A stretch of DNA of 46,167 nt from Bacillota bacterium (GTDB taxonomy: Bacteria; Bacillota_I; Bacilli_A; Erysipelotrichales; Erysipelotrichaceae): contig JAJZTY010000003.1 in NCBI GenBank assembly GCA_021847325.1, positions 1 through 46,167 of the forward strand, in the 5' to 3' direction. Position 1 is the first letter of the stretch; each line of letters opens with the position of its first letter. Below are positions 1-46,167 of the stretch, piece by piece. The notes under the pieces are model-generated. The model made no database searches, was not told where the DNA came from, and saw only the letters and a list, made by a program, of their open reading frames with translations. Made by a program: the position numbers and the translations under genes.

Positions 1-2
1 CA

Positions 3-239
3 GGAAAAGAAGCATACTTTGAAATAAGACAAAAAAACTTTGTATTAGTATTGGATAATTTCTATAACACTTCTAGTAATAAGGTTGAAAAAACTGAAAT
101 TAAAAAAAGTATCGATGAAGCTCAAGAATATTCTACTTATGAAATCGAAAAAGATAAAAGTAAAAGTATATCGATAATAGTTGGATTTGTAACGTGGTTT
201 GGCAGTGGTTTTTATAATTATTATGGTGTTACTCAGTAG
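3..239 (+). pseudogene. 3' fragment of an unknown protein, truncated by the IS
   Basis: The reading frame is open from the left edge and stops at a TAG (237-239). The visible 78 residues are polar and lysine/glutamate-rich, followed by one hydrophobic stretch near the C-terminus (roughly SISIIVGFVTWFG). The last residues, GVTQ, and the stop codon are encoded by the terminal inverted repeat of the adjacent insertion sequence (223-249), so the original C-terminus was most likely replaced when the element inserted. I do not recognise the family. No continuation of the frame is apparent on the other side of the element at 1371. The 5' part lies outside the window. Confidence 0.55.
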
Positions 240-249
240 ATAAGGACTT
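223..249 (+). repeat. Left terminal inverted repeat of the IS
   Basis: These 27 bases are the exact reverse complement of 1344-1370. The match ends after the AAGGACTT segment on the inner side and at position 222 on the outer side. The repeat contains the TAG that ends the truncated upstream frame. Confidence 0.9.
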
Positions 250-264
250 GATTTTTTAACCCCT

Positions 265-1266
265 TTATATTATGAGTAGATTTTGAGATTTCACCATGTG
301 ATTAGTGAAGGATCCCAACGATTCCTTAGCTTTCGCTAGAAATACCATAAGCTTTTCTTGATTATCCATTCCCATAAAACGACGCATGAAGATATAGAGC
401 GCGAGATAACGACTGAGATATTTGGTCGAAACCCCACGGTAATGCCGATAGAGTCGTTTAAACCCTGAGTGCATATTATTAACCGTATTCAAATGAATGG
501 TAGACGTAAACTCATGATGATCGGATACGACAACGCTCGTTAATTGGTTTTGTTTAATGAGTTCAAAGTTAGAGAAGAGTCCATCATTGATTAGAATCGA
601 TTGTTTCTGAATGACGGAACCAAATACTTTAATCACTTCATTGGATGTCGGTTTAGCACGATTGACACATTGTACGAGTTCATGACCTAAACGATTGGTT
701 CCCATGAAAATACAGAGTTTTTCATTCGATAATCCGCGTTTATGCGCTCGTTCGCCATGTTTACGAGCTTTACGACCCGATGTGCGCTTAATCCCTTTAT
801 ACCCATCATTGATGTACGTTTCATCGATTTCAATGAGACCCTCTAACGAAAGAGGCTGCTCATAGAGGAGTTGTTCAAGGAATAATAGGAATTTATGACG
901 CATGTGGAAGACGGTATCGACTGCACAATCCAGTGTAGCAGCGGTTTGTTCAAGGGGAATGGCATTGAGGGTATCTAGGATTAAAATGGACCACTGTTCT
1001 TCTGTTTTGTGTGAGTTATAGCGTAGTTTACCCTTTGTTTGCACAAACTTATGCCTACAACTTAAACATTGAACCCGTTGTTTCCCATTAAGAAATCCAC
1101 GTTTAATGATTTTAGGTTCTTGGATTCCACAGACGGGACAGAACGCATAATGCGAGGATTCGACAAATTCATTAAATTGAATATACCCACGTATTTCTCG
1201 GTTAAGTCGTTCTTTTTGGAAGTCTGTTAATTGATTAAATAAGTTTAGAATCGATGTATCTTGCAT
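265..1266 (-). CDS. IS1595-family (ISXO2-like) transposase
   Basis: This 333-aa protein catalyses transposition of the surrounding element. An N-terminal zinc ribbon is formed by C43-x2-C46 and C67-x2-C70 (CPVCG and CLSCRHKF). A helix-turn-helix-like stretch follows (about 85-125), then the DDE-type catalytic domain: IDETYI around D148/E149, ILINDG with D228, and the third-motif region LNTVNNMHSGFK around 259-270 typical of the ISXO2 group. Length and domain order match full-length family members, with no frameshift or internal stop. It is the only gene inside the 27-bp inverted repeats. An ATG with weak upstream GAGGACACTT serves as start. Confidence 0.93.
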   Translation of the reverse strand: MQDTSILNLFNQLTDFQKERLNREIRGYIQFNEFVESSHYAFCPVCGIQEPKIIKRGFLNGKQRVQCLSCRHKFVQTKGKLRYNSHKTEEQWSILILDTLNAIPLEQTAATLDCAVDTVFHMRHKFLLFLEQLLYEQPLSLEGLIEIDETYINDGYKGIKRTSGRKARKHGERAHKRGLSNEKLCIFMGTNRLGHELVQCVNRAKPTSNEVIKVFGSVIQKQSILINDGLFSNFELIKQNQLTSVVVSDHHEFTSTIHLNTVNNMHSGFKRLYRHYRGVSTKYLSRYLALYIFMRRFMGMDNQEKLMVFLAKAKESLGSFTNHMVKSQNLLII

Positions 1267-1343
1267 AAGTGTCCTCTTAGTATGGCTAATTATACCGTTA
1301 CTTTCAGACTTATAGATGATTCAATTTCGATCTGTCCAAATTT

Positions 1344-1370
1344 AAGTCCTTATCTACTGAGTAACACCAT
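1344..1370 (-). repeat. Right terminal inverted repeat of the IS
   Basis: These 27 bases are the exact reverse complement of 223-249. The repeat ends about 50 bp upstream of the promoter of the next gene, so the insertion sits in the upstream region of the nucleotidyltransferase operon without touching its promoter. Confidence 0.9.
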
Positions 1371-1419
1371 TTAAAATAGAAATACAAGCTTTAGAATAAA
1401 TAAGAAAGCGCTTCATACC

Positions 1420-1448
1420 TTGAGGCAAAGCACTAAAAACGATATAAT
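1420..1448 (+). promoter_or_regulatory. Sigma-A type promoter of the nucleotidyltransferase operon
   Basis: A -35 element TTGAGG (1420-1425) is separated by 17 bp from a perfect -10 element TATAAT (1443-1448). The start codon at 1471 lies just downstream, with GCGAGGAAT as ribosome binding site. The promoter is outside the insertion sequence, so the operon probably kept its own control. Confidence 0.7.
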
Positions 1449-1470
1449 TGAAACAGCGAGGAATTAAAAA

Positions 1471-2385
1471 ATGAATAATGTGAGTTTAGTTATATTAGCG
1501 GCAGGAATGGGTAGCCGTTATGGTGGTTTAAAACAAATTGATACAGTCGGTAATAATGGGGAGAGTATCATTGACTTTACGATTTATGATGCGATTAAAG
1601 CTGGCTTTAAGAAGGTTTACCTAATCATTCGTAAGGAACATGAATCTGCATTTGAAGAATCATTGGTTAAACACATTCGTCCGTTTGTGGAAGTGGAATA
1701 TGTGTTCCAAGATAAAGATGATTTACCTGAAGGGTTTAAATGTCCAGAGGGTCGTGAGAAACCTTGGGGGACAACACATGCGTTACTTGCATGTCGACAT
1801 CAAGTTAAAGAACCGTTTATGATTTGTAATGCGGATGATTACTATGGTAAAGATGCATTTACAAGTATGTATAACTATTTAACTCAATCCATTGATGATC
1901 AAAACTATTCAATGGTGGGATATCGTTTACGTAATACACTATCAGATTCAGGAACTGTATCACGTGGTGTGTGTCAAATTGAAGATGGAAAGTTAAAAGA
2001 TGTCGTTGAAATTGCGAAGATTAAACGTGATGGAGATCAAATCGTATATTTAACTAAGGATGAAAAATGGGAAGTATTACCGTATGAAAGCTTAGTTTCG
2101 ATGAATTTCTGGGGATTTACACCTAAGATTTTTGAATTAGCTGAAAAACAGTTCTTAGAATTCTTACATCGTGATTTAGATGGAAATCCAATGAAGTGTG
2201 AACATGTTATTCCTACCATGATTGGGGAAACATTGAATAAAGGATTATATACCTTACATGTTTTGTCTTCTGAAAATACATGGTTTGGGGTAACGTATCA
2301 AGAAGATAAGCCATATGTTGTGAGTCAGTTCAAACAATTTAAAGAAAATGGTGTTTATCCATTTAACTTATGGGAGGTAAAATAA
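1471..2385 (+). CDS. NTP_transferase-family nucleotidyltransferase
   Basis: The 304-aa protein has the nucleotide-sugar pyrophosphorylase fold: an N-terminal LAAGMGSRYGGLKQ motif (residues 9-22), which is the nucleotide-binding G-x-G-x-R...K signature, and a metal-binding region NADDYYG (120-126). Such enzymes join a sugar- or alditol-phosphate to an NTP with release of pyrophosphate. The substrate cannot be read from the sequence. The SRYGGLKQ variant differs from GlmU, GalU and RmlA, suggesting a less-studied branch. Its stop codon overlaps the start of the following iron-type alcohol dehydrogenase by one base, so the two are co-translated and may act on one pathway. Confidence 0.85.
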   Translation: MNNVSLVILAAGMGSRYGGLKQIDTVGNNGESIIDFTIYDAIKAGFKKVYLIIRKEHESAFEESLVKHIRPFVEVEYVFQDKDDLPEGFKCPEGREKPWGTTHALLACRHQVKEPFMICNADDYYGKDAFTSMYNYLTQSIDDQNYSMVGYRLRNTLSDSGTVSRGVCQIEDGKLKDVVEIAKIKRDGDQIVYLTKDEKWEVLPYESLVSMNFWGFTPKIFELAEKQFLEFLHRDLDGNPMKCEHVIPTMIGETLNKGLYTLHVLSSENTWFGVTYQEDKPYVVSQFKQFKENGVYPFNLWEVK

Positions 2386-3563
2386 TGAATAATTTTACTT
2401 TTTATAATCCTGCTCGTATTGTGTTTGGTAAGGATACTGAACTAAAAGCGGGCTCGCTTATTAAAGAGTATGGAACTCGAGTATTAGTTCACTTTGGAGG
2501 TCATAGTGCTAAGGCTTCTGGACTATTGGATCGCGTGATTGATTCTCTTCAAAAGGAAGGAATTACTGTATTTGAATTAGGTGGGGTAAAACCTAATCCA
2601 CGTTATTCTCTTGTAAAAGAGGGTATTGAGCTTTGTAAGAAAGAAAACATCCAAGCAATTTTAGCTGTGGGTGGTGGTAGTGTTATCGATAGTGCTAAGG
2701 CAATTGCGTTTGGAGCGCTTATTGAAGAGGATGTTTGGGATTATTATCTATATGGCAAAGCAATCAAACAAATACTCCCATTAGGTGTTGTCTTAACGAT
2801 TCCTGCGGCAGGTAGTGAATCATCAACAAGTACGGTTATTACGCATGATGAAACATTAATTAAGCGTGGTTTAGGCTCTCCTTTATTTATTCCTAAGTTT
2901 GCGATTATTAATCCTGAACTCCATTATTCATTACCTAAGTTTCAAACAGCGTGTGGTATTGTCGATATGAGTGCGCATTTAATTGAACGTTACTTTACAC
3001 AAGTCGAACATAATGATTTAACCGATCGTTTAATTGAGGCAAACTTAAAATCAATTATTGCGAATGCATTACCTGTTTTAGAAAATCCAACGGATTACAA
3101 TGCGCGTGCTGAAATCGCATTCTGTGGTACACTAGCACACAATGGTTTATTTAGTGTAGGAAGAGTGGGAGATTGGGCAAGTCATTCTATTGAACATGAA
3201 TTGTCTGCTAAATTTGATATAGCGCATGGAGCAGGTCTTGCGATGATTATTCCTTGGTGGATGCGTCATGTGTATAAAGAAGGATTGTATAAGTTTGTGC
3301 AATTTGCACAACGTGTATTTGATGTACAACTGGATGCACGTTATCCTGAACTTATCGCTTTAGAAGGCATTCGTCGTTTGGAGTTATTCTACCAATCACT
3401 TGGATTAGATACGAATACGGTGTCACTTCCAATCGATGAGGAAGTCATTCATGAAATGACTGAAAAGATCTTTGTGGCACGTGATAGTCAAACTTTAGGT
3501 TTCTTCAAACCACTTACAAGAGATGATATTAAGGCAATTTATCGTAGTGCAAATCAAAAATAG
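2385..3563 (+). CDS. Iron-containing (type III) alcohol dehydrogenase
   Basis: The 392-aa protein is a full-length Fe-ADH of the butanol-dehydrogenase type that reduces aldehydes to alcohols with NAD(P)H. The N-terminal NFTFYNPARIVFG block, the dinucleotide-binding GGGSVIDSAK (96-105) and the metal ligands D194, H198, H267 and H281 are all present. The start is placed at 2385 because GGGAGGT lies just upstream; an ATG at 2370 would put the ribosome site inside the gene. It overlaps the nucleotidyltransferase stop by one base. A hairpin terminator follows. Substrate is unknown; the operon partner hints at a small polyol or aldehyde, which is inference. Confidence 0.9.
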   Translation: MNNFTFYNPARIVFGKDTELKAGSLIKEYGTRVLVHFGGHSAKASGLLDRVIDSLQKEGITVFELGGVKPNPRYSLVKEGIELCKKENIQAILAVGGGSVIDSAKAIAFGALIEEDVWDYYLYGKAIKQILPLGVVLTIPAAGSESSTSTVITHDETLIKRGLGSPLFIPKFAIINPELHYSLPKFQTACGIVDMSAHLIERYFTQVEHNDLTDRLIEANLKSIIANALPVLENPTDYNARAEIAFCGTLAHNGLFSVGRVGDWASHSIEHELSAKFDIAHGAGLAMIIPWWMRHVYKEGLYKFVQFAQRVFDVQLDARYPELIALEGIRRLELFYQSLGLDTNTVSLPIDEEVIHEMTEKIFVARDSQTLGFFKPLTRDDIKAIYRSANQK

Positions 3564-3590
3564 AAGATAGGTTATCCTATCTTTTACTTT
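3564..3590. terminator. Bidirectional intrinsic terminator
   Basis: The stem AGATAGG-TTAT-CCTATCT is followed by TTTTACTTT on the plus strand and, on the minus strand, by a run ending in CTATTTTT. It separates the alcohol dehydrogenase from the convergent TraB operon. Confidence 0.7.
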
Positions 3591-3688
3591 GACTTATTTT
3601 GGTTTAGTACTAAAATCATTACAAGAATTAATGCGATGGTAAATACGGCTAAACCAATGAGTAGTATAAAACTGAGGGAAAATGCCAT
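3584..3688 (-). CDS. Tiny membrane protein, 34 aa
   Basis: This short frame starts at an ATG preceded by a strong AAGGAGG. It reads MAFSLSFILLIGLAVFTIAL and continues hydrophobic to about residue 28, then ends in the basic tail NQNKSK: one membrane-spanning helix with a positively charged end. It lies 12 bp behind another tiny membrane protein and closes the TraB operon. The strong ribosome site, single hydrophobic helix and basic tail support a real gene. Function is unknown; small single-helix proteins of this kind often modulate a membrane partner, here possibly TraB (inference). Confidence 0.6.
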   Translation of the reverse strand: MAFSLSFILLIGLAVFTIALILVMILVLNQNKSK

Positions 3689-3700
3689 AGAACCTCCTTA

Positions 3701-3787
3701 TTATTTAGGGCTAGATACAGCCACAATGATTACAATCACAAATATGATTAATACAACTCCTACAATACCTACTAACATCATTGACAT
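3701..3787 (-). CDS. Tiny membrane protein, 28 aa
   Basis: The frame begins at an ATG with AAGGAGC upstream, a ribosome site that overlaps the stop codon region of the TraB-family gene only 9 bp away. The protein begins MSMMLVGIVGVVLIIFVIVI and ends VAVSSPK, almost entirely one hydrophobic helix. Together with the 34-aa frame directly downstream it forms a pair of single-pass peptides co-transcribed with TraB. I recognise no family. Confidence rests on the ribosome site, tight spacing and composition. Confidence 0.58.
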   Translation of the reverse strand: MSMMLVGIVGVVLIIFVIVIIVAVSSPK

Positions 3788-3796
3788 AAGTGCTCC

Positions 3797-4939
3797 TTAA
3801 TTGAATAGATTCTTTATTAAATCAATTGAATATACTATAGATCCTAAACTCGCAAAGAGATTCGCTAGTAATACAACAAGTAAAATACGGGCAACACGAT
3901 TGGTCCAGTAACCTTTGATGTGTAATACATCATCTTGTAGATTCATAAAGTCTTCCACTTTTGGTTTATGGATCCAAGCTTCCATAAGACCAGCAAACCA
4001 ACCAGTCGCAAGAAATGGACTTAATACACCAATCGGTGCCATCACAAATGCGGTTAAAATACTAAGTGGATGTCCAAGCGCAATGAGTGTTCCTAAAGCG
4101 GCTAAACTACCGTTAATGAGAATAAATCGTAAGATTGTATCGAAGGCTAATCCTGGAGAGTTTATAATGCTTAAGGCAATTAAACCTACAATGAAGATTG
4201 GGAATATCCAAGCAGTTAGATTCCCATCTTTTTTCTTTGGGACAATCATCAAATCTGAAATTGAGCTTGTATTCGATAAGTTCTTTTGTATACCAGGAAG
4301 ATGAGCTGCACCTACGATTGCCACAATTTTGTTTCCATGAGCATGACTCAGTTTATAGGCCATAATACGATCACGTTCAAATATCAATGTCTCAGCGATT
4401 TGTGGAAATTGTTTACTAATTTCTGATAAGGCAGATTGTAACATATCCCCTTGTTTAAGGGCTTCGATATCTTCTTCCTTAACATCATTCTCAAACATAG
4501 AACTTAGAAGTTCTGTTAACATTTTAACTTTTTCAAACCAACCTAAGTTATGCCATATTCTTAAAAGAGTTGTTTGGATATTGCGATCAATCATGAGTAA
4601 TTTTGTATGATTCTCTTTACTGTATTGAATCGCTGTACTCATCTCTTCACCGACATTGAGTTTTAAATTCTGTGCAATCTTTCGTTGATAAGAAGATAAA
4701 ATCATTTGTGCAACAAGAAATCCAACTTTCTTTTTCTTGATGATATTGACAATATCCATATCTTGCCAATTCTTTGTCTCAGTCATGGATTTATAACGTT
4801 CATCATCGAGTTCAATTGCGACCGTATCTGGTTGAATCTCAAGTAATGCTTGTTTAACTTCTTCTACACTTTCACTGGATATATGGGCTGTCCCAATTAT
4901 TGTGATTTCTTTTCCATTTATAACTTCATGAATTCTCAT
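3797..4939 (-). CDS. TraB/PrgY-family membrane protein
   Basis: The 380-aa protein belongs to the TraB family (related to the enterococcal pheromone-shutdown protein and to TIKI/GumN-like putative metalloproteases). Seen directly are GTAHIS (16-21), AIELDDERY (about 41-49) and VGAAHLPG near 211, which carry the conserved histidines and acidic residues of the fold. The last ~140 residues hold three or four hydrophobic segments, so it is membrane-anchored. Physiological substrate is not known. It leads a three-gene operon with two tiny membrane proteins, and is divergent from cdaA. Confidence 0.88.
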   Translation of the reverse strand: MRIHEVINGKEITIIGTAHISSESVEEVKQALLEIQPDTVAIELDDERYKSMTETKNWQDMDIVNIIKKKKVGFLVAQMILSSYQRKIAQNLKLNVGEEMSTAIQYSKENHTKLLMIDRNIQTTLLRIWHNLGWFEKVKMLTELLSSMFENDVKEEDIEALKQGDMLQSALSEISKQFPQIAETLIFERDRIMAYKLSHAHGNKIVAIVGAAHLPGIQKNLSNTSSISDLMIVPKKKDGNLTAWIFPIFIVGLIALSIINSPGLAFDTILRFILINGSLAALGTLIALGHPLSILTAFVMAPIGVLSPFLATGWFAGLMEAWIHKPKVEDFMNLQDDVLHIKGYWTNRVARILLVVLLANLFASLGSIVYSIDLIKNLFN

Positions 4940-5003
4940 AAATTACCTTTCTAAAGCCTCAGCTTAATCTTTCCATCAGGGTATATCTATCACATAATTG
5001 TGT

Positions 5004-5009
5004 TATAAT
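5004..5009 (+). promoter_or_regulatory. Probable -10 element upstream of cdaA
   Basis: A perfect TATAAT lies 24 bp before the cdaA start codon, ahead of GAGGAGG. No good -35 hexamer is visible at the expected distance (4981-4986 reads GTATAT), so the promoter is only partly supported. Confidence 0.45.
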
Positions 5010-5032
5010 AATTTCGCTGAGGAGGTCTGTTC

Positions 5033-6334
5033 ATGCTTAATTATACGACCCAACAAACAATCATCCAAATGTTTCGGATGTTCTTCGATATCCTTATTTT
5101 ATGGGTATTACTCTATTATACAATTAAGATCGTTCGAAATAACTCAAGAACTGCACAAATTTTTAAGGGAATCATCCTTATTCTTATTATACGTGCGATT
5201 GCGAACTTCTTTGGATTCAAGGCAGTAGACTGGTTAGCTGGTGTATTGGTAACCTATGGATTCTTAGCTATAATCATAATATTCCAGCCAGAAATTCGAT
5301 CTTTACTTGAGAAATTAGGAAAAAGTAGTGTTTTCTCTCGATTAAATACATTATCGGTTAATGAACGATTACGCTTAGTTGATGAACTTGTTAATGCGAC
5401 TATGGCGTGTTCAACTGGAAAGGTTGGAGCTCTTATTACGCTTGAACAGGGTCACTCATTAAGTGATTTTATCAAGACGGGTACGAGTATGAATTCAATC
5501 GTGACGGCTGATTTACTTCAAACTATTTTTATGCCTTCTACACCTTTACATGATGGGGCAGTTATTATTCAGGGGGATCGCATTGCATGTGCAAGTGCGT
5601 ATTTCCCACCCACTAATCTAGAAGTTCCAAGTCGTTATGGGGCTCGTCATCGTGCTGCGATTGGAATCAGTGAAATTACTGATTCAATTACGATTGTTGT
5701 GTCTGAAAAAACAGGTCGTATTTCCATTGCGGAAGAGGGCAAATTACTTACAATGAACCAACAGAGTTTAAGAGCTTACTTGGAACAAGTCATTCTACAG
5801 GATGAAGAGGAAGTTTTCCATACAGATCCAAATAAAGCGATTGGGGTTGTTCAAAAAGAAGATGTTCAAATTCCAAAGCCAATTACATTTAAAACAAAAA
5901 ATAATGCGCCTGAAATCAAACCTACTGATCGTTTAAAGTTTGATTTTAAAGGTTTCTTTAATAAGAAGAAGAAAGATTTACCAAAAATAGAAGAAATTAA
6001 AGAAGAATTAAAGCCTGTTCAATCTCAATTGTTTGAAGAGAATAATGAAGAAGTTATGGATGATGTTTTAGATGTGGTTAAGAAATCACTCGAAACAGAG
6101 AAACCAACATTATTTAAACGAAAAAGAAGTTCAAAGAAAAAAGTTGAAGAAAAAGTTGAAGAGAGATTGGATGAAATTGTGGAAGAAGTAGTGATTAGTG
6201 ATCCTCTTGAAGTTAAAGAAGAGGTTCATGAAACCAGTATTAAGCAAACACCACATGTTAAGTTAGAGTACAGTGTATCCGATGATACATTATTAGATGA
6301 AGAAGATGAATCTAAGGGAGGTGAGCAAGAATGA
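5033..6334 (+). CDS. cdaA: Diadenylate cyclase CdaA with long charged tail
   Basis: CdaA makes the second messenger c-di-AMP from two ATP at the membrane. Three N-terminal membrane helices (about 15-33, 43-60, 66-84) precede the DAC domain, whose catalytic motifs DGA (174-176, within LHDGAVII) and RHR (205-207) are intact. Typical homologues end near residue 270; this one is 433 aa and carries a ~165-residue tail of alternating lysine- and glutamate-rich blocks, likely disordered. It is first in the conserved cdaA-cdaR-glmM operon, preceded by GAGGAGG, and overlaps cdaR by 4 bp. Confidence 0.95.
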   Translation: MLNYTTQQTIIQMFRMFFDILILWVLLYYTIKIVRNNSRTAQIFKGIILILIIRAIANFFGFKAVDWLAGVLVTYGFLAIIIIFQPEIRSLLEKLGKSSVFSRLNTLSVNERLRLVDELVNATMACSTGKVGALITLEQGHSLSDFIKTGTSMNSIVTADLLQTIFMPSTPLHDGAVIIQGDRIACASAYFPPTNLEVPSRYGARHRAAIGISEITDSITIVVSEKTGRISIAEEGKLLTMNQQSLRAYLEQVILQDEEEVFHTDPNKAIGVVQKEDVQIPKPITFKTKNNAPEIKPTDRLKFDFKGFFNKKKKDLPKIEEIKEELKPVQSQLFEENNEEVMDDVLDVVKKSLETEKPTLFKRKRSSKKKVEEKVEERLDEIVEEVVISDPLEVKEEVHETSIKQTPHVKLEYSVSDDTLLDEEDESKGGEQE

Positions 6335-7695
6335 GTCAGAATAAAAAGCCCATTGAACCTGGAACCGATAAGTTAGAGCTTGCGAAGAAGATTGCGGAGC
6401 AGAGCTCGAAAGTCTTTAAGACGTATAATTCAATTGAATTTATCGTGATGCGTGTTGTTCGTTTCTTTAGTACTTGGATTGATCGATTACTATTTAGTCC
6501 TAATTCTGGTAAGATTGTTAGTTTAATCTTAGCAGTCGTGTTATATGTCGCAATTAACTTTAATATTGGCGAAATTATCTTTGAAACACCGATAACATCA
6601 GGTGTAACAATTGATAGTATTCCTGTAACAGTTATATCTAATGATGAAGTCTATGAAGTGTCTGGTTTGCCTACTGAAGTAAAAGCGTATGTCATTGGGG
6701 ATATGTCTGATATTACTTTAATTCGTACTCAAAAAGTATATTCAGTTGTGGCAGATTTAACTGGATTAATTGAGGGGACGCATGAGGTTAAATTAACTCC
6801 CAAGGATTTTTCGACGCGTGTTGAAGTAGCGTTATCTCAGTCGACAGCGGTTGTGACAATTAAGAAAAAAGTGTCTCAACATTTTAACTTGGAATATGAC
6901 TATATCAATACGGATAAAATGAATCAAGAATTTGTATTATCTGAACCAACGTTTGCGGATCAAGAGATTATCATTCGAGCATCTCAAGATACCTTATATA
7001 AAATTGGGATTGTAAAGGCATTAATTGATGCGAGTGGTGTTACCGCTGATTTTACTCAAGAAGCTCCAATAGTAGCGTATGATCAAGATGGTAATAAGAT
7101 GGATGTCGATATTATTCCTTCATCTGTACAAGTAAGTGTTGGAGTTACATCACCGAATAAGACAGTTGGTATTGAAATTGTGCCTAATGGGGATATTCCA
7201 AATGGTAAAGCTATTGAAAGTATTACACTTGACCAACAAACGATTACAATATTTGGTAAAGATTCAGTGTTACAAAGTATAGATACCATACAGGTTCCTA
7301 TTGATGCGACTACGCTCACAGCTGATACGAGCTTAGTAGCGGATATTCCTCTTCCAACAGGTGTTAAGAAGACGAGTGTAAGCCGTGTTAATATGCAGAT
7401 TACATTAGGGGATGGAGTAAGTGGACGAGTTGAAGGTGTATTTATTCAGTTTGTAAATAATGTGAATGGATACCGCTTTACACTTATTAATCCAGAAGAT
7501 ACTGTAACAGGTATTGATTTGTTTGGAACTCAAACAAATATTGATAATGTGACGAGTGATGATTTCTATGTTTACTTCGATATGTCTAAACTTGAAGTAG
7601 GTGAACAAGATGTAACACTCTTACTTAGATCATATAAACCGCTTGTAAAGGCAAGCCTAGTTAAACAAACAATAAGGATCAATGTGGTGAAATAA
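6331..7695 (+). CDS. cdaR: CdaR, YbbR-domain regulator of CdaA
   Basis: The 454-aa protein has an N-terminal cytoplasmic segment (~60 residues), one membrane helix (about 62-78, IVSLILAVVLYVAINF) and a long extracellular part made of repeated YbbR-like beta domains. In Firmicutes the protein binds CdaA and modulates c-di-AMP synthesis. The N-terminal cytoplasmic piece is longer than in many homologues. It overlaps cdaA by 4 bp (ATGA) and ends directly against glmM. The position and domain plan make the call firm although YbbR sequence conservation is low. Confidence 0.9.
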   Translation: MSQNKKPIEPGTDKLELAKKIAEQSSKVFKTYNSIEFIVMRVVRFFSTWIDRLLFSPNSGKIVSLILAVVLYVAINFNIGEIIFETPITSGVTIDSIPVTVISNDEVYEVSGLPTEVKAYVIGDMSDITLIRTQKVYSVVADLTGLIEGTHEVKLTPKDFSTRVEVALSQSTAVVTIKKKVSQHFNLEYDYINTDKMNQEFVLSEPTFADQEIIIRASQDTLYKIGIVKALIDASGVTADFTQEAPIVAYDQDGNKMDVDIIPSSVQVSVGVTSPNKTVGIEIVPNGDIPNGKAIESITLDQQTITIFGKDSVLQSIDTIQVPIDATTLTADTSLVADIPLPTGVKKTSVSRVNMQITLGDGVSGRVEGVFIQFVNNVNGYRFTLINPEDTVTGIDLFGTQTNIDNVTSDDFYVYFDMSKLEVGEQDVTLLLRSYKPLVKASLVKQTIRINVVK

Positions 7696-9018
7696 ATGGG
7701 GAAGTATTTTGGGACAGATGGGATTCGTGGAAAAGCGAATGTTGAATTAACAGCAGAAATTGCGTTTAAGATTGGTCGTGCTTTAGGTTATTTGTTTAAA
7801 AATCAAAAAATTGTAGTGGGGATGGATACACGTCTATCCAGTAGTATGTTAAAACAAGCCGTTTGTGCAGGATTATGTGCAAGTGGTGTTGATGCCTTTG
7901 ATATGGGTGTTGTGCCGACTCCAGCGATTGCTTATATTACAACGCATGAGGATTTCGCGTGTGGTGTTATGATTTCCGCAAGTCATAATCCTTATTATGA
8001 CAATGGTATAAAAGTATTTAATACGCATGGTGTGAAAATTGATGATGAGCTTGAATCAAAGATTGAGGCTGTTATTGATGGACAAGAAGTTCCTTATGCT
8101 CAGTCCAATGAAATCGGACGAGTCTTTAATTACACTATTGGTTTAGATCATTACAAGAAGAATTTAGTGGATTGTTTCGATATGGATTTATCTGGTATGC
8201 GTATTGCGATTGATGCGTCAAACGGTTCTGCGAGTGTGACTGCACTGGATGTATTAACTGAACTTAATGCGGATTGTTTTGTGATGCATAATCAACCAGA
8301 TGGTTTAAATATTAATGCGAATTGTGGATCAACACATCCAGAGTCTTTACAAGCGTATATGCGTGAACATATGTGTGATATTGGACTTGCGTTTGATGGT
8401 GATGCGGATCGATTAATTGCGGTAGACCATACAGGTGATTTAGTGGATGGAGATAAGACGATTTACATCTGCGCTACTTACTTAAAGTCTAAGAATGAAC
8501 TAAAAGATAATAGTGTCGTGACAACTGTCATGGCAAATTTAGGATTGTATAAAGCATTACAAAACGTTGGTATACATTCTGAACAAACTCAGGTTGGAGA
8601 TAAATATGTATATGAACGTATGTTAAGTAAGGATTTAGTCTTAGGTGGTGAACAATCTGGACATATCATCTTTAAGAAACATGCGACAACAGGGGATGGA
8701 TTATTAACTGCTTTAAAGCTTATTGAAGTTATGCATGCGACTAAATTAAGTTTAAAAGCATTGGGAGATGATGTGAAAATATTTCCTCAAGTCCTAAAAA
8801 ATGTAAAAGTAAATAACAAGAAAGCAGCTTTGGAGAATCAAGAATTAAAAGCTGAAATTGATCGATTAGAAAAAGAATTACACGGAGAAGGAAGAATCCT
8901 AGTACGTCCTTCTGGGACTGAACCACTTGTTCGTGTCATGGTAGAAGCCGCTACTCTAGAGAAGTGTCATGCTTGTGTAGAACCTTTAGTAGAGTTGATT
9001 CAAACTTTGAATCTTTAG
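7696..9018 (+). CDS. glmM: Phosphoglucosamine mutase
   Basis: GlmM converts glucosamine-6-phosphate to glucosamine-1-phosphate for UDP-GlcNAc and peptidoglycan synthesis. The 440-aa protein starts MGKYFGTDGIRG, has the phosphoserine loop ISASHNPYYDNG with catalytic S96, the magnesium loop FDGDADR (about 234-240), and the sugar-phosphate-binding RPSGTEPLVRVM near the C-terminus. Length matches the family (~445-450). It begins without a gap after cdaR and its own ribosome site is weak, suggesting translational coupling. GlmM is known to bind and inhibit CdaA in other Firmicutes. Confidence 0.97.
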   Translation: MGKYFGTDGIRGKANVELTAEIAFKIGRALGYLFKNQKIVVGMDTRLSSSMLKQAVCAGLCASGVDAFDMGVVPTPAIAYITTHEDFACGVMISASHNPYYDNGIKVFNTHGVKIDDELESKIEAVIDGQEVPYAQSNEIGRVFNYTIGLDHYKKNLVDCFDMDLSGMRIAIDASNGSASVTALDVLTELNADCFVMHNQPDGLNINANCGSTHPESLQAYMREHMCDIGLAFDGDADRLIAVDHTGDLVDGDKTIYICATYLKSKNELKDNSVVTTVMANLGLYKALQNVGIHSEQTQVGDKYVYERMLSKDLVLGGEQSGHIIFKKHATTGDGLLTALKLIEVMHATKLSLKALGDDVKIFPQVLKNVKVNNKKAALENQELKAEIDRLEKELHGEGRILVRPSGTEPLVRVMVEAATLEKCHACVEPLVELIQTLNL

Positions 9019-9027
9019 GAGGTTAAA

Positions 9028-9684
9028 ATGAAACGTGTCATTTGTGTCGTTGAAGATGAGAAGGATTTAAATGAATTAGTCCGTAGTTATCTTGAAAAAG
9101 AAGGTTTTGAAGTACGTTCTTATTTAACGTATGAAGAGGCTTTAGTTCATGTCATGGATGATGATGTACATTTATGGATTCTTGATATCATGTTGGATAA
9201 TAAGAGTGGATTTGATTTAATCGAAGATATTCGTAAACAATCTAAATCAGTGCCTGTTATCTTTATGTCTGCTCGGGATAAAGAGTTTGATCGTATTATT
9301 GGATTGGAAAAGGGTAGTGATGATTATATTACAAAACCTTTCTCTCCTAAAGAATTAGTTCTTCGTGTAAATAACATTATTCGTAGAGTTTATAAGGATG
9401 ATAATCGTACACATGTAGATTCTTATGAGATCGATGTGGAACAACGTAAAGTCTATAAAGATAATCAAGAGATTGAACTTACCACAAAAGAGTTTGATTT
9501 ATTGATGTTATTTGTAAGAAATAAACAAACAGCGTTTTCAAGAGGACAAATTTTAGCGCGTGTTTGGGAAACAAATTATTTTGGAAGTGATCGTGTTGTG
9601 GATGATACACTTCGTCGTTTACGTAAGAAAATGAAGGATTTAAATATTCATACCATTTATGGATATGGATATCGATTAGGATAA
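9028..9684 (+). CDS. OmpR-family response regulator
   Basis: The 218-aa protein has a receiver domain (1-115) with acidic pocket E9-D10-E11, phosphoacceptor D53 in WILDIMLD and the conserved KPF near 103-105, followed by a winged-helix DNA-binding domain (about 125-218) ending GYGYRLG. It is a transcription factor activated by its partner kinase, whose start codon lies one base after its stop. AGGAGG precedes the start, 9 bp after glmM, so it may be transcribed with the envelope operon. Confidence 0.95.
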   Translation: MKRVICVVEDEKDLNELVRSYLEKEGFEVRSYLTYEEALVHVMDDDVHLWILDIMLDNKSGFDLIEDIRKQSKSVPVIFMSARDKEFDRIIGLEKGSDDYITKPFSPKELVLRVNNIIRRVYKDDNRTHVDSYEIDVEQRKVYKDNQEIELTTKEFDLLMLFVRNKQTAFSRGQILARVWETNYFGSDRVVDDTLRRLRKKMKDLNIHTIYGYGYRLG

Positions 9685-9685
9685 A

Positions 9686-11056
9686 ATGAGTCGATTTAAG
9701 AAGTTTGTAAAAGGCATGTCTCTTACGCAACAGTTAATGAGTGTTGTGTTGGTTTCACTTGCTTTTTTTATTTTCTTCTTATTGGTGTTTATCTTTGGGA
9801 ATATCAATACATTAGTGAGCGAACAACTCTTTACAAGTATTGATGGGACTCAATTAAGAGTAATTAATAACTTTAAGAATTCATTAAATAAAGATGATAT
9901 CTTTATTGGGGTTGATCCCAATGTCATTCATATTATTTATGCGACAGATGATACAAAGGAAATAATTACTAACGCAAAAACAACCTTAGATCCTGAATTG
10001 GATCGTATATTTCGAGAAAATTTAATTGTTCAAACAAGTGATTTGGTTCGTTATGATAGTTCTGAAACAGATTTAAGTGTTGTATATCAGATACGACGGA
10101 TTGATGTGTCTAACTTTATCGTGAGTTTTGTGCCAAATAGTTATATGGATCAGTTCAAGCTTGCGTTAGTGAATGGGGTTGTGAATATCTTGTTGGTTAT
10201 TGTTGGGATATTATTCCTCTTATTAATGATTTGGGTAGGTTATTTAATTCATTCGCTTAAGCAAATAGAAATCTATATAAATAAATATCGTAAGGGTGAG
10301 AATGTAGAACTTAAGATGGATCGTAACGATGAAGTGGGTGAACTAGCTCGTGCGATTGTTGGGATGAATAAAGAAATTCGTCGTCAGGAACAACTCAAAG
10401 AAGAGATGGTTCAAAATATATCACATGATTTAAAAACACCGATTGCGACCATTAAGTCGTATGGTGAAAGTATTAAAGATGGAGTCTATCCGTATGAAAC
10501 ACTTGAGAAAAGTGTTGATGTCATTATTGAACATGCGAATCGATTAGAAAAGAAAGTACATAGTCTTCTATTACTCAATCGTATGGGATATCTTATAGAA
10601 CAGGATAAGGGTAATGATAAGACTGAAATGAAAGATGTGATTGAGAAAGTACTTCTTTCATTAAAAGTCATTAAGCCTCAAATTAAACTAAAAACAGATT
10701 TAACTTCCTGTAGTTATTATGGAAGTGAAGAGCCTTGGCGAGTTGTCATAGAGAATATCTTAGATAATGCCTTGAGATATGCGAAATCTGAGATAACCAT
10801 CGATTTAAAAGCGGATCATTGTATCATATACAACGATGGTCCTAATATTCCAGAAGAAAGAATTGAACAAATATTTAAGCCATATGAAAAAGGTTCGGGG
10901 GGACAGTTTGGCTTAGGTTTAGCTATTGTAAGGCGTGTTCTAACGGCGTATCATTATACTATTCGAATTAAGAATCTGAATATGGGTGTTCAGTTTATTA
11001 TTGAGAAAGAAAAAAGTGATTCAAAAATAACGAAAGATGAGCTGGCTACCTTATGA
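9686..11056 (+). CDS. Membrane sensor histidine kinase
   Basis: The 456-aa protein has membrane helices at about 16-38 and 163-188 enclosing a ~120-residue extracellular sensor, then a HAMP linker, a HisKA helix with phosphoacceptor H247 in NISHDLKTPIAT, and a HATPase domain with N box ENILDNALRYAK (about 349-360) and G box GLGLAIVRR. It pairs with the response regulator immediately upstream (1 bp gap). The signal is unknown; the location between glmM and cell-wall ligases suggests envelope sensing (inference). Its stop overlaps the next start by 4 bp. Confidence 0.94.
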   Translation: MSRFKKFVKGMSLTQQLMSVVLVSLAFFIFFLLVFIFGNINTLVSEQLFTSIDGTQLRVINNFKNSLNKDDIFIGVDPNVIHIIYATDDTKEIITNAKTTLDPELDRIFRENLIVQTSDLVRYDSSETDLSVVYQIRRIDVSNFIVSFVPNSYMDQFKLALVNGVVNILLVIVGILFLLLMIWVGYLIHSLKQIEIYINKYRKGENVELKMDRNDEVGELARAIVGMNKEIRRQEQLKEEMVQNISHDLKTPIATIKSYGESIKDGVYPYETLEKSVDVIIEHANRLEKKVHSLLLLNRMGYLIEQDKGNDKTEMKDVIEKVLLSLKVIKPQIKLKTDLTSCSYYGSEEPWRVVIENILDNALRYAKSEITIDLKADHCIIYNDGPNIPEERIEQIFKPYEKGSGGQFGLGLAIVRRVLTAYHYTIRIKNLNMGVQFIIEKEKSDSKITKDELATL

Positions 11057-11814
11057 CTTTTATTAAAGTAGATGATATCAATACATATTATACTCAAATG
11101 GGAAATGGCCCAGATGTTTTATGTTTAGTTGGTTGGGGTCAAGATACTCGAATGTTTGAACCAACCCAACAAGCGTTATCAAAATATTTTCGCGTAACTT
11201 GTATTGATTATCCTGGATTCGGACAGAGTGAACCAATGAAATCACCTTGGTCAGTGGACGATTATGTTAGTTGGCTACAATCTTGTTTAACTGAGTTGAA
11301 CATTTCGAAACCAATTATTATTGCGCATTCATTTGGGGCTCGTGTTGCGTTAAAGTATAATCTTAAGTATCCGATTCAGAAATTAGTATTTACAGGTGCA
11401 GCTGGGATTCGTCCTAAACTTAAATTAAGCACTAAGCTTAGAATTAGAACTTATAAAATACTCAAGAAATTAGTTCAATTTCCTCTATTTAAGATGTATG
11501 AAGAGGATCTAAAAAAAGCGTTTGGAAGTGAAGATTATCGTGCTATCAGTGGTGTTCTTAGAGATAGTTTTGTGAGAATTGTGAATGAAGATTTGAGTGA
11601 TACGTTGCATAAAGTAGAAGTTCCATGTTTGCTTATTTGGGGAGACAAAGATGATGCGACTCCATTATGGATGGGTCAAATGATGGAAAAAGAAATGAAA
11701 GATGCTGGACTTGTCATATTTGAGAATGAAGGTCATTATGCGTATTGGAATCAGATCCATCGATTTAATAAGATTGTGGATGTATTCCTAGAAAAGGATC
11801 GTAATCATGAATGA
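11053..11814 (+). CDS. Alpha/beta hydrolase
   Basis: The 253-aa protein is a soluble alpha/beta-hydrolase fold enzyme. The nucleophile elbow AHSFGAR places S93 as nucleophile; the acid is in WGDKDD (D200 or D201), and H228 in NEGHYAYW completes the triad. A GWGQD oxyanion-type loop lies at 27-31. Substrate is not predictable. It overlaps the kinase by 4 bp and the following Mur ligase by 8 bp, so it is part of the envelope operon, where an ester or amide hydrolase acting on wall precursors is conceivable but unproven. Confidence 0.85.
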   Translation: MTFIKVDDINTYYTQMGNGPDVLCLVGWGQDTRMFEPTQQALSKYFRVTCIDYPGFGQSEPMKSPWSVDDYVSWLQSCLTELNISKPIIIAHSFGARVALKYNLKYPIQKLVFTGAAGIRPKLKLSTKLRIRTYKILKKLVQFPLFKMYEEDLKKAFGSEDYRAISGVLRDSFVRIVNEDLSDTLHKVEVPCLLIWGDKDDATPLWMGQMMEKEMKDAGLVIFENEGHYAYWNQIHRFNKIVDVFLEKDRNHE

Positions 11815-13405
11815 TTTTTTACTGTTTATTAATCGTATCTTAATCGTGGTTGCGTGGATTGTCTTATATTCAACGACGATTAAAAAAAGTTTGCACATGT
11901 TTCAACAGAATCGATATGAAATTCGTCGATATTGGCCATGGCTTTTGGAACATATTCAATTGGATGTTAAGAAATCTATAAAATGGGTTGTGATTTATGT
12001 TTCTTATATTGCGATTGCGTTTATTGCGAATCGTTATCCTTCTATCGGTTCAACTTTAGTTATACTCTTAACTTTACTCTTAAGTTATCAGTTTGCTCGT
12101 GCTGAGCAGAGAACGAGTTATATTAAGAAATTAAATATGACATCGCGTGTTAAGCGACAAATTGTCGTTATGGTAGCGTTAGTTCTGATTACTCTATATT
12201 TAGTGTTTATGTTGGATTGGATGTGGATTTCATTATTTACACCAATTATGATTGGAATAATTTGGGTATATGTTATTGTGATGGCTCTTATTACTTTACC
12301 ATTTGAAGGTTTAGTAAAACGATTTTACATTCATAAGGCTAAGATGATTCTAAACCAACAATCTCGTTTAATTAAGATTGGGATTACTGGAAGTTATGGT
12401 AAAACATCGAGTAAGAATATATTAAATGAAATATTATCCGAGAAGTATTATGTTTTAAGTACTCCAGCATCATTTAATACACCAATGGGTTTAACGATTA
12501 CCATACGTGAACAACTCAAGACCATTCATCAAGTTTTTATCGCTGAGATGGGTGCAGATAAAGTGGGTGAAATAGATTTCTTAAGTAAATTTATTCGTCC
12601 GCAATACGCGATTATTACATCCATTGGACCTCAACATCTCAATACCTTTAAAACACTTGATAATATTATTCGAGAAAAAATGCGATTAGTTGAGAATTTA
12701 CCTGTTTCAGGTGTTTGTGTTATTAACTTTGATTATGATACGGTAAGAAACTATCGAATCAAGAATAATTGTAAGATTATACGCTATGCGATTGATCATG
12801 AAGCGGATTTCATGGCTAAGAATATCGAATATTCTCCAAATGGTTCAAAGTTTGATGTTGTGTGTAGTGAAGGAACTTATCCTTTCATGACACGTTTATT
12901 GGGGAAACATAATATTGCGAATATTCTCGCAGGAATTGCGTTGGGTCGACAATTGGGTTTAAGTTGGGAGATGCTTCAAAAGGCAGTTAGTAATGTGAAT
13001 TATGTGGAACATCGTCTTCAATTAAAGAAAATTAATGGGTTTAACTACATTGATAATGCGTTTAATTCTAATCCTGAAGGCGCAAAGATGTCTTTAGAAG
13101 TCTTGAAGTTAATGCCAAATCATCGATATATTGTGACTCCAGGTATGATTGATTTAGGGGTTAAACAATATGAATTAAATAAGCAATTTGGGGCTCAAAT
13201 GAAGGATCATGTGGATACTGTTCTATTAGTAGGTAGAAAACAAACTCAACCTATTTATGAAGGATTAAAAGAATCAGGATTTGATATGGATCAGGTCATC
13301 GTATTGGATACCGTTAAAGAAGCGTTTAAATACATTGAAAGTCATGCGAATAAAGACGATATCATCTTATTGGAAAATGATTTACCGGATGCGTTTAATC
13401 ACTAG
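11807..13405 (+). CDS. Membrane-anchored MurF-like Mur ligase
   Basis: The 532-aa protein has the Mur ligase core: P-loop GSYGKTSS (195-202), a central ATPase region with EMGADKVGEID, and a C-terminal ligase domain with NAFNSNPEGAK. These are closest to MurF, which adds D-Ala-D-Ala to the UDP-MurNAc tripeptide. Instead of the usual short substrate-binding N-terminal domain, the first ~170 residues contain about five hydrophobic segments (near 4-22, 58-76, 82-96, 118-136, 140-165). The ddl gene follows two genes downstream, supporting a D-Ala-D-Ala role. A related amino-acid ligase on another substrate cannot be excluded. Confidence 0.82.
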   Translation: MNDFLLFINRILIVVAWIVLYSTTIKKSLHMFQQNRYEIRRYWPWLLEHIQLDVKKSIKWVVIYVSYIAIAFIANRYPSIGSTLVILLTLLLSYQFARAEQRTSYIKKLNMTSRVKRQIVVMVALVLITLYLVFMLDWMWISLFTPIMIGIIWVYVIVMALITLPFEGLVKRFYIHKAKMILNQQSRLIKIGITGSYGKTSSKNILNEILSEKYYVLSTPASFNTPMGLTITIREQLKTIHQVFIAEMGADKVGEIDFLSKFIRPQYAIITSIGPQHLNTFKTLDNIIREKMRLVENLPVSGVCVINFDYDTVRNYRIKNNCKIIRYAIDHEADFMAKNIEYSPNGSKFDVVCSEGTYPFMTRLLGKHNIANILAGIALGRQLGLSWEMLQKAVSNVNYVEHRLQLKKINGFNYIDNAFNSNPEGAKMSLEVLKLMPNHRYIVTPGMIDLGVKQYELNKQFGAQMKDHVDTVLLVGRKQTQPIYEGLKESGFDMDQVIVLDTVKEAFKYIESHANKDDIILLENDLPDAFNH

Positions 13406-13417
13406 AAAGTGTGTACT

Positions 13418-14017
13418 ATGGAATGGAATCATTTTTTAAGCAAATTATTATCAATCAGTAAGATTGGATTAAAGTTTTCAAAGGATCCTTATGCGCTTGA
13501 GAATTATCAGGAACTTCAAGATCTAGTTGTATTACAATCTCAAGAGATAGATCAAATCATTGACCCTGTAAAACTGTATCCAAAAGATACATATCCTACA
13601 CCGAATGTCTCAGTACGAGTGATGATATTCAATGAGAAAAATCAATTACTCATGGTACAAGAGAAGAGTGATAATGGATATGCAGTACCAGGTGGCTGGT
13701 GTGATGTGTTTGAATCAGCTCGTCAAAATGCGATTAAAGAAGCTAAACAAGAAACAGGTTTAGATGTGGAGATTGTGCGATTATGCGCTGTTATGCAAAG
13801 AGAGCTGTATAAATCGAAACCAACGATGATATCAGAATATGTCTTATATTTCTTGGCTGAAATCAAAGGTGGTACTTTAGCTTATAACCATGAATTATCT
13901 GATATTGGATTTTTTGATTATAATGCATTACCTGTGTTATCATTTAAAACGTCGCAAAGAGAACTAGATATTGCGATGGATGTGATTAGACATCAAAAAG
14001 ATGTTTACTTTGATTAA
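13418..14017 (+). CDS. Nudix hydrolase with N-terminal accessory domain
   Basis: This ~199-aa protein has an N-terminal helical region (1-60) like that of ADP-ribose/nucleoside-diphosphate-X Nudix enzymes and a C-terminal Nudix fold. The Nudix box runs from GGWCDVFE to KEAKQETGL: the usual RE is KE and the first E of the EE pair is Q, so the box is slightly non-canonical though the metal-binding glutamate pattern is mostly kept. I chose the ATG at 13418; a GTG at 13409 is an alternative. It sits between the Mur ligase and ddl with short gaps. Confidence 0.85.
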   Translation: MEWNHFLSKLLSISKIGLKFSKDPYALENYQELQDLVVLQSQEIDQIIDPVKLYPKDTYPTPNVSVRVMIFNEKNQLLMVQEKSDNGYAVPGGWCDVFESARQNAIKEAKQETGLDVEIVRLCAVMQRELYKSKPTMISEYVLYFLAEIKGGTLAYNHELSDIGFFDYNALPVLSFKTSQRELDIAMDVIRHQKDVYFD

Positions 14018-14027
14018 GGAGATTAAT

Positions 14028-15197
14028 ATGAAACTCAATATAGCGGTATTATTTGGTGGAAATTCAGTCGAACATGAAGTCAGTGTTATTTCAGCGTCTC
14101 AAGCAATTGCGGCGATTGATAAGGAACGTTATCATGTTATTCCATTATACTTAACGAAGGATCATCGATTATTTAGTGGTGAAGCATTATTGGATGTCAA
14201 AAATTTTAAGAATACGAATACCTTACTAAGTAAATGTAAACAAGTTAGTATTGTGAAGGTCCAACAAAAATTTTATGTTCAACCGATTAAAATGAATTTA
14301 TTTACCAAAGCTCAAGAGGTTGATATCGTGATTCCTGTAGTCCATGGTACACATTGTGAAGATGGTAGTATTCAAGGATACTTGGAGACGATTGGCATCC
14401 CATATTCTGGATCAGATGTAATTTCCGCTGGTCTTGGTCAAGATAAAGTGTTTATGAAAATGGTGTTTGAACATCATAATATACCGATGGTTCCGTGGAT
14501 GTATTTTCATGCGAAGGATTATCGATTAAACAAAGAAAATGTCATCCAAAATATTCTTGAATCTGTTGGATTACCGTGTGTGGTAAAACCTGCAAGACTT
14601 GGGTCGAGTGTAGGTATAACATTGGTTAAAACACGTGAGAGTTTAGATGAGTCAATTTTAGAAGCGATGAACTATGATACTAAGATAGTCATTGAAAAAG
14701 CTGTTACTGATTTAAGAGAAGTAAATTGTTCAGTTTTAGGGGATGAAACAAGTGTTGAGGCTTCTGTTCTAGAAGAAGTTATGAAATATGATGCGATATT
14801 ATCGTATAAAGATAAGTACCAATCTAATTCAAAATCGAAAGGTATGGCATCCACTTCACGTATTTGTCCTGCGGAGTTAGATTCTGAATATACTAAAAAG
14901 GTTCAGGAATTAGCTAAAGAAGTCTTTATTGTATTGGGTTGTTCAGGTGTGACCCGTATTGATTTCTTAATGGATTCGAATACAATGGAACTTTATGTGA
15001 ATGAAATTAATACAATTCCTGGTTCATTATCCTTTTACTTATGGGATAAGTCAGGTTATAATTTTACTGACTTGATGGATAAGTTGATTGAACAGTCTAT
15101 TCAACGTCAAAGAAGAAGAGAGAAGATGGTGTTCTCGTTTGAAACGAATCTGTTGGATCAGTATTCTAATAGAGGTTCAAAGGGTTCTAAATCTTAA
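14028..15197 (+). CDS. ddl: D-alanine--D-alanine ligase
   Basis: Ddl joins two D-alanines using ATP to form the peptidoglycan dipeptide used by MurF. The 389-aa protein begins MKLNIAVLFGGNSVEHEVS, has the ATP-grasp loop KPARLGSSVGI, and the catalytic/metal-binding segment VNEINTIPGSLSFYLW. It is about 30 residues longer than typical Ddl, with a serine/glycine/lysine-rich end. The start at 14028 is set by AAGGAGAT; the upstream in-frame ATG at 14001 lies inside the Nudix gene. A terminator follows. Confidence 0.95.
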   Translation: MKLNIAVLFGGNSVEHEVSVISASQAIAAIDKERYHVIPLYLTKDHRLFSGEALLDVKNFKNTNTLLSKCKQVSIVKVQQKFYVQPIKMNLFTKAQEVDIVIPVVHGTHCEDGSIQGYLETIGIPYSGSDVISAGLGQDKVFMKMVFEHHNIPMVPWMYFHAKDYRLNKENVIQNILESVGLPCVVKPARLGSSVGITLVKTRESLDESILEAMNYDTKIVIEKAVTDLREVNCSVLGDETSVEASVLEEVMKYDAILSYKDKYQSNSKSKGMASTSRICPAELDSEYTKKVQELAKEVFIVLGCSGVTRIDFLMDSNTMELYVNEINTIPGSLSFYLWDKSGYNFTDLMDKLIEQSIQRQRRREKMVFSFETNLLDQYSNRGSKGSKS

Positions 15198-15237
15198 TTT
15201 ATTTGGAAGATTATTTGAAAGGTTAGTACCAGTCAAA

Positions 15238-15285
15238 AATAAGCCAATATCGTACTCCAATGGGGGTTTGTTGTTGGCTTTTTTA
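15238..15285 (+). terminator. Intrinsic terminator after ddl
   Basis: The arms AAGCCAA (15241-15247) and TTGGCTT (15274-15280) flank a 26-nt loop and are followed by TTTTTT. It closes the long cdaA-to-ddl run. Confidence 0.7.
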
Positions 15286-15303
15286 ATTAAGTGAGGAAAT
15301 TGG

Positions 15304-16146
15304 ATGAGGCTATACGAAAATAGGAAAGTTGTTTTACTAACAAAACACAAGAAAGAAGAGGTGATTAAACCAATTGTAGAGGAAGCGTTAGGTTGTATCT
15401 TACAGGTTGAAAATCGATTTGATACGGATAAGTTAGGTACGTTTACACGTGAGATAAAACGTCCAAAGTCTCAACTTGACACGGCTCGATTAAAGATTAA
15501 AAAGGGATTAAAGTATTCAAAAGTGGATATAGGGATATCCAGTGAGGGTAGTTTTGGATCACATCCATTTGCGCCAATTCAATGGAATACTGAGTTAATA
15601 CTGTTTTATGATAAGTCACTTAATTTTGAGATATTTGGTTTATATGAAGGTCCAGAAACGAATTGTGATGAATGTATTGTAAGAAGTTATGAAGAAGCGG
15701 TTGAATTTTCTAATAGGATTGGGTTTCCTTCGCATTATGTCATCTTAAGACCTGATCATAATAAATCTAAGTTTATTATAAAGAATATTAATGATTACGA
15801 TACATTAAAAGAAGCGTTTGAATTGTGTCTTAAGAAGTCAAAAACTCAATCAGTACTCATTGAAACGGATATGCGTGCCTTTGCGAATCCAACACGAATG
15901 AATAATATTAAGAAGGCTACAGAAAATCTTGTGGAGAAATTATTGATAACATGTCCAGAGTGTGGTGCTCCTGGTTTTCAAGTACAAGAAATAATAAGAG
16001 GATTACCTTGCGAAATGTGTGGTTTTCCAAGTGAGATCGCTAAAGAATATATCCATGTTTGTCACCGTTGTAAACATAAAATGGTTGAGAAATATCCTTG
16101 TGGTGAACATTCACCCGCTCAATATTGTGAACGATGTAATCCATAG
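15304..16146 (+). CDS. Uncharacterised protein with C-terminal zinc ribbons
   Basis: The 280-aa protein has an N-terminal globular region with conserved-looking GISSEGSFGSHPFAPIQWN (about residues 77-95) and a C-terminal part with repeated metal-binding cysteines: CPECG, CEMCG, CHRCKHK, then CGEH and CERC, i.e. two zinc-ribbon-like units over the last 65 residues. It resembles proteins annotated as a domain of unknown function (DUF6671 as I recall it, not checked). No catalytic function can be assigned. GAGG precedes the start, and a 41-aa membrane protein follows 15 bp downstream. Confidence 0.75.
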   Translation: MRLYENRKVVLLTKHKKEEVIKPIVEEALGCILQVENRFDTDKLGTFTREIKRPKSQLDTARLKIKKGLKYSKVDIGISSEGSFGSHPFAPIQWNTELILFYDKSLNFEIFGLYEGPETNCDECIVRSYEEAVEFSNRIGFPSHYVILRPDHNKSKFIIKNINDYDTLKEAFELCLKKSKTQSVLIETDMRAFANPTRMNNIKKATENLVEKLLITCPECGAPGFQVQEIIRGLPCEMCGFPSEIAKEYIHVCHRCKHKMVEKYPCGEHSPAQYCERCNP

Positions 16147-16161
16147 AAATAGGAGGAACCT

Positions 16162-16287
16162 ATGAATAGAAATAAAAAAATTATAACGAATGGAATTGTT
16201 TTAGCATTATTTGTTTTTATATCAGTAAAGCTTTTGATATGGTTAAACATAATTAATACAATTACGGATATTCTAATTCGTAATTAA
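16162..16287 (+). CDS. Small membrane protein, 41 aa
   Basis: This short frame has a near-perfect ribosome site (AGGAGG, 6 bp before the ATG). The basic N-terminus MNRNKK is followed by one hydrophobic helix (about residues 8-28, GIVLALFVFISVKLLIWL) and a short polar end. It lies 15 bp after the zinc-ribbon gene and 62 bp before mgtE. Function is unknown. Confidence 0.65.
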   Translation: MNRNKKIITNGIVLALFVFISVKLLIWLNIINTITDILIRN

Positions 16288-16349
16288 AGATAGTTTTCTT
16301 GTGGTATCACTTCTTAAAAGGTAAAATAGATACGGAAGGAAGTGATCTT

Positions 16350-17708
16350 ATGGAAGAAAATACTGTTGTAAATGTAGAGCTTTTAACGTCGTGGATTAAG
16401 AATAAAGAGTATAAAAAAATAAGGCACTTTTTTGATGAGACCAATATAGTTGATGCGGCTTTAATCGTAGATGAATTGGGCAGTGAAGTTATCTTACATC
16501 TCTTTAAGATTATACGTAAGGATGTGGGAGCTGATCTGTTATCCTACTTATCCAGTGATACAATTGAACATCTTACCAATAATTTAAATCCTGAACATAT
16601 TCAAAGTTTAATGGAAGAATTGTACTCCGATGACTTGAATGAGATTTTGAATGAATTGCCTGATGAATTGGTTACAAAAGTATTACAAGCTGCGACACCT
16701 GAGTTGCGCAAACAGATTAATGAGTTTTTGAGTTATGAAGAAAATTCTTGTGGTTCGATTATGTCTGTCGACTTTGTGACAATTAAGCATACAAATACGA
16801 TAGCACAAGCGATGAAAACGATTCGTAGGCAAGGCAAACTAGCTGAGACGATTAACGTGTGTTATGTGGTGGATGATTTAAAAAAATTAGTTGGTAGTAT
16901 TTCGTTAAAGGATATCTTGTTTGCGAAGGAAGAGCATATCATTGAAGAAATTATGGAGCATGATATTCATTATGTTTATACACATGATGATCAAGAAGAA
17001 GCTGCCAAAATAATATCTAAGTATGACATCACTTCAATTCCTGTCATTGATAGTACTAAAACTGTATTAGGAATAATAACTGTAGATGATATTTTAGACG
17101 TTGTGGAAGAAGAAGCAACTGAGGATATTCATAAGATGGGTGCTATGACACCGCTTGATGGTTCTTATGTGGAGTCTTCTACGAAATCGATTATTATGTC
17201 ACGTATGCCGTGGTTGCTTGTGTTAATGATTTCTGCGACGTTTACCGGAAGTATTATTTCGAGTAATCAAGAAATATTAGTTCTACTTCCTTCATTAGCA
17301 ATCTTTATCCCGATGTTAATGGATACAGCAGGGAATGCTGGTTCACAAGCTTCTGCAATGGTTATTCGTGGTTTAGTCGTGGATGATATGGGTGTGAAGG
17401 ATTTTGTTAAGATATTGATAAAAGAGACACAGGTATCGTTTCTATTGGGTATAGTGTTATTTATTATCAATACACTAAGAATAGGATTATTTATGCCTAA
17501 TGTTGGTTGGGGAATTGCGATTATTGTATCTCTAACGATTTTTATTACGATCTTACTAGCGAATTTAGTCGGTGGAGCATTACCACTATTGGCATTAGTT
17601 TTAAAACAGGATCCAGCTTCTATGGCTGCCCCTTTAATAACAACTTTAGTTGATGCATTATCTTTAATGACGTATTTCTTAATTGCGTCTTATTTCCTTA
17701 GATTGTGA
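16350..17708 (+). CDS. mgtE: Magnesium transporter MgtE (first copy)
   Basis: MgtE is a gated magnesium channel of the inner membrane. The 452-aa protein has the N-terminal superhelical domain (1-120), a pair of CBS domains (about 125-250) that sense cytoplasmic magnesium, a connecting helix and five membrane helices (about 280-450) containing the pore signature DTAGNAGSQAS. The start is the ATG at 16350 with GGAAG upstream rather than the in-frame TTG at 16299. It is directly followed by a second mgtE. No magnesium riboswitch is seen upstream. Confidence 0.95.
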   Translation: MEENTVVNVELLTSWIKNKEYKKIRHFFDETNIVDAALIVDELGSEVILHLFKIIRKDVGADLLSYLSSDTIEHLTNNLNPEHIQSLMEELYSDDLNEILNELPDELVTKVLQAATPELRKQINEFLSYEENSCGSIMSVDFVTIKHTNTIAQAMKTIRRQGKLAETINVCYVVDDLKKLVGSISLKDILFAKEEHIIEEIMEHDIHYVYTHDDQEEAAKIISKYDITSIPVIDSTKTVLGIITVDDILDVVEEEATEDIHKMGAMTPLDGSYVESSTKSIIMSRMPWLLVLMISATFTGSIISSNQEILVLLPSLAIFIPMLMDTAGNAGSQASAMVIRGLVVDDMGVKDFVKILIKETQVSFLLGIVLFIINTLRIGLFMPNVGWGIAIIVSLTIFITILLANLVGGALPLLALVLKQDPASMAAPLITTLVDALSLMTYFLIASYFLRL

Positions 17709-17716
17709 GGTGTGTT

Positions 17717-19069
17717 ATGAGAAAGAAATTACACAAAAAAGTATTTAAAGCCCTCATTGAAGGACGTAAGTTTCAAGAAATTAGAGATATGTTCAATTAT
17801 TACAATATGGTTGACTTAGCTTTAATGGTTGAAGATTGTAGTTTGGATCAAGTATTAATGTTGTTTAAGATATTAAAAAGAGAGATTAGTGCTGAGATGT
17901 TTACGTACCTTTCATATACTAAACAAGAAGAACTAATCAATGCGTTTACCAGTTTAGAAATTAAAGGGATGTTAGAGAACTTATATTCAGATGATATCGT
18001 AGACTTCCTAGAAGAGTTACCGAGTAATCTTGTGAAGAAGATTCTTCAGTCGGCGACAGAGGATCAACGATCAGAAATAAATTTATTGCTCAGTTATCCA
18101 GAGGATTCGGCTGGATACATGATGACAACCGATTTTGTAGAGTTGAAGTTAAGTGATACGGTAAAACGTGCTATTGCACGAATTAAAACACAAGGGAAGG
18201 TTGCAGAGACAATTTCCAACTGTTATATCGTTAATGAAAATCGTACTTTAGTAGGTTCAATACGACTACGTGAAATATTGTTTGCGGATGAAGATGAAAT
18301 GATTTCAGAAATCATGGATACAGACGTTATTTCAGTTGTGACGAGTGATGATCGAGAAGAAGTCGCAAATGTATTTAAAAAATATGACTTCTCTGTTTTA
18401 CCTGTTGTGAATGATGAGAAAAAACTTATTGGTATTATTACTGCCGATGATATCATTGACGTCTTATTAGAAGAGACTACTGAAGATATCCAAAAAATCG
18501 CAGCTATTATACCGATGGAAGGTTCTTATACTGAAACGAATATTCTTGAAATGGCTAAATCTCGTGTTTCGTGGTTAATTATCTTAATGGTGTCTGCTAC
18601 ATTTACAGGTTTAATCATTCAAGGGTATGAACAAACCCTTACCTTAATTCCTGCACTAGCGGCATCTATGCCAATGATTATGAGTACTGCAGGGAATGCA
18701 GGATCTCAGTCTTCTATTATGGTTATTCGTGGGATATCGGTTGATAACATGAGTATTAAGGATTTTTGGTTAGTTATTTGGAAAGAACTAAAAATTGGAT
18801 TGGTTATTGGCTTGGTTTTATTTGTGGTTAATGTATTGAGATTAATGATCTTCACACCTGAAGTTGGACTGACAACGGATTTAGTTATTTCTACAACGGT
18901 GTTTATTACAATTCTTATGGCTAATATTACAGGAGGATTACTCCCACTTATTGCCTTAATCTTTAAACAGGATCCTGCCGCTATGGCGAGTCCATTAATC
19001 ACAACAATCGTGGATGCGCTTGCATTAATTGTATATTTTAGACTTGCAATGTACTTCTTATCGATATAG
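17717..19069 (+). CDS. Magnesium transporter MgtE (second copy)
   Basis: This 450-aa protein repeats the architecture of its upstream neighbour: N-domain, CBS pair, and five C-terminal helices with STAGNAGSQSS and KQDPAAMASPL. The two are clearly related but diverged in many positions, so the duplication is old. The ATG at 17717 is preceded by GTGAGGTG overlapping the stop of the first copy; a GTG at 17705 is less likely. Adjacent expression of both may give hetero-oligomers or distinct magnesium set points; that is inference. Confidence 0.94.
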   Translation: MRKKLHKKVFKALIEGRKFQEIRDMFNYYNMVDLALMVEDCSLDQVLMLFKILKREISAEMFTYLSYTKQEELINAFTSLEIKGMLENLYSDDIVDFLEELPSNLVKKILQSATEDQRSEINLLLSYPEDSAGYMMTTDFVELKLSDTVKRAIARIKTQGKVAETISNCYIVNENRTLVGSIRLREILFADEDEMISEIMDTDVISVVTSDDREEVANVFKKYDFSVLPVVNDEKKLIGIITADDIIDVLLEETTEDIQKIAAIIPMEGSYTETNILEMAKSRVSWLIILMVSATFTGLIIQGYEQTLTLIPALAASMPMIMSTAGNAGSQSSIMVIRGISVDNMSIKDFWLVIWKELKIGLVIGLVLFVVNVLRLMIFTPEVGLTTDLVISTTVFITILMANITGGLLPLIALIFKQDPAAMASPLITTIVDALALIVYFRLAMYFLSI

Positions 19070-19075
19070 CTATGT

Positions 19076-19081
19076 TATAAT
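19076..19081 (+). promoter_or_regulatory. Probable -10 element before deoD
   Basis: A TATAAT lies 34 bp before the deoD start, just after the mgtE stop. The -35 region is poor, so the call is tentative; AAAGGAG serves as ribosome site. Confidence 0.4.
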
Positions 19082-19114
19082 AATATGACAGAAATAAAGG
19101 AGAAATTATAAAAA

Positions 19115-19828
19115 ATGTCTACACCTCATAATTCAGCGCAAAAAAATGATATTGCGAAATTAGTATTGATGCCGGGAGATCCTCTTCGCGCTAAAATGAT
19201 TGCGGAAACGTATTTAGAAAATGTTGTACAGTTTAACTCTGTTCGAAATATGTTTGGTTTTACAGGAACATATAAAGGACACCCAGTGTCTGTAATGGGT
19301 TCTGGTATGGGAATGCCAAGTATTGGTATTTACTCTTATGAATTGTTTGATCAATATGGAGTTGAAACGATTGTACGTATTGGTTCTTGTGGTTCTTATC
19401 GTGAAGATTGTAAGATCTATGATGTTATCTTAGCGGATAGCGCTTATAGTGAATCAACGTATGCGAATACGGCGTTTGGTTATACTGAAAACATTCAAAA
19501 ACCAAGTCCTGAAGTAAATGAAGAATTAATTAAAGTTGCGAAGGATTTAAATATTCCAATGCATGTTGGTTGTATCCACTCTAGTGATGTATTCTATCAT
19601 GGTGCTGGATCAGTTCCTTATCAAGAAAAAGTTGCGAAATATGATTTATTAGCAGCTGAAATGGAATCCTTTGCATTATTTGCTAATGCACGTTATTTAG
19701 GTAAGAAGGCTGCTTGTTTATTAACAGTTTCTGATTCTATCGTTACGCATGAAGCTACAACTGCTGAAGAACGTCAAAATGCGTTTACGAAGATGATGGA
19801 AATCGCTTTAGGCTTAGCGGTAAAGTAA
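19115..19828 (+). CDS. deoD: Purine nucleoside phosphorylase DeoD
   Basis: DeoD cleaves purine (deoxy)nucleosides with phosphate to base and (deoxy)ribose-1-phosphate. The 237-aa protein has the phosphate loop MPGDPLRA (19-26), VRIGSCGSYR around 88-96, the ribose-binding EMES (182-185) and the catalytic D207 in VSDSIVTHE. Length fits the hexameric bacterial type. A strong AAAGGAG precedes the start. A small HMA-like gene starts 1 bp after its stop. Confidence 0.96.
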   Translation: MSTPHNSAQKNDIAKLVLMPGDPLRAKMIAETYLENVVQFNSVRNMFGFTGTYKGHPVSVMGSGMGMPSIGIYSYELFDQYGVETIVRIGSCGSYREDCKIYDVILADSAYSESTYANTAFGYTENIQKPSPEVNEELIKVAKDLNIPMHVGCIHSSDVFYHGAGSVPYQEKVAKYDLLAAEMESFALFANARYLGKKAACLLTVSDSIVTHEATTAEERQNAFTKMMEIALGLAVK

Positions 19829-19829
19829 T

Positions 19830-20021
19830 ATGAAGACCATTCTCTTTATTCGCGATTTGAACACAGAAGAAGCGGCTCAAAAAATTACGGATGCTTTATC
19901 TGAAACACGGGTTGATTTCGAGGTAAGATTAAAGGATCGTTGTGTGGCAATAGAGGGAAGAAACGATGTTGTATATACGGCGAAAGTCGCAATCCGAGAA
20001 GCAGGTTTCAATGTAGATTAA
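19830..20021 (+). CDS. Small HMA-like protein lacking the metal-binding cysteines
   Basis: The 63-aa protein has the size and beta-alpha-beta pattern of a heavy-metal-associated (ferredoxin-like) domain, including the closing segment VVYTAKVAIREAGFNVD that resembles the end of copper chaperones. The expected GMxCxxC loop is replaced by DLNTEEA (9-15), and its only cysteine is C38, so it should not bind copper in the standard way. It starts 1 bp after deoD and is followed by a perfect hairpin. Fold call is by pattern only. Confidence 0.6.
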   Translation: MKTILFIRDLNTEEAAQKITDALSETRVDFEVRLKDRCVAIEGRNDVVYTAKVAIREAGFNVD

Positions 20022-20048
20022 ATCAGTCGAAATTCGACTGATTTTTTT
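20021..20048 (+). terminator. Intrinsic terminator after the deoD operon
   Basis: The stem AATCAGTCG / CGACTGATT with loop AAATT is followed by TTTTTTT. The hairpin begins in the stop codon of the HMA-like gene. Confidence 0.85.
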
Positions 20049-20059
20049 ATTAAAACTAC

Positions 20060-20089
20060 TTGCAAATCTCGATTGATTTATGATAGTAT
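20060..20089 (+). promoter_or_regulatory. Promoter of the tRNA cluster
   Basis: A TTGCAA (20060-20065) and a TAGTAT (20084-20089) are 18 bp apart, 24 bp before the first tRNA. The fit to consensus is moderate; the location between terminator and tRNA cluster supports it. Confidence 0.5.
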
Positions 20090-20113
20090 TATAGGGCACT
20101 GACGTATTGCCTT

Positions 20114-20206
20114 GGGGAAGTACTCAAGTGGCTGAAGAGGTGCCCCTGCTAAGGGTATAGGTCGGGTCAAACTGGCGCGAGGGTTCAAATCCCTCCTTCC
20201 CCGCCA
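20114..20206 (+). tRNA. tRNA-Ser (anticodon GCT)
   Basis: The 93-nt gene has a GGGGAAG/CTTCCCC acceptor stem, a long variable arm typical of serine tRNAs, the T loop GGTTCAAAT and encoded CCA. The anticodon loop CTGCTAA gives anticodon GCT, reading AGC/AGT. Confidence 0.97.
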
Positions 20207-20222
20207 AAAAACACAAGTGAAT

Positions 20223-20298
20223 GGTCCAGTGGTGTAGTGGTTAACATGCCTCCCTGTCACGGAGGAGATCGCGGGTTCGAGTCCCGTCTGGACCGCCA
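20223..20298 (+). tRNA. tRNA-Asp (anticodon GTC)
   Basis: The 76-nt cloverleaf has acceptor arms GGTCCAG/CTGGACC, anticodon loop CTGTCAC (anticodon GTC), T loop GGTTCGAGTCC and encoded CCA. It is 16 bp after tRNA-Ser. Confidence 0.97.
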
Positions 20299-20299
20299 C

Positions 20300-20373
20300 G
20301 CAGGTGTAGTTCAATGGTAGAACGCGACCTTGCCAAGGTCGACACGAGGGTTCGATTCCCTTCACCTGCTCCA
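20300..20373 (+). tRNA. tRNA-Gly (anticodon GCC)
   Basis: The 74-nt cloverleaf has acceptor arms GCAGGTG/CACCTGC, anticodon loop TTGCCAA (anticodon GCC), T loop GGTTCGATTCC and encoded CCA. It starts 1 bp after tRNA-Asp. A decayed copy lies at 21156-21234. Confidence 0.97.
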
Positions 20374-20385
20374 TAAGAGCTCAAG

Positions 20386-20410
20386 AAGAAGTACTTAGTA
20401 CTTCTTTTTT
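20386..20410 (+). terminator. Terminator of the tRNA cluster
   Basis: The stem AAGAAGTAC-TTA-GTACTTCTT is followed by TTTT, directly downstream of tRNA-Gly. Confidence 0.85.
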
Positions 20411-20452
20411 ATTTCTATTTTGATATGATTAATTGAGAAAAGGGGATTACTT

Positions 20453-20593
20453 ATGTTAAATGATTTTGGGGTTATGGGGATATTTATGGGTTTTTATTCA
20501 TTGTTTTTGTTTTTAATTGCATTATCTGTTCTTGTATTAATTTGGGTTACTATTCTTTTCTTATTAAAAAAGATGAAACAAATGGAACGATAA
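20453..20593 (+). CDS. Small membrane protein, 46 aa
   Basis: The ATG is preceded by AAAAGGGGAT. The protein is MLNDFGVMGIFMGFYSLF and onward, hydrophobic from about residue 7 to 38, with a basic tail KKMKQMER. It ends one base before the following lipoprotein gene, so the two are one transcription unit. It resembles in plan the small single-helix proteins elsewhere in the window but not in sequence. Function is unknown. Confidence 0.62.
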   Translation: MLNDFGVMGIFMGFYSLFLFLIALSVLVLIWVTILFLLKKMKQMER

Positions 20594-20594
20594 T

Positions 20595-21128
20595 ATGGTT
20601 AGAAAACTTATCATAGTATTATTATTTTTTAGCTTACTTGGATGTACAGTTCAAGATACAAATGAACTTACAGATGCTCAAATTAGTATATTGATTAAAA
20701 ACCAAAATAAGCAAATAGAAGCCTTGAAATTAGAGATCGAAGAATTGAGACAAAGCTTTAATCAAGGTGAACTGATTCAACCGTTTAAACACGAAGAACG
20801 ATTATTGTATATGAACTCACGTATTCCATTTGGGATATCTTTGATAAATGAATCCAATCTTCCCATAAAAGCGTATCTTTATGATACAGGTCTCGTGATT
20901 TATTATGAAGATGAAAATGTTAATGAGTTTATTATTGGCTATAGTCTTGTGTCTAAATTAATGGGTAAAGATTTCAGTGAAGATCCTGAATACTTCAATA
21001 ACTCTGATATTGTGAAAGAGATTGATGATAACTTTGTGGTTGTGAAAGTAATTCGACTTGGGACCGATTTGGATGAAGAAACAAATAAAAAGATTGAAGT
21101 TCTATTGGATTCAATAAACTATTATTAA
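20595..21128 (+). CDS. Putative lipoprotein
   Basis: The 177-aa protein has a signal peptide (1-16) ending in a lipobox LLGC with C17 as the lipidated residue. A coiled-coil stretch rich in glutamate, lysine and leucine follows (about 24-57), then a small globular domain of ~115 residues containing a hydrophobic-alternating beta pattern. I do not recognise the domain. It is surface-exposed and membrane-tethered if processed. It sits 1 bp after a 46-aa membrane protein, between tRNA-Gly and its decayed copy, and is followed by a terminator. Confidence 0.75.
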   Translation: MVRKLIIVLLFFSLLGCTVQDTNELTDAQISILIKNQNKQIEALKLEIEELRQSFNQGELIQPFKHEERLLYMNSRIPFGISLINESNLPIKAYLYDTGLVIYYEDENVNEFIIGYSLVSKLMGKDFSEDPEYFNNSDIVKEIDDNFVVVKVIRLGTDLDEETNKKIEVLLDSINYY

Positions 21129-21152
21129 AAATGAGGGAAACCTCATTTTTTT
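21127..21152 (+). terminator. Terminator after the lipoprotein
   Basis: The perfect stem AAAAATGAGG-GAAA-CCTCATTTTT continues into further T residues, immediately after the stop codon. Confidence 0.88.
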
Positions 21153-21155
21153 ACA

Positions 21156-21234
21156 GTAATGTAGAAAAAGTTCAATAATAGATCGAACCTTACCAAAGTT
21201 GGTATAAGGGTTTAAAATCTCTTCATTTGTTCAA
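21156..21234 (+). pseudogene. Decayed tRNA-Gly copy
   Basis: The stretch aligns end to end with the intact tRNA-Gly at 20300-20373: shared blocks include TGTAG, TTCAAT..TAGA, ACCTT.CCAA, AAGGGTT/GAGGGTT and CTTCA..TG.TC, with a ~6-nt A-rich insertion near the D arm. By eye roughly 60-65% of positions agree and most differences are G/C to A/T. The acceptor stem no longer pairs and the T loop GTTCGAT has become GTTTAAAAT, so it cannot be a working tRNA. Its 3' end overlaps the stop codon of the kinase gene on the other strand. Confidence 0.7.
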
Positions 21235-22151
21235 TAAGAAATAATCTTATAATCTTGATTATCTAATGTTTGAATGAATACTTTTTCAAACTCTGATATT
21301 GTATTGAAACGCTTTTCTCGAAGAGGGTTTGTTGCGATAAGTAAAACTTCGTAGACTTCTCTAGAAAGTTCAAAATGACTGAATTCTTCTGGGATGAAAG
21401 TTCCTTGAATGTATCTTTGTTTTGTATTGGTAATCTCACTGAACATATCTAGAATCAGGGCACCGAGGGTAAAGCAATTTGTTCTCTCATCAATTATTGC
21501 GCCAAGAATATTTTCTTCAGGTGCTTTTAAACGTTTTGTCCCAAAGTAGTTAATACCTAAGTCATTTATACTAGGACATTTTCTAAACAAATCAATATCA
21601 CAGAAAGTGACTTCATCATTTATAAAGTTATAGATAATACTACTGTCGTAGAAATCAACCGCGACATATCCATTCTCAATAATTGTTTTAAAAAATGAGA
21701 AAAGTTTAAAAACAACCCTTAGTCTTTTTTCTACCGATAAGTTTTTAAATCGAACCATTGGAGTAATATCCTTTGTCTTACGATACATATCAAAGTTCCA
21801 ATGATCAAATAGACATTCACCTTCCGCAAATTCAAATACTAAGACAAAAAAATCATTTATTTCAAATGAGTCTACATATTGTATAAGATTTGGATGCTTA
21901 ATTTCTTTGTATAATTTTGATGCTTTTTTTAAGAGTTGAATGGATTCTAGTGGACTGATTTCTGCACTCAGAGTTTTTGCCCCAGCAATCTTAAAGAATA
22001 GTTTTTTATTATTCTTCTTTATTCCAAAGTTAATACAACCACTACCTGTTTCATCCACGACATAAAAAGCAGTTCCGTATTGACTGAGCCAGGAAAAATC
22101 CTGATTTTCTCTTAATTTATATTCGATATCGTCGATCTTATTTAATATCAT
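21231..22151 (-). CDS. Divergent protein-kinase-fold protein
   Basis: The 306-aa protein has the protein kinase plan: VAIK-like lysine in LFFKIAG (K54), hinge VLVFEFAEG, a catalytic-loop equivalent GYVAVDFYDSS where HRDxKxxN has become AVDxYxxS (D166 kept), a metal-binding segment CDIDLF in place of DFG (D185), and APE at 210-212. A C-terminal helical lobe follows. The DID and APEE arrangement is one I associate with a branch of Firmicutes kinases. The missing K and N of the catalytic loop make activity uncertain. It is divergent from the DUF1848 gene. Confidence 0.78.
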   Translation of the reverse strand: MILNKIDDIEYKLRENQDFSWLSQYGTAFYVVDETGSGCINFGIKKNNKKLFFKIAGAKTLSAEISPLESIQLLKKASKLYKEIKHPNLIQYVDSFEINDFFVLVFEFAEGECLFDHWNFDMYRKTKDITPMVRFKNLSVEKRLRVVFKLFSFFKTIIENGYVAVDFYDSSIIYNFINDEVTFCDIDLFRKCPSINDLGINYFGTKRLKAPEENILGAIIDERTNCFTLGALILDMFSEITNTKQRYIQGTFIPEEFSHFELSREVYEVLLIATNPLREKRFNTISEFEKVFIQTLDNQDYKIISY

Positions 22152-22221
22152 CTATGTGTAATTATACTCGTTTAGATCAAACGTTGTTTATTAAATTTGT
22201 TTTATCTAATAAAATAGTTTT

Positions 22222-23148
22222 ATGATACTTAACACTGGTTCAAGAACAGATATACCTGCTTATTATAGTGAATGGTTTTATAATCGGATTAAAGAAGGAT
22301 ATGTTTATACGCGTAATCCTTATAATCCTAAGTTAATTCATTCATACCAATTAAATCCAAGTGTTGTGGATATTTTAGTGTTTTGTACAAAGAATCCTGA
22401 ACCAATGATGAAGCGCTTAGATGAGATTAGTCATTTTAAACAATTCTGGGGAATCACATTAACTGCGTATGGTAAAGATATAGAACCTAATGTATTAAAC
22501 AAACATCGAATCATTGAGTGTATAAAGATTCTTTCAAATCGATTTGGATCAAAATCAGTTGAATGGAGATATGATCCAATTTTTCTATCAGATAAATACA
22601 CAAAGGAAGTACATCTTAGATCGTTTGAGCATATTGCGAAAGAACTTAGTGGATCTATTACTACCTGTGTAGTGAGCTTTATAGATTTATATCAAAAAAC
22701 ATTAAAGAATTTCCCAAGTGTAAAAGAAGTTAACCTGGAGGATCAAATAGAATTGATTAAAGCATTCGTGGAGATTGGGACAAAGTATAATATCAGAATA
22801 AAGACGTGTTTAGAAAACAAGATTCTTGAAAATTATGGTGTGGATACAAGTGGTTGTTTAACCCAATCTGTACTTGAGAAGGCTTTGAACCAACGTTTAA
22901 ATGTTCCAAACCAAACTCAAGCGAGAGAGGGTTGTGAATGCTTATTAGGGAATGATATTGGGGCATATAATTCATGTGGACATGGATGCGTGTATTGTTA
23001 TGCTAATTATGATATGAGTTTAGTCAAAGAGAATATGATGAAACATAATAAAAACTCACCTTTATTAATTGGTGAGTTAAAGGGCGATGATATTATTCGA
23101 GAAATGAATCAAGTATCGTATATCAATAATCAATTAAGTTTATTTTAG
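22222..23148 (+). CDS. DUF1848 family protein
   Basis: The 308-aa protein starts MILNTGSRTDIPAYYSEWF, the hallmark of DUF1848, and contains VFCTKNPEP (about 54-62), a central segment ending EWRYDPIFLS, and a C-terminal cysteine cluster CEC...CGHGCVYCYAN (about 238-262) that looks like a metal or iron-sulfur site similar to radical-SAM Cx3Cx2C. Biochemical role is not established. No ribosome site precedes the ATG; TAATAAAAT lies about 12 bp before it, so the mRNA may be nearly leaderless. Its stop overlaps that of the convergent gene. Confidence 0.85.
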   Translation: MILNTGSRTDIPAYYSEWFYNRIKEGYVYTRNPYNPKLIHSYQLNPSVVDILVFCTKNPEPMMKRLDEISHFKQFWGITLTAYGKDIEPNVLNKHRIIECIKILSNRFGSKSVEWRYDPIFLSDKYTKEVHLRSFEHIAKELSGSITTCVVSFIDLYQKTLKNFPSVKEVNLEDQIELIKAFVEIGTKYNIRIKTCLENKILENYGVDTSGCLTQSVLEKALNQRLNVPNQTQAREGCECLLGNDIGAYNSCGHGCVYCYANYDMSLVKENMMKHNKNSPLLIGELKGDDIIREMNQVSYINNQLSLF

Positions 23149-23756
23149 AATTTTGTTATGACTAGATCTTTGAAGTAAGCATCGGTTCCAACTTCTGTCC
23201 ATAAAGCGATGGAGCCTTTTCTTTTACCATGTTTTAAATCAGTCACAATTAAACATGGTTGAGATGCTTTATTGATAAATAGTTCAGCATATTCTTCTTT
23301 TACAACAACTTTGAAATCGATCCATTCCTTTGTATCAATATCTACATAAGATTCGTATTTTATAGGATCAGTTTGTCTTAAAATATCAAATTTATGGTTG
23401 GGATAAGAGAAGTATTGAGTAGATCGATTTCGTCTAATTTGGTCTTTTACTTTACTGTTTGTAGGTCGAATATAAATTCCTTCAAACTCTGAATTGTCTT
23501 GATTGATATGAAATGCAATCCCAATAAATCCTCGTGCAAATTCTGGCGCAGTGCTTAAGAGCTGGCTGTATACTTTAACTTCAATAATACCATTCTCAAA
23601 ATCGAAATCTTTCAATATGGCGTAAGTAGGCTCATCAAACTGTGTAATTTCTGGATTCTTTAATACATTTAGAACTTCTTGATGGTCCATTTCAACGTTC
23701 TTAATTGTGACTTCATTTGGAATAAAGTTTGATATATTCATATTTATTTCTTTCAT
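23145..23756 (-). CDS. Lectin/glucanase-fold (LamG-like) cytoplasmic protein
   Basis: The 203-aa protein has no signal peptide. The spacing of FENGIIEVKVYS, GFIGIAFHI, WIDFKVVVKEEYAELFIN and IALWTEVGTDAYFKDLVI is that of a concanavalin-A-like jelly roll, as in DUF1080/LamG domains that bind or cleave sugars. No catalytic residues can be named. The ATG at 23756 is preceded by GGAGGTAAT. It converges on DUF1848 with a 4-bp overlap of the gene ends. Confidence 0.65.
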   Translation of the reverse strand: MKEINMNISNFIPNEVTIKNVEMDHQEVLNVLKNPEITQFDEPTYAILKDFDFENGIIEVKVYSQLLSTAPEFARGFIGIAFHINQDNSEFEGIYIRPTNSKVKDQIRRNRSTQYFSYPNHKFDILRQTDPIKYESYVDIDTKEWIDFKVVVKEEYAELFINKASQPCLIVTDLKHGKRKGSIALWTEVGTDAYFKDLVITKF

Positions 23757-23830
23757 ATTACCTCCAAGTTTATTAATAACAGTTTACCATTCTGAGAATT
23801 GTTTAAAAGTAGGCACTATTTTGTAACTAT

Positions 23831-23858
23831 AAAAAAAGAAGTTAATAGCTAACTTCTT
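23831..23858 (-). terminator. Terminator of the histidine phosphatase gene
   Basis: On the minus strand the stem AAGAAGTTA-GCTAT-TAACTTCTT is followed by TTTTT. The stem includes the stop codon of the gene. Confidence 0.8.
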
Positions 23859-24450
23859 GGTATTCAAATGTATTATTGTCTAAATCTGGGTAGATAATTT
23901 CTACTAATTTAAACACTTGGTTTTCATATTCGTATTTGAAAATTGTACAGTTCGCAACTTTGCCTTTTAGAACAGACCAAGGATGAACCCAATGAGACAT
24001 AAATTGAACACTTGCGCCAGCGTGTGATACCGCAAGGACATTTATATGATCTTCCTTATCCATAACTTCTGTTAAGAACTTAACCATTCTTTCTTCAGTT
24101 TCAGATGCATGTTCACCACCATATGGCACAAAGAAGGTACGGTGTACTTCACGATCCGTTGGATTTAAGTCTTCACTCTCACCTTCGAATGTCCCAAAGT
24201 TTCGTTCCTTTAGGCTCTTTGAACGTCCATAGGGTAATCGACCTTCGAGAATAATTTCGATTGTATCAGAGCTTCTTTCTGCAGTGGATGAATATGCATG
24301 ATCAAGGTTAATGTTCTTAAAGTATGTTCTGACATGTTCAGCTTGCTTAATGCCTAATTCTGTAAGAGGTGAGTCACACGCACCTTGTATTTTTCGTCTA
24401 ACATTGAATAAGGTTTGACCATGGCGCATGAGATAGAGTGTTTTCTTCAT
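23842..24450 (-). CDS. Histidine phosphatase (phosphoglycerate mutase-like)
   Basis: The 202-aa protein begins MKKTLYLMRHGQTLFN, with the catalytic RHG at residues 9-11, the second conserved arginine in the AERSSDT segment (about 59-65), E in the RNFGTFEGE loop and the late catalytic histidine in AVSHAG. These make it a two-histidine phosphatase of the cofactor-dependent PGM superfamily; substrate is not predictable (sugar phosphates or nucleotides are common). The ATG at 24450 with AAAGGA upstream is preferred to the in-frame TTG 15 bp earlier. Confidence 0.92.
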   Translation of the reverse strand: MKKTLYLMRHGQTLFNVRRKIQGACDSPLTELGIKQAEHVRTYFKNINLDHAYSSTAERSSDTIEIILEGRLPYGRSKSLKERNFGTFEGESEDLNPTDREVHRTFFVPYGGEHASETEERMVKFLTEVMDKEDHINVLAVSHAGASVQFMSHWVHPWSVLKGKVANCTIFKYEYENQVFKLVEIIYPDLDNNTFEYQEVSY

Positions 24451-24555
24451 AATAATTCCTTTCAAACTAATATTCTTATTCTAACTTATATTCTTAAATG
24501 ATTAAATAAGGAATTATTATTTACAATAAAATAACAAATGTTCTGTATTTTTGTG

Positions 24556-24561
24556 TACAAT
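24556..24561 (+). promoter_or_regulatory. -10 element close to the FAD oxidase start
   Basis: TACAAT lies 11 bp before the ATG at 24573, and there is no Shine-Dalgarno sequence in between, so transcription would start only a few bases before the start codon (near-leaderless mRNA). Confidence 0.45.
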
Positions 24562-24572
24562 TAAATTAAGTT

Positions 24573-25988
24573 ATGTACGACATTATCATTATCGGTTCTG
24601 GCATCATTGGATCTATGTTGGCTTATGATTTAAGCCGTTTTAATGTGTCCGTTTGTGTGCTTGAAAAGAATGTAGAAATTATGAATGAAGTCAGTAGTTC
24701 AAACAGTGGACTTGTTCATGCTGGGTATGATCCTGAAGATGGAACACTAAAAGCTCAATTGAATTTAATAGGGGCTAAACGTTATCCACAAATAGCGAAA
24801 GATTTAAATGTGGATTATAAACAAGTGGGTAGTTTACTCGTTTCAAACAGTATGGATGAACATGAAGCGCTTTTAAAATATGCACAACGTGCGACTCAAC
24901 GTAAGATTGATGTTAAATATATCCAACAAGATGAAATAAGAAGAATGGAACCTAATATAAGTGATTCTGTGTTAGAAGCCCTTTTCTTTCCTACGACTGC
25001 GATTATTACACCATGGCAAATGGGATTTGCGTGTATGAATTATGCGGTTTTAAATGGGGTTAAACTTTTTAGACAGACTAAAGTTATTGGGATAGATAAA
25101 AATGAAAATTATACAGTTCATACAACTCAAGGTGTATTTGAGTCAAAGTGTGTCATAAACTGTACGGGCTTAAATGGAGTTGATGTAGCGAAGTATCAGG
25201 ATCCAAACTCTGAACATCAACTTGAGTTTAGAAAAGGTGAGTATCAAGTGAGTGATATAAGAGATGAATCTTATTTAAATCATGTCATTTATCCGATGCC
25301 GAGTAAGTTGGGTAAAGGGGTATTAGCTCTTAAAACCATCGAAGGTAATTTGATGTTTGGCCCAACGAGTTATGTGATTGATAATCGATATGACTTTAGC
25401 ACAACGGTTAATGGTTTGAATGAAGTTGATTCTAAGATTAGTCAGATCATTAAACCTTTAGCAAAGAATCGGATGATACGTCAATTTGCAGGGGTGAGAC
25501 CTGGATCTATTACGAAGGATTTTATCATTGAGAATAAGGATGGATTTATCAATGTGATTGGCATTGATTCTCCTGGTTTAGCAAGTGCACCTGGAATATC
25601 AGAGTATGTAATAGAATCATTCCTTAAGAAGGATTTTGAGCTTGAAAGTAAGATGAATCTAGTGGACTTCAAATGGAAAAAACATTTAAGTTCTAATGAG
25701 AGAAATGAGTTAATTAAAGATGACTCTCGGTATGGAAGAATCGTATGTGTATGTGAAACGATTAGTGAAAAAGAGATCATGAATGCGATTCATTTGCCTG
25801 TAGGGGCAAGAAGTATTAAAGGGGTTAAACGTATTACTCGACCTGGTTCTGGACGTTGTCAGGGTGGCTTTTGTGAGAGTGAAGTAGTGCGTATTTTAGC
25901 TCGTGAGTTAAATGTAGATATGAAGGATATACCTTATGATAATGATGTGTTCTTAACACCTCTTGGAGGTCATGATGAGACACGTTAA
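24573..25988 (+). CDS. GlpA-like FAD-dependent oxidoreductase with BFD-like [2Fe-2S] domain
   Basis: The 471-aa protein has the N-terminal FAD-binding motif IIGSGIIGSMLAYDL (6-20), a DAO-type body with SSNSGLVHAGYDPEDG, and a C-terminal Fer2_BFD-like domain with C392-x-C394 and C429-x4-C434. It matches the large subunit of the anaerobic glycerol-3-phosphate dehydrogenase type found in Firmicutes in a fixed triad with an FAD/NAD oxidoreductase and a DUF1667 protein, both of which follow. Oxidation of glycerol-3-phosphate (or another 2-hydroxy acid) is inferred from the family. No glycerol kinase is nearby. Confidence 0.85.
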   Translation: MYDIIIIGSGIIGSMLAYDLSRFNVSVCVLEKNVEIMNEVSSSNSGLVHAGYDPEDGTLKAQLNLIGAKRYPQIAKDLNVDYKQVGSLLVSNSMDEHEALLKYAQRATQRKIDVKYIQQDEIRRMEPNISDSVLEALFFPTTAIITPWQMGFACMNYAVLNGVKLFRQTKVIGIDKNENYTVHTTQGVFESKCVINCTGLNGVDVAKYQDPNSEHQLEFRKGEYQVSDIRDESYLNHVIYPMPSKLGKGVLALKTIEGNLMFGPTSYVIDNRYDFSTTVNGLNEVDSKISQIIKPLAKNRMIRQFAGVRPGSITKDFIIENKDGFINVIGIDSPGLASAPGISEYVIESFLKKDFELESKMNLVDFKWKKHLSSNERNELIKDDSRYGRIVCVCETISEKEIMNAIHLPVGARSIKGVKRITRPGSGRCQGGFCESEVVRILARELNVDMKDIPYDNDVFLTPLGGHDETR

Positions 25989-27210
25989 ATGTGTAGTAAT
26001 TGGAGGTGGTAGTGCTGGTTTAGCTGCCGCAATTCAATTAAAGAAATACAATATTGATTGTCTTCTTTTAGAGAAGGAAGATGTTTTAGGGGGTATCTTA
26101 AATCAGTGTATTCATAATGGATTTGGATTAACACGATTTAAAGAAGAGTTAACGGGTCCTAGTTATGCGGAGAGATTAGTTTCTGAGTTTCATGATTTAG
26201 GGATTGAGTTTGAACTTGATTCTACTGTAATTAAATTGAATTCTGATAAATCGATTGAATATATTAATCCTAAAGGTGTACACAAAATTCAGGCGGAATC
26301 GATTGTTTTAGCGCTTGGAGCACGTGAAAGAACACGTGGGAATATCATGATTCCTGGAGATCGAAGTGTCGGAGTTTGGACGGCTGGTTCTGCTCAGAAG
26401 TATTTAAATATCGATGGTTATTGTGTAGGTAAGCGTGTATTTATTTTAGGCAGTGGTGATATTGGATTAATTATGGCAAGACGAATGACGATAGCGAAGG
26501 CTAAAGTTGTAGGTGTTGCGGAGATTATGCCGTATTCAAATGGATTAACACGTAACTTAGTTCAATGTTTATATGACTATGATATTCCACTTTATCTAAG
26601 TACCACGATTACTCGTATAAATGGGAATGGTCGTGTTCAATCGATTGAGTTGAGTCGAGTGGATGAGAATTTAAAGCCAATTAGTGGAACTGAGTTTAAC
26701 ATCGAAGTAGATACTGTATTATTATCGGTTGGATTAATTCCAGATAATATTATTACTGAGAATGCAGGTATTGAGATGGATCCAAGAACGAAAGGTCCTA
26801 AGATTAATCAATACTATGAAACATCCATTCCAGGTATATTTGCATGTGGAAATGGTCTACATATACATGATGTGGTGGATTTTGTGAGTGAAGAAGGGGA
26901 TATGGTTGCGAAATCGGTTGAGAGATATTTGAATCAACTCGGAAAATCAGATTTATCGATTCCTGTTAATAGTGATTCTAATTTCATTTATGTTTTACCT
27001 CAAACAATTGATAAGAGTCAGGCTGTTAAATTGAAGTTTCGAGTCAAAAGACCACTTAAGAATGTGAAGCTTGTGATTAGAACGAAAGATGAAATAATTA
27101 TGACTTTACCAAAGACACAATTACTACCTGCGGAGTTAGAGATGATTACACTTCCTTTACCTCTTATTGATAAAATACAAGATGAAGTACGATTGGAGAT
27201 TATCGCATGA
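25975..27210 (+). CDS. FAD/NAD-dependent oxidoreductase (GlpB-position partner)
   Basis: The 411-aa protein has two dinucleotide folds: FAD-binding VIGGGSAGLAAAIQL near the N-terminus and an NAD-binding VFILGSGDIGLIMARR in the middle, plus the FACGNGLHIHDVVD segment that closes the FAD site. The LNQCIHNGFGL block is typical of the triad partner of GlpA-like oxidases. The ATG at 25975 follows GGAGGT and overlaps the upstream gene by 14 bp; other starts at 25963/25972 crowd the ribosome site. It probably passes electrons from the oxidase to NAD(P) or an acceptor (inference). Confidence 0.88.
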   Translation: MRHVKCVVIGGGSAGLAAAIQLKKYNIDCLLLEKEDVLGGILNQCIHNGFGLTRFKEELTGPSYAERLVSEFHDLGIEFELDSTVIKLNSDKSIEYINPKGVHKIQAESIVLALGARERTRGNIMIPGDRSVGVWTAGSAQKYLNIDGYCVGKRVFILGSGDIGLIMARRMTIAKAKVVGVAEIMPYSNGLTRNLVQCLYDYDIPLYLSTTITRINGNGRVQSIELSRVDENLKPISGTEFNIEVDTVLLSVGLIPDNIITENAGIEMDPRTKGPKINQYYETSIPGIFACGNGLHIHDVVDFVSEEGDMVAKSVERYLNQLGKSDLSIPVNSDSNFIYVLPQTIDKSQAVKLKFRVKRPLKNVKLVIRTKDEIIMTLPKTQLLPAELEMITLPLPLIDKIQDEVRLEIIA

Positions 27211-27569
27211 AACATGAACTAACATGTATCGTATGTCCAAGAGGGTGTCTTATTCAATTAGTAAAAGATGAAGAACATTATATTTGTACAGGGAATCAAT
27301 GTAAAAGAGGAGAGGTTTATGCCATACAAGAAGTGACTGAACCTCGTCGTATGTTTACGACAACTGTACAGATTGTTGGGTCTAAGCTAAGTCGTTGTCC
27401 GGTTGTAAGTTCTAGTGCTATACGAAAAGAAGATATTTTTAAAATTCGAGATATCTTAGATGGATTAGTAATACATGCTCCTATACAAGTGAATGACATT
27501 ATTGTGGAGAATATTCTTGGGACTGGAATTCATATTATTGCGTCTAGAAGTATAAAAAAAGATGCCTAA
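27207..27569 (+). CDS. DUF1667 protein of the GlpA-like triad
   Basis: The 120-aa protein is cysteine-rich at its start: LTCIVCPRGC gives C7, C10 and C14, and GNQCKRG gives a fourth cysteine at about residue 32. This is the DUF1667 signature and probably binds an iron-sulfur cluster or another metal. It overlaps the oxidoreductase by 4 bp and completes the triad. Its 3' end contains the terminator stem of the convergent HD gene. Confidence 0.88.
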   Translation: MKHELTCIVCPRGCLIQLVKDEEHYICTGNQCKRGEVYAIQEVTEPRRMFTTTVQIVGSKLSRCPVVSSSAIRKEDIFKIRDILDGLVIHAPIQVNDIIVENILGTGIHIIASRSIKKDA

Positions 27570-27575
27570 GCATCT
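27552..27575 (-). terminator. Terminator of the HD-domain gene
   Basis: On the minus strand the stem AGATGC-TTAG-GCATCT is followed by TTTTTTTAT. It overlaps the ends of both convergent genes. Confidence 0.7.
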
Positions 27576-28113
27576 ATCGTAAGAATAAGATTAAACCTAA
27601 CATCACGCCCGCAAGATTGTGATGGAAACTCTTTACTTTAACTTGATGGATAACTTCCATCACAGCACATAGTTTATCAGAAGCTTGGACAATCCAGGCT
27701 TCTTTTGTTTGTGGTTTAGATTGCCCCAATGGCCACATATGATTGACAATTGTGTCTTCCATGATCGGCGTGACAGTTGTGATCATCTTTGCGTTTTTTA
27801 AGGCTTCTCTTGGATGAACATGGACATGATTTCCAGGAGTTGTTTGTTCAGTTCTCCAATCGTAGAGAAATAAATCATGTAAAAGCGCTCCACGTACACA
27901 GTCTCTGTGATTAACATTAAAGTATCGTGAGATTAAATGGGCATAGTATGCCACATTGAGTGAGTGTTGGTAGCGGCTTGTATTTAAATGTTGGGAATAG
28001 TTATGTAAGTTTAGAACAGTTGGATGATCAATTAAGTCTTCAATATGATTGAGGAAGTCTTGTGTAATTGGATGAGAGTCATTGATCGGTAATGTAGAGA
28101 AAACGGCTTTCAT
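27574..28113 (-). CDS. HD-domain phosphohydrolase
   Basis: The 179-aa protein has a C-terminal HD domain: H in SRYQHSLNVAYYA, the paired HD in ALLHDLFLYDW, further histidines in HVHPREALKN and a conserved D in ASDKLCAVME. Such enzymes hydrolyse nucleotides or cyclic nucleotides; the substrate here is unknown. The start at 28113 is chosen because AAAGGAG lies 5 bp before it; a longer frame to 28200 would run into the CIRCE operator. It is divergent from hsp20. Confidence 0.85.
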   Translation of the reverse strand: MKAVFSTLPINDSHPITQDFLNHIEDLIDHPTVLNLHNYSQHLNTSRYQHSLNVAYYAHLISRYFNVNHRDCVRGALLHDLFLYDWRTEQTTPGNHVHVHPREALKNAKMITTVTPIMEDTIVNHMWPLGQSKPQTKEAWIVQASDKLCAVMEVIHQVKVKSFHHNLAGVMLGLILFLR

Positions 28114-28193
28114 GGAACTCCTTTGGATGTCGGTGACATAAACGAGTCGATAATAACACCTATTACAAAATACTTCAATCATTTTTATAAAAT

Positions 28194-28220
28194 TTAGCAC
28201 TCAAGTATTGACAGTGCTAA
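28194..28220 (+). promoter_or_regulatory. CIRCE operator 1 (HrcA site)
   Basis: TTAGCACTC-N9-CAGTGCTAA matches the CIRCE consensus TTAGCACTC-N9-GAGTGCTAA with one mismatch. It overlaps the -35 element TTGACA (28208-28213). Confidence 0.92.
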
Positions 28221-28238
28221 AAAGTGTGTTATTATAAT
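28208..28238 (+). promoter_or_regulatory. Heat-shock promoter of hsp20
   Basis: A perfect TTGACA (28208-28213) and a perfect TATAAT (28233-28238) are 19 bp apart, a slightly long spacer. The promoter lies between and within the two CIRCE operators. Confidence 0.75.
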
Positions 28239-28244
28239 AATGTA

Positions 28245-28271
28245 TTAGCACTTAGATATAGAGAGTGCTAA
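28245..28271 (+). promoter_or_regulatory. CIRCE operator 2 (HrcA site)
   Basis: TTAGCACTT-N9-GAGTGCTAA has one mismatch to the CIRCE consensus and lies just downstream of the -10 element, over the transcription start, directly before AAGGAGG of hsp20. Confidence 0.92.
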
Positions 28272-28286
28272 AAAGGAGGAAAAATT

Positions 28287-28691
28287 ATGAGAAATGGTTT
28301 AATTAGACGTCCAACAACTTCGATTCTAGATGACTTCTTCAATGATGAGTTCTTCTTACCAAGCTTTAGTTCAAATAGCCATCTTGATGTTTATCAAGAG
28401 GATAATAAATATGTTGTCGAAGTTGATTTGCCTGGATTCAAGAAAGAAGAAATTAATATGTCGTTCAATAATGACTTATTAACGATTAAGGCAGAACATA
28501 CTGAAGAGAAGAAAGAAGATAATAAGAAGTATATCTATCGTTCAAGAAGTCAATCGATGTTTACTCGTCAGATTCGCTTTAACAATATTGATCATGTAAA
28601 TATTGATGCGAAGTTTGAAGAAGGTGTACTAAAAGTAGTATTACCAATTAAAGGCGAAAGCGAAGTTGTTAAACGAATCGAAGTGAAGTAG
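28287..28691 (+). CDS. Small heat-shock protein Hsp20
   Basis: The 134-aa protein is an alpha-crystallin-domain chaperone that holds unfolded proteins. The core has DVYQEDNKYVVEVDLPGFKKE (split here as the first two strands), EEINMSFNNDLLTI, a region with RSRSQSMFTRQIRF and the closing GVLKVVLPIKGE. Short N- and C-terminal arms flank the domain. AAGGAGG precedes the start. Two CIRCE operators surround the promoter, so the HrcA repressor should control it. A hairpin terminator begins in its stop codon. Confidence 0.95.
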   Translation: MRNGLIRRPTTSILDDFFNDEFFLPSFSSNSHLDVYQEDNKYVVEVDLPGFKKEEINMSFNNDLLTIKAEHTEEKKEDNKKYIYRSRSQSMFTRQIRFNNIDHVNIDAKFEEGVLKVVLPIKGESEVVKRIEVK

Positions 28692-28714
28692 AGTCAGGAA
28701 ACTGACTCTTTTCT
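28691..28714 (+). terminator. Terminator after hsp20
   Basis: The stem GAGTCAG-GAAA-CTGACTC is followed by TTTTCTTT. Confidence 0.85.
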
Positions 28715-28759
28715 TTATCGTAATTTAGTGGTACATTATTTCATAAGATTGGGTGGATT

Positions 28760-29230
28760 ATGGCAATAGAGAAAGTTAGAGATTATTTTAGACCATTTGG
28801 AGTTGAATCTCGTATACAAGAATTTGATGTATCGAGTGCGACAGTAGAAATGGCTGCTCAAGCATTAAATATAGAAGGTAAACGAATTGCGAAGACTTTA
28901 GCATTTCGTTATTTTGATCAAACACTCTTGATTGTGACTGCGGGAGATGCCAAAATAGATAATAGTAAGTTTAAGTCACATTTTAATTTAAAAGCTAGAA
29001 TGCTTGATGCACAGGAGACTGAAGAAAAAGTCGGTCATGCGGTAGGTGGAGTGTGTCCATTTGCGGTCAATCACAATTGTGTAGTAGTATTAGATGTATC
29101 ACTTAAACGATTTGAAACCGTTTATCCTGCGTGTGGTAGTTCGCAATCCGCAATTGAGTTGAATCTAGCTGAGCTAGAAAAATTATCTCAATCAACACAA
29201 TGGGTAGATGTATGTAAGGAATGGGTCTAA
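28760..29230 (+). CDS. YbaK/EbsC-type aminoacyl-tRNA deacylase
   Basis: The 156-aa protein matches the YbaK/ProX editing-domain fold: IEGKRIAKTLAFRY with the catalytic-type lysine, LIVTAGDAKID, and VGHAVGGVCPFAV, the GxxxGGVxP motif characteristic of the family. Freestanding members hydrolyse mischarged aminoacyl-tRNAs (for example Cys-tRNA-Pro). Length is typical. The exact specificity is not readable. It ends directly against the Fnr-type regulator gene. Confidence 0.9.
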   Translation: MAIEKVRDYFRPFGVESRIQEFDVSSATVEMAAQALNIEGKRIAKTLAFRYFDQTLLIVTAGDAKIDNSKFKSHFNLKARMLDAQETEEKVGHAVGGVCPFAVNHNCVVVLDVSLKRFETVYPACGSSQSAIELNLAELEKLSQSTQWVDVCKEWV

Positions 29231-29908
29231 ATGGAAAGTTGTCAAACGTGTAAAGCACCAATTTGTATCAGTCATATTAGTCTTTTTCGCAATCTTACTC
29301 CAATTCAAAGAGGTAAAATCATACGCCATGTTAATCGTAAGGCATTTAAACGGGGTGATATCTTTTTGAATCAAGGGGATATGATTTCGGAGTTTGTGAT
29401 TGTCAGTCGAGGCCAGTTTAAAGCGGTTAGTATAAATCCTGAAGGAAAATCAAAAGTGGTTCAATATTTTAGAACAGGTGATTTCTTTGGGCAGGATAGT
29501 TTGTTTAAAGAAAAAGAATTACCATATACAATTCAAGCTATGTCTGAAGGGGCTTTGTGTATGATAGATGCGAGTACGATGCATGAACTTATTCATAGTG
29601 AGCCTGATTTAGCGCTATCGATCTTAAATGAACTGAATAATCGTGTGAATCAATTGGAGAGTGAATTATCTACTGTTTATGTAGAGAGTTTGGAAGTTCG
29701 ATTGATGAATCTATTAAAACAACTAAGCAATGATTATGGGGTTCAATTGAAACATGGAGTAAAGATAAATAATCCATTAAGTCAAGATGAAATGGCTATG
29801 CGTTTAGGTGTAAGTCGAGAAAGTGTTAATCGTAAGTTAAAACAGTTAGAAAAAGAAGAAAGAATTAAACTTCAATCAAGAAGAGAAATAATTATCTATA
29901 AAATGTGA
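29231..29908 (+). CDS. Fnr-type [4Fe-4S] transcriptional regulator (Crp/Fnr family)
   Basis: The 225-aa protein has an N-terminal cysteine cluster (C4, C7, C12), a cyclic-nucleotide-binding-like barrel (about 18-130) carrying a fourth cysteine C110, a long dimerisation helix, and a C-terminal helix-turn-helix (about 168-205) with recognition helix SRESVNRKLKQL. Four such cysteines fit an oxygen-labile iron-sulfur sensor. The R-E-S-V-N-R pattern resembles that of CRP, which reads TGTGA half-sites, and exactly such a palindrome overlaps the end of this gene. A role as anaerobic activator is well supported by inference. Confidence 0.87.
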   Translation: MESCQTCKAPICISHISLFRNLTPIQRGKIIRHVNRKAFKRGDIFLNQGDMISEFVIVSRGQFKAVSINPEGKSKVVQYFRTGDFFGQDSLFKEKELPYTIQAMSEGALCMIDASTMHELIHSEPDLALSILNELNNRVNQLESELSTVYVESLEVRLMNLLKQLSNDYGVQLKHGVKINNPLSQDEMAMRLGVSRESVNRKLKQLEKEERIKLQSRREIIIYKM

Positions 29909-29924
29909 TGTATATCACATTTTA
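29899..29924 (+). promoter_or_regulatory. Fnr/Crp-type binding site
   Basis: The palindrome TAAAATGTGAT-N4-ATCACATTTTA contains a perfect TGTGA-N6-TCACA core (29904-29919). A TATTAT -10 element at 29940-29945 puts the site centre near -41, the class II activator position, for the DUF438 gene. The site overlaps the stop codon of the regulator gene. Confidence 0.8.
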
Positions 29925-29963
29925 TTTTTGTATTTATGATATTATGTGGTTGGAGGTCAATAT

Positions 29964-31136
29964 ATGAGTGAAATTATTGATAACGTTAGTAAGCGACAGG
30001 AACAACTAAAAACATTAATCCAAAGATTACATCGTGGAGAAGATAGAGCGGCAGTAGAGGCAGAATTTAAACGTGATTTTGCGTATGTCACAGGTGCGGA
30101 AATTGCACAAATGGAATATAACTTGGTTCAAGATGGAGTAAGTGTAGAAGAAATCCAAAGTTTATGTGATGTGCATGCGTCCTTATTTCAAGGATCACTT
30201 GCGGAGCTTCATAAGGATGTTTTAACAATTAATCCTATTACAATTTTTGAAGAAGAGAATTTAGAGTTTAGCGCATTAGTTGATAAAGCGATTAAATTTA
30301 AACAAGAAACGAATAATCATTTAAATGTGGTTAAACCATTTCTATTAGATCTTATAGAAAAATTTAGAGCTGTAGATGCGCATTATTCAAAAAAAGAAAA
30401 TGTATTCTTTCCATTCTTAGAGAAGCATGGGATTGAGACGATTCCACAAGTTATGTGGGGAGTTGATAACCAGATTCGTGAGAAGTTAAAGGATTCCTTT
30501 ATAACGCTTAATACGAGTGATGATGTGAATCTGATAATGGATAAATTCTATCAGATGGTTGATATGGTTAAAGAAATGATTACGAAAGAGAATATGATTC
30601 TATTCCCTTTATTACGTGATACTTTAACTGAGAATGATTTTAAAGCAATCGCACAAGCACTTGAAAACCCAGAAGCTGGAGTTTACCAATCTAAAGAAGA
30701 AACACAAACAGTTGATGAAATTGAGTCTGTGAATGGTGATATTCGTATGTCTATGGGTCATTTATCTACTACAGAAGTGAATGCATTATTAAATACATTA
30801 CCTTTTGATATGACGTTTGTGGATGCGAATGATAAAGTAAAATATGTTTCTCAAGGGAAAGAAAGAATCTTTGATCGACCAGCTTCTGTTATAGGACGTC
30901 CTGTACATTTATGTCATCCACCTCAAAGTGTTCATATTGTGATGAATATTGTGGAAGACTTGAGGTCGGGTAAAAAAGATCATGAAGATTTCTGGATTAA
31001 TTTTAGAGGAAAGTTTGTCTATATTCGATATTATGCAGTTCGTGGTGATTCTGGTGAATATTTGGGTTGTTTAGAAGTAACTCAAGAGATTAGTGGAATT
31101 CGTAGTTTAGAGGGTGAAAAACGTTTAGCATCATAA
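29964..31136 (+). CDS. DUF438-hemerythrin-PAS protein
   Basis: The 390-aa protein combines an N-terminal DUF438 domain (about 5-75), a hemerythrin-like helical domain (about 90-245) with the histidine/glutamate motif HYSKKENVFFPFLEKHG, and a C-terminal PAS domain (about 270-375, ITF-type VDANDKVKYVS and SVIGRPVHLCHP). Hemerythrin di-iron sites bind oxygen or NO, and PAS domains sense small ligands. The start at 29964 follows GGAGG. Regulation by the adjacent Fnr-type factor is likely from the operator. Exact function is unknown; related DUF438 proteins are often near iron-sulfur and redox genes. Confidence 0.88.
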   Translation: MSEIIDNVSKRQEQLKTLIQRLHRGEDRAAVEAEFKRDFAYVTGAEIAQMEYNLVQDGVSVEEIQSLCDVHASLFQGSLAELHKDVLTINPITIFEEENLEFSALVDKAIKFKQETNNHLNVVKPFLLDLIEKFRAVDAHYSKKENVFFPFLEKHGIETIPQVMWGVDNQIREKLKDSFITLNTSDDVNLIMDKFYQMVDMVKEMITKENMILFPLLRDTLTENDFKAIAQALENPEAGVYQSKEETQTVDEIESVNGDIRMSMGHLSTTEVNALLNTLPFDMTFVDANDKVKYVSQGKERIFDRPASVIGRPVHLCHPPQSVHIVMNIVEDLRSGKKDHEDFWINFRGKFVYIRYYAVRGDSGEYLGCLEVTQEISGIRSLEGEKRLAS

Positions 31137-31160
31137 AATACCTGGAAACAGGTATTTTCT
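31135..31160 (+). terminator. Terminator after the DUF438 gene
   Basis: The stem AAAATACCTG-GAAA-CAGGTATTTT begins in the stop codon. Confidence 0.85.
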
Positions 31161-31195
31161 ATTGGTTTTGTTTTATAATAGATTTAGGTGAACAT

Positions 31196-32086
31196 ATGAA
31201 AATAATAGCGATTGATGCAGGTGGTACTAAGGCTCGTTTTGCCTTGTATGATGAAAATGGGATAATACTTAAAAGTATTGAACATCCTTCTCTTCATCCT
31301 TTACAGATTGGGTATACTAAAATGGCTCAAGCATTACGATATGGAGTAGATACTCTATGTGAGAATGAGAGAGTTGATTTTATTAGTTTTGGACTAGCGG
31401 GTTATGGTATGAATCCTAAGATCCGTAAATCCATTGAGAATGCGATTAAACGACAATTCCCGAATGAGAAATATTCCATTCAAAGTGATGTGGATTGTGC
31501 ACTGATGTCTGCTTTAAAAGGGAATGATGGCATAATGGTTATTGCCGGGACAGGTTCTATCGCATTAAGCCAATTTCAAGGTGTGCGTAGTCGAGTCGGT
31601 GGATGGGGCTACTGGATTGGGGATGAAGGAAGTGCATTTTGGATTGGTAAACAAGTTTTAAGTGTGTTTAGTAAAATGGCGGATGGACGATTAAAAAAAT
31701 CTGCTTTGTATGATTGTGTTATGGATAGTTTAGTCTTAAGTGATGAGAGTGAACTTATAAAAATATTAAGTGAACATAAACGTCCGAAAGAGGCTATCGC
31801 TTCGCTTGCGAGGATTTGTTTTGTGGCATCGACAAAAGATGATAAGCATGCGATTAAGATATTTAAAGATGCGGCATATGAACTATCTCAATTGATTGAA
31901 GTCAGTTTAAAGAAGAATCCTGAGTTGAAGACTGTTCGATTATCGGGTGGTGTATTTGAGTCTGGTGATGTGATATTAAAGCCATTAAGAGCGTTTTTAC
32001 CGAGTGATTTAGATATACAACCTATTTCACAACCTCCTCTCTATGGAGCTTATTTAATCGGAAAGTTAAAGGTGGAACAAGTATGA
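31196..32086 (+). CDS. BadF/BadG-type N-acetylglucosamine kinase-like ATPase
   Basis: The 296-aa protein has the ASKHA sugar-kinase phosphate-1 motif IDAGGTKARFALYD (5-18), phosphate-2 region IVIAGTGSIAL and GGWGYWIGDEGSAFWIG (about 135-150), typical of the BadF/BadG/NAGK family. It probably phosphorylates N-acetylglucosamine or a related (amino)sugar with ATP. GGTGA precedes the start and a TATAAT lies at 31174-31179. It overlaps the following Gfo/Idh/MocA oxidoreductase by 4 bp, suggesting a shared sugar pathway. Confidence 0.87.
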   Translation: MKIIAIDAGGTKARFALYDENGIILKSIEHPSLHPLQIGYTKMAQALRYGVDTLCENERVDFISFGLAGYGMNPKIRKSIENAIKRQFPNEKYSIQSDVDCALMSALKGNDGIMVIAGTGSIALSQFQGVRSRVGGWGYWIGDEGSAFWIGKQVLSVFSKMADGRLKKSALYDCVMDSLVLSDESELIKILSEHKRPKEAIASLARICFVASTKDDKHAIKIFKDAAYELSQLIEVSLKKNPELKTVRLSGGVFESGDVILKPLRAFLPSDLDIQPISQPPLYGAYLIGKLKVEQV

Positions 32087-32988
32087 GAATAGGAATCGTT
32101 GGGATAGGGGATATTGCGAAGAAAGCATACTTACCTATTTTATCTAATGTTAGAGATGTTCAGATTGTACCTTGTACCCGTAATCAAGATACATTGAATG
32201 AAGTGTTAAAAGATTATCATTTGACGGAAGGTTATACGGATTTAGATGATTTGATTCAAAGTGGTGTAGATGCGATCTATGTAACATCTAAAACAGAAGT
32301 ACATTATACGATGGCTAAGAAAATCTTAGAAGCTAAGATTCCATGTCACTTGGATAAACCGATTTCAATGAATCTAAAAGAAACAGAAGAATTAGTACAA
32401 TGTGCAAAAATAAACAACACCTTGTTTATGATAGGATTCAATCGTCGATTTGTCCCATACATTCAAGAAGTAATGAGTTATGGTAAACCTGATTTAGTTG
32501 TTTATCAAAAGAATCGTGACTTGTATCCAGATAATATCAGACGGTTTATTGTGGAGGATTTTGTGCATGTGGTCGATACAACACGTTTTTTATTACAGGA
32601 TGAGATTATTGATGTAAGAGTTCAGGGTAAGAAGGTTGACGGTAAACTGGTTCATGTCGTTGTGCAATTTATAACGCCTAGTAATCAAGGATTACTTATC
32701 ATGAACTATCTTAATGGGGTGACAGAAGAAGTTATAGAAGTTATGCATCCTCAACGTAAGAGTATTATTCGTAATTTATCCAGTATTGAAACGTATGAGA
32801 AGAGTGTATTTACCAAGAAACCTGAGAGTGATTGGATTCCTACCTTAAAGAAACGTGGTTTTGAAAATCTAAGAAATGCGTTCTTAGATGCGGTTAAAAA
32901 TAAAACATCAAGTCCAGTAAGTGGAGAAGATGCCCTAGTATCTCATCAGATTTGTGAGAAGATTGTGGAGTTATTAGAAAAACAATAA
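32083..32988 (+). CDS. Gfo/Idh/MocA-family oxidoreductase (first)
   Basis: The 301-aa protein has an N-terminal NAD(P)-binding fold (GIVGIGDIAKKAYLPIL, 3-19), the LDKPISMN segment equivalent to the family's EKP catalytic lysine motif, and FNRRF near residue 124. Such enzymes oxidise or reduce sugars and inositols. The C-terminal beta domain is somewhat shorter than average. Translationally coupled to the sugar kinase upstream; substrate unknown. Confidence 0.87.
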   Translation: MRIGIVGIGDIAKKAYLPILSNVRDVQIVPCTRNQDTLNEVLKDYHLTEGYTDLDDLIQSGVDAIYVTSKTEVHYTMAKKILEAKIPCHLDKPISMNLKETEELVQCAKINNTLFMIGFNRRFVPYIQEVMSYGKPDLVVYQKNRDLYPDNIRRFIVEDFVHVVDTTRFLLQDEIIDVRVQGKKVDGKLVHVVVQFITPSNQGLLIMNYLNGVTEEVIEVMHPQRKSIIRNLSSIETYEKSVFTKKPESDWIPTLKKRGFENLRNAFLDAVKNKTSSPVSGEDALVSHQICEKIVELLEKQ

Positions 32989-33007
32989 AAAAGCCGAAAG
33001 GCTTTTT
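32988..33007. terminator. Bidirectional terminator
   Basis: AAAAAGCC-GAAA-GGCTTTTT is symmetrical and serves both the plus-strand sugar operon and the convergent uppP gene, overlapping the stop codons of both. Confidence 0.85.
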
Positions 33008-33809
33008 AAATGAAAATTAAGGTTAATACCACAAGCGCTAATGCGATACGATAATACGCAAAGTATGTAAAGTCGTGTTTCTTAACATAATCCATTAAGA
33101 ATCGGATCACTAGGATAGAGACAACAAATGCGACGATTGTGCCAGTTGCTAGTGCGCCCCACTCAAGAGGTGTCCAACTGAATCCAGCTTTGAATAGTTT
33201 GAGGAAACTTGCCCCAAACATCATTGGAATGGCTAGAAAGAATGAGAACTCAGCCGCAACAGTTCGACTTGCACCTAAGATGATTGCGCCAAGGATTGTG
33301 GCGCCACTACGTGATGTGCCTGGAACTAATGCAAGGACTTGGAATACTCCAATGAGTAATGCGTCTTTATAAGTTATTAGATTTAAAGTATCTTTAGGAT
33401 GATCTTTCTTAGTCTTCTCAATATAGATAAATAATAATCCATATACGATTAACGCTATTGCGATGACAAGTGGTGTATACAGTAGTGTGTCTATCATATC
33501 ATCAAATAATAAACCAATGATTGCGCCAGGGAATGCGGCAATAACGATCTTAACCCATAATAGAATAGTATTGTGTTGGTGAGCTTTTGAAGAAGATGAC
33601 CAAGGGAAGAGTTTGTTGAAGAATAAAACGATGACTGCGATAATAGATCCTAATTGGATAAACACAAAGAATAAGTCTACGAATTCTTTTGAGAATGTAA
33701 ATGGAAACCAGTTTTCAAATAAAATCATGTGTCCTGTAGAACTTACAGGTAACCATTCTGTTATACCTTGGATGATTCCAAGTATGATTGCTTTTAGTAT
33801 TTCTAACAT
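33006..33809 (-). CDS. uppP: Undecaprenyl-diphosphatase
   Basis: UppP (BacA) dephosphorylates undecaprenyl diphosphate so the lipid carrier can be reused in peptidoglycan synthesis. The 267-aa polytopic protein has the two conserved motifs GITEWLPVSSTGH (about 15-27, catalytic glutamate) and LVPGTSRSGAT (about 161-171, catalytic arginine), with seven to eight hydrophobic helices. Length is normal. GTGAGG precedes the start, and TATAAT lies further upstream. Antibiotic tolerance (bacitracin) is a known consequence of its activity. Confidence 0.96.
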   Translation of the reverse strand: MLEILKAIILGIIQGITEWLPVSSTGHMILFENWFPFTFSKEFVDLFFVFIQLGSIIAVIVLFFNKLFPWSSSSKAHQHNTILLWVKIVIAAFPGAIIGLLFDDMIDTLLYTPLVIAIALIVYGLLFIYIEKTKKDHPKDTLNLITYKDALLIGVFQVLALVPGTSRSGATILGAIILGASRTVAAEFSFFLAIPMMFGASFLKLFKAGFSWTPLEWGALATGTIVAFVVSILVIRFLMDYVKKHDFTYFAYYRIALALVVLTLIFI

Positions 33810-33903
33810 AGTTTAACCTCACCAAAAGTATTATATCATTCATAGACACTTGAGTAAGACAAAGAAGATTACTTTATGGCATAATTACACTATAGGAGAT
33901 TGT

Positions 33904-34824
33904 ATGAAAGCACTGATTAGCGAAATAGAAACATTACCAACTGATTTAGAGTCAAGATTAAAATATCTTGGGGTAGAATATGACATTATTTTAGATACTG
34001 ATAAGATTGAACATCCAGAAGACTATGATTTTGTGTTTGGCGCAAATCATGTCAAAAAAATAGGTGTTGATCGATTTAAACGATTAAAATGGATTCAAAA
34101 TTCGTATGCAGGGTTCAATAATCTTCCAGTGGATGAGTGGAAGAGTAAAGGAATCGTCTTTACAAACGCAAAGGATGTGTTTAGTGATCCGATTGCGGAA
34201 TGGGTAGTTCTTTATATTTTGATGCATTATAAGAATGCGATAAAGAACTATGAACTTCAGAAAGAACACAATTGGACTCGCATTCATAATCGTGAACTGG
34301 AAAAGATGAATGTGTGTATCGTTGGGATAGGTAGTATAGGTCAAGCGATACGTAAACGATTAGAGCCATTTAATGTGAATTTTATTGGTGTTAATACTCG
34401 TGGCACACCAACCGAAGGATTTAAATCTGTTTATCCTGTAAAAGAGTTAGAAACAGCTGTCATGATGAGTGATGTAGTTGTGATTACTTTGCCACTAAAT
34501 GATCAAACACATAATCTATTTGATCGTAAATTAATCTTTAATATGAAAAAAGGTTCTATATTATTGAATGTTGGTAGAGGTAGAATCATTGATGAAGACG
34601 CATTAGTTGATGCGTTAGAGTCAGAACATCTTGGTTTCTGTGCCTTGGATGTCATGGCAAAAGAACCTGTAGACAAAGATTCAAGATTATGGGATTGCAA
34701 GAATTTGTTGTTAACACCTCATGTAAGTGGAACAGGTGATTATACGAAAGAAAGATTGTGGGAAGTATTTGAGTATAATTGTCATCAGTTTGTGTTAGGA
34801 AAAGAATTAAAAAATATCGTATAA
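33904..34824 (+). CDS. D-isomer-specific 2-hydroxyacid dehydrogenase
   Basis: The 306-aa protein has the NAD-binding motif VGIGSIGQAIRKRL, the catalytic-arginine segment NVGRGRIIDEDAL, a conserved E in AKEPVDKDSRLW and histidine in TPHVSGT. These place it in the D-2-hydroxyacid dehydrogenase superfamily (phosphoglycerate, glyoxylate/hydroxypyruvate or similar substrates). The start at 33904 follows AGGAGA; the longer frame from 33850 lacks a ribosome site. It is a single gene ended by a hairpin. Confidence 0.9.
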   Translation: MKALISEIETLPTDLESRLKYLGVEYDIILDTDKIEHPEDYDFVFGANHVKKIGVDRFKRLKWIQNSYAGFNNLPVDEWKSKGIVFTNAKDVFSDPIAEWVVLYILMHYKNAIKNYELQKEHNWTRIHNRELEKMNVCIVGIGSIGQAIRKRLEPFNVNFIGVNTRGTPTEGFKSVYPVKELETAVMMSDVVVITLPLNDQTHNLFDRKLIFNMKKGSILLNVGRGRIIDEDALVDALESEHLGFCALDVMAKEPVDKDSRLWDCKNLLLTPHVSGTGDYTKERLWEVFEYNCHQFVLGKELKNIV

Positions 34825-34850
34825 GAAAAGGTACAGAGTAATCTGTGCCT
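34825..34850. terminator. Terminator between convergent genes
   Basis: AAAGGTACAGA-GTAA-TCTGTGCCTTT pairs with one G-T wobble and is followed by T-rich sequence; it may serve both directions. Confidence 0.75.
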
Positions 34851-35198
34851 TTATTCATATTCGTTGTATTTTAGATTCTTACCCTTAACCAATTCTTTTG
34901 GATATTTCTTATGATTATCTTTCATCTTATTCTCTAATGCTTGATTTAAATCAATGTTGTATAAATCAGATAAACGAAGAAGATAATAATAAACATCGGC
35001 ACATTCATCTTCTACTTTCTTTCGATTATTAGCTAGATACTCTTCACACTGTTTCTCATCTTTAAATCGAAAGAGTTGTAAGAGTTCATTGCTTTCAGTA
35101 CTAAGTCCGATACTTAAATCCTTAATGGAATGAAATTGGTCCCAATCACGTTCTTCACAGAAATGACGTATTAATTCAGTTAATTCTTTTTGGTTCAT
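34851..35198 (-). CDS. MazG-like nucleotide pyrophosphohydrolase
   Basis: The 115-aa all-helical protein has the MazG/dCTPase-type metal motif: ESNELLQLF (EExxE-like, about 35-43) and DECADVYYYLLRL (about 63-75). Such house-cleaning enzymes hydrolyse (d)NTPs to monophosphates. It overlaps the GNAT gene upstream by 4 bp on the same strand. A lysine-rich tail ends the protein. Confidence 0.88.
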   Translation of the reverse strand: MNQKELTELIRHFCEERDWDQFHSIKDLSIGLSTESNELLQLFRFKDEKQCEEYLANNRKKVEDECADVYYYLLRLSDLYNIDLNQALENKMKDNHKKYPKELVKGKNLKYNEYE

Positions 35199-35743
35199 CG
35201 TCCATTACCTTCATTAATCAATCCATAAAGTAAATGGTCTCTCCATTCACCATTGATATGATAGGACTTCAATAATTTACCCTCATATTGGAAATTTTGA
35301 GTTGTAAATAACTGAACTGAATAAGCGTCATCTGGCAAGATTAATGCATATATTTTATGAATACCTCGACTCTTAAATAAGAAATCAATGATGCATTTAA
35401 GGATCTGTTCACCAAACTCAATATTACGATAACGATAATCGATGAGAATACGAATCGTAACATAATTGTGATTACGATTAACGTCACGTTGAGTTTTAAC
35501 TTTCGCAAGAATCTTTTTAGAATTATGACTTAGAACGCCAAACGCATACCCCTCATCTCGTTCAAAATCGATGAGACTTTGTATAACGAATTTTTGTTGG
35601 ACTTCTATCGTGTAATAATCTGGTAACTTTGTCGTAGAAAAATTATCGACATAGAATCGATTTTCTTGGTGAAACTTGAGCCATAATTCAGCTTTTATTT
35701 CATGCATTGGTTTTATAACATATTCGCCACATTGTATTTGCAT
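35195..35743 (-). CDS. GNAT N-acetyltransferase
   Basis: The 182-aa protein matches the acetyltransferase fold: strand KKILAKVKTQRD, the acetyl-CoA loop region NIEFGEQILKCIIDFLF (Q/RxxGxG-like), and YALILPDDAYSVQLFTTQNFQYEGKLLKSY typical of RimJ-like enzymes (sequence split here into its parts). The acceptor is unknown. Weak ribosome site. Coupled to the MazG-like gene. Confidence 0.82.
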   Translation of the reverse strand: MQIQCGEYVIKPMHEIKAELWLKFHQENRFYVDNFSTTKLPDYYTIEVQQKFVIQSLIDFERDEGYAFGVLSHNSKKILAKVKTQRDVNRNHNYVTIRILIDYRYRNIEFGEQILKCIIDFLFKSRGIHKIYALILPDDAYSVQLFTTQNFQYEGKLLKSYHINGEWRDHLLYGLINEGNGR

Positions 35744-35842
35744 AATTACTAACTCTATTTTAATGGATTAATAGATTAAAATATAGATATTTGATAGAAT
35801 TTAAGTAATAAAAAGAATTTTACAATCACTAAGGAGATTAAT

Positions 35843-37486
35843 ATGCCTATTCACTATCCAATCCATATTACAGGACATAAACATCCTGATACGGACTCCA
35901 TTTGTTCAGCCATTGGCTATGCCCATCTTAAGCGAAAATTAGGCTATGATGCGATCGCATGTCGATTGGGTGAAATTAACCATGAGACAGAATATGTCCT
36001 CAAACGATTTGGGTTTGAACATCCGATCATACTTGATGATGCGAGAATGAGACTCAATGAAATTGATATCGATACCGCAGTCACAATCAAAGAAGAAACA
36101 ACTATTTTTGAAGCTTGGCAACTTATGAGTGCAGAGAAGAGAGTACTCTGTGTTGTGGATGATAATAATGTTTTATTAGGGGTTCTAACGAATACAAATA
36201 TTTCGACTGTTGCGATGGGAGATACAGCTAAGAGTATTGAGCTTTTGAGTAAAACCCCAATTGAGTATATTGTTAAGACGATTAGTGGTGCATTAATCTA
36301 TGCGCCAAAAGTGACACGATTAAATGGTAAAGTTTCTATTGTGGCAGTTGCGGAACACAAATTAGATAATTATGAATTGAAAGATCGTACGGTTATTGTT
36401 GGGAATGATACTGAGGCTCAACTTCAAGCGATTGAAAAAGATGCGGCTTGTTTAGTTATTGTGTGGGCTGATTATGTAAAAGATGAAGTTATAAAATTTG
36501 CGAAAGAAAAGGGATGTGCAATTATTCTTTCTGGACATGGGACACTAAATACGTCTCGTTATATTTTCTATTCTTCACCAATCAAGTTTATTATGTCGAC
36601 CAATTTAATAACATTTGATAAATCTGAATTTGTGGATGATGTCTTAAATAAAGTGGTTAAATCTCGTTATCGTAGTTATCCTGTTGTGGATGATAAAGGT
36701 AAGATTTTTGGGCTTGTTTCTCGTTATCACTTATTGAATGCACGTCGTAAACAAATCATTCTAGTTGATCATAATGAGACTGCACAAAGTGTTGATGGAT
36801 TAATGGAAGCGGACCTTATAGAGGTTGTGGATCATCATCGTATTGGAGATATTCAAACTTCTAAACCAATAAATTTTAGAAATCAATTAGTGGGTAGTAC
36901 TTGTACTATAATTGCGAATCTTTATGATGAGAATCGTGTCCCGATGGATAAAGATATGGCGGGATTATTATGTGCGGCCATATTATCAGATACATTAAAC
37001 TTTAAATCGCCTACAACTACTCTTACAGATATTCATACTGCGCAAAGATGTGCACGTGTTGCGGAACTCAATACAGATGCTTTAGCGAAAGATATCTTTA
37101 CTGAAGGAGCTGGATTACATGAAAAATCTGCCCTTGAAATTATTGAGAATGATATTAAAGAGTTCACAGTAGGTAATTATCGTGTACGTGTTGGACAAAT
37201 GAGCTTATTTGATATTAATCAAGTCGAATCAGTTCGTGAAGATATACTTAAATCAATGAAACATTATGTGGATGAGAAACGTGTTGATTTATTATTACTC
37301 TTGTTTACCAGTTTAGAACACCATGGTTCCGCAATGTTATACATGGGTAAAGAAAAGTGGATTGCGGAAGAAGCGTTCCCTGGTATTGATAATAATCGTT
37401 TAAGTCTTTTTGCGGATGTATTATCGCGTAAGAAACAGGTTATGCCTAAATTATCCAGTGTGGTAGAAGGAAGGACAAGTTTATGA
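35843..37486 (+). CDS. ppaC: Manganese-dependent inorganic pyrophosphatase with CBS and DRTGG domains
   Basis: The 547-aa protein hydrolyses pyrophosphate to phosphate and is regulated by nucleotides. DHH-family metal ligands lie in GHKHPDTDS (H12, D16, D18) and VDHHRIGD (about 330-337). A regulatory insert contains a CBS pair (about 60-125 and 240-305) around a DRTGG domain (about 190-240), giving the long form of the enzyme. The C-terminal DHHA2 domain includes FTSLEHHGS. AAGGAGA precedes the start. Overlaps the next gene by 4 bp. Confidence 0.94.
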   Translation: MPIHYPIHITGHKHPDTDSICSAIGYAHLKRKLGYDAIACRLGEINHETEYVLKRFGFEHPIILDDARMRLNEIDIDTAVTIKEETTIFEAWQLMSAEKRVLCVVDDNNVLLGVLTNTNISTVAMGDTAKSIELLSKTPIEYIVKTISGALIYAPKVTRLNGKVSIVAVAEHKLDNYELKDRTVIVGNDTEAQLQAIEKDAACLVIVWADYVKDEVIKFAKEKGCAIILSGHGTLNTSRYIFYSSPIKFIMSTNLITFDKSEFVDDVLNKVVKSRYRSYPVVDDKGKIFGLVSRYHLLNARRKQIILVDHNETAQSVDGLMEADLIEVVDHHRIGDIQTSKPINFRNQLVGSTCTIIANLYDENRVPMDKDMAGLLCAAILSDTLNFKSPTTTLTDIHTAQRCARVAELNTDALAKDIFTEGAGLHEKSALEIIENDIKEFTVGNYRVRVGQMSLFDINQVESVREDILKSMKHYVDEKRVDLLLLLFTSLEHHGSAMLYMGKEKWIAEEAFPGIDNNRLSLFADVLSRKKQVMPKLSSVVEGRTSL

Positions 37487-38466
37487 GACTCGCAACTGTA
37501 GGGACTTCTGTTATTACTCATCATTTCTTAGACGCATTGAAACATGAACCATTTTTTGAACTAGCGTATGTCTATTCAAGAAGTGAGGAAAAAGGTTTAG
37601 AGTTTGCGAAACAGTATGATGTGCCTGTAATCTGTGATTGGAATACTCTTTTAAACAAAGAAGATATTGATGTGTTGTATATTGCTAGTCCAAATGATGT
37701 TCATTTTGCACAGTGTATGGATGCTTTAAGAGCGAATAAACATGTTATCTGTGAGAAGCCTTTTGTTAGTAACATGCGTGAATTTAAAGAGTTGATGGAA
37801 GTAGTTTATGAGACAAAACATTTTTGTTTTGATGCGATGACAGTGATGCATTTACCTAATTTACAGGTAATAAAAGACTCTTTAAAAGAAGTTGAACCTA
37901 TTAAATTAATGAATAGCGCAATGGTTCAATATTCAAGTCGTTATGATTTATTAGCTCAAGGCATAATACCTAACATATTTGATTTAAATCATTCAGGTGG
38001 AGCTTTGATGGATTTAGGTGTTTATCCTCTAGGTTTAAGCATCGCATTATTTGGTAAACCTGAATCACTACATTATGAATGCAATAAATATGTAAATGGG
38101 ATTGATTTATCGGGTGTCTTAACTCTTAAATATCCAGATAAGATTGTAGTGTGTGTTATTGGGAAAGATAGTCGTGGCCAAAACTTTACCTATATTAGTG
38201 GAGAGAATGGTGCGATTGTTATACCTGAACAAGCATCTCGTTTAGTTTCTGTTCAAATCGTTAAACCGAAGGAAACGAAAGATGTAGGGGTTGCACAAGC
38301 GCAAAATGCGATGGTACATGAAATACAAGCTTTCGCATCAATCTTAAAAAACAGCGACTGGGGTGTTTATGAGTCGCATGTTAAGAATACTGAAATATTA
38401 ATGTCTTGTTTAGATGATGTTCGTAAACAAGTGAATATTGTGTTTAAAGCAGATCAACTTGTTTAA
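37483..38466 (+). CDS. Gfo/Idh/MocA-family oxidoreductase (second)
   Basis: The 327-aa protein has an N-terminal NAD(P)-binding domain (ATVGTSVITHHFLDAL, YIASPNDVHF), the EKPFVSN catalytic motif and DLGVYPLGL near residue 183. It differs from the first Gfo/Idh copy in the sequence, so the two are not recent duplicates. Substrate unknown. It overlaps the pyrophosphatase gene by 4 bp and converges on a Nudix gene with a 23-bp overlap of coding ends. Confidence 0.88.
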   Translation: MRLATVGTSVITHHFLDALKHEPFFELAYVYSRSEEKGLEFAKQYDVPVICDWNTLLNKEDIDVLYIASPNDVHFAQCMDALRANKHVICEKPFVSNMREFKELMEVVYETKHFCFDAMTVMHLPNLQVIKDSLKEVEPIKLMNSAMVQYSSRYDLLAQGIIPNIFDLNHSGGALMDLGVYPLGLSIALFGKPESLHYECNKYVNGIDLSGVLTLKYPDKIVVCVIGKDSRGQNFTYISGENGAIVIPEQASRLVSVQIVKPKETKDVGVAQAQNAMVHEIQAFASILKNSDWGVYESHVKNTEILMSCLDDVRKQVNIVFKADQLV

Positions 38467-38827
38467 AGAAATCAATATAAGGAATATTATGTGGAATCCA
38501 ATTGAGTTCATGAATATGATCTCTATGAATCCATAAGAGTTCTGTATAGACTTTTGGATGTAAATTGTCATGAGGTATTATTTTATAAAAATGTAGACTA
38601 AACTCACCCAATGAATTAGATACATTGATAGTTCTTAGGAAGTTGTAATCGAAATGAGACAAATTTACTTCTTCGTATAGTTCACGCTTTAGCGCATCAT
38701 CAAACGATTCGTTTTCTTCAACTTTTCCACCAGGGCATTCAATATAGCCTAAGAAAGGTTCTGATAATCGTTTCGCAACACATAAATGATGATTCTGATA
38801 AATTATTCCTATAACCACATGTTTCAT
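38444..38827 (-). CDS. MutT-like Nudix hydrolase
   Basis: The ~127-aa protein is a compact Nudix enzyme; the box GKVEENESFDDALKRELYEE (about 38-57) carries the canonical GX5EX7REUXEE pattern. MutT relatives cleanse oxidised dNTPs or related nucleotides. The start at 38827 is set by homology to MutT-type N-termini (MKHVVIGII); there is no ribosome site, but TATAAT lies about 8 bp upstream, so the mRNA may be nearly leaderless. Confidence 0.87.
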   Translation of the reverse strand: MKHVVIGIIYQNHHLCVAKRLSEPFLGYIECPGGKVEENESFDDALKRELYEEVNLSHFDYNFLRTINVSNSLGEFSLHFYKIIPHDNLHPKVYTELLWIHRDHIHELNWIPHNIPYIDFFKQVDLL

Positions 38828-38871
38828 AGTGTGATTATACCAATTCAAACTAAACAAAATAAGAGGTTAAT

Positions 38872-39693
38872 ATGAAAATCGCATTACTCTATGACTTTGA
38901 TAAAACATTATCGTATAAAGATATGCAAGAATACGGTTTTTTTGATGATCTAAATATAGAAGATTCAAAGTCGTTTTGGGGACATGTCAAAGCGAAAGCT
39001 GAAAGAGAAGAAATGGATCATATTTTAACCTATCTTCATGAAATGATTGTTCAGACACAATTACGTGGGATTAAACTAAGTAAAGAAATGTTAGGGAAAT
39101 ATGGTTCACAAATAGAATTTTATCCTGGTGTCATTGATTGGTTTAAACATATTAATACGGTAGCTCGATCATTGGATATCGAACTTGAACATTATATTAT
39201 TTCATCAGGCTTAAAAGAAATTATTGAACATACACCTATCGCTTCTAATTTTAAGAAGATATACGCTTGTGAGTACTTATATGATGAAAAGGGTCAAGCA
39301 ATATGGCCAAAGTTATCTGTTAACTATACAATTAAAACTCAGTTCTTGTATCGAATTAACAAAGGAATTCTAGATATACACAATGATTCAGATTTGAATC
39401 GGTACCAAAAAGAAGAAGATAGACCTATTCCATTTAGTCATATGATTTATCTTGGAGATGGATTTACGGATGTGCCAAGTATGAAATTGGTTAAGATGAA
39501 TGGGGGACATGCGATTGCGGTTGTTCCATTTGGGAAGAAAAGCACACATGAAAGTGATGCTTTATTTGAGGATAAACGAGTTGATTTCGTAGCTGAAGCG
39601 GATTATCGAGAAGGTGAAGAGATTGATCGTATAATCCAAGCTATTTTTAAATCTTTATTAGCACGTAAAGAATTGGATGGACTAAAACCATGA
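38872..39693 (+). CDS. HAD-superfamily phosphatase
   Basis: The 273-aa protein has HAD motif 1 LYDFDKTLS (D8, D10), motif 2 IISSGLKE, and motifs 3/4 in GDGFTDVPSMKLV (about 199-211), as in phosphoserine-phosphatase-like enzymes with a helical cap. A phosphorylated small molecule is the expected substrate. AAGAGG precedes the start. Overlaps the CBS protein by 4 bp. Confidence 0.87.
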   Translation: MKIALLYDFDKTLSYKDMQEYGFFDDLNIEDSKSFWGHVKAKAEREEMDHILTYLHEMIVQTQLRGIKLSKEMLGKYGSQIEFYPGVIDWFKHINTVARSLDIELEHYIISSGLKEIIEHTPIASNFKKIYACEYLYDEKGQAIWPKLSVNYTIKTQFLYRINKGILDIHNDSDLNRYQKEEDRPIPFSHMIYLGDGFTDVPSMKLVKMNGGHAIAVVPFGKKSTHESDALFEDKRVDFVAEADYREGEEIDRIIQAIFKSLLARKELDGLKP

Positions 39694-40421
39694 GTGAAAA
39701 ATCAAATTCGGAGCGATTCTTAATTGCGTTTGCGGCGATTGAGGGAGAAATGAATCGACGTATAAAATCAGATCGATATATTTCTTATTCTGAGTTAGTT
39801 CGGAGAATGTCGAATTTAGATCGAAACTATCATCGATTTCAACGTTATCTTGAAGAATTTGGTGATTTAAGAAATGCGATTGTACATGAAAGAATTGATG
39901 GTGAAGTTATAGCGGAACCTCATCTTAAAGTAGTTCAATCGATTGAACATATTGCGGATTTATTAACACAACCTGAAAAGGTAAGTCCAAATTACTTAAC
40001 CAAAGTTGAGTATTGTCTGGATAGTGATAGTTTATCTACTGTTTTACACAAATTATTACCTAAACATTATTCGAAACTACCTGTATATGATTCAAAAATG
40101 CATTTCAAAGGATTAATCACAACTGATTTAATCTATGAATTCTTAGTTAAGAATATCAAACATATCCAAGGGGAAGTACCTGATATTAAAATAAAAGAAG
40201 TCCTTGAACAAGATGAGAAAAATCGAATGGTAGAGTTTATTCCTGCACATTCAACTTTACTGTCTGTAGTGACTCAGTTTGAACGTTCTCTTGCGTTAGG
40301 TAAACGATTAAACGCATTAATTATTACTCAAGATGGTGCGAGTAATCAAAAACCATTAGGGATAATCTCAATATCAGATTTACCTAAAATATACGACAAG
40401 ATTAATAAAGATTTAAGATAA
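39690..40421 (+). CDS. CBS-pair protein with helical N-terminal domain
   Basis: The 243-aa protein has a helical N-terminal domain (1-85) containing FGDLRNAIVHERID, then two CBS domains (about 100-155 and 178-240) with the typical LPVYDSKMHFKGLITT and LGIISISDLPK segments. It probably senses a nucleotide and relays this to an unknown target. It is translationally coupled to the HAD phosphatase. Its 3' end overlaps the convergent A24-like gene by 20 bp. Confidence 0.82.
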   Translation: MSEKSNSERFLIAFAAIEGEMNRRIKSDRYISYSELVRRMSNLDRNYHRFQRYLEEFGDLRNAIVHERIDGEVIAEPHLKVVQSIEHIADLLTQPEKVSPNYLTKVEYCLDSDSLSTVLHKLLPKHYSKLPVYDSKMHFKGLITTDLIYEFLVKNIKHIQGEVPDIKIKEVLEQDEKNRMVEFIPAHSTLLSVVTQFERSLALGKRLNALIITQDGASNQKPLGIISISDLPKIYDKINKDLR

Positions 40422-40944
40422 GAAAAAGGATTAAACCAAGATAAATATAAGGTATAAAGGCAAAACTCGTTTTTGTCTTTTTTATGAGTTCAAAGAATAA
40501 TGCGATCCATAATGAATATTTAAATACAGATATGAAATGATTTTGATTTAAGATAAATGATAAACCATAAAAGATATAAACATCTCCGATTCCTAGTCCA
40601 TTTGTTAATTTTGAAAATAAATATAAACCAAGACAAAATAGATTATTTAAAATACTCAATGGAATAGGATGATTCATATAGTGAATGAAAATAATACAAT
40701 AAAATAGTATGATTAATCGATCACTGATTTCTTGAAGTCTTTTATCCATCCAAGCTAATGTGTATAGGATTGAACAAAGAATAAAAGAAGTAAGATTTAA
40801 GTTTAATAGATAAATGGGAATAATAAATAATAGTTCAAGCATACGTATTGGTTCTAGGTTAAGATTGCATAATCGTTGTTCAATTTTCATGAGTAAATAA
40901 GTAATTAACATAAGTTTATATATGAATAGTTTGAAACTAATCAT
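40402..40944 (-). CDS. Prepilin-peptidase-like (A24) membrane protein
   Basis: The ~180-aa protein is strongly hydrophobic (about six helices). The motif GLGIGDVYIFY (about 119-129) carries the GxGD aspartate of A24 type IV prepilin peptidases, and the other expected aspartate is in the MDKRLQEISDRL loop. The cytosolic N-terminal methylase domain of full PilD enzymes is missing. The start lies at the T-run of the gcvPB terminator and lacks a ribosome site, so the true start may be downstream. No pilin or competence genes are nearby. Confidence 0.72.
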   Translation of the reverse strand: MISFKLFIYKLMLITYLLMKIEQRLCNLNLEPIRMLELLFIIPIYLLNLNLTSFILCSILYTLAWMDKRLQEISDRLIILFYCIIFIHYMNHPIPLSILNNLFCLGLYLFSKLTNGLGIGDVYIFYGLSFILNQNHFISVFKYSLWIALFFELIKKTKTSFAFIPYIYLGLILFLILNLY

Positions 40945-40970
40945 AAAAAAATGCGCCAAGTAAGGCGCAA
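40944..40970 (-). terminator. Terminator after gcvPB
   Basis: On the minus strand TGCGCC-TTACTT-GGCGCA is followed by TTTTTTT, immediately after the gcvPB stop. The next minus-strand gene starts in the T-run. Confidence 0.85.
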
Positions 40971-40973
40971 GTT

Positions 40974-42416
40974 TTATTTGTGTTGAAACTTTAAGATAGG
41001 ATTACGTGCTGCTTGTACATCGTCAACACGTTTAACTGGTGTTGTGTATGGCGCATTAAGTATTTTTTGAGGATCATCATACGCCAATTGTTTCAAGTCT
41101 TTGAGTACTTGGATAAAATAATCCATGCTTTCTTTACTTTCAGTTTCAGTTGGTTCAATCATAAGAGCTTCATGAACAATGAGTGGGAAATACATGGTAG
41201 GTGGATGCATCTGATAGTCTAAGAGAGCTTTACAGATGTCTTTAGCACTAATACCTGTTTCTTTCTTTAGGTCTGCTAGACTGACTACAAACTCGTGCAT
41301 ACAGGTTTGAGGATAAGCAACAGGGAAAGTATCTTTTAATGCGTTCATCATATAATTCGCATTGAGTACTGCATTTTGACTTGCGGCTTTTAATCCATCT
41401 GATCCTAGAGATAAGATATAGGTATAAGCACGTACATTCACTAAGAAATTACCATAGTAAGATCTCATTCTTCCGATACTTAATGTATCTCTTTCATCAA
41501 TATAACGATAACCATAAGTTTCTTTGATTAAGGTACCATGTGGTAAATAAGGGACTAAACAGGATTTAACACCAACAGGACCACTACCAGGACCTCCCCC
41601 ACCATGAGGAGTAGAGAAAGTCTTATGTAGGTTTAAATGTACGACATCAAAGCCCATATCACCTGGTCTTGCGGTACCCATAATCGCATTTAGATTCGCT
41701 CCATCATAATAGAGTAATCCACCGATATCATGAACTAATTTAGAAATTTCACAGATATTAGGATCAAATAATCCTAAAGTATTGGGATTTGTTAACATAA
41801 GAGCCGCAATCTCATCATTGAGAACTGCTTTAAGCGCTTCTACATCTACGCCACCCATTTCATTGGATGGGACACTCACAACGGTATAACCCGCCATACT
41901 AGCACTTGCAGGATTAGTTCCATGTGAGCTATCAGGAACGATAACTTTGGTACGTTTATTGTCATTACGAGCATTATGATAAGCTCGAATGAGGAGTAAA
42001 CCTGTAAACTCACCGTGAGCACCTGCGGCTGGTTGTAGAGTGAATGCGTCCATTCCTGTGATTTCGGATAAAGATATACTGAGGTTATCCATTAATTCCA
42101 AGGTACCTGAAACAGTGGATAAACTTTGATCAGGATGGATGGATGTAAAACCTTCAAGACTTGCGGTAAATTCATTTAATTTCGGATTATACTTCATCGT
42201 ACAAGATCCTAATGGATAGAAACCATTATCTACACCAAAGGAATAACGAGAGAGTTCCATGTAGTGACGAACGATATCCACTTCACTTACTTCAGGTAAA
42301 CGAGCTTTTGATTGTCTTACATATTTCTCATCTAAACCAACTTCAGGTACATCACACGCATCAAACCGAACAGCACGTCTAAATGGAACAGATCTTTCAA
42401 AGATTAATTGACTCAT
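40974..42416 (-). CDS. gcvPB: Glycine dehydrogenase (decarboxylating) subunit 2
   Basis: GcvPB is the C-terminal half of the split P-protein that decarboxylates glycine using pyridoxal phosphate. The 480-aa protein has the PLP-lysine segment HLNLHKTFSTPHGGGG with K265, the NPNTLGLFDP motif and the N-terminal FYPLGSCTMKYNPK block. Length is typical. It overlaps gcvPA by 4 bp and AAGGAGG precedes the start. Confidence 0.97.
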   Translation of the reverse strand: MSQLIFERSVPFRRAVRFDACDVPEVGLDEKYVRQSKARLPEVSEVDIVRHYMELSRYSFGVDNGFYPLGSCTMKYNPKLNEFTASLEGFTSIHPDQSLSTVSGTLELMDNLSISLSEITGMDAFTLQPAAGAHGEFTGLLLIRAYHNARNDNKRTKVIVPDSSHGTNPASASMAGYTVVSVPSNEMGGVDVEALKAVLNDEIAALMLTNPNTLGLFDPNICEISKLVHDIGGLLYYDGANLNAIMGTARPGDMGFDVVHLNLHKTFSTPHGGGGPGSGPVGVKSCLVPYLPHGTLIKETYGYRYIDERDTLSIGRMRSYYGNFLVNVRAYTYILSLGSDGLKAASQNAVLNANYMMNALKDTFPVAYPQTCMHEFVVSLADLKKETGISAKDICKALLDYQMHPPTMYFPLIVHEALMIEPTETESKESMDYFIQVLKDLKQLAYDDPQKILNAPYTTPVKRVDDVQAARNPILKFQHK

Positions 42417-43729
42417 GATAGAACCTCCTTTAAACGACTAATAACCCGATCGATATCTTCTTTTTTTGTTGTTTCTGTACAACACCATAACGTTTCATGT
42501 GAACTCAATCCTAAACCAGATAATACATTGATTTCATCTAATGTACGCTCAATCACACTATTTTCAATTGGTCCTACAGTCACAAACTCATGGAAGAAAG
42601 GACTATTATATTTTAATTTGAATCCTAGTTTAACAAGTTCATTCGCAAAGTAATGTGCTTTACGCATACTGTATTCCGCAACTTCTTTTAATCCACTTGG
42701 ACCAACTGAAGCTAGATACATCGATGCAGTTAATGCCATTAAGGCTTGGTTTGAACAAATACTGGAACTTGCCTTTTCACGACGAATGTGTTGTTCACGA
42801 GCTTGAAGAGTTAATGCGAAAGCACGTTTACCATTCTCATCGACTGTCTGACCCGCGATACGTCCAGGCAAACGACGAACTAAATCAGCACTAGCGGACA
42901 TGAAACCTAAGAATGGACCTCCATAGGACATCGAAATACCTAATGGTTGAGCTTCACCAATCGCAACATCAACTCCATTTGCACGAGGTGATTTTAAATA
43001 ACCCAGTGTCATAGGATTCGTATATTGTACTAATTTAGCACCAGATGAATGAGTTAATTGAGCTAAATCTTGAACATCTTCTAAACATCCAAAATAGTTC
43101 GGATGTTGAATGAAGAGGGCAGCACATTGATCATTCAACTTAGATTTAAGATCATCGATATCTACAATACCTTCTTTACATTCTACATCCACAATCTCAA
43201 TATTCAACCATTGTGTATATGTCTTCATGACATGGACAACTTGTGGATGAATATTCTTTGGGACAAGTATTTTACGCTTATTCTTTTCGATAACCATTTG
43301 GATGGCCTCTGCAGCGGCAGTAGCTCCATCGTAAACGGATGCGTTACAAACATCCATGCCTGTAATTTCACACATTGAGCTTTGATATTCAAAGATGGAT
43401 TGCAAGATACCTTGTGATAATTCAGATTGATAGGGTGTATAAGCACTTACGAATTCTTCACGATTACTGAGTTGTTTCACGACACTTGGAATATAGTGAT
43501 GTTCAACACCTGCACCACGAAGAATTGTTTTATAAACTTTATTCTTACTGGCTAATTCTTTTAATGTGTCTAATACTTTAAATTCGCTTTGGCCTAATTC
43601 AAGGTTTAAAGGACGTTGAAGGATTAAGTCTTGTGGAAGATTCGAATATAAATCTTCCAACGATTTAAATCCTAATTCCTTTAACATCACTTCTTGTTGG
43701 TTAGCGGTATTTGATAGATAATCTGCCAT
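42413..43729 (-). CDS. gcvPA: Glycine dehydrogenase (decarboxylating) subunit 1
   Basis: GcvPA is the N-terminal half of the split P-protein. The 438-aa protein includes the FLGAGVEHHY-type start region (here ILRGAGVEHHYIPSVV), QSSMCEITGM and SMSYGGPFLGFMS. The start at 43729 follows AAGGAT and is preferred to the longer frame to 43747. It lies 1 bp after gcvH. Both subunits are needed for activity. Confidence 0.96.
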   Translation of the reverse strand: MADYLSNTANQQEVMLKELGFKSLEDLYSNLPQDLILQRPLNLELGQSEFKVLDTLKELASKNKVYKTILRGAGVEHHYIPSVVKQLSNREEFVSAYTPYQSELSQGILQSIFEYQSSMCEITGMDVCNASVYDGATAAAEAIQMVIEKNKRKILVPKNIHPQVVHVMKTYTQWLNIEIVDVECKEGIVDIDDLKSKLNDQCAALFIQHPNYFGCLEDVQDLAQLTHSSGAKLVQYTNPMTLGYLKSPRANGVDVAIGEAQPLGISMSYGGPFLGFMSASADLVRRLPGRIAGQTVDENGKRAFALTLQAREQHIRREKASSSICSNQALMALTASMYLASVGPSGLKEVAEYSMRKAHYFANELVKLGFKLKYNSPFFHEFVTVGPIENSVIERTLDEINVLSGLGLSSHETLWCCTETTKKEDIDRVISRLKEVLS

Positions 43730-43730
43730 A

Positions 43731-44096
43731 TTAATGATCCTTATCAAGGGCTAAATAATCTTCTTCAGTCATTAATTTAGATGGGTCAATCTTTCCTTCA
43801 ACTTTAATAATCCAAGTCTCTAACGGCTTTGCGTTTAATAACTCAGGCGTATCCTCTAAGTCTTTATTCACTTCCACAACCTTACCATCAACAGGAGATA
43901 AGATTTCAGAAACAGCTTTTACAGACTCGACATCACCGAAACGTTCTCCAAATGTGACAGTATCGCCTACTTCCGCATTGCTTAGAAAAACGATATCGCC
44001 AAGTGCGTGTTGAGCGTAATCTGAAATCCCAACCACAACCGTATTTTCATCTAATGCCATAACCCATTCATGTGATTCTGCGTAATATTTTTCCAT
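43731..44096 (-). CDS. gcvH: Glycine cleavage system H protein
   Basis: The 121-aa carrier protein shuttles the methylamine group on a lipoyl arm. The lipoyl-lysine is K60 in FGDVESVKAVSE, in the family-typical context, flanked by HEWVMALDE near the N-terminus. It needs lipoylation by enzymes outside the window. AAAGGAG precedes the start. Confidence 0.97.
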   Translation of the reverse strand: MEKYYAESHEWVMALDENTVVVGISDYAQHALGDIVFLSNAEVGDTVTFGERFGDVESVKAVSEILSPVDGKVVEVNKDLEDTPELLNAKPLETWIIKVEGKIDPSKLMTEEDYLALDKDH

Positions 44097-44108
44097 TTTG
44101 TGCTCCTT

Positions 44109-45176
44109 TTATCGTTTATAAAACGGTAATTTTACCTTTTCTGCCTTTAATAATTTTCCTCTAACATCAATCTCAAATTGAGTTTCTTTGAATAACTCCG
44201 CTGGGACAAATGCCATTGCGATGGATTGATTGAGCGTTGGACTCTTTGTGCCTGAGGATACGACTCCAACTTTCTGACCGTTAAAATACACATCACAATG
44301 TTCACGCGCAATACCACGATCCTTTAATTGTAGTCCAATTCTACGTTTAAGTGGTTTTTCACTCAATGCGTCTTGTGCGATAAACTTTTCTTTATTGAGC
44401 TTCACAAACATCGATAAACCAGCTTCTAAAGGTGTTGTTTCATCGTTTAGTTCATGTCCATAAAGTGGCATAGCAGCCTCAAGTCTTAATGTATCTCTAC
44501 AACCTAACCCACAAGGCTCAACTCCAAGATCTTTACCTGTTTCTAAGAACAATTCCCATAAAAATTCTGTATCTGCCGCTGCAGTATATATTTCATATCC
44601 ATCTTCACCAGTATATCCTGTACGACTAATGAGAACATTCTTACCCGCAATATCTACATTTCCCTTAAAAGTGTAGTATGGCATATCATTGATTGGAGTT
44701 AATCGTTTAAGTAATTCTTGACTTAAAGGCCCTTGAATCGCAATTTGTCCACAATCTTCACTAATATTTTGAAATACGACTTCTCCAAATAAATGTTCAC
44801 GTATGTAAGCTTCATCTTTATCGATATTTGCCGCATTTACGACAACTAAGTATTCTTCATCTGCCATACGATAAACGAGCAAATCATCAACAGCTGTCCC
44901 ATCTTTGCGAACAAGGATTCCATATCGTGTTTTATCGATTTCAAGATCGCTAAAGTCATTACTGATAAGATATTGTAAGTTAGCTAATGCATCTTTACCT
45001 GAGAAGTGAAATTCTCCCATATGACTCACATCGAATAAACCAACTTTTGTACGAACTGTATGATGCTCATGTAAGATACCATTAGAATAATGTAGAGGCA
45101 TTAAGTATCCTCCAAATTCCACAATATTTCCATTATGATTCTTATGCCAATTAAATAAAGGTGTTATTTTTTCCAT
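44109..45176 (-). CDS. gcvT: Aminomethyltransferase (T protein)
   Basis: GcvT transfers the methylene group to tetrahydrofolate, releasing ammonia. The 355-aa protein has the N-terminal FGGYLMPLHY and VGLFDVSHMGEF motifs, SRTGYTGEDGYEIY in the middle and VVSSGTKSPTLNQSIAMAFV at the end. The start at 45176 follows AAAGGA. It is the first gene of the operon, immediately after the riboswitch, and lies 12 bp before gcvH. Confidence 0.97.
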   Translation of the reverse strand: MEKITPLFNWHKNHNGNIVEFGGYLMPLHYSNGILHEHHTVRTKVGLFDVSHMGEFHFSGKDALANLQYLISNDFSDLEIDKTRYGILVRKDGTAVDDLLVYRMADEEYLVVVNAANIDKDEAYIREHLFGEVVFQNISEDCGQIAIQGPLSQELLKRLTPINDMPYYTFKGNVDIAGKNVLISRTGYTGEDGYEIYTAAADTEFLWELFLETGKDLGVEPCGLGCRDTLRLEAAMPLYGHELNDETTPLEAGLSMFVKLNKEKFIAQDALSEKPLKRRIGLQLKDRGIAREHCDVYFNGQKVGVVSSGTKSPTLNQSIAMAFVPAELFKETQFEIDVRGKLLKAEKVKLPFYKR

Positions 45177-45192
45177 AGGGTCCTTTACGCAC

Positions 45193-45221
45193 AAAAGGCG
45201 CTTAAAAAATAAGCGCCTTCG
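45193..45221 (-). terminator. Expression-platform hairpin of the glycine riboswitch
   Basis: AAGGCGCTT-ATTTTTT-AAGCGCCTT followed by TTGTGCG lies between the second aptamer and the gcvT ribosome site. The T-run is short, so it could act on transcription or on translation. Confidence 0.7.
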
Positions 45222-45223
45222 TC

Positions 45224-45366
45224 TTTTTACCTGAAAGATTCTCTTACGATTGCCTCTTCGGTGGATTACTCTCTCTACGAAGTTTTGTCCTATTCCGGTC
45301 CTTTTACCTGAGCGTTTATGCGCACTTCGCCTTCGGTGCCAATGATTTGATCTCTCCCGGAATTTT
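45224..45366 (-). promoter_or_regulatory. Tandem glycine riboswitch
   Basis: On the minus strand two glycine aptamers lie in series. The first has GGGAGAGATC, CACCGAAGGCGAAG and CGCTCAGGTAAAAGGACCGG; the second has GTAGAGAGAGTAAT, CACCGAAGAGGCAA and CTTTCAGGTAAAAAGAC. The GGAGAG / CACCGAAG / CAGGTAAAA-GAC order in each unit is the glycine-aptamer signature. A hairpin and the gcvT gene follow, so it very likely turns on the cleavage system when glycine is abundant. Confidence 0.93.
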
Positions 45367-45384
45367 CAACCAACTATATAATTT

Positions 45385-45412
45385 ATTATACCAATCTTTG
45401 TCTAAACCTCAA
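45385..45412 (-). promoter_or_regulatory. Promoter of the glycine riboswitch and gcv operon
   Basis: On the minus strand TTGAGG (45407-45412) is followed 16 bp later by a perfect TATAAT (45385-45390). The -35 element lies in the last codons of the upstream dehydrogenase gene. Confidence 0.7.
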
Positions 45413-46167
45413 AGCTTAAGTCCTTAAAAACTTCACTTAAACTTGGATGAGCATATACGATTTCATGTATATTTCTACAATCCAATTTATTCTCCATGAT
45501 AACTAGACATATTGAAATAAGTTCTGACGCATCATTACTTACAATTTCGCAACCAATCATTTTAAATTGGTCATTGATTAAGCATTTCAAGTAAGCTCTT
45601 GTATTAATCTTTATCTTTTGTTTAGCAATACTATTAAATAATACTTTCTTCACTTTATAAGAGATATTTAACTCTTTTGCCTTTTCTTCGCTCAAACCTG
45701 CATAAGCAATTTGAAGAGGAGTATAAATGACATAAGGAATAATCTTATCTTTGATAGAAGTATTCATAATTAAATTTTGAACAAGTTGTTCAGCTTGATT
45801 ACTCGCAACATGTGCAAGTTGTATAGAACCAGCCACATCACCACATGCATAAATATTTAAAACATTTGTCTCAAAATTCGAATTAACTTTGATGTATCCT
45901 CGTTCAGTCATTATGTCAGTATTTTCAAGCTTAAGAGATTCAGTATTCGCGTTTCTTCCAGTCGCTATAATAACTTGATCATAGTGATGTGTTTCTTGAT
46001 TAAAAACGATATGGTATTGATTATCTTTTGTATACGAATCTACTTTTGTATTGGTAAATATTTGAATACCCATTCTCTTAAGTTCTCGATCTAATGTCTG
46101 AGCCGCTTCTTTTGGGACTTGGGATAATATTCTTGGCGCAAGTTCAATCAAAGTAACTTCATGTGAC
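45402..46167 (-). CDS. Dihydrolipoamide-dehydrogenase-like protein (partial)
   Basis: The frame continues past the right edge; the window holds the C-terminal ~254 residues. It includes HEVTLIELAPRIL (end of the NAD-binding motif), VIIATGRNAN, IYACGDVAGSIQLAHVA (FAD closure) and the dimerisation domain ending in AHPSLSEVF, where the histidine and glutamate of the HPxxSE catalytic motif are kept. The redox-active CxxxxC lies outside the window. Next to gcvTHPAPB it is probably the L protein, but mercuric reductase and other relatives share these features. Confidence 0.83.
   Translation of the reverse strand, partial: SHEVTLIELAPRILSQVPKEAAQTLDRELKRMGIQIFTNTKVDSYTKDNQYHIVFNQETHHYDQVIIATGRNANTESLKLENTDIMTERGYIKVNSNFETNVLNIYACGDVAGSIQLAHVASNQAEQLVQNLIMNTSIKDKIIPYVIYTPLQIAYAGLSEEKAKELNISYKVKKVLFNSIAKQKIKINTRAYLKCLINDQFKMIGCEIVSNDASELISICLVIMENKLDCRNIHEIVYAHPSLSEVFKDLSFEV

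Follow-up and report, generated by a model that had tools for sequence, protein, structure and literature searches.

An Fnr-type regulator gene and the gene directly behind it, which encodes a DUF438 protein with hemerythrin-like (HHE) and PAS domains, are linked by a palindromic operator with class II promoter spacing, and both the operator and its spacing are conserved in relatives that keep the pair. We consider it likely that the regulator carries an O2- or NO-labile Fe-S cluster, reads TGTGA-N6-TCACA, activates the DUF438 gene as a class II activator and has pfl, feoAB and further anaerobic genes among its other targets. The pair lies in the window, i.e., the whole stretch of 46,167 nucleotides that was analysed, from an Erysipelotrichaceae-type host genome (assembly 1.80 Mb, 81% complete). 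The features of the locus are as follows.

28760..29230, forward strand: aminoacyl-tRNA editing (YbaK-like) gene, abutting the regulator gene upstream
29231..29908, forward strand: Fnr-type regulator gene, 225 aa, with cNMP_binding fold, HTH_Crp_2, C4/C7/C12/C110 and the recognition segment SRESVNR
29900..29923, no strand: extended palindrome AAAATGTGAT-GTAT-ATCACATTTT, putative operator and possible AU-rich intrinsic terminator of the regulator transcript
29904..29919, no strand: operator core TGTGA-N6-TCACA, TGTGATGTATATCACA, with its centre between 29911 and 29912
29906..29908, forward strand: stop codon TGA of the regulator gene, within the operator core
29940..29945, forward strand: -10-like hexamer TATTAT at centre+28 (centre+29 in most relatives)
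29950..29956, forward strand: Shine-Dalgarno-like TTGGAGG, a sequence reading
29952..29953, forward strand: predicted transcription start, from the register of the -10 hexamer
29964..31136, forward strand: gene for the DUF438, hemerythrin-like (HHE) and PAS_10 protein, 390 aa, by Pfam domains
31135..31158, forward strand: terminator-like hairpin 3' of the DUF438 gene, from a terminator scan

The arms of the extended operator are perfect over 10 bp each, and the stop codon of the regulator lies inside the core, as the initial annotation had noted. The TGTGA-N6-TCACA core occurs once in the 46 kb, where 0.09 occurrences are expected, and the 24-bp extended palindrome found no match in 100 shuffles; chance was considered as its origin and rejected. 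Only three perfect cores exist in the whole 1.8-Mb genome. From the centre of the palindrome to the ATG at 29964 the distance is 52 bp, and the predicted start puts the centre at -40.5 to -41.5, so that the earlier estimate of about 41 bp before the inferred start is right to about 1 bp. A longer DUF438 gene beginning at GTG 29946 is unlikely, and the ATG with its TTGGAGG is preferred. The overlap of the box with the stop codon of the regulator would leave the DUF438 gene with a promoter of its own right behind the sensor gene.

The conservation of the operator was followed in regulator and DUF438 homologs taken from 116 family genomes plus named contigs, with the DUF438 alignment used for the contig scan. 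In all ten genomes that have DUF438 immediately after a CxxC-type regulator (the window, L095, L096, L097, L098, L099, L100, L101, L102 and L061), the palindrome matches TGTGAY-N4-RTCACA at 11–12 of 12 positions and stands 52–76 bp before the DUF438 ATG. This is the check in relatives keeping both genes that the initial annotation had proposed. Examples of the palindromes from relatives are AAAATGTGATTTGCATCACATTTT, AGAATGTGATGTACATCACATTCT and GAAGTGTGACGGAAGTCACATTTT, and the identity of the regulators to that of the window is as low as 25%. Where such a regulator does not adjoin, most DUF438 loci reach only 7–9/12 (exceptions are L117, L151 and L157). The best match is 8/12 in L062, whose upstream neighbour is CRP-like and lacks the cysteine motif. 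Where a DUF1858 gene stands in between, one half of the box has degenerated (10/12), but the -10 is perfect. The genome G073, of the same genus, retains the regulator and has no DUF438 match although it is 98% complete; 3' of the regulator gene it has a hairpin of the ordinary kind and no palindrome.

Three Izemoplasma-type loci (L139, L162 and L174) also carry the box and the promoter register before DUF438. Their regulators combine a CxxC near the N-terminus, where the L162 protein is truncated, with CxxCAVTR in the middle, an arrangement that possibly represents a different cluster layout. With regard to autoregulation, boxes precede the regulator gene in L095, L096, L099 and L100. In the window no box is found before the regulator gene, and the YbaK-like gene stands upstream there; that gene is missing from the equivalent place in the nearest relative, L005. 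The host genome also has a second DUF438-type gene (contig C84, 30% identity), directly after a peptidase-like gene and with no evident box. Elsewhere in the window (24573–27569), an FAD-dependent oxidoreductase with a BFD-like domain, a pyridine-nucleotide oxidoreductase and a DUF1667 protein are clustered, in a set that resembles anaerobic glycerol-3-phosphate dehydrogenase.

The strongest single result of the analysis is the promoter register. When 17 loci are aligned on the operator centre, every one has a -10-like hexamer at centre+29 or centre+28, matching TATAAT at 4–6 of 6 positions: TACACT, TATACT, TATAAT, TAAAAT and TATCAT occur in relatives, and the window has TATTAT at +28. The mean match is 4.65/6 at offset 29 compared with 1.98 over all offsets, and none of 5000 shuffles reaches 4.65/6 at any offset, whether near-duplicates are included or removed. 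The loci were partly selected for having the box, but the position of the -10 played no part in the selection. For an operator at -41.5, centre+29 corresponds to positions -12 to -7. The arrangement is thus that of a class II CRP/Fnr-dependent promoter, with the operator near -41.5 and a conserved -10 at centre+29, from which the window deviates by a single base relative to most relatives. The fixed spacing between box and -10 is that of a class II activator site, and the proposal of the initial annotation that a class II operator links the two genes is supported by the conservation of the palindrome and of the register. The predicted leader is short, 11–19 nt in most aligned loci and 11–12 nt in the window, where it still contains GGAGG.

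The regulator matches cNMP_binding (PF00027, 61.5 bits) and HTH_Crp_2 (PF13545, 47.5 bits), both above cut-off. Its AlphaFold model (pLDDT 84) has the fold of CRP, GlxR and NtcA, with GlxR and CRP as the best matches. Confidence is low near residues 1–5, at the end of the model that holds the cysteine loop, and the model is therefore no test of a cluster. C4, C7, C12 and C110 are invariant in 12/12 relatives and paralogs, in agreement with the Fnr-like cysteines first noticed in the single sequence. Both the fold and the four cysteines, three N-terminal and one central, agree with the Fe-S (Fnr-type) CRP/Fnr regulators, whose O2-labile [4Fe-4S] cluster is predicted for the protein. In an alignment with E. 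coli FNR (K-12 record), C4, C7 and C110 fall on C20, C23 and C122, while the third cysteine has CX2CX4C spacing and is shifted relative to the following helix, so the geometry of the cluster may differ.

E. coli FNR shares with the regulator the CRP/Fnr fold, the cysteine pattern and an operator near -41.5, but it has CX2CX5C, V-E-x-x-S-R and TTGAT where the window regulator has CX2CX4C, R-E-x-x-x-R and TGTGA. FNR sensu stricto is defined by a V/P-E-x-x-S-R helix and a TTGAT-N4-ATCAA box; the SRESVNR helix, the TGTGA box and a score of 44.7 against the 228-bit cut-off of NCBIfam PRK11161 set the regulator outside this TTGAT-reading group. E. coli CRP and GlxR resemble it in the TGTGA-N6-TCACA box with A/T flanks and give the best fold matches; they differ in that the window regulator has four conserved cysteines and no sign of cAMP control. 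Bacillus Fnr is likewise a [4Fe-4S] regulator of anaerobic genes in Firmicutes, the cluster being predicted for the window protein, but its cluster cysteines are C-terminal, with an Asp ligand in B. subtilis (PMC3520743), whereas those of the window regulator are N-terminal plus central.

The SRESVNR recognition helix carries the combination R-E-R. A published rule assigns R180 and E181 to G3 and A6 of the site, respectively (PMC1274295), and in HcpR1 a helix with R, E and R is associated with TGTGA-N6-TCACA (PMC5701242). Together with the conserved palindrome, this supports the suggestion that RESVNR gives a CRP-like readout of TGTGA. The sole other CRP/Fnr protein found in the host genome is a second four-cysteine Fnr paralog (contig C38; L049; L179 2872–3570) with 27% identity to the regulator and the helix PETISR, from which a preference for TTGAY boxes is expected. 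The gene of this paralog lies near an aldo-keto reductase gene and a peptidase-like gene.

The target protein belongs to the DUF438 (PF04282, 81.9 bits), HHE (46.5 bits) and PAS_10 (95.1 bits) families, with cut-offs of 25, 25.3 and 22.1. The initial annotation took its hemerythrin domain to bind O2 or NO. The di-iron ligands of YtfE are H84, H129, E133, H160, H204 and E208 (PMC9268430), and 79 DUF438 homologs were aligned with YtfE and three RIC proteins. In 79/79 of them, E133 is replaced by K144 and H204 by M205; changes of H160 to D168 and of H84 to N99 are probable, the alignment being less certain there, and only the equivalents of H129 and E208 are kept. The family thus lacks the ligand set of the di-iron hemerythrin/RIC proteins, and a canonical di-iron site appears not to be expected in the HHE domain. 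With the ligands replaced there is no basis for an O2- or NO-binding hemerythrin label, and that part of the initial annotation is not supported. The RIC/YtfE/ScdA proteins are similar in their HHE-type four-helix bundle, and they are DUF438 neighbours in some Clostridia. Conservation is instead seen elsewhere: H71 in 78/79 and the CHPP motif of the PAS domain in 79/79 homologs, while C68-D-x-H71 is kept in the six closest ones.

The closest solved structures are PF0695 (3CAX), with a hemerythrin-like bundle and a PAS domain with the CHPP motif, and the PAS domain of SMU_1151c (2QKP). PF0695 keeps HxxxE and HD, both of which the window protein lacks. A literature search found no function or regulation described for PF0695 or SMU_1151c, only passing mentions of DUF438, and no publication on the regulator-DUF438 pair. 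In other lineages genes for RIC/ScdA are found close to the DUF438 gene at 5 loci and genes for Hcp at 3, directly upstream at two of these, a setting that hints at the upkeep of Fe-S clusters or at nitrosative stress. The role of the protein is guessed from these neighbours to lie, probably, in Fe-S or redox/nitrosative homeostasis. It can also be speculated, though we find this doubtful, that DUF438-HHE-PAS proteins are pseudo-hemerythrin sensors or adaptors for Fe-S upkeep in anaerobes, which have lost the di-iron site and kept the fold, C68-D-x-H71 and C317-H-P-P, and that Fnr-type regulators are tied to them by the conserved operator, with the hairpin separating both transcripts.

The wider regulon was sampled by pattern searches of the host genome. 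The extended box with at most 3 mismatches occurs 112 times, compared with 61 for the reversed-pattern control, and a further box count gives 66 against 39. Given this modest enrichment, many of the weaker sites are chance, and only the better, conserved sites count. One such site stands before pyruvate formate-lyase (pfl), present in 10/10 genomes examined at 11–12/12, with a -10 TAAAAT at the equivalent register in two; G073, without DUF438, retains it. Other boxes in the host genome precede mntR-like/feoA/feoB and an FMN_bind lipoprotein gene, and one is at a formate/nitrite transporter/cytochrome-b5-like region. The FMN_bind box recurs in G100, and so does the box of an iron-type solute-binding protein (SBP), whose centre is only about 24 bp before the ATG in two genomes (L047 1501–1518, L090 1501–1516); at this distance repression is probable. 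Taken with the box upstream of feoAB, this suggests that ferric and ferrous uptake are regulated in opposite directions. The DUF438 promoter is thus one of an anaerobic regulon and not part of a closed two-gene switch; the operator link of the original reading is supported, but the reading is too narrow.

The remaining two perfect cores in the host genome (L002 1501–1516 and L003 1501–1516; contigs C58 and C105) lie before gap and pgk, both with the sequence TTGTGAA-N4-CTCACAT. They initially seemed plausible members of the regulon but fit Rex better, and a Rex-type gene is present in the host genome (contig C109). A DUF454 (YbaN-like) gene in G100 has its own TGTGA box (L083 1501–1516), and in G080 another DUF454 gene lies directly 3' of the DUF438 gene (L008 3184–3459); DUF454 is possibly a further member. 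The pfl promoter is common to contigs C8 (L037 68–85) and C64 (L041 1501–1518) with one base difference beside it, which suggests a strain mixture or an assembly repeat.

Could the palindrome serve mainly as the intrinsic terminator of the regulator gene, with an A-tract, a 10–12 bp stem and a U-tract, its likeness to a CRP/Fnr box being incidental? As RNA it would form a 12-bp stem (-10.8 kcal/mol, z -4.8) with a U-rich tract behind it, near relatives are alike, and the arms reach AAAA/TTTT, with both sides changed to AGAA/TTCT in L099 and L100. However, in L139 and L174 both the core and the -10 register are retained with hairpins that lack the arms and reach only -4.8 to -5.6 kcal/mol, and the core also stands in promoters that are not behind a gene end, namely those of pfl and of the regulators of L095, L099 and L100. 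The core contains only 2 G-C pairs, which is under the threshold of the terminator scan, and the hairpin of G073 is a different one. As termination accounts for neither the core nor the -10 register, we regard it as an improbable main function; an added role as AU-rich terminator or insulator in close relatives is possible. Still less probable, to the point of being very unlikely, is that the box is a site for Rex, a repressor that responds to NAD(H) and has the operator TTGTGAA-N4-TTCACAA. Rex boxes share TGTGA/TCACA (PMC2883068) and the cores before gap and pgk resemble them, but the inner bases of Rex sites are A..T, whereas TGTGA is followed by T or C (Y..R) at nearly all pfl boxes and at all DUF438 boxes that adjoin the regulator. 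The fixed class II spacing to the -10 also suits an activator, and the box stands behind the gene of a cysteine-type regulator and not behind rex.

The regulator itself could respond to NO or a metabolite, in the manner of HcpR or CooA, and activate through the box without an O2-labile Fe-S cluster. Desulfovibrio HcpR1 and the HcpR group share the R, E, R helix, the box, which HcpR1 reads in identical form (PMC5701242), and a redox/nitrosative setting. The nitrosative-stress genes beside DUF438 in other lineages and the different cysteine layout of the Izemoplasma counterparts also speak for this reading. Nevertheless, the FNR cysteine motif is absent from HcpR, DNR and NnrR (PMC1274295) and invariant in the window-type regulators, which are thereby distinct from HcpR. 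HcpR acts chiefly on hcp/frdX, Hcp is not found in the 81%-complete host genome, and genes like pfl and feoAB typically come under anaerobic and not NO-specific control. We therefore give this alternative little probability.

We suggest instead that the regulator is an anaerobic activator, and for its cluster, DNA binding, activation and signal we infer the following course. C4, C7, C12 and C110 most likely hold an Fe-S cluster that is labile to O2 and NO, and its R-E-x-x-x-R helix would read TGTGA-N6-TCACA boxes. Under anaerobic conditions, with the cluster intact, the dimer would bind at 29904–29919, with the centre near -41 relative to the DUF438 start, and activate this promoter as a class II activator in contact with RNA polymerase at the -35 region. 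Destruction of the cluster by O2 or NO would end the activation. The same regulator would also act at pfl, feoAB and other anaerobic genes.

The regulator-DUF438 pair appears to be a sound but fairly ordinary anaerobic switch, and its novelty is modest. A literature search found no such anaerobic regulon for Erysipelotrichaceae, and the analysis offers a testable one for this family, with box, spacing and targets. It also connects the DUF438-HHE-PAS family, as yet uncharacterised, with Fnr-type control and, in other lineages, with RIC and Hcp. The name hemerythrin, as applied to these proteins, does not warrant an assumption of O2 or NO binding.
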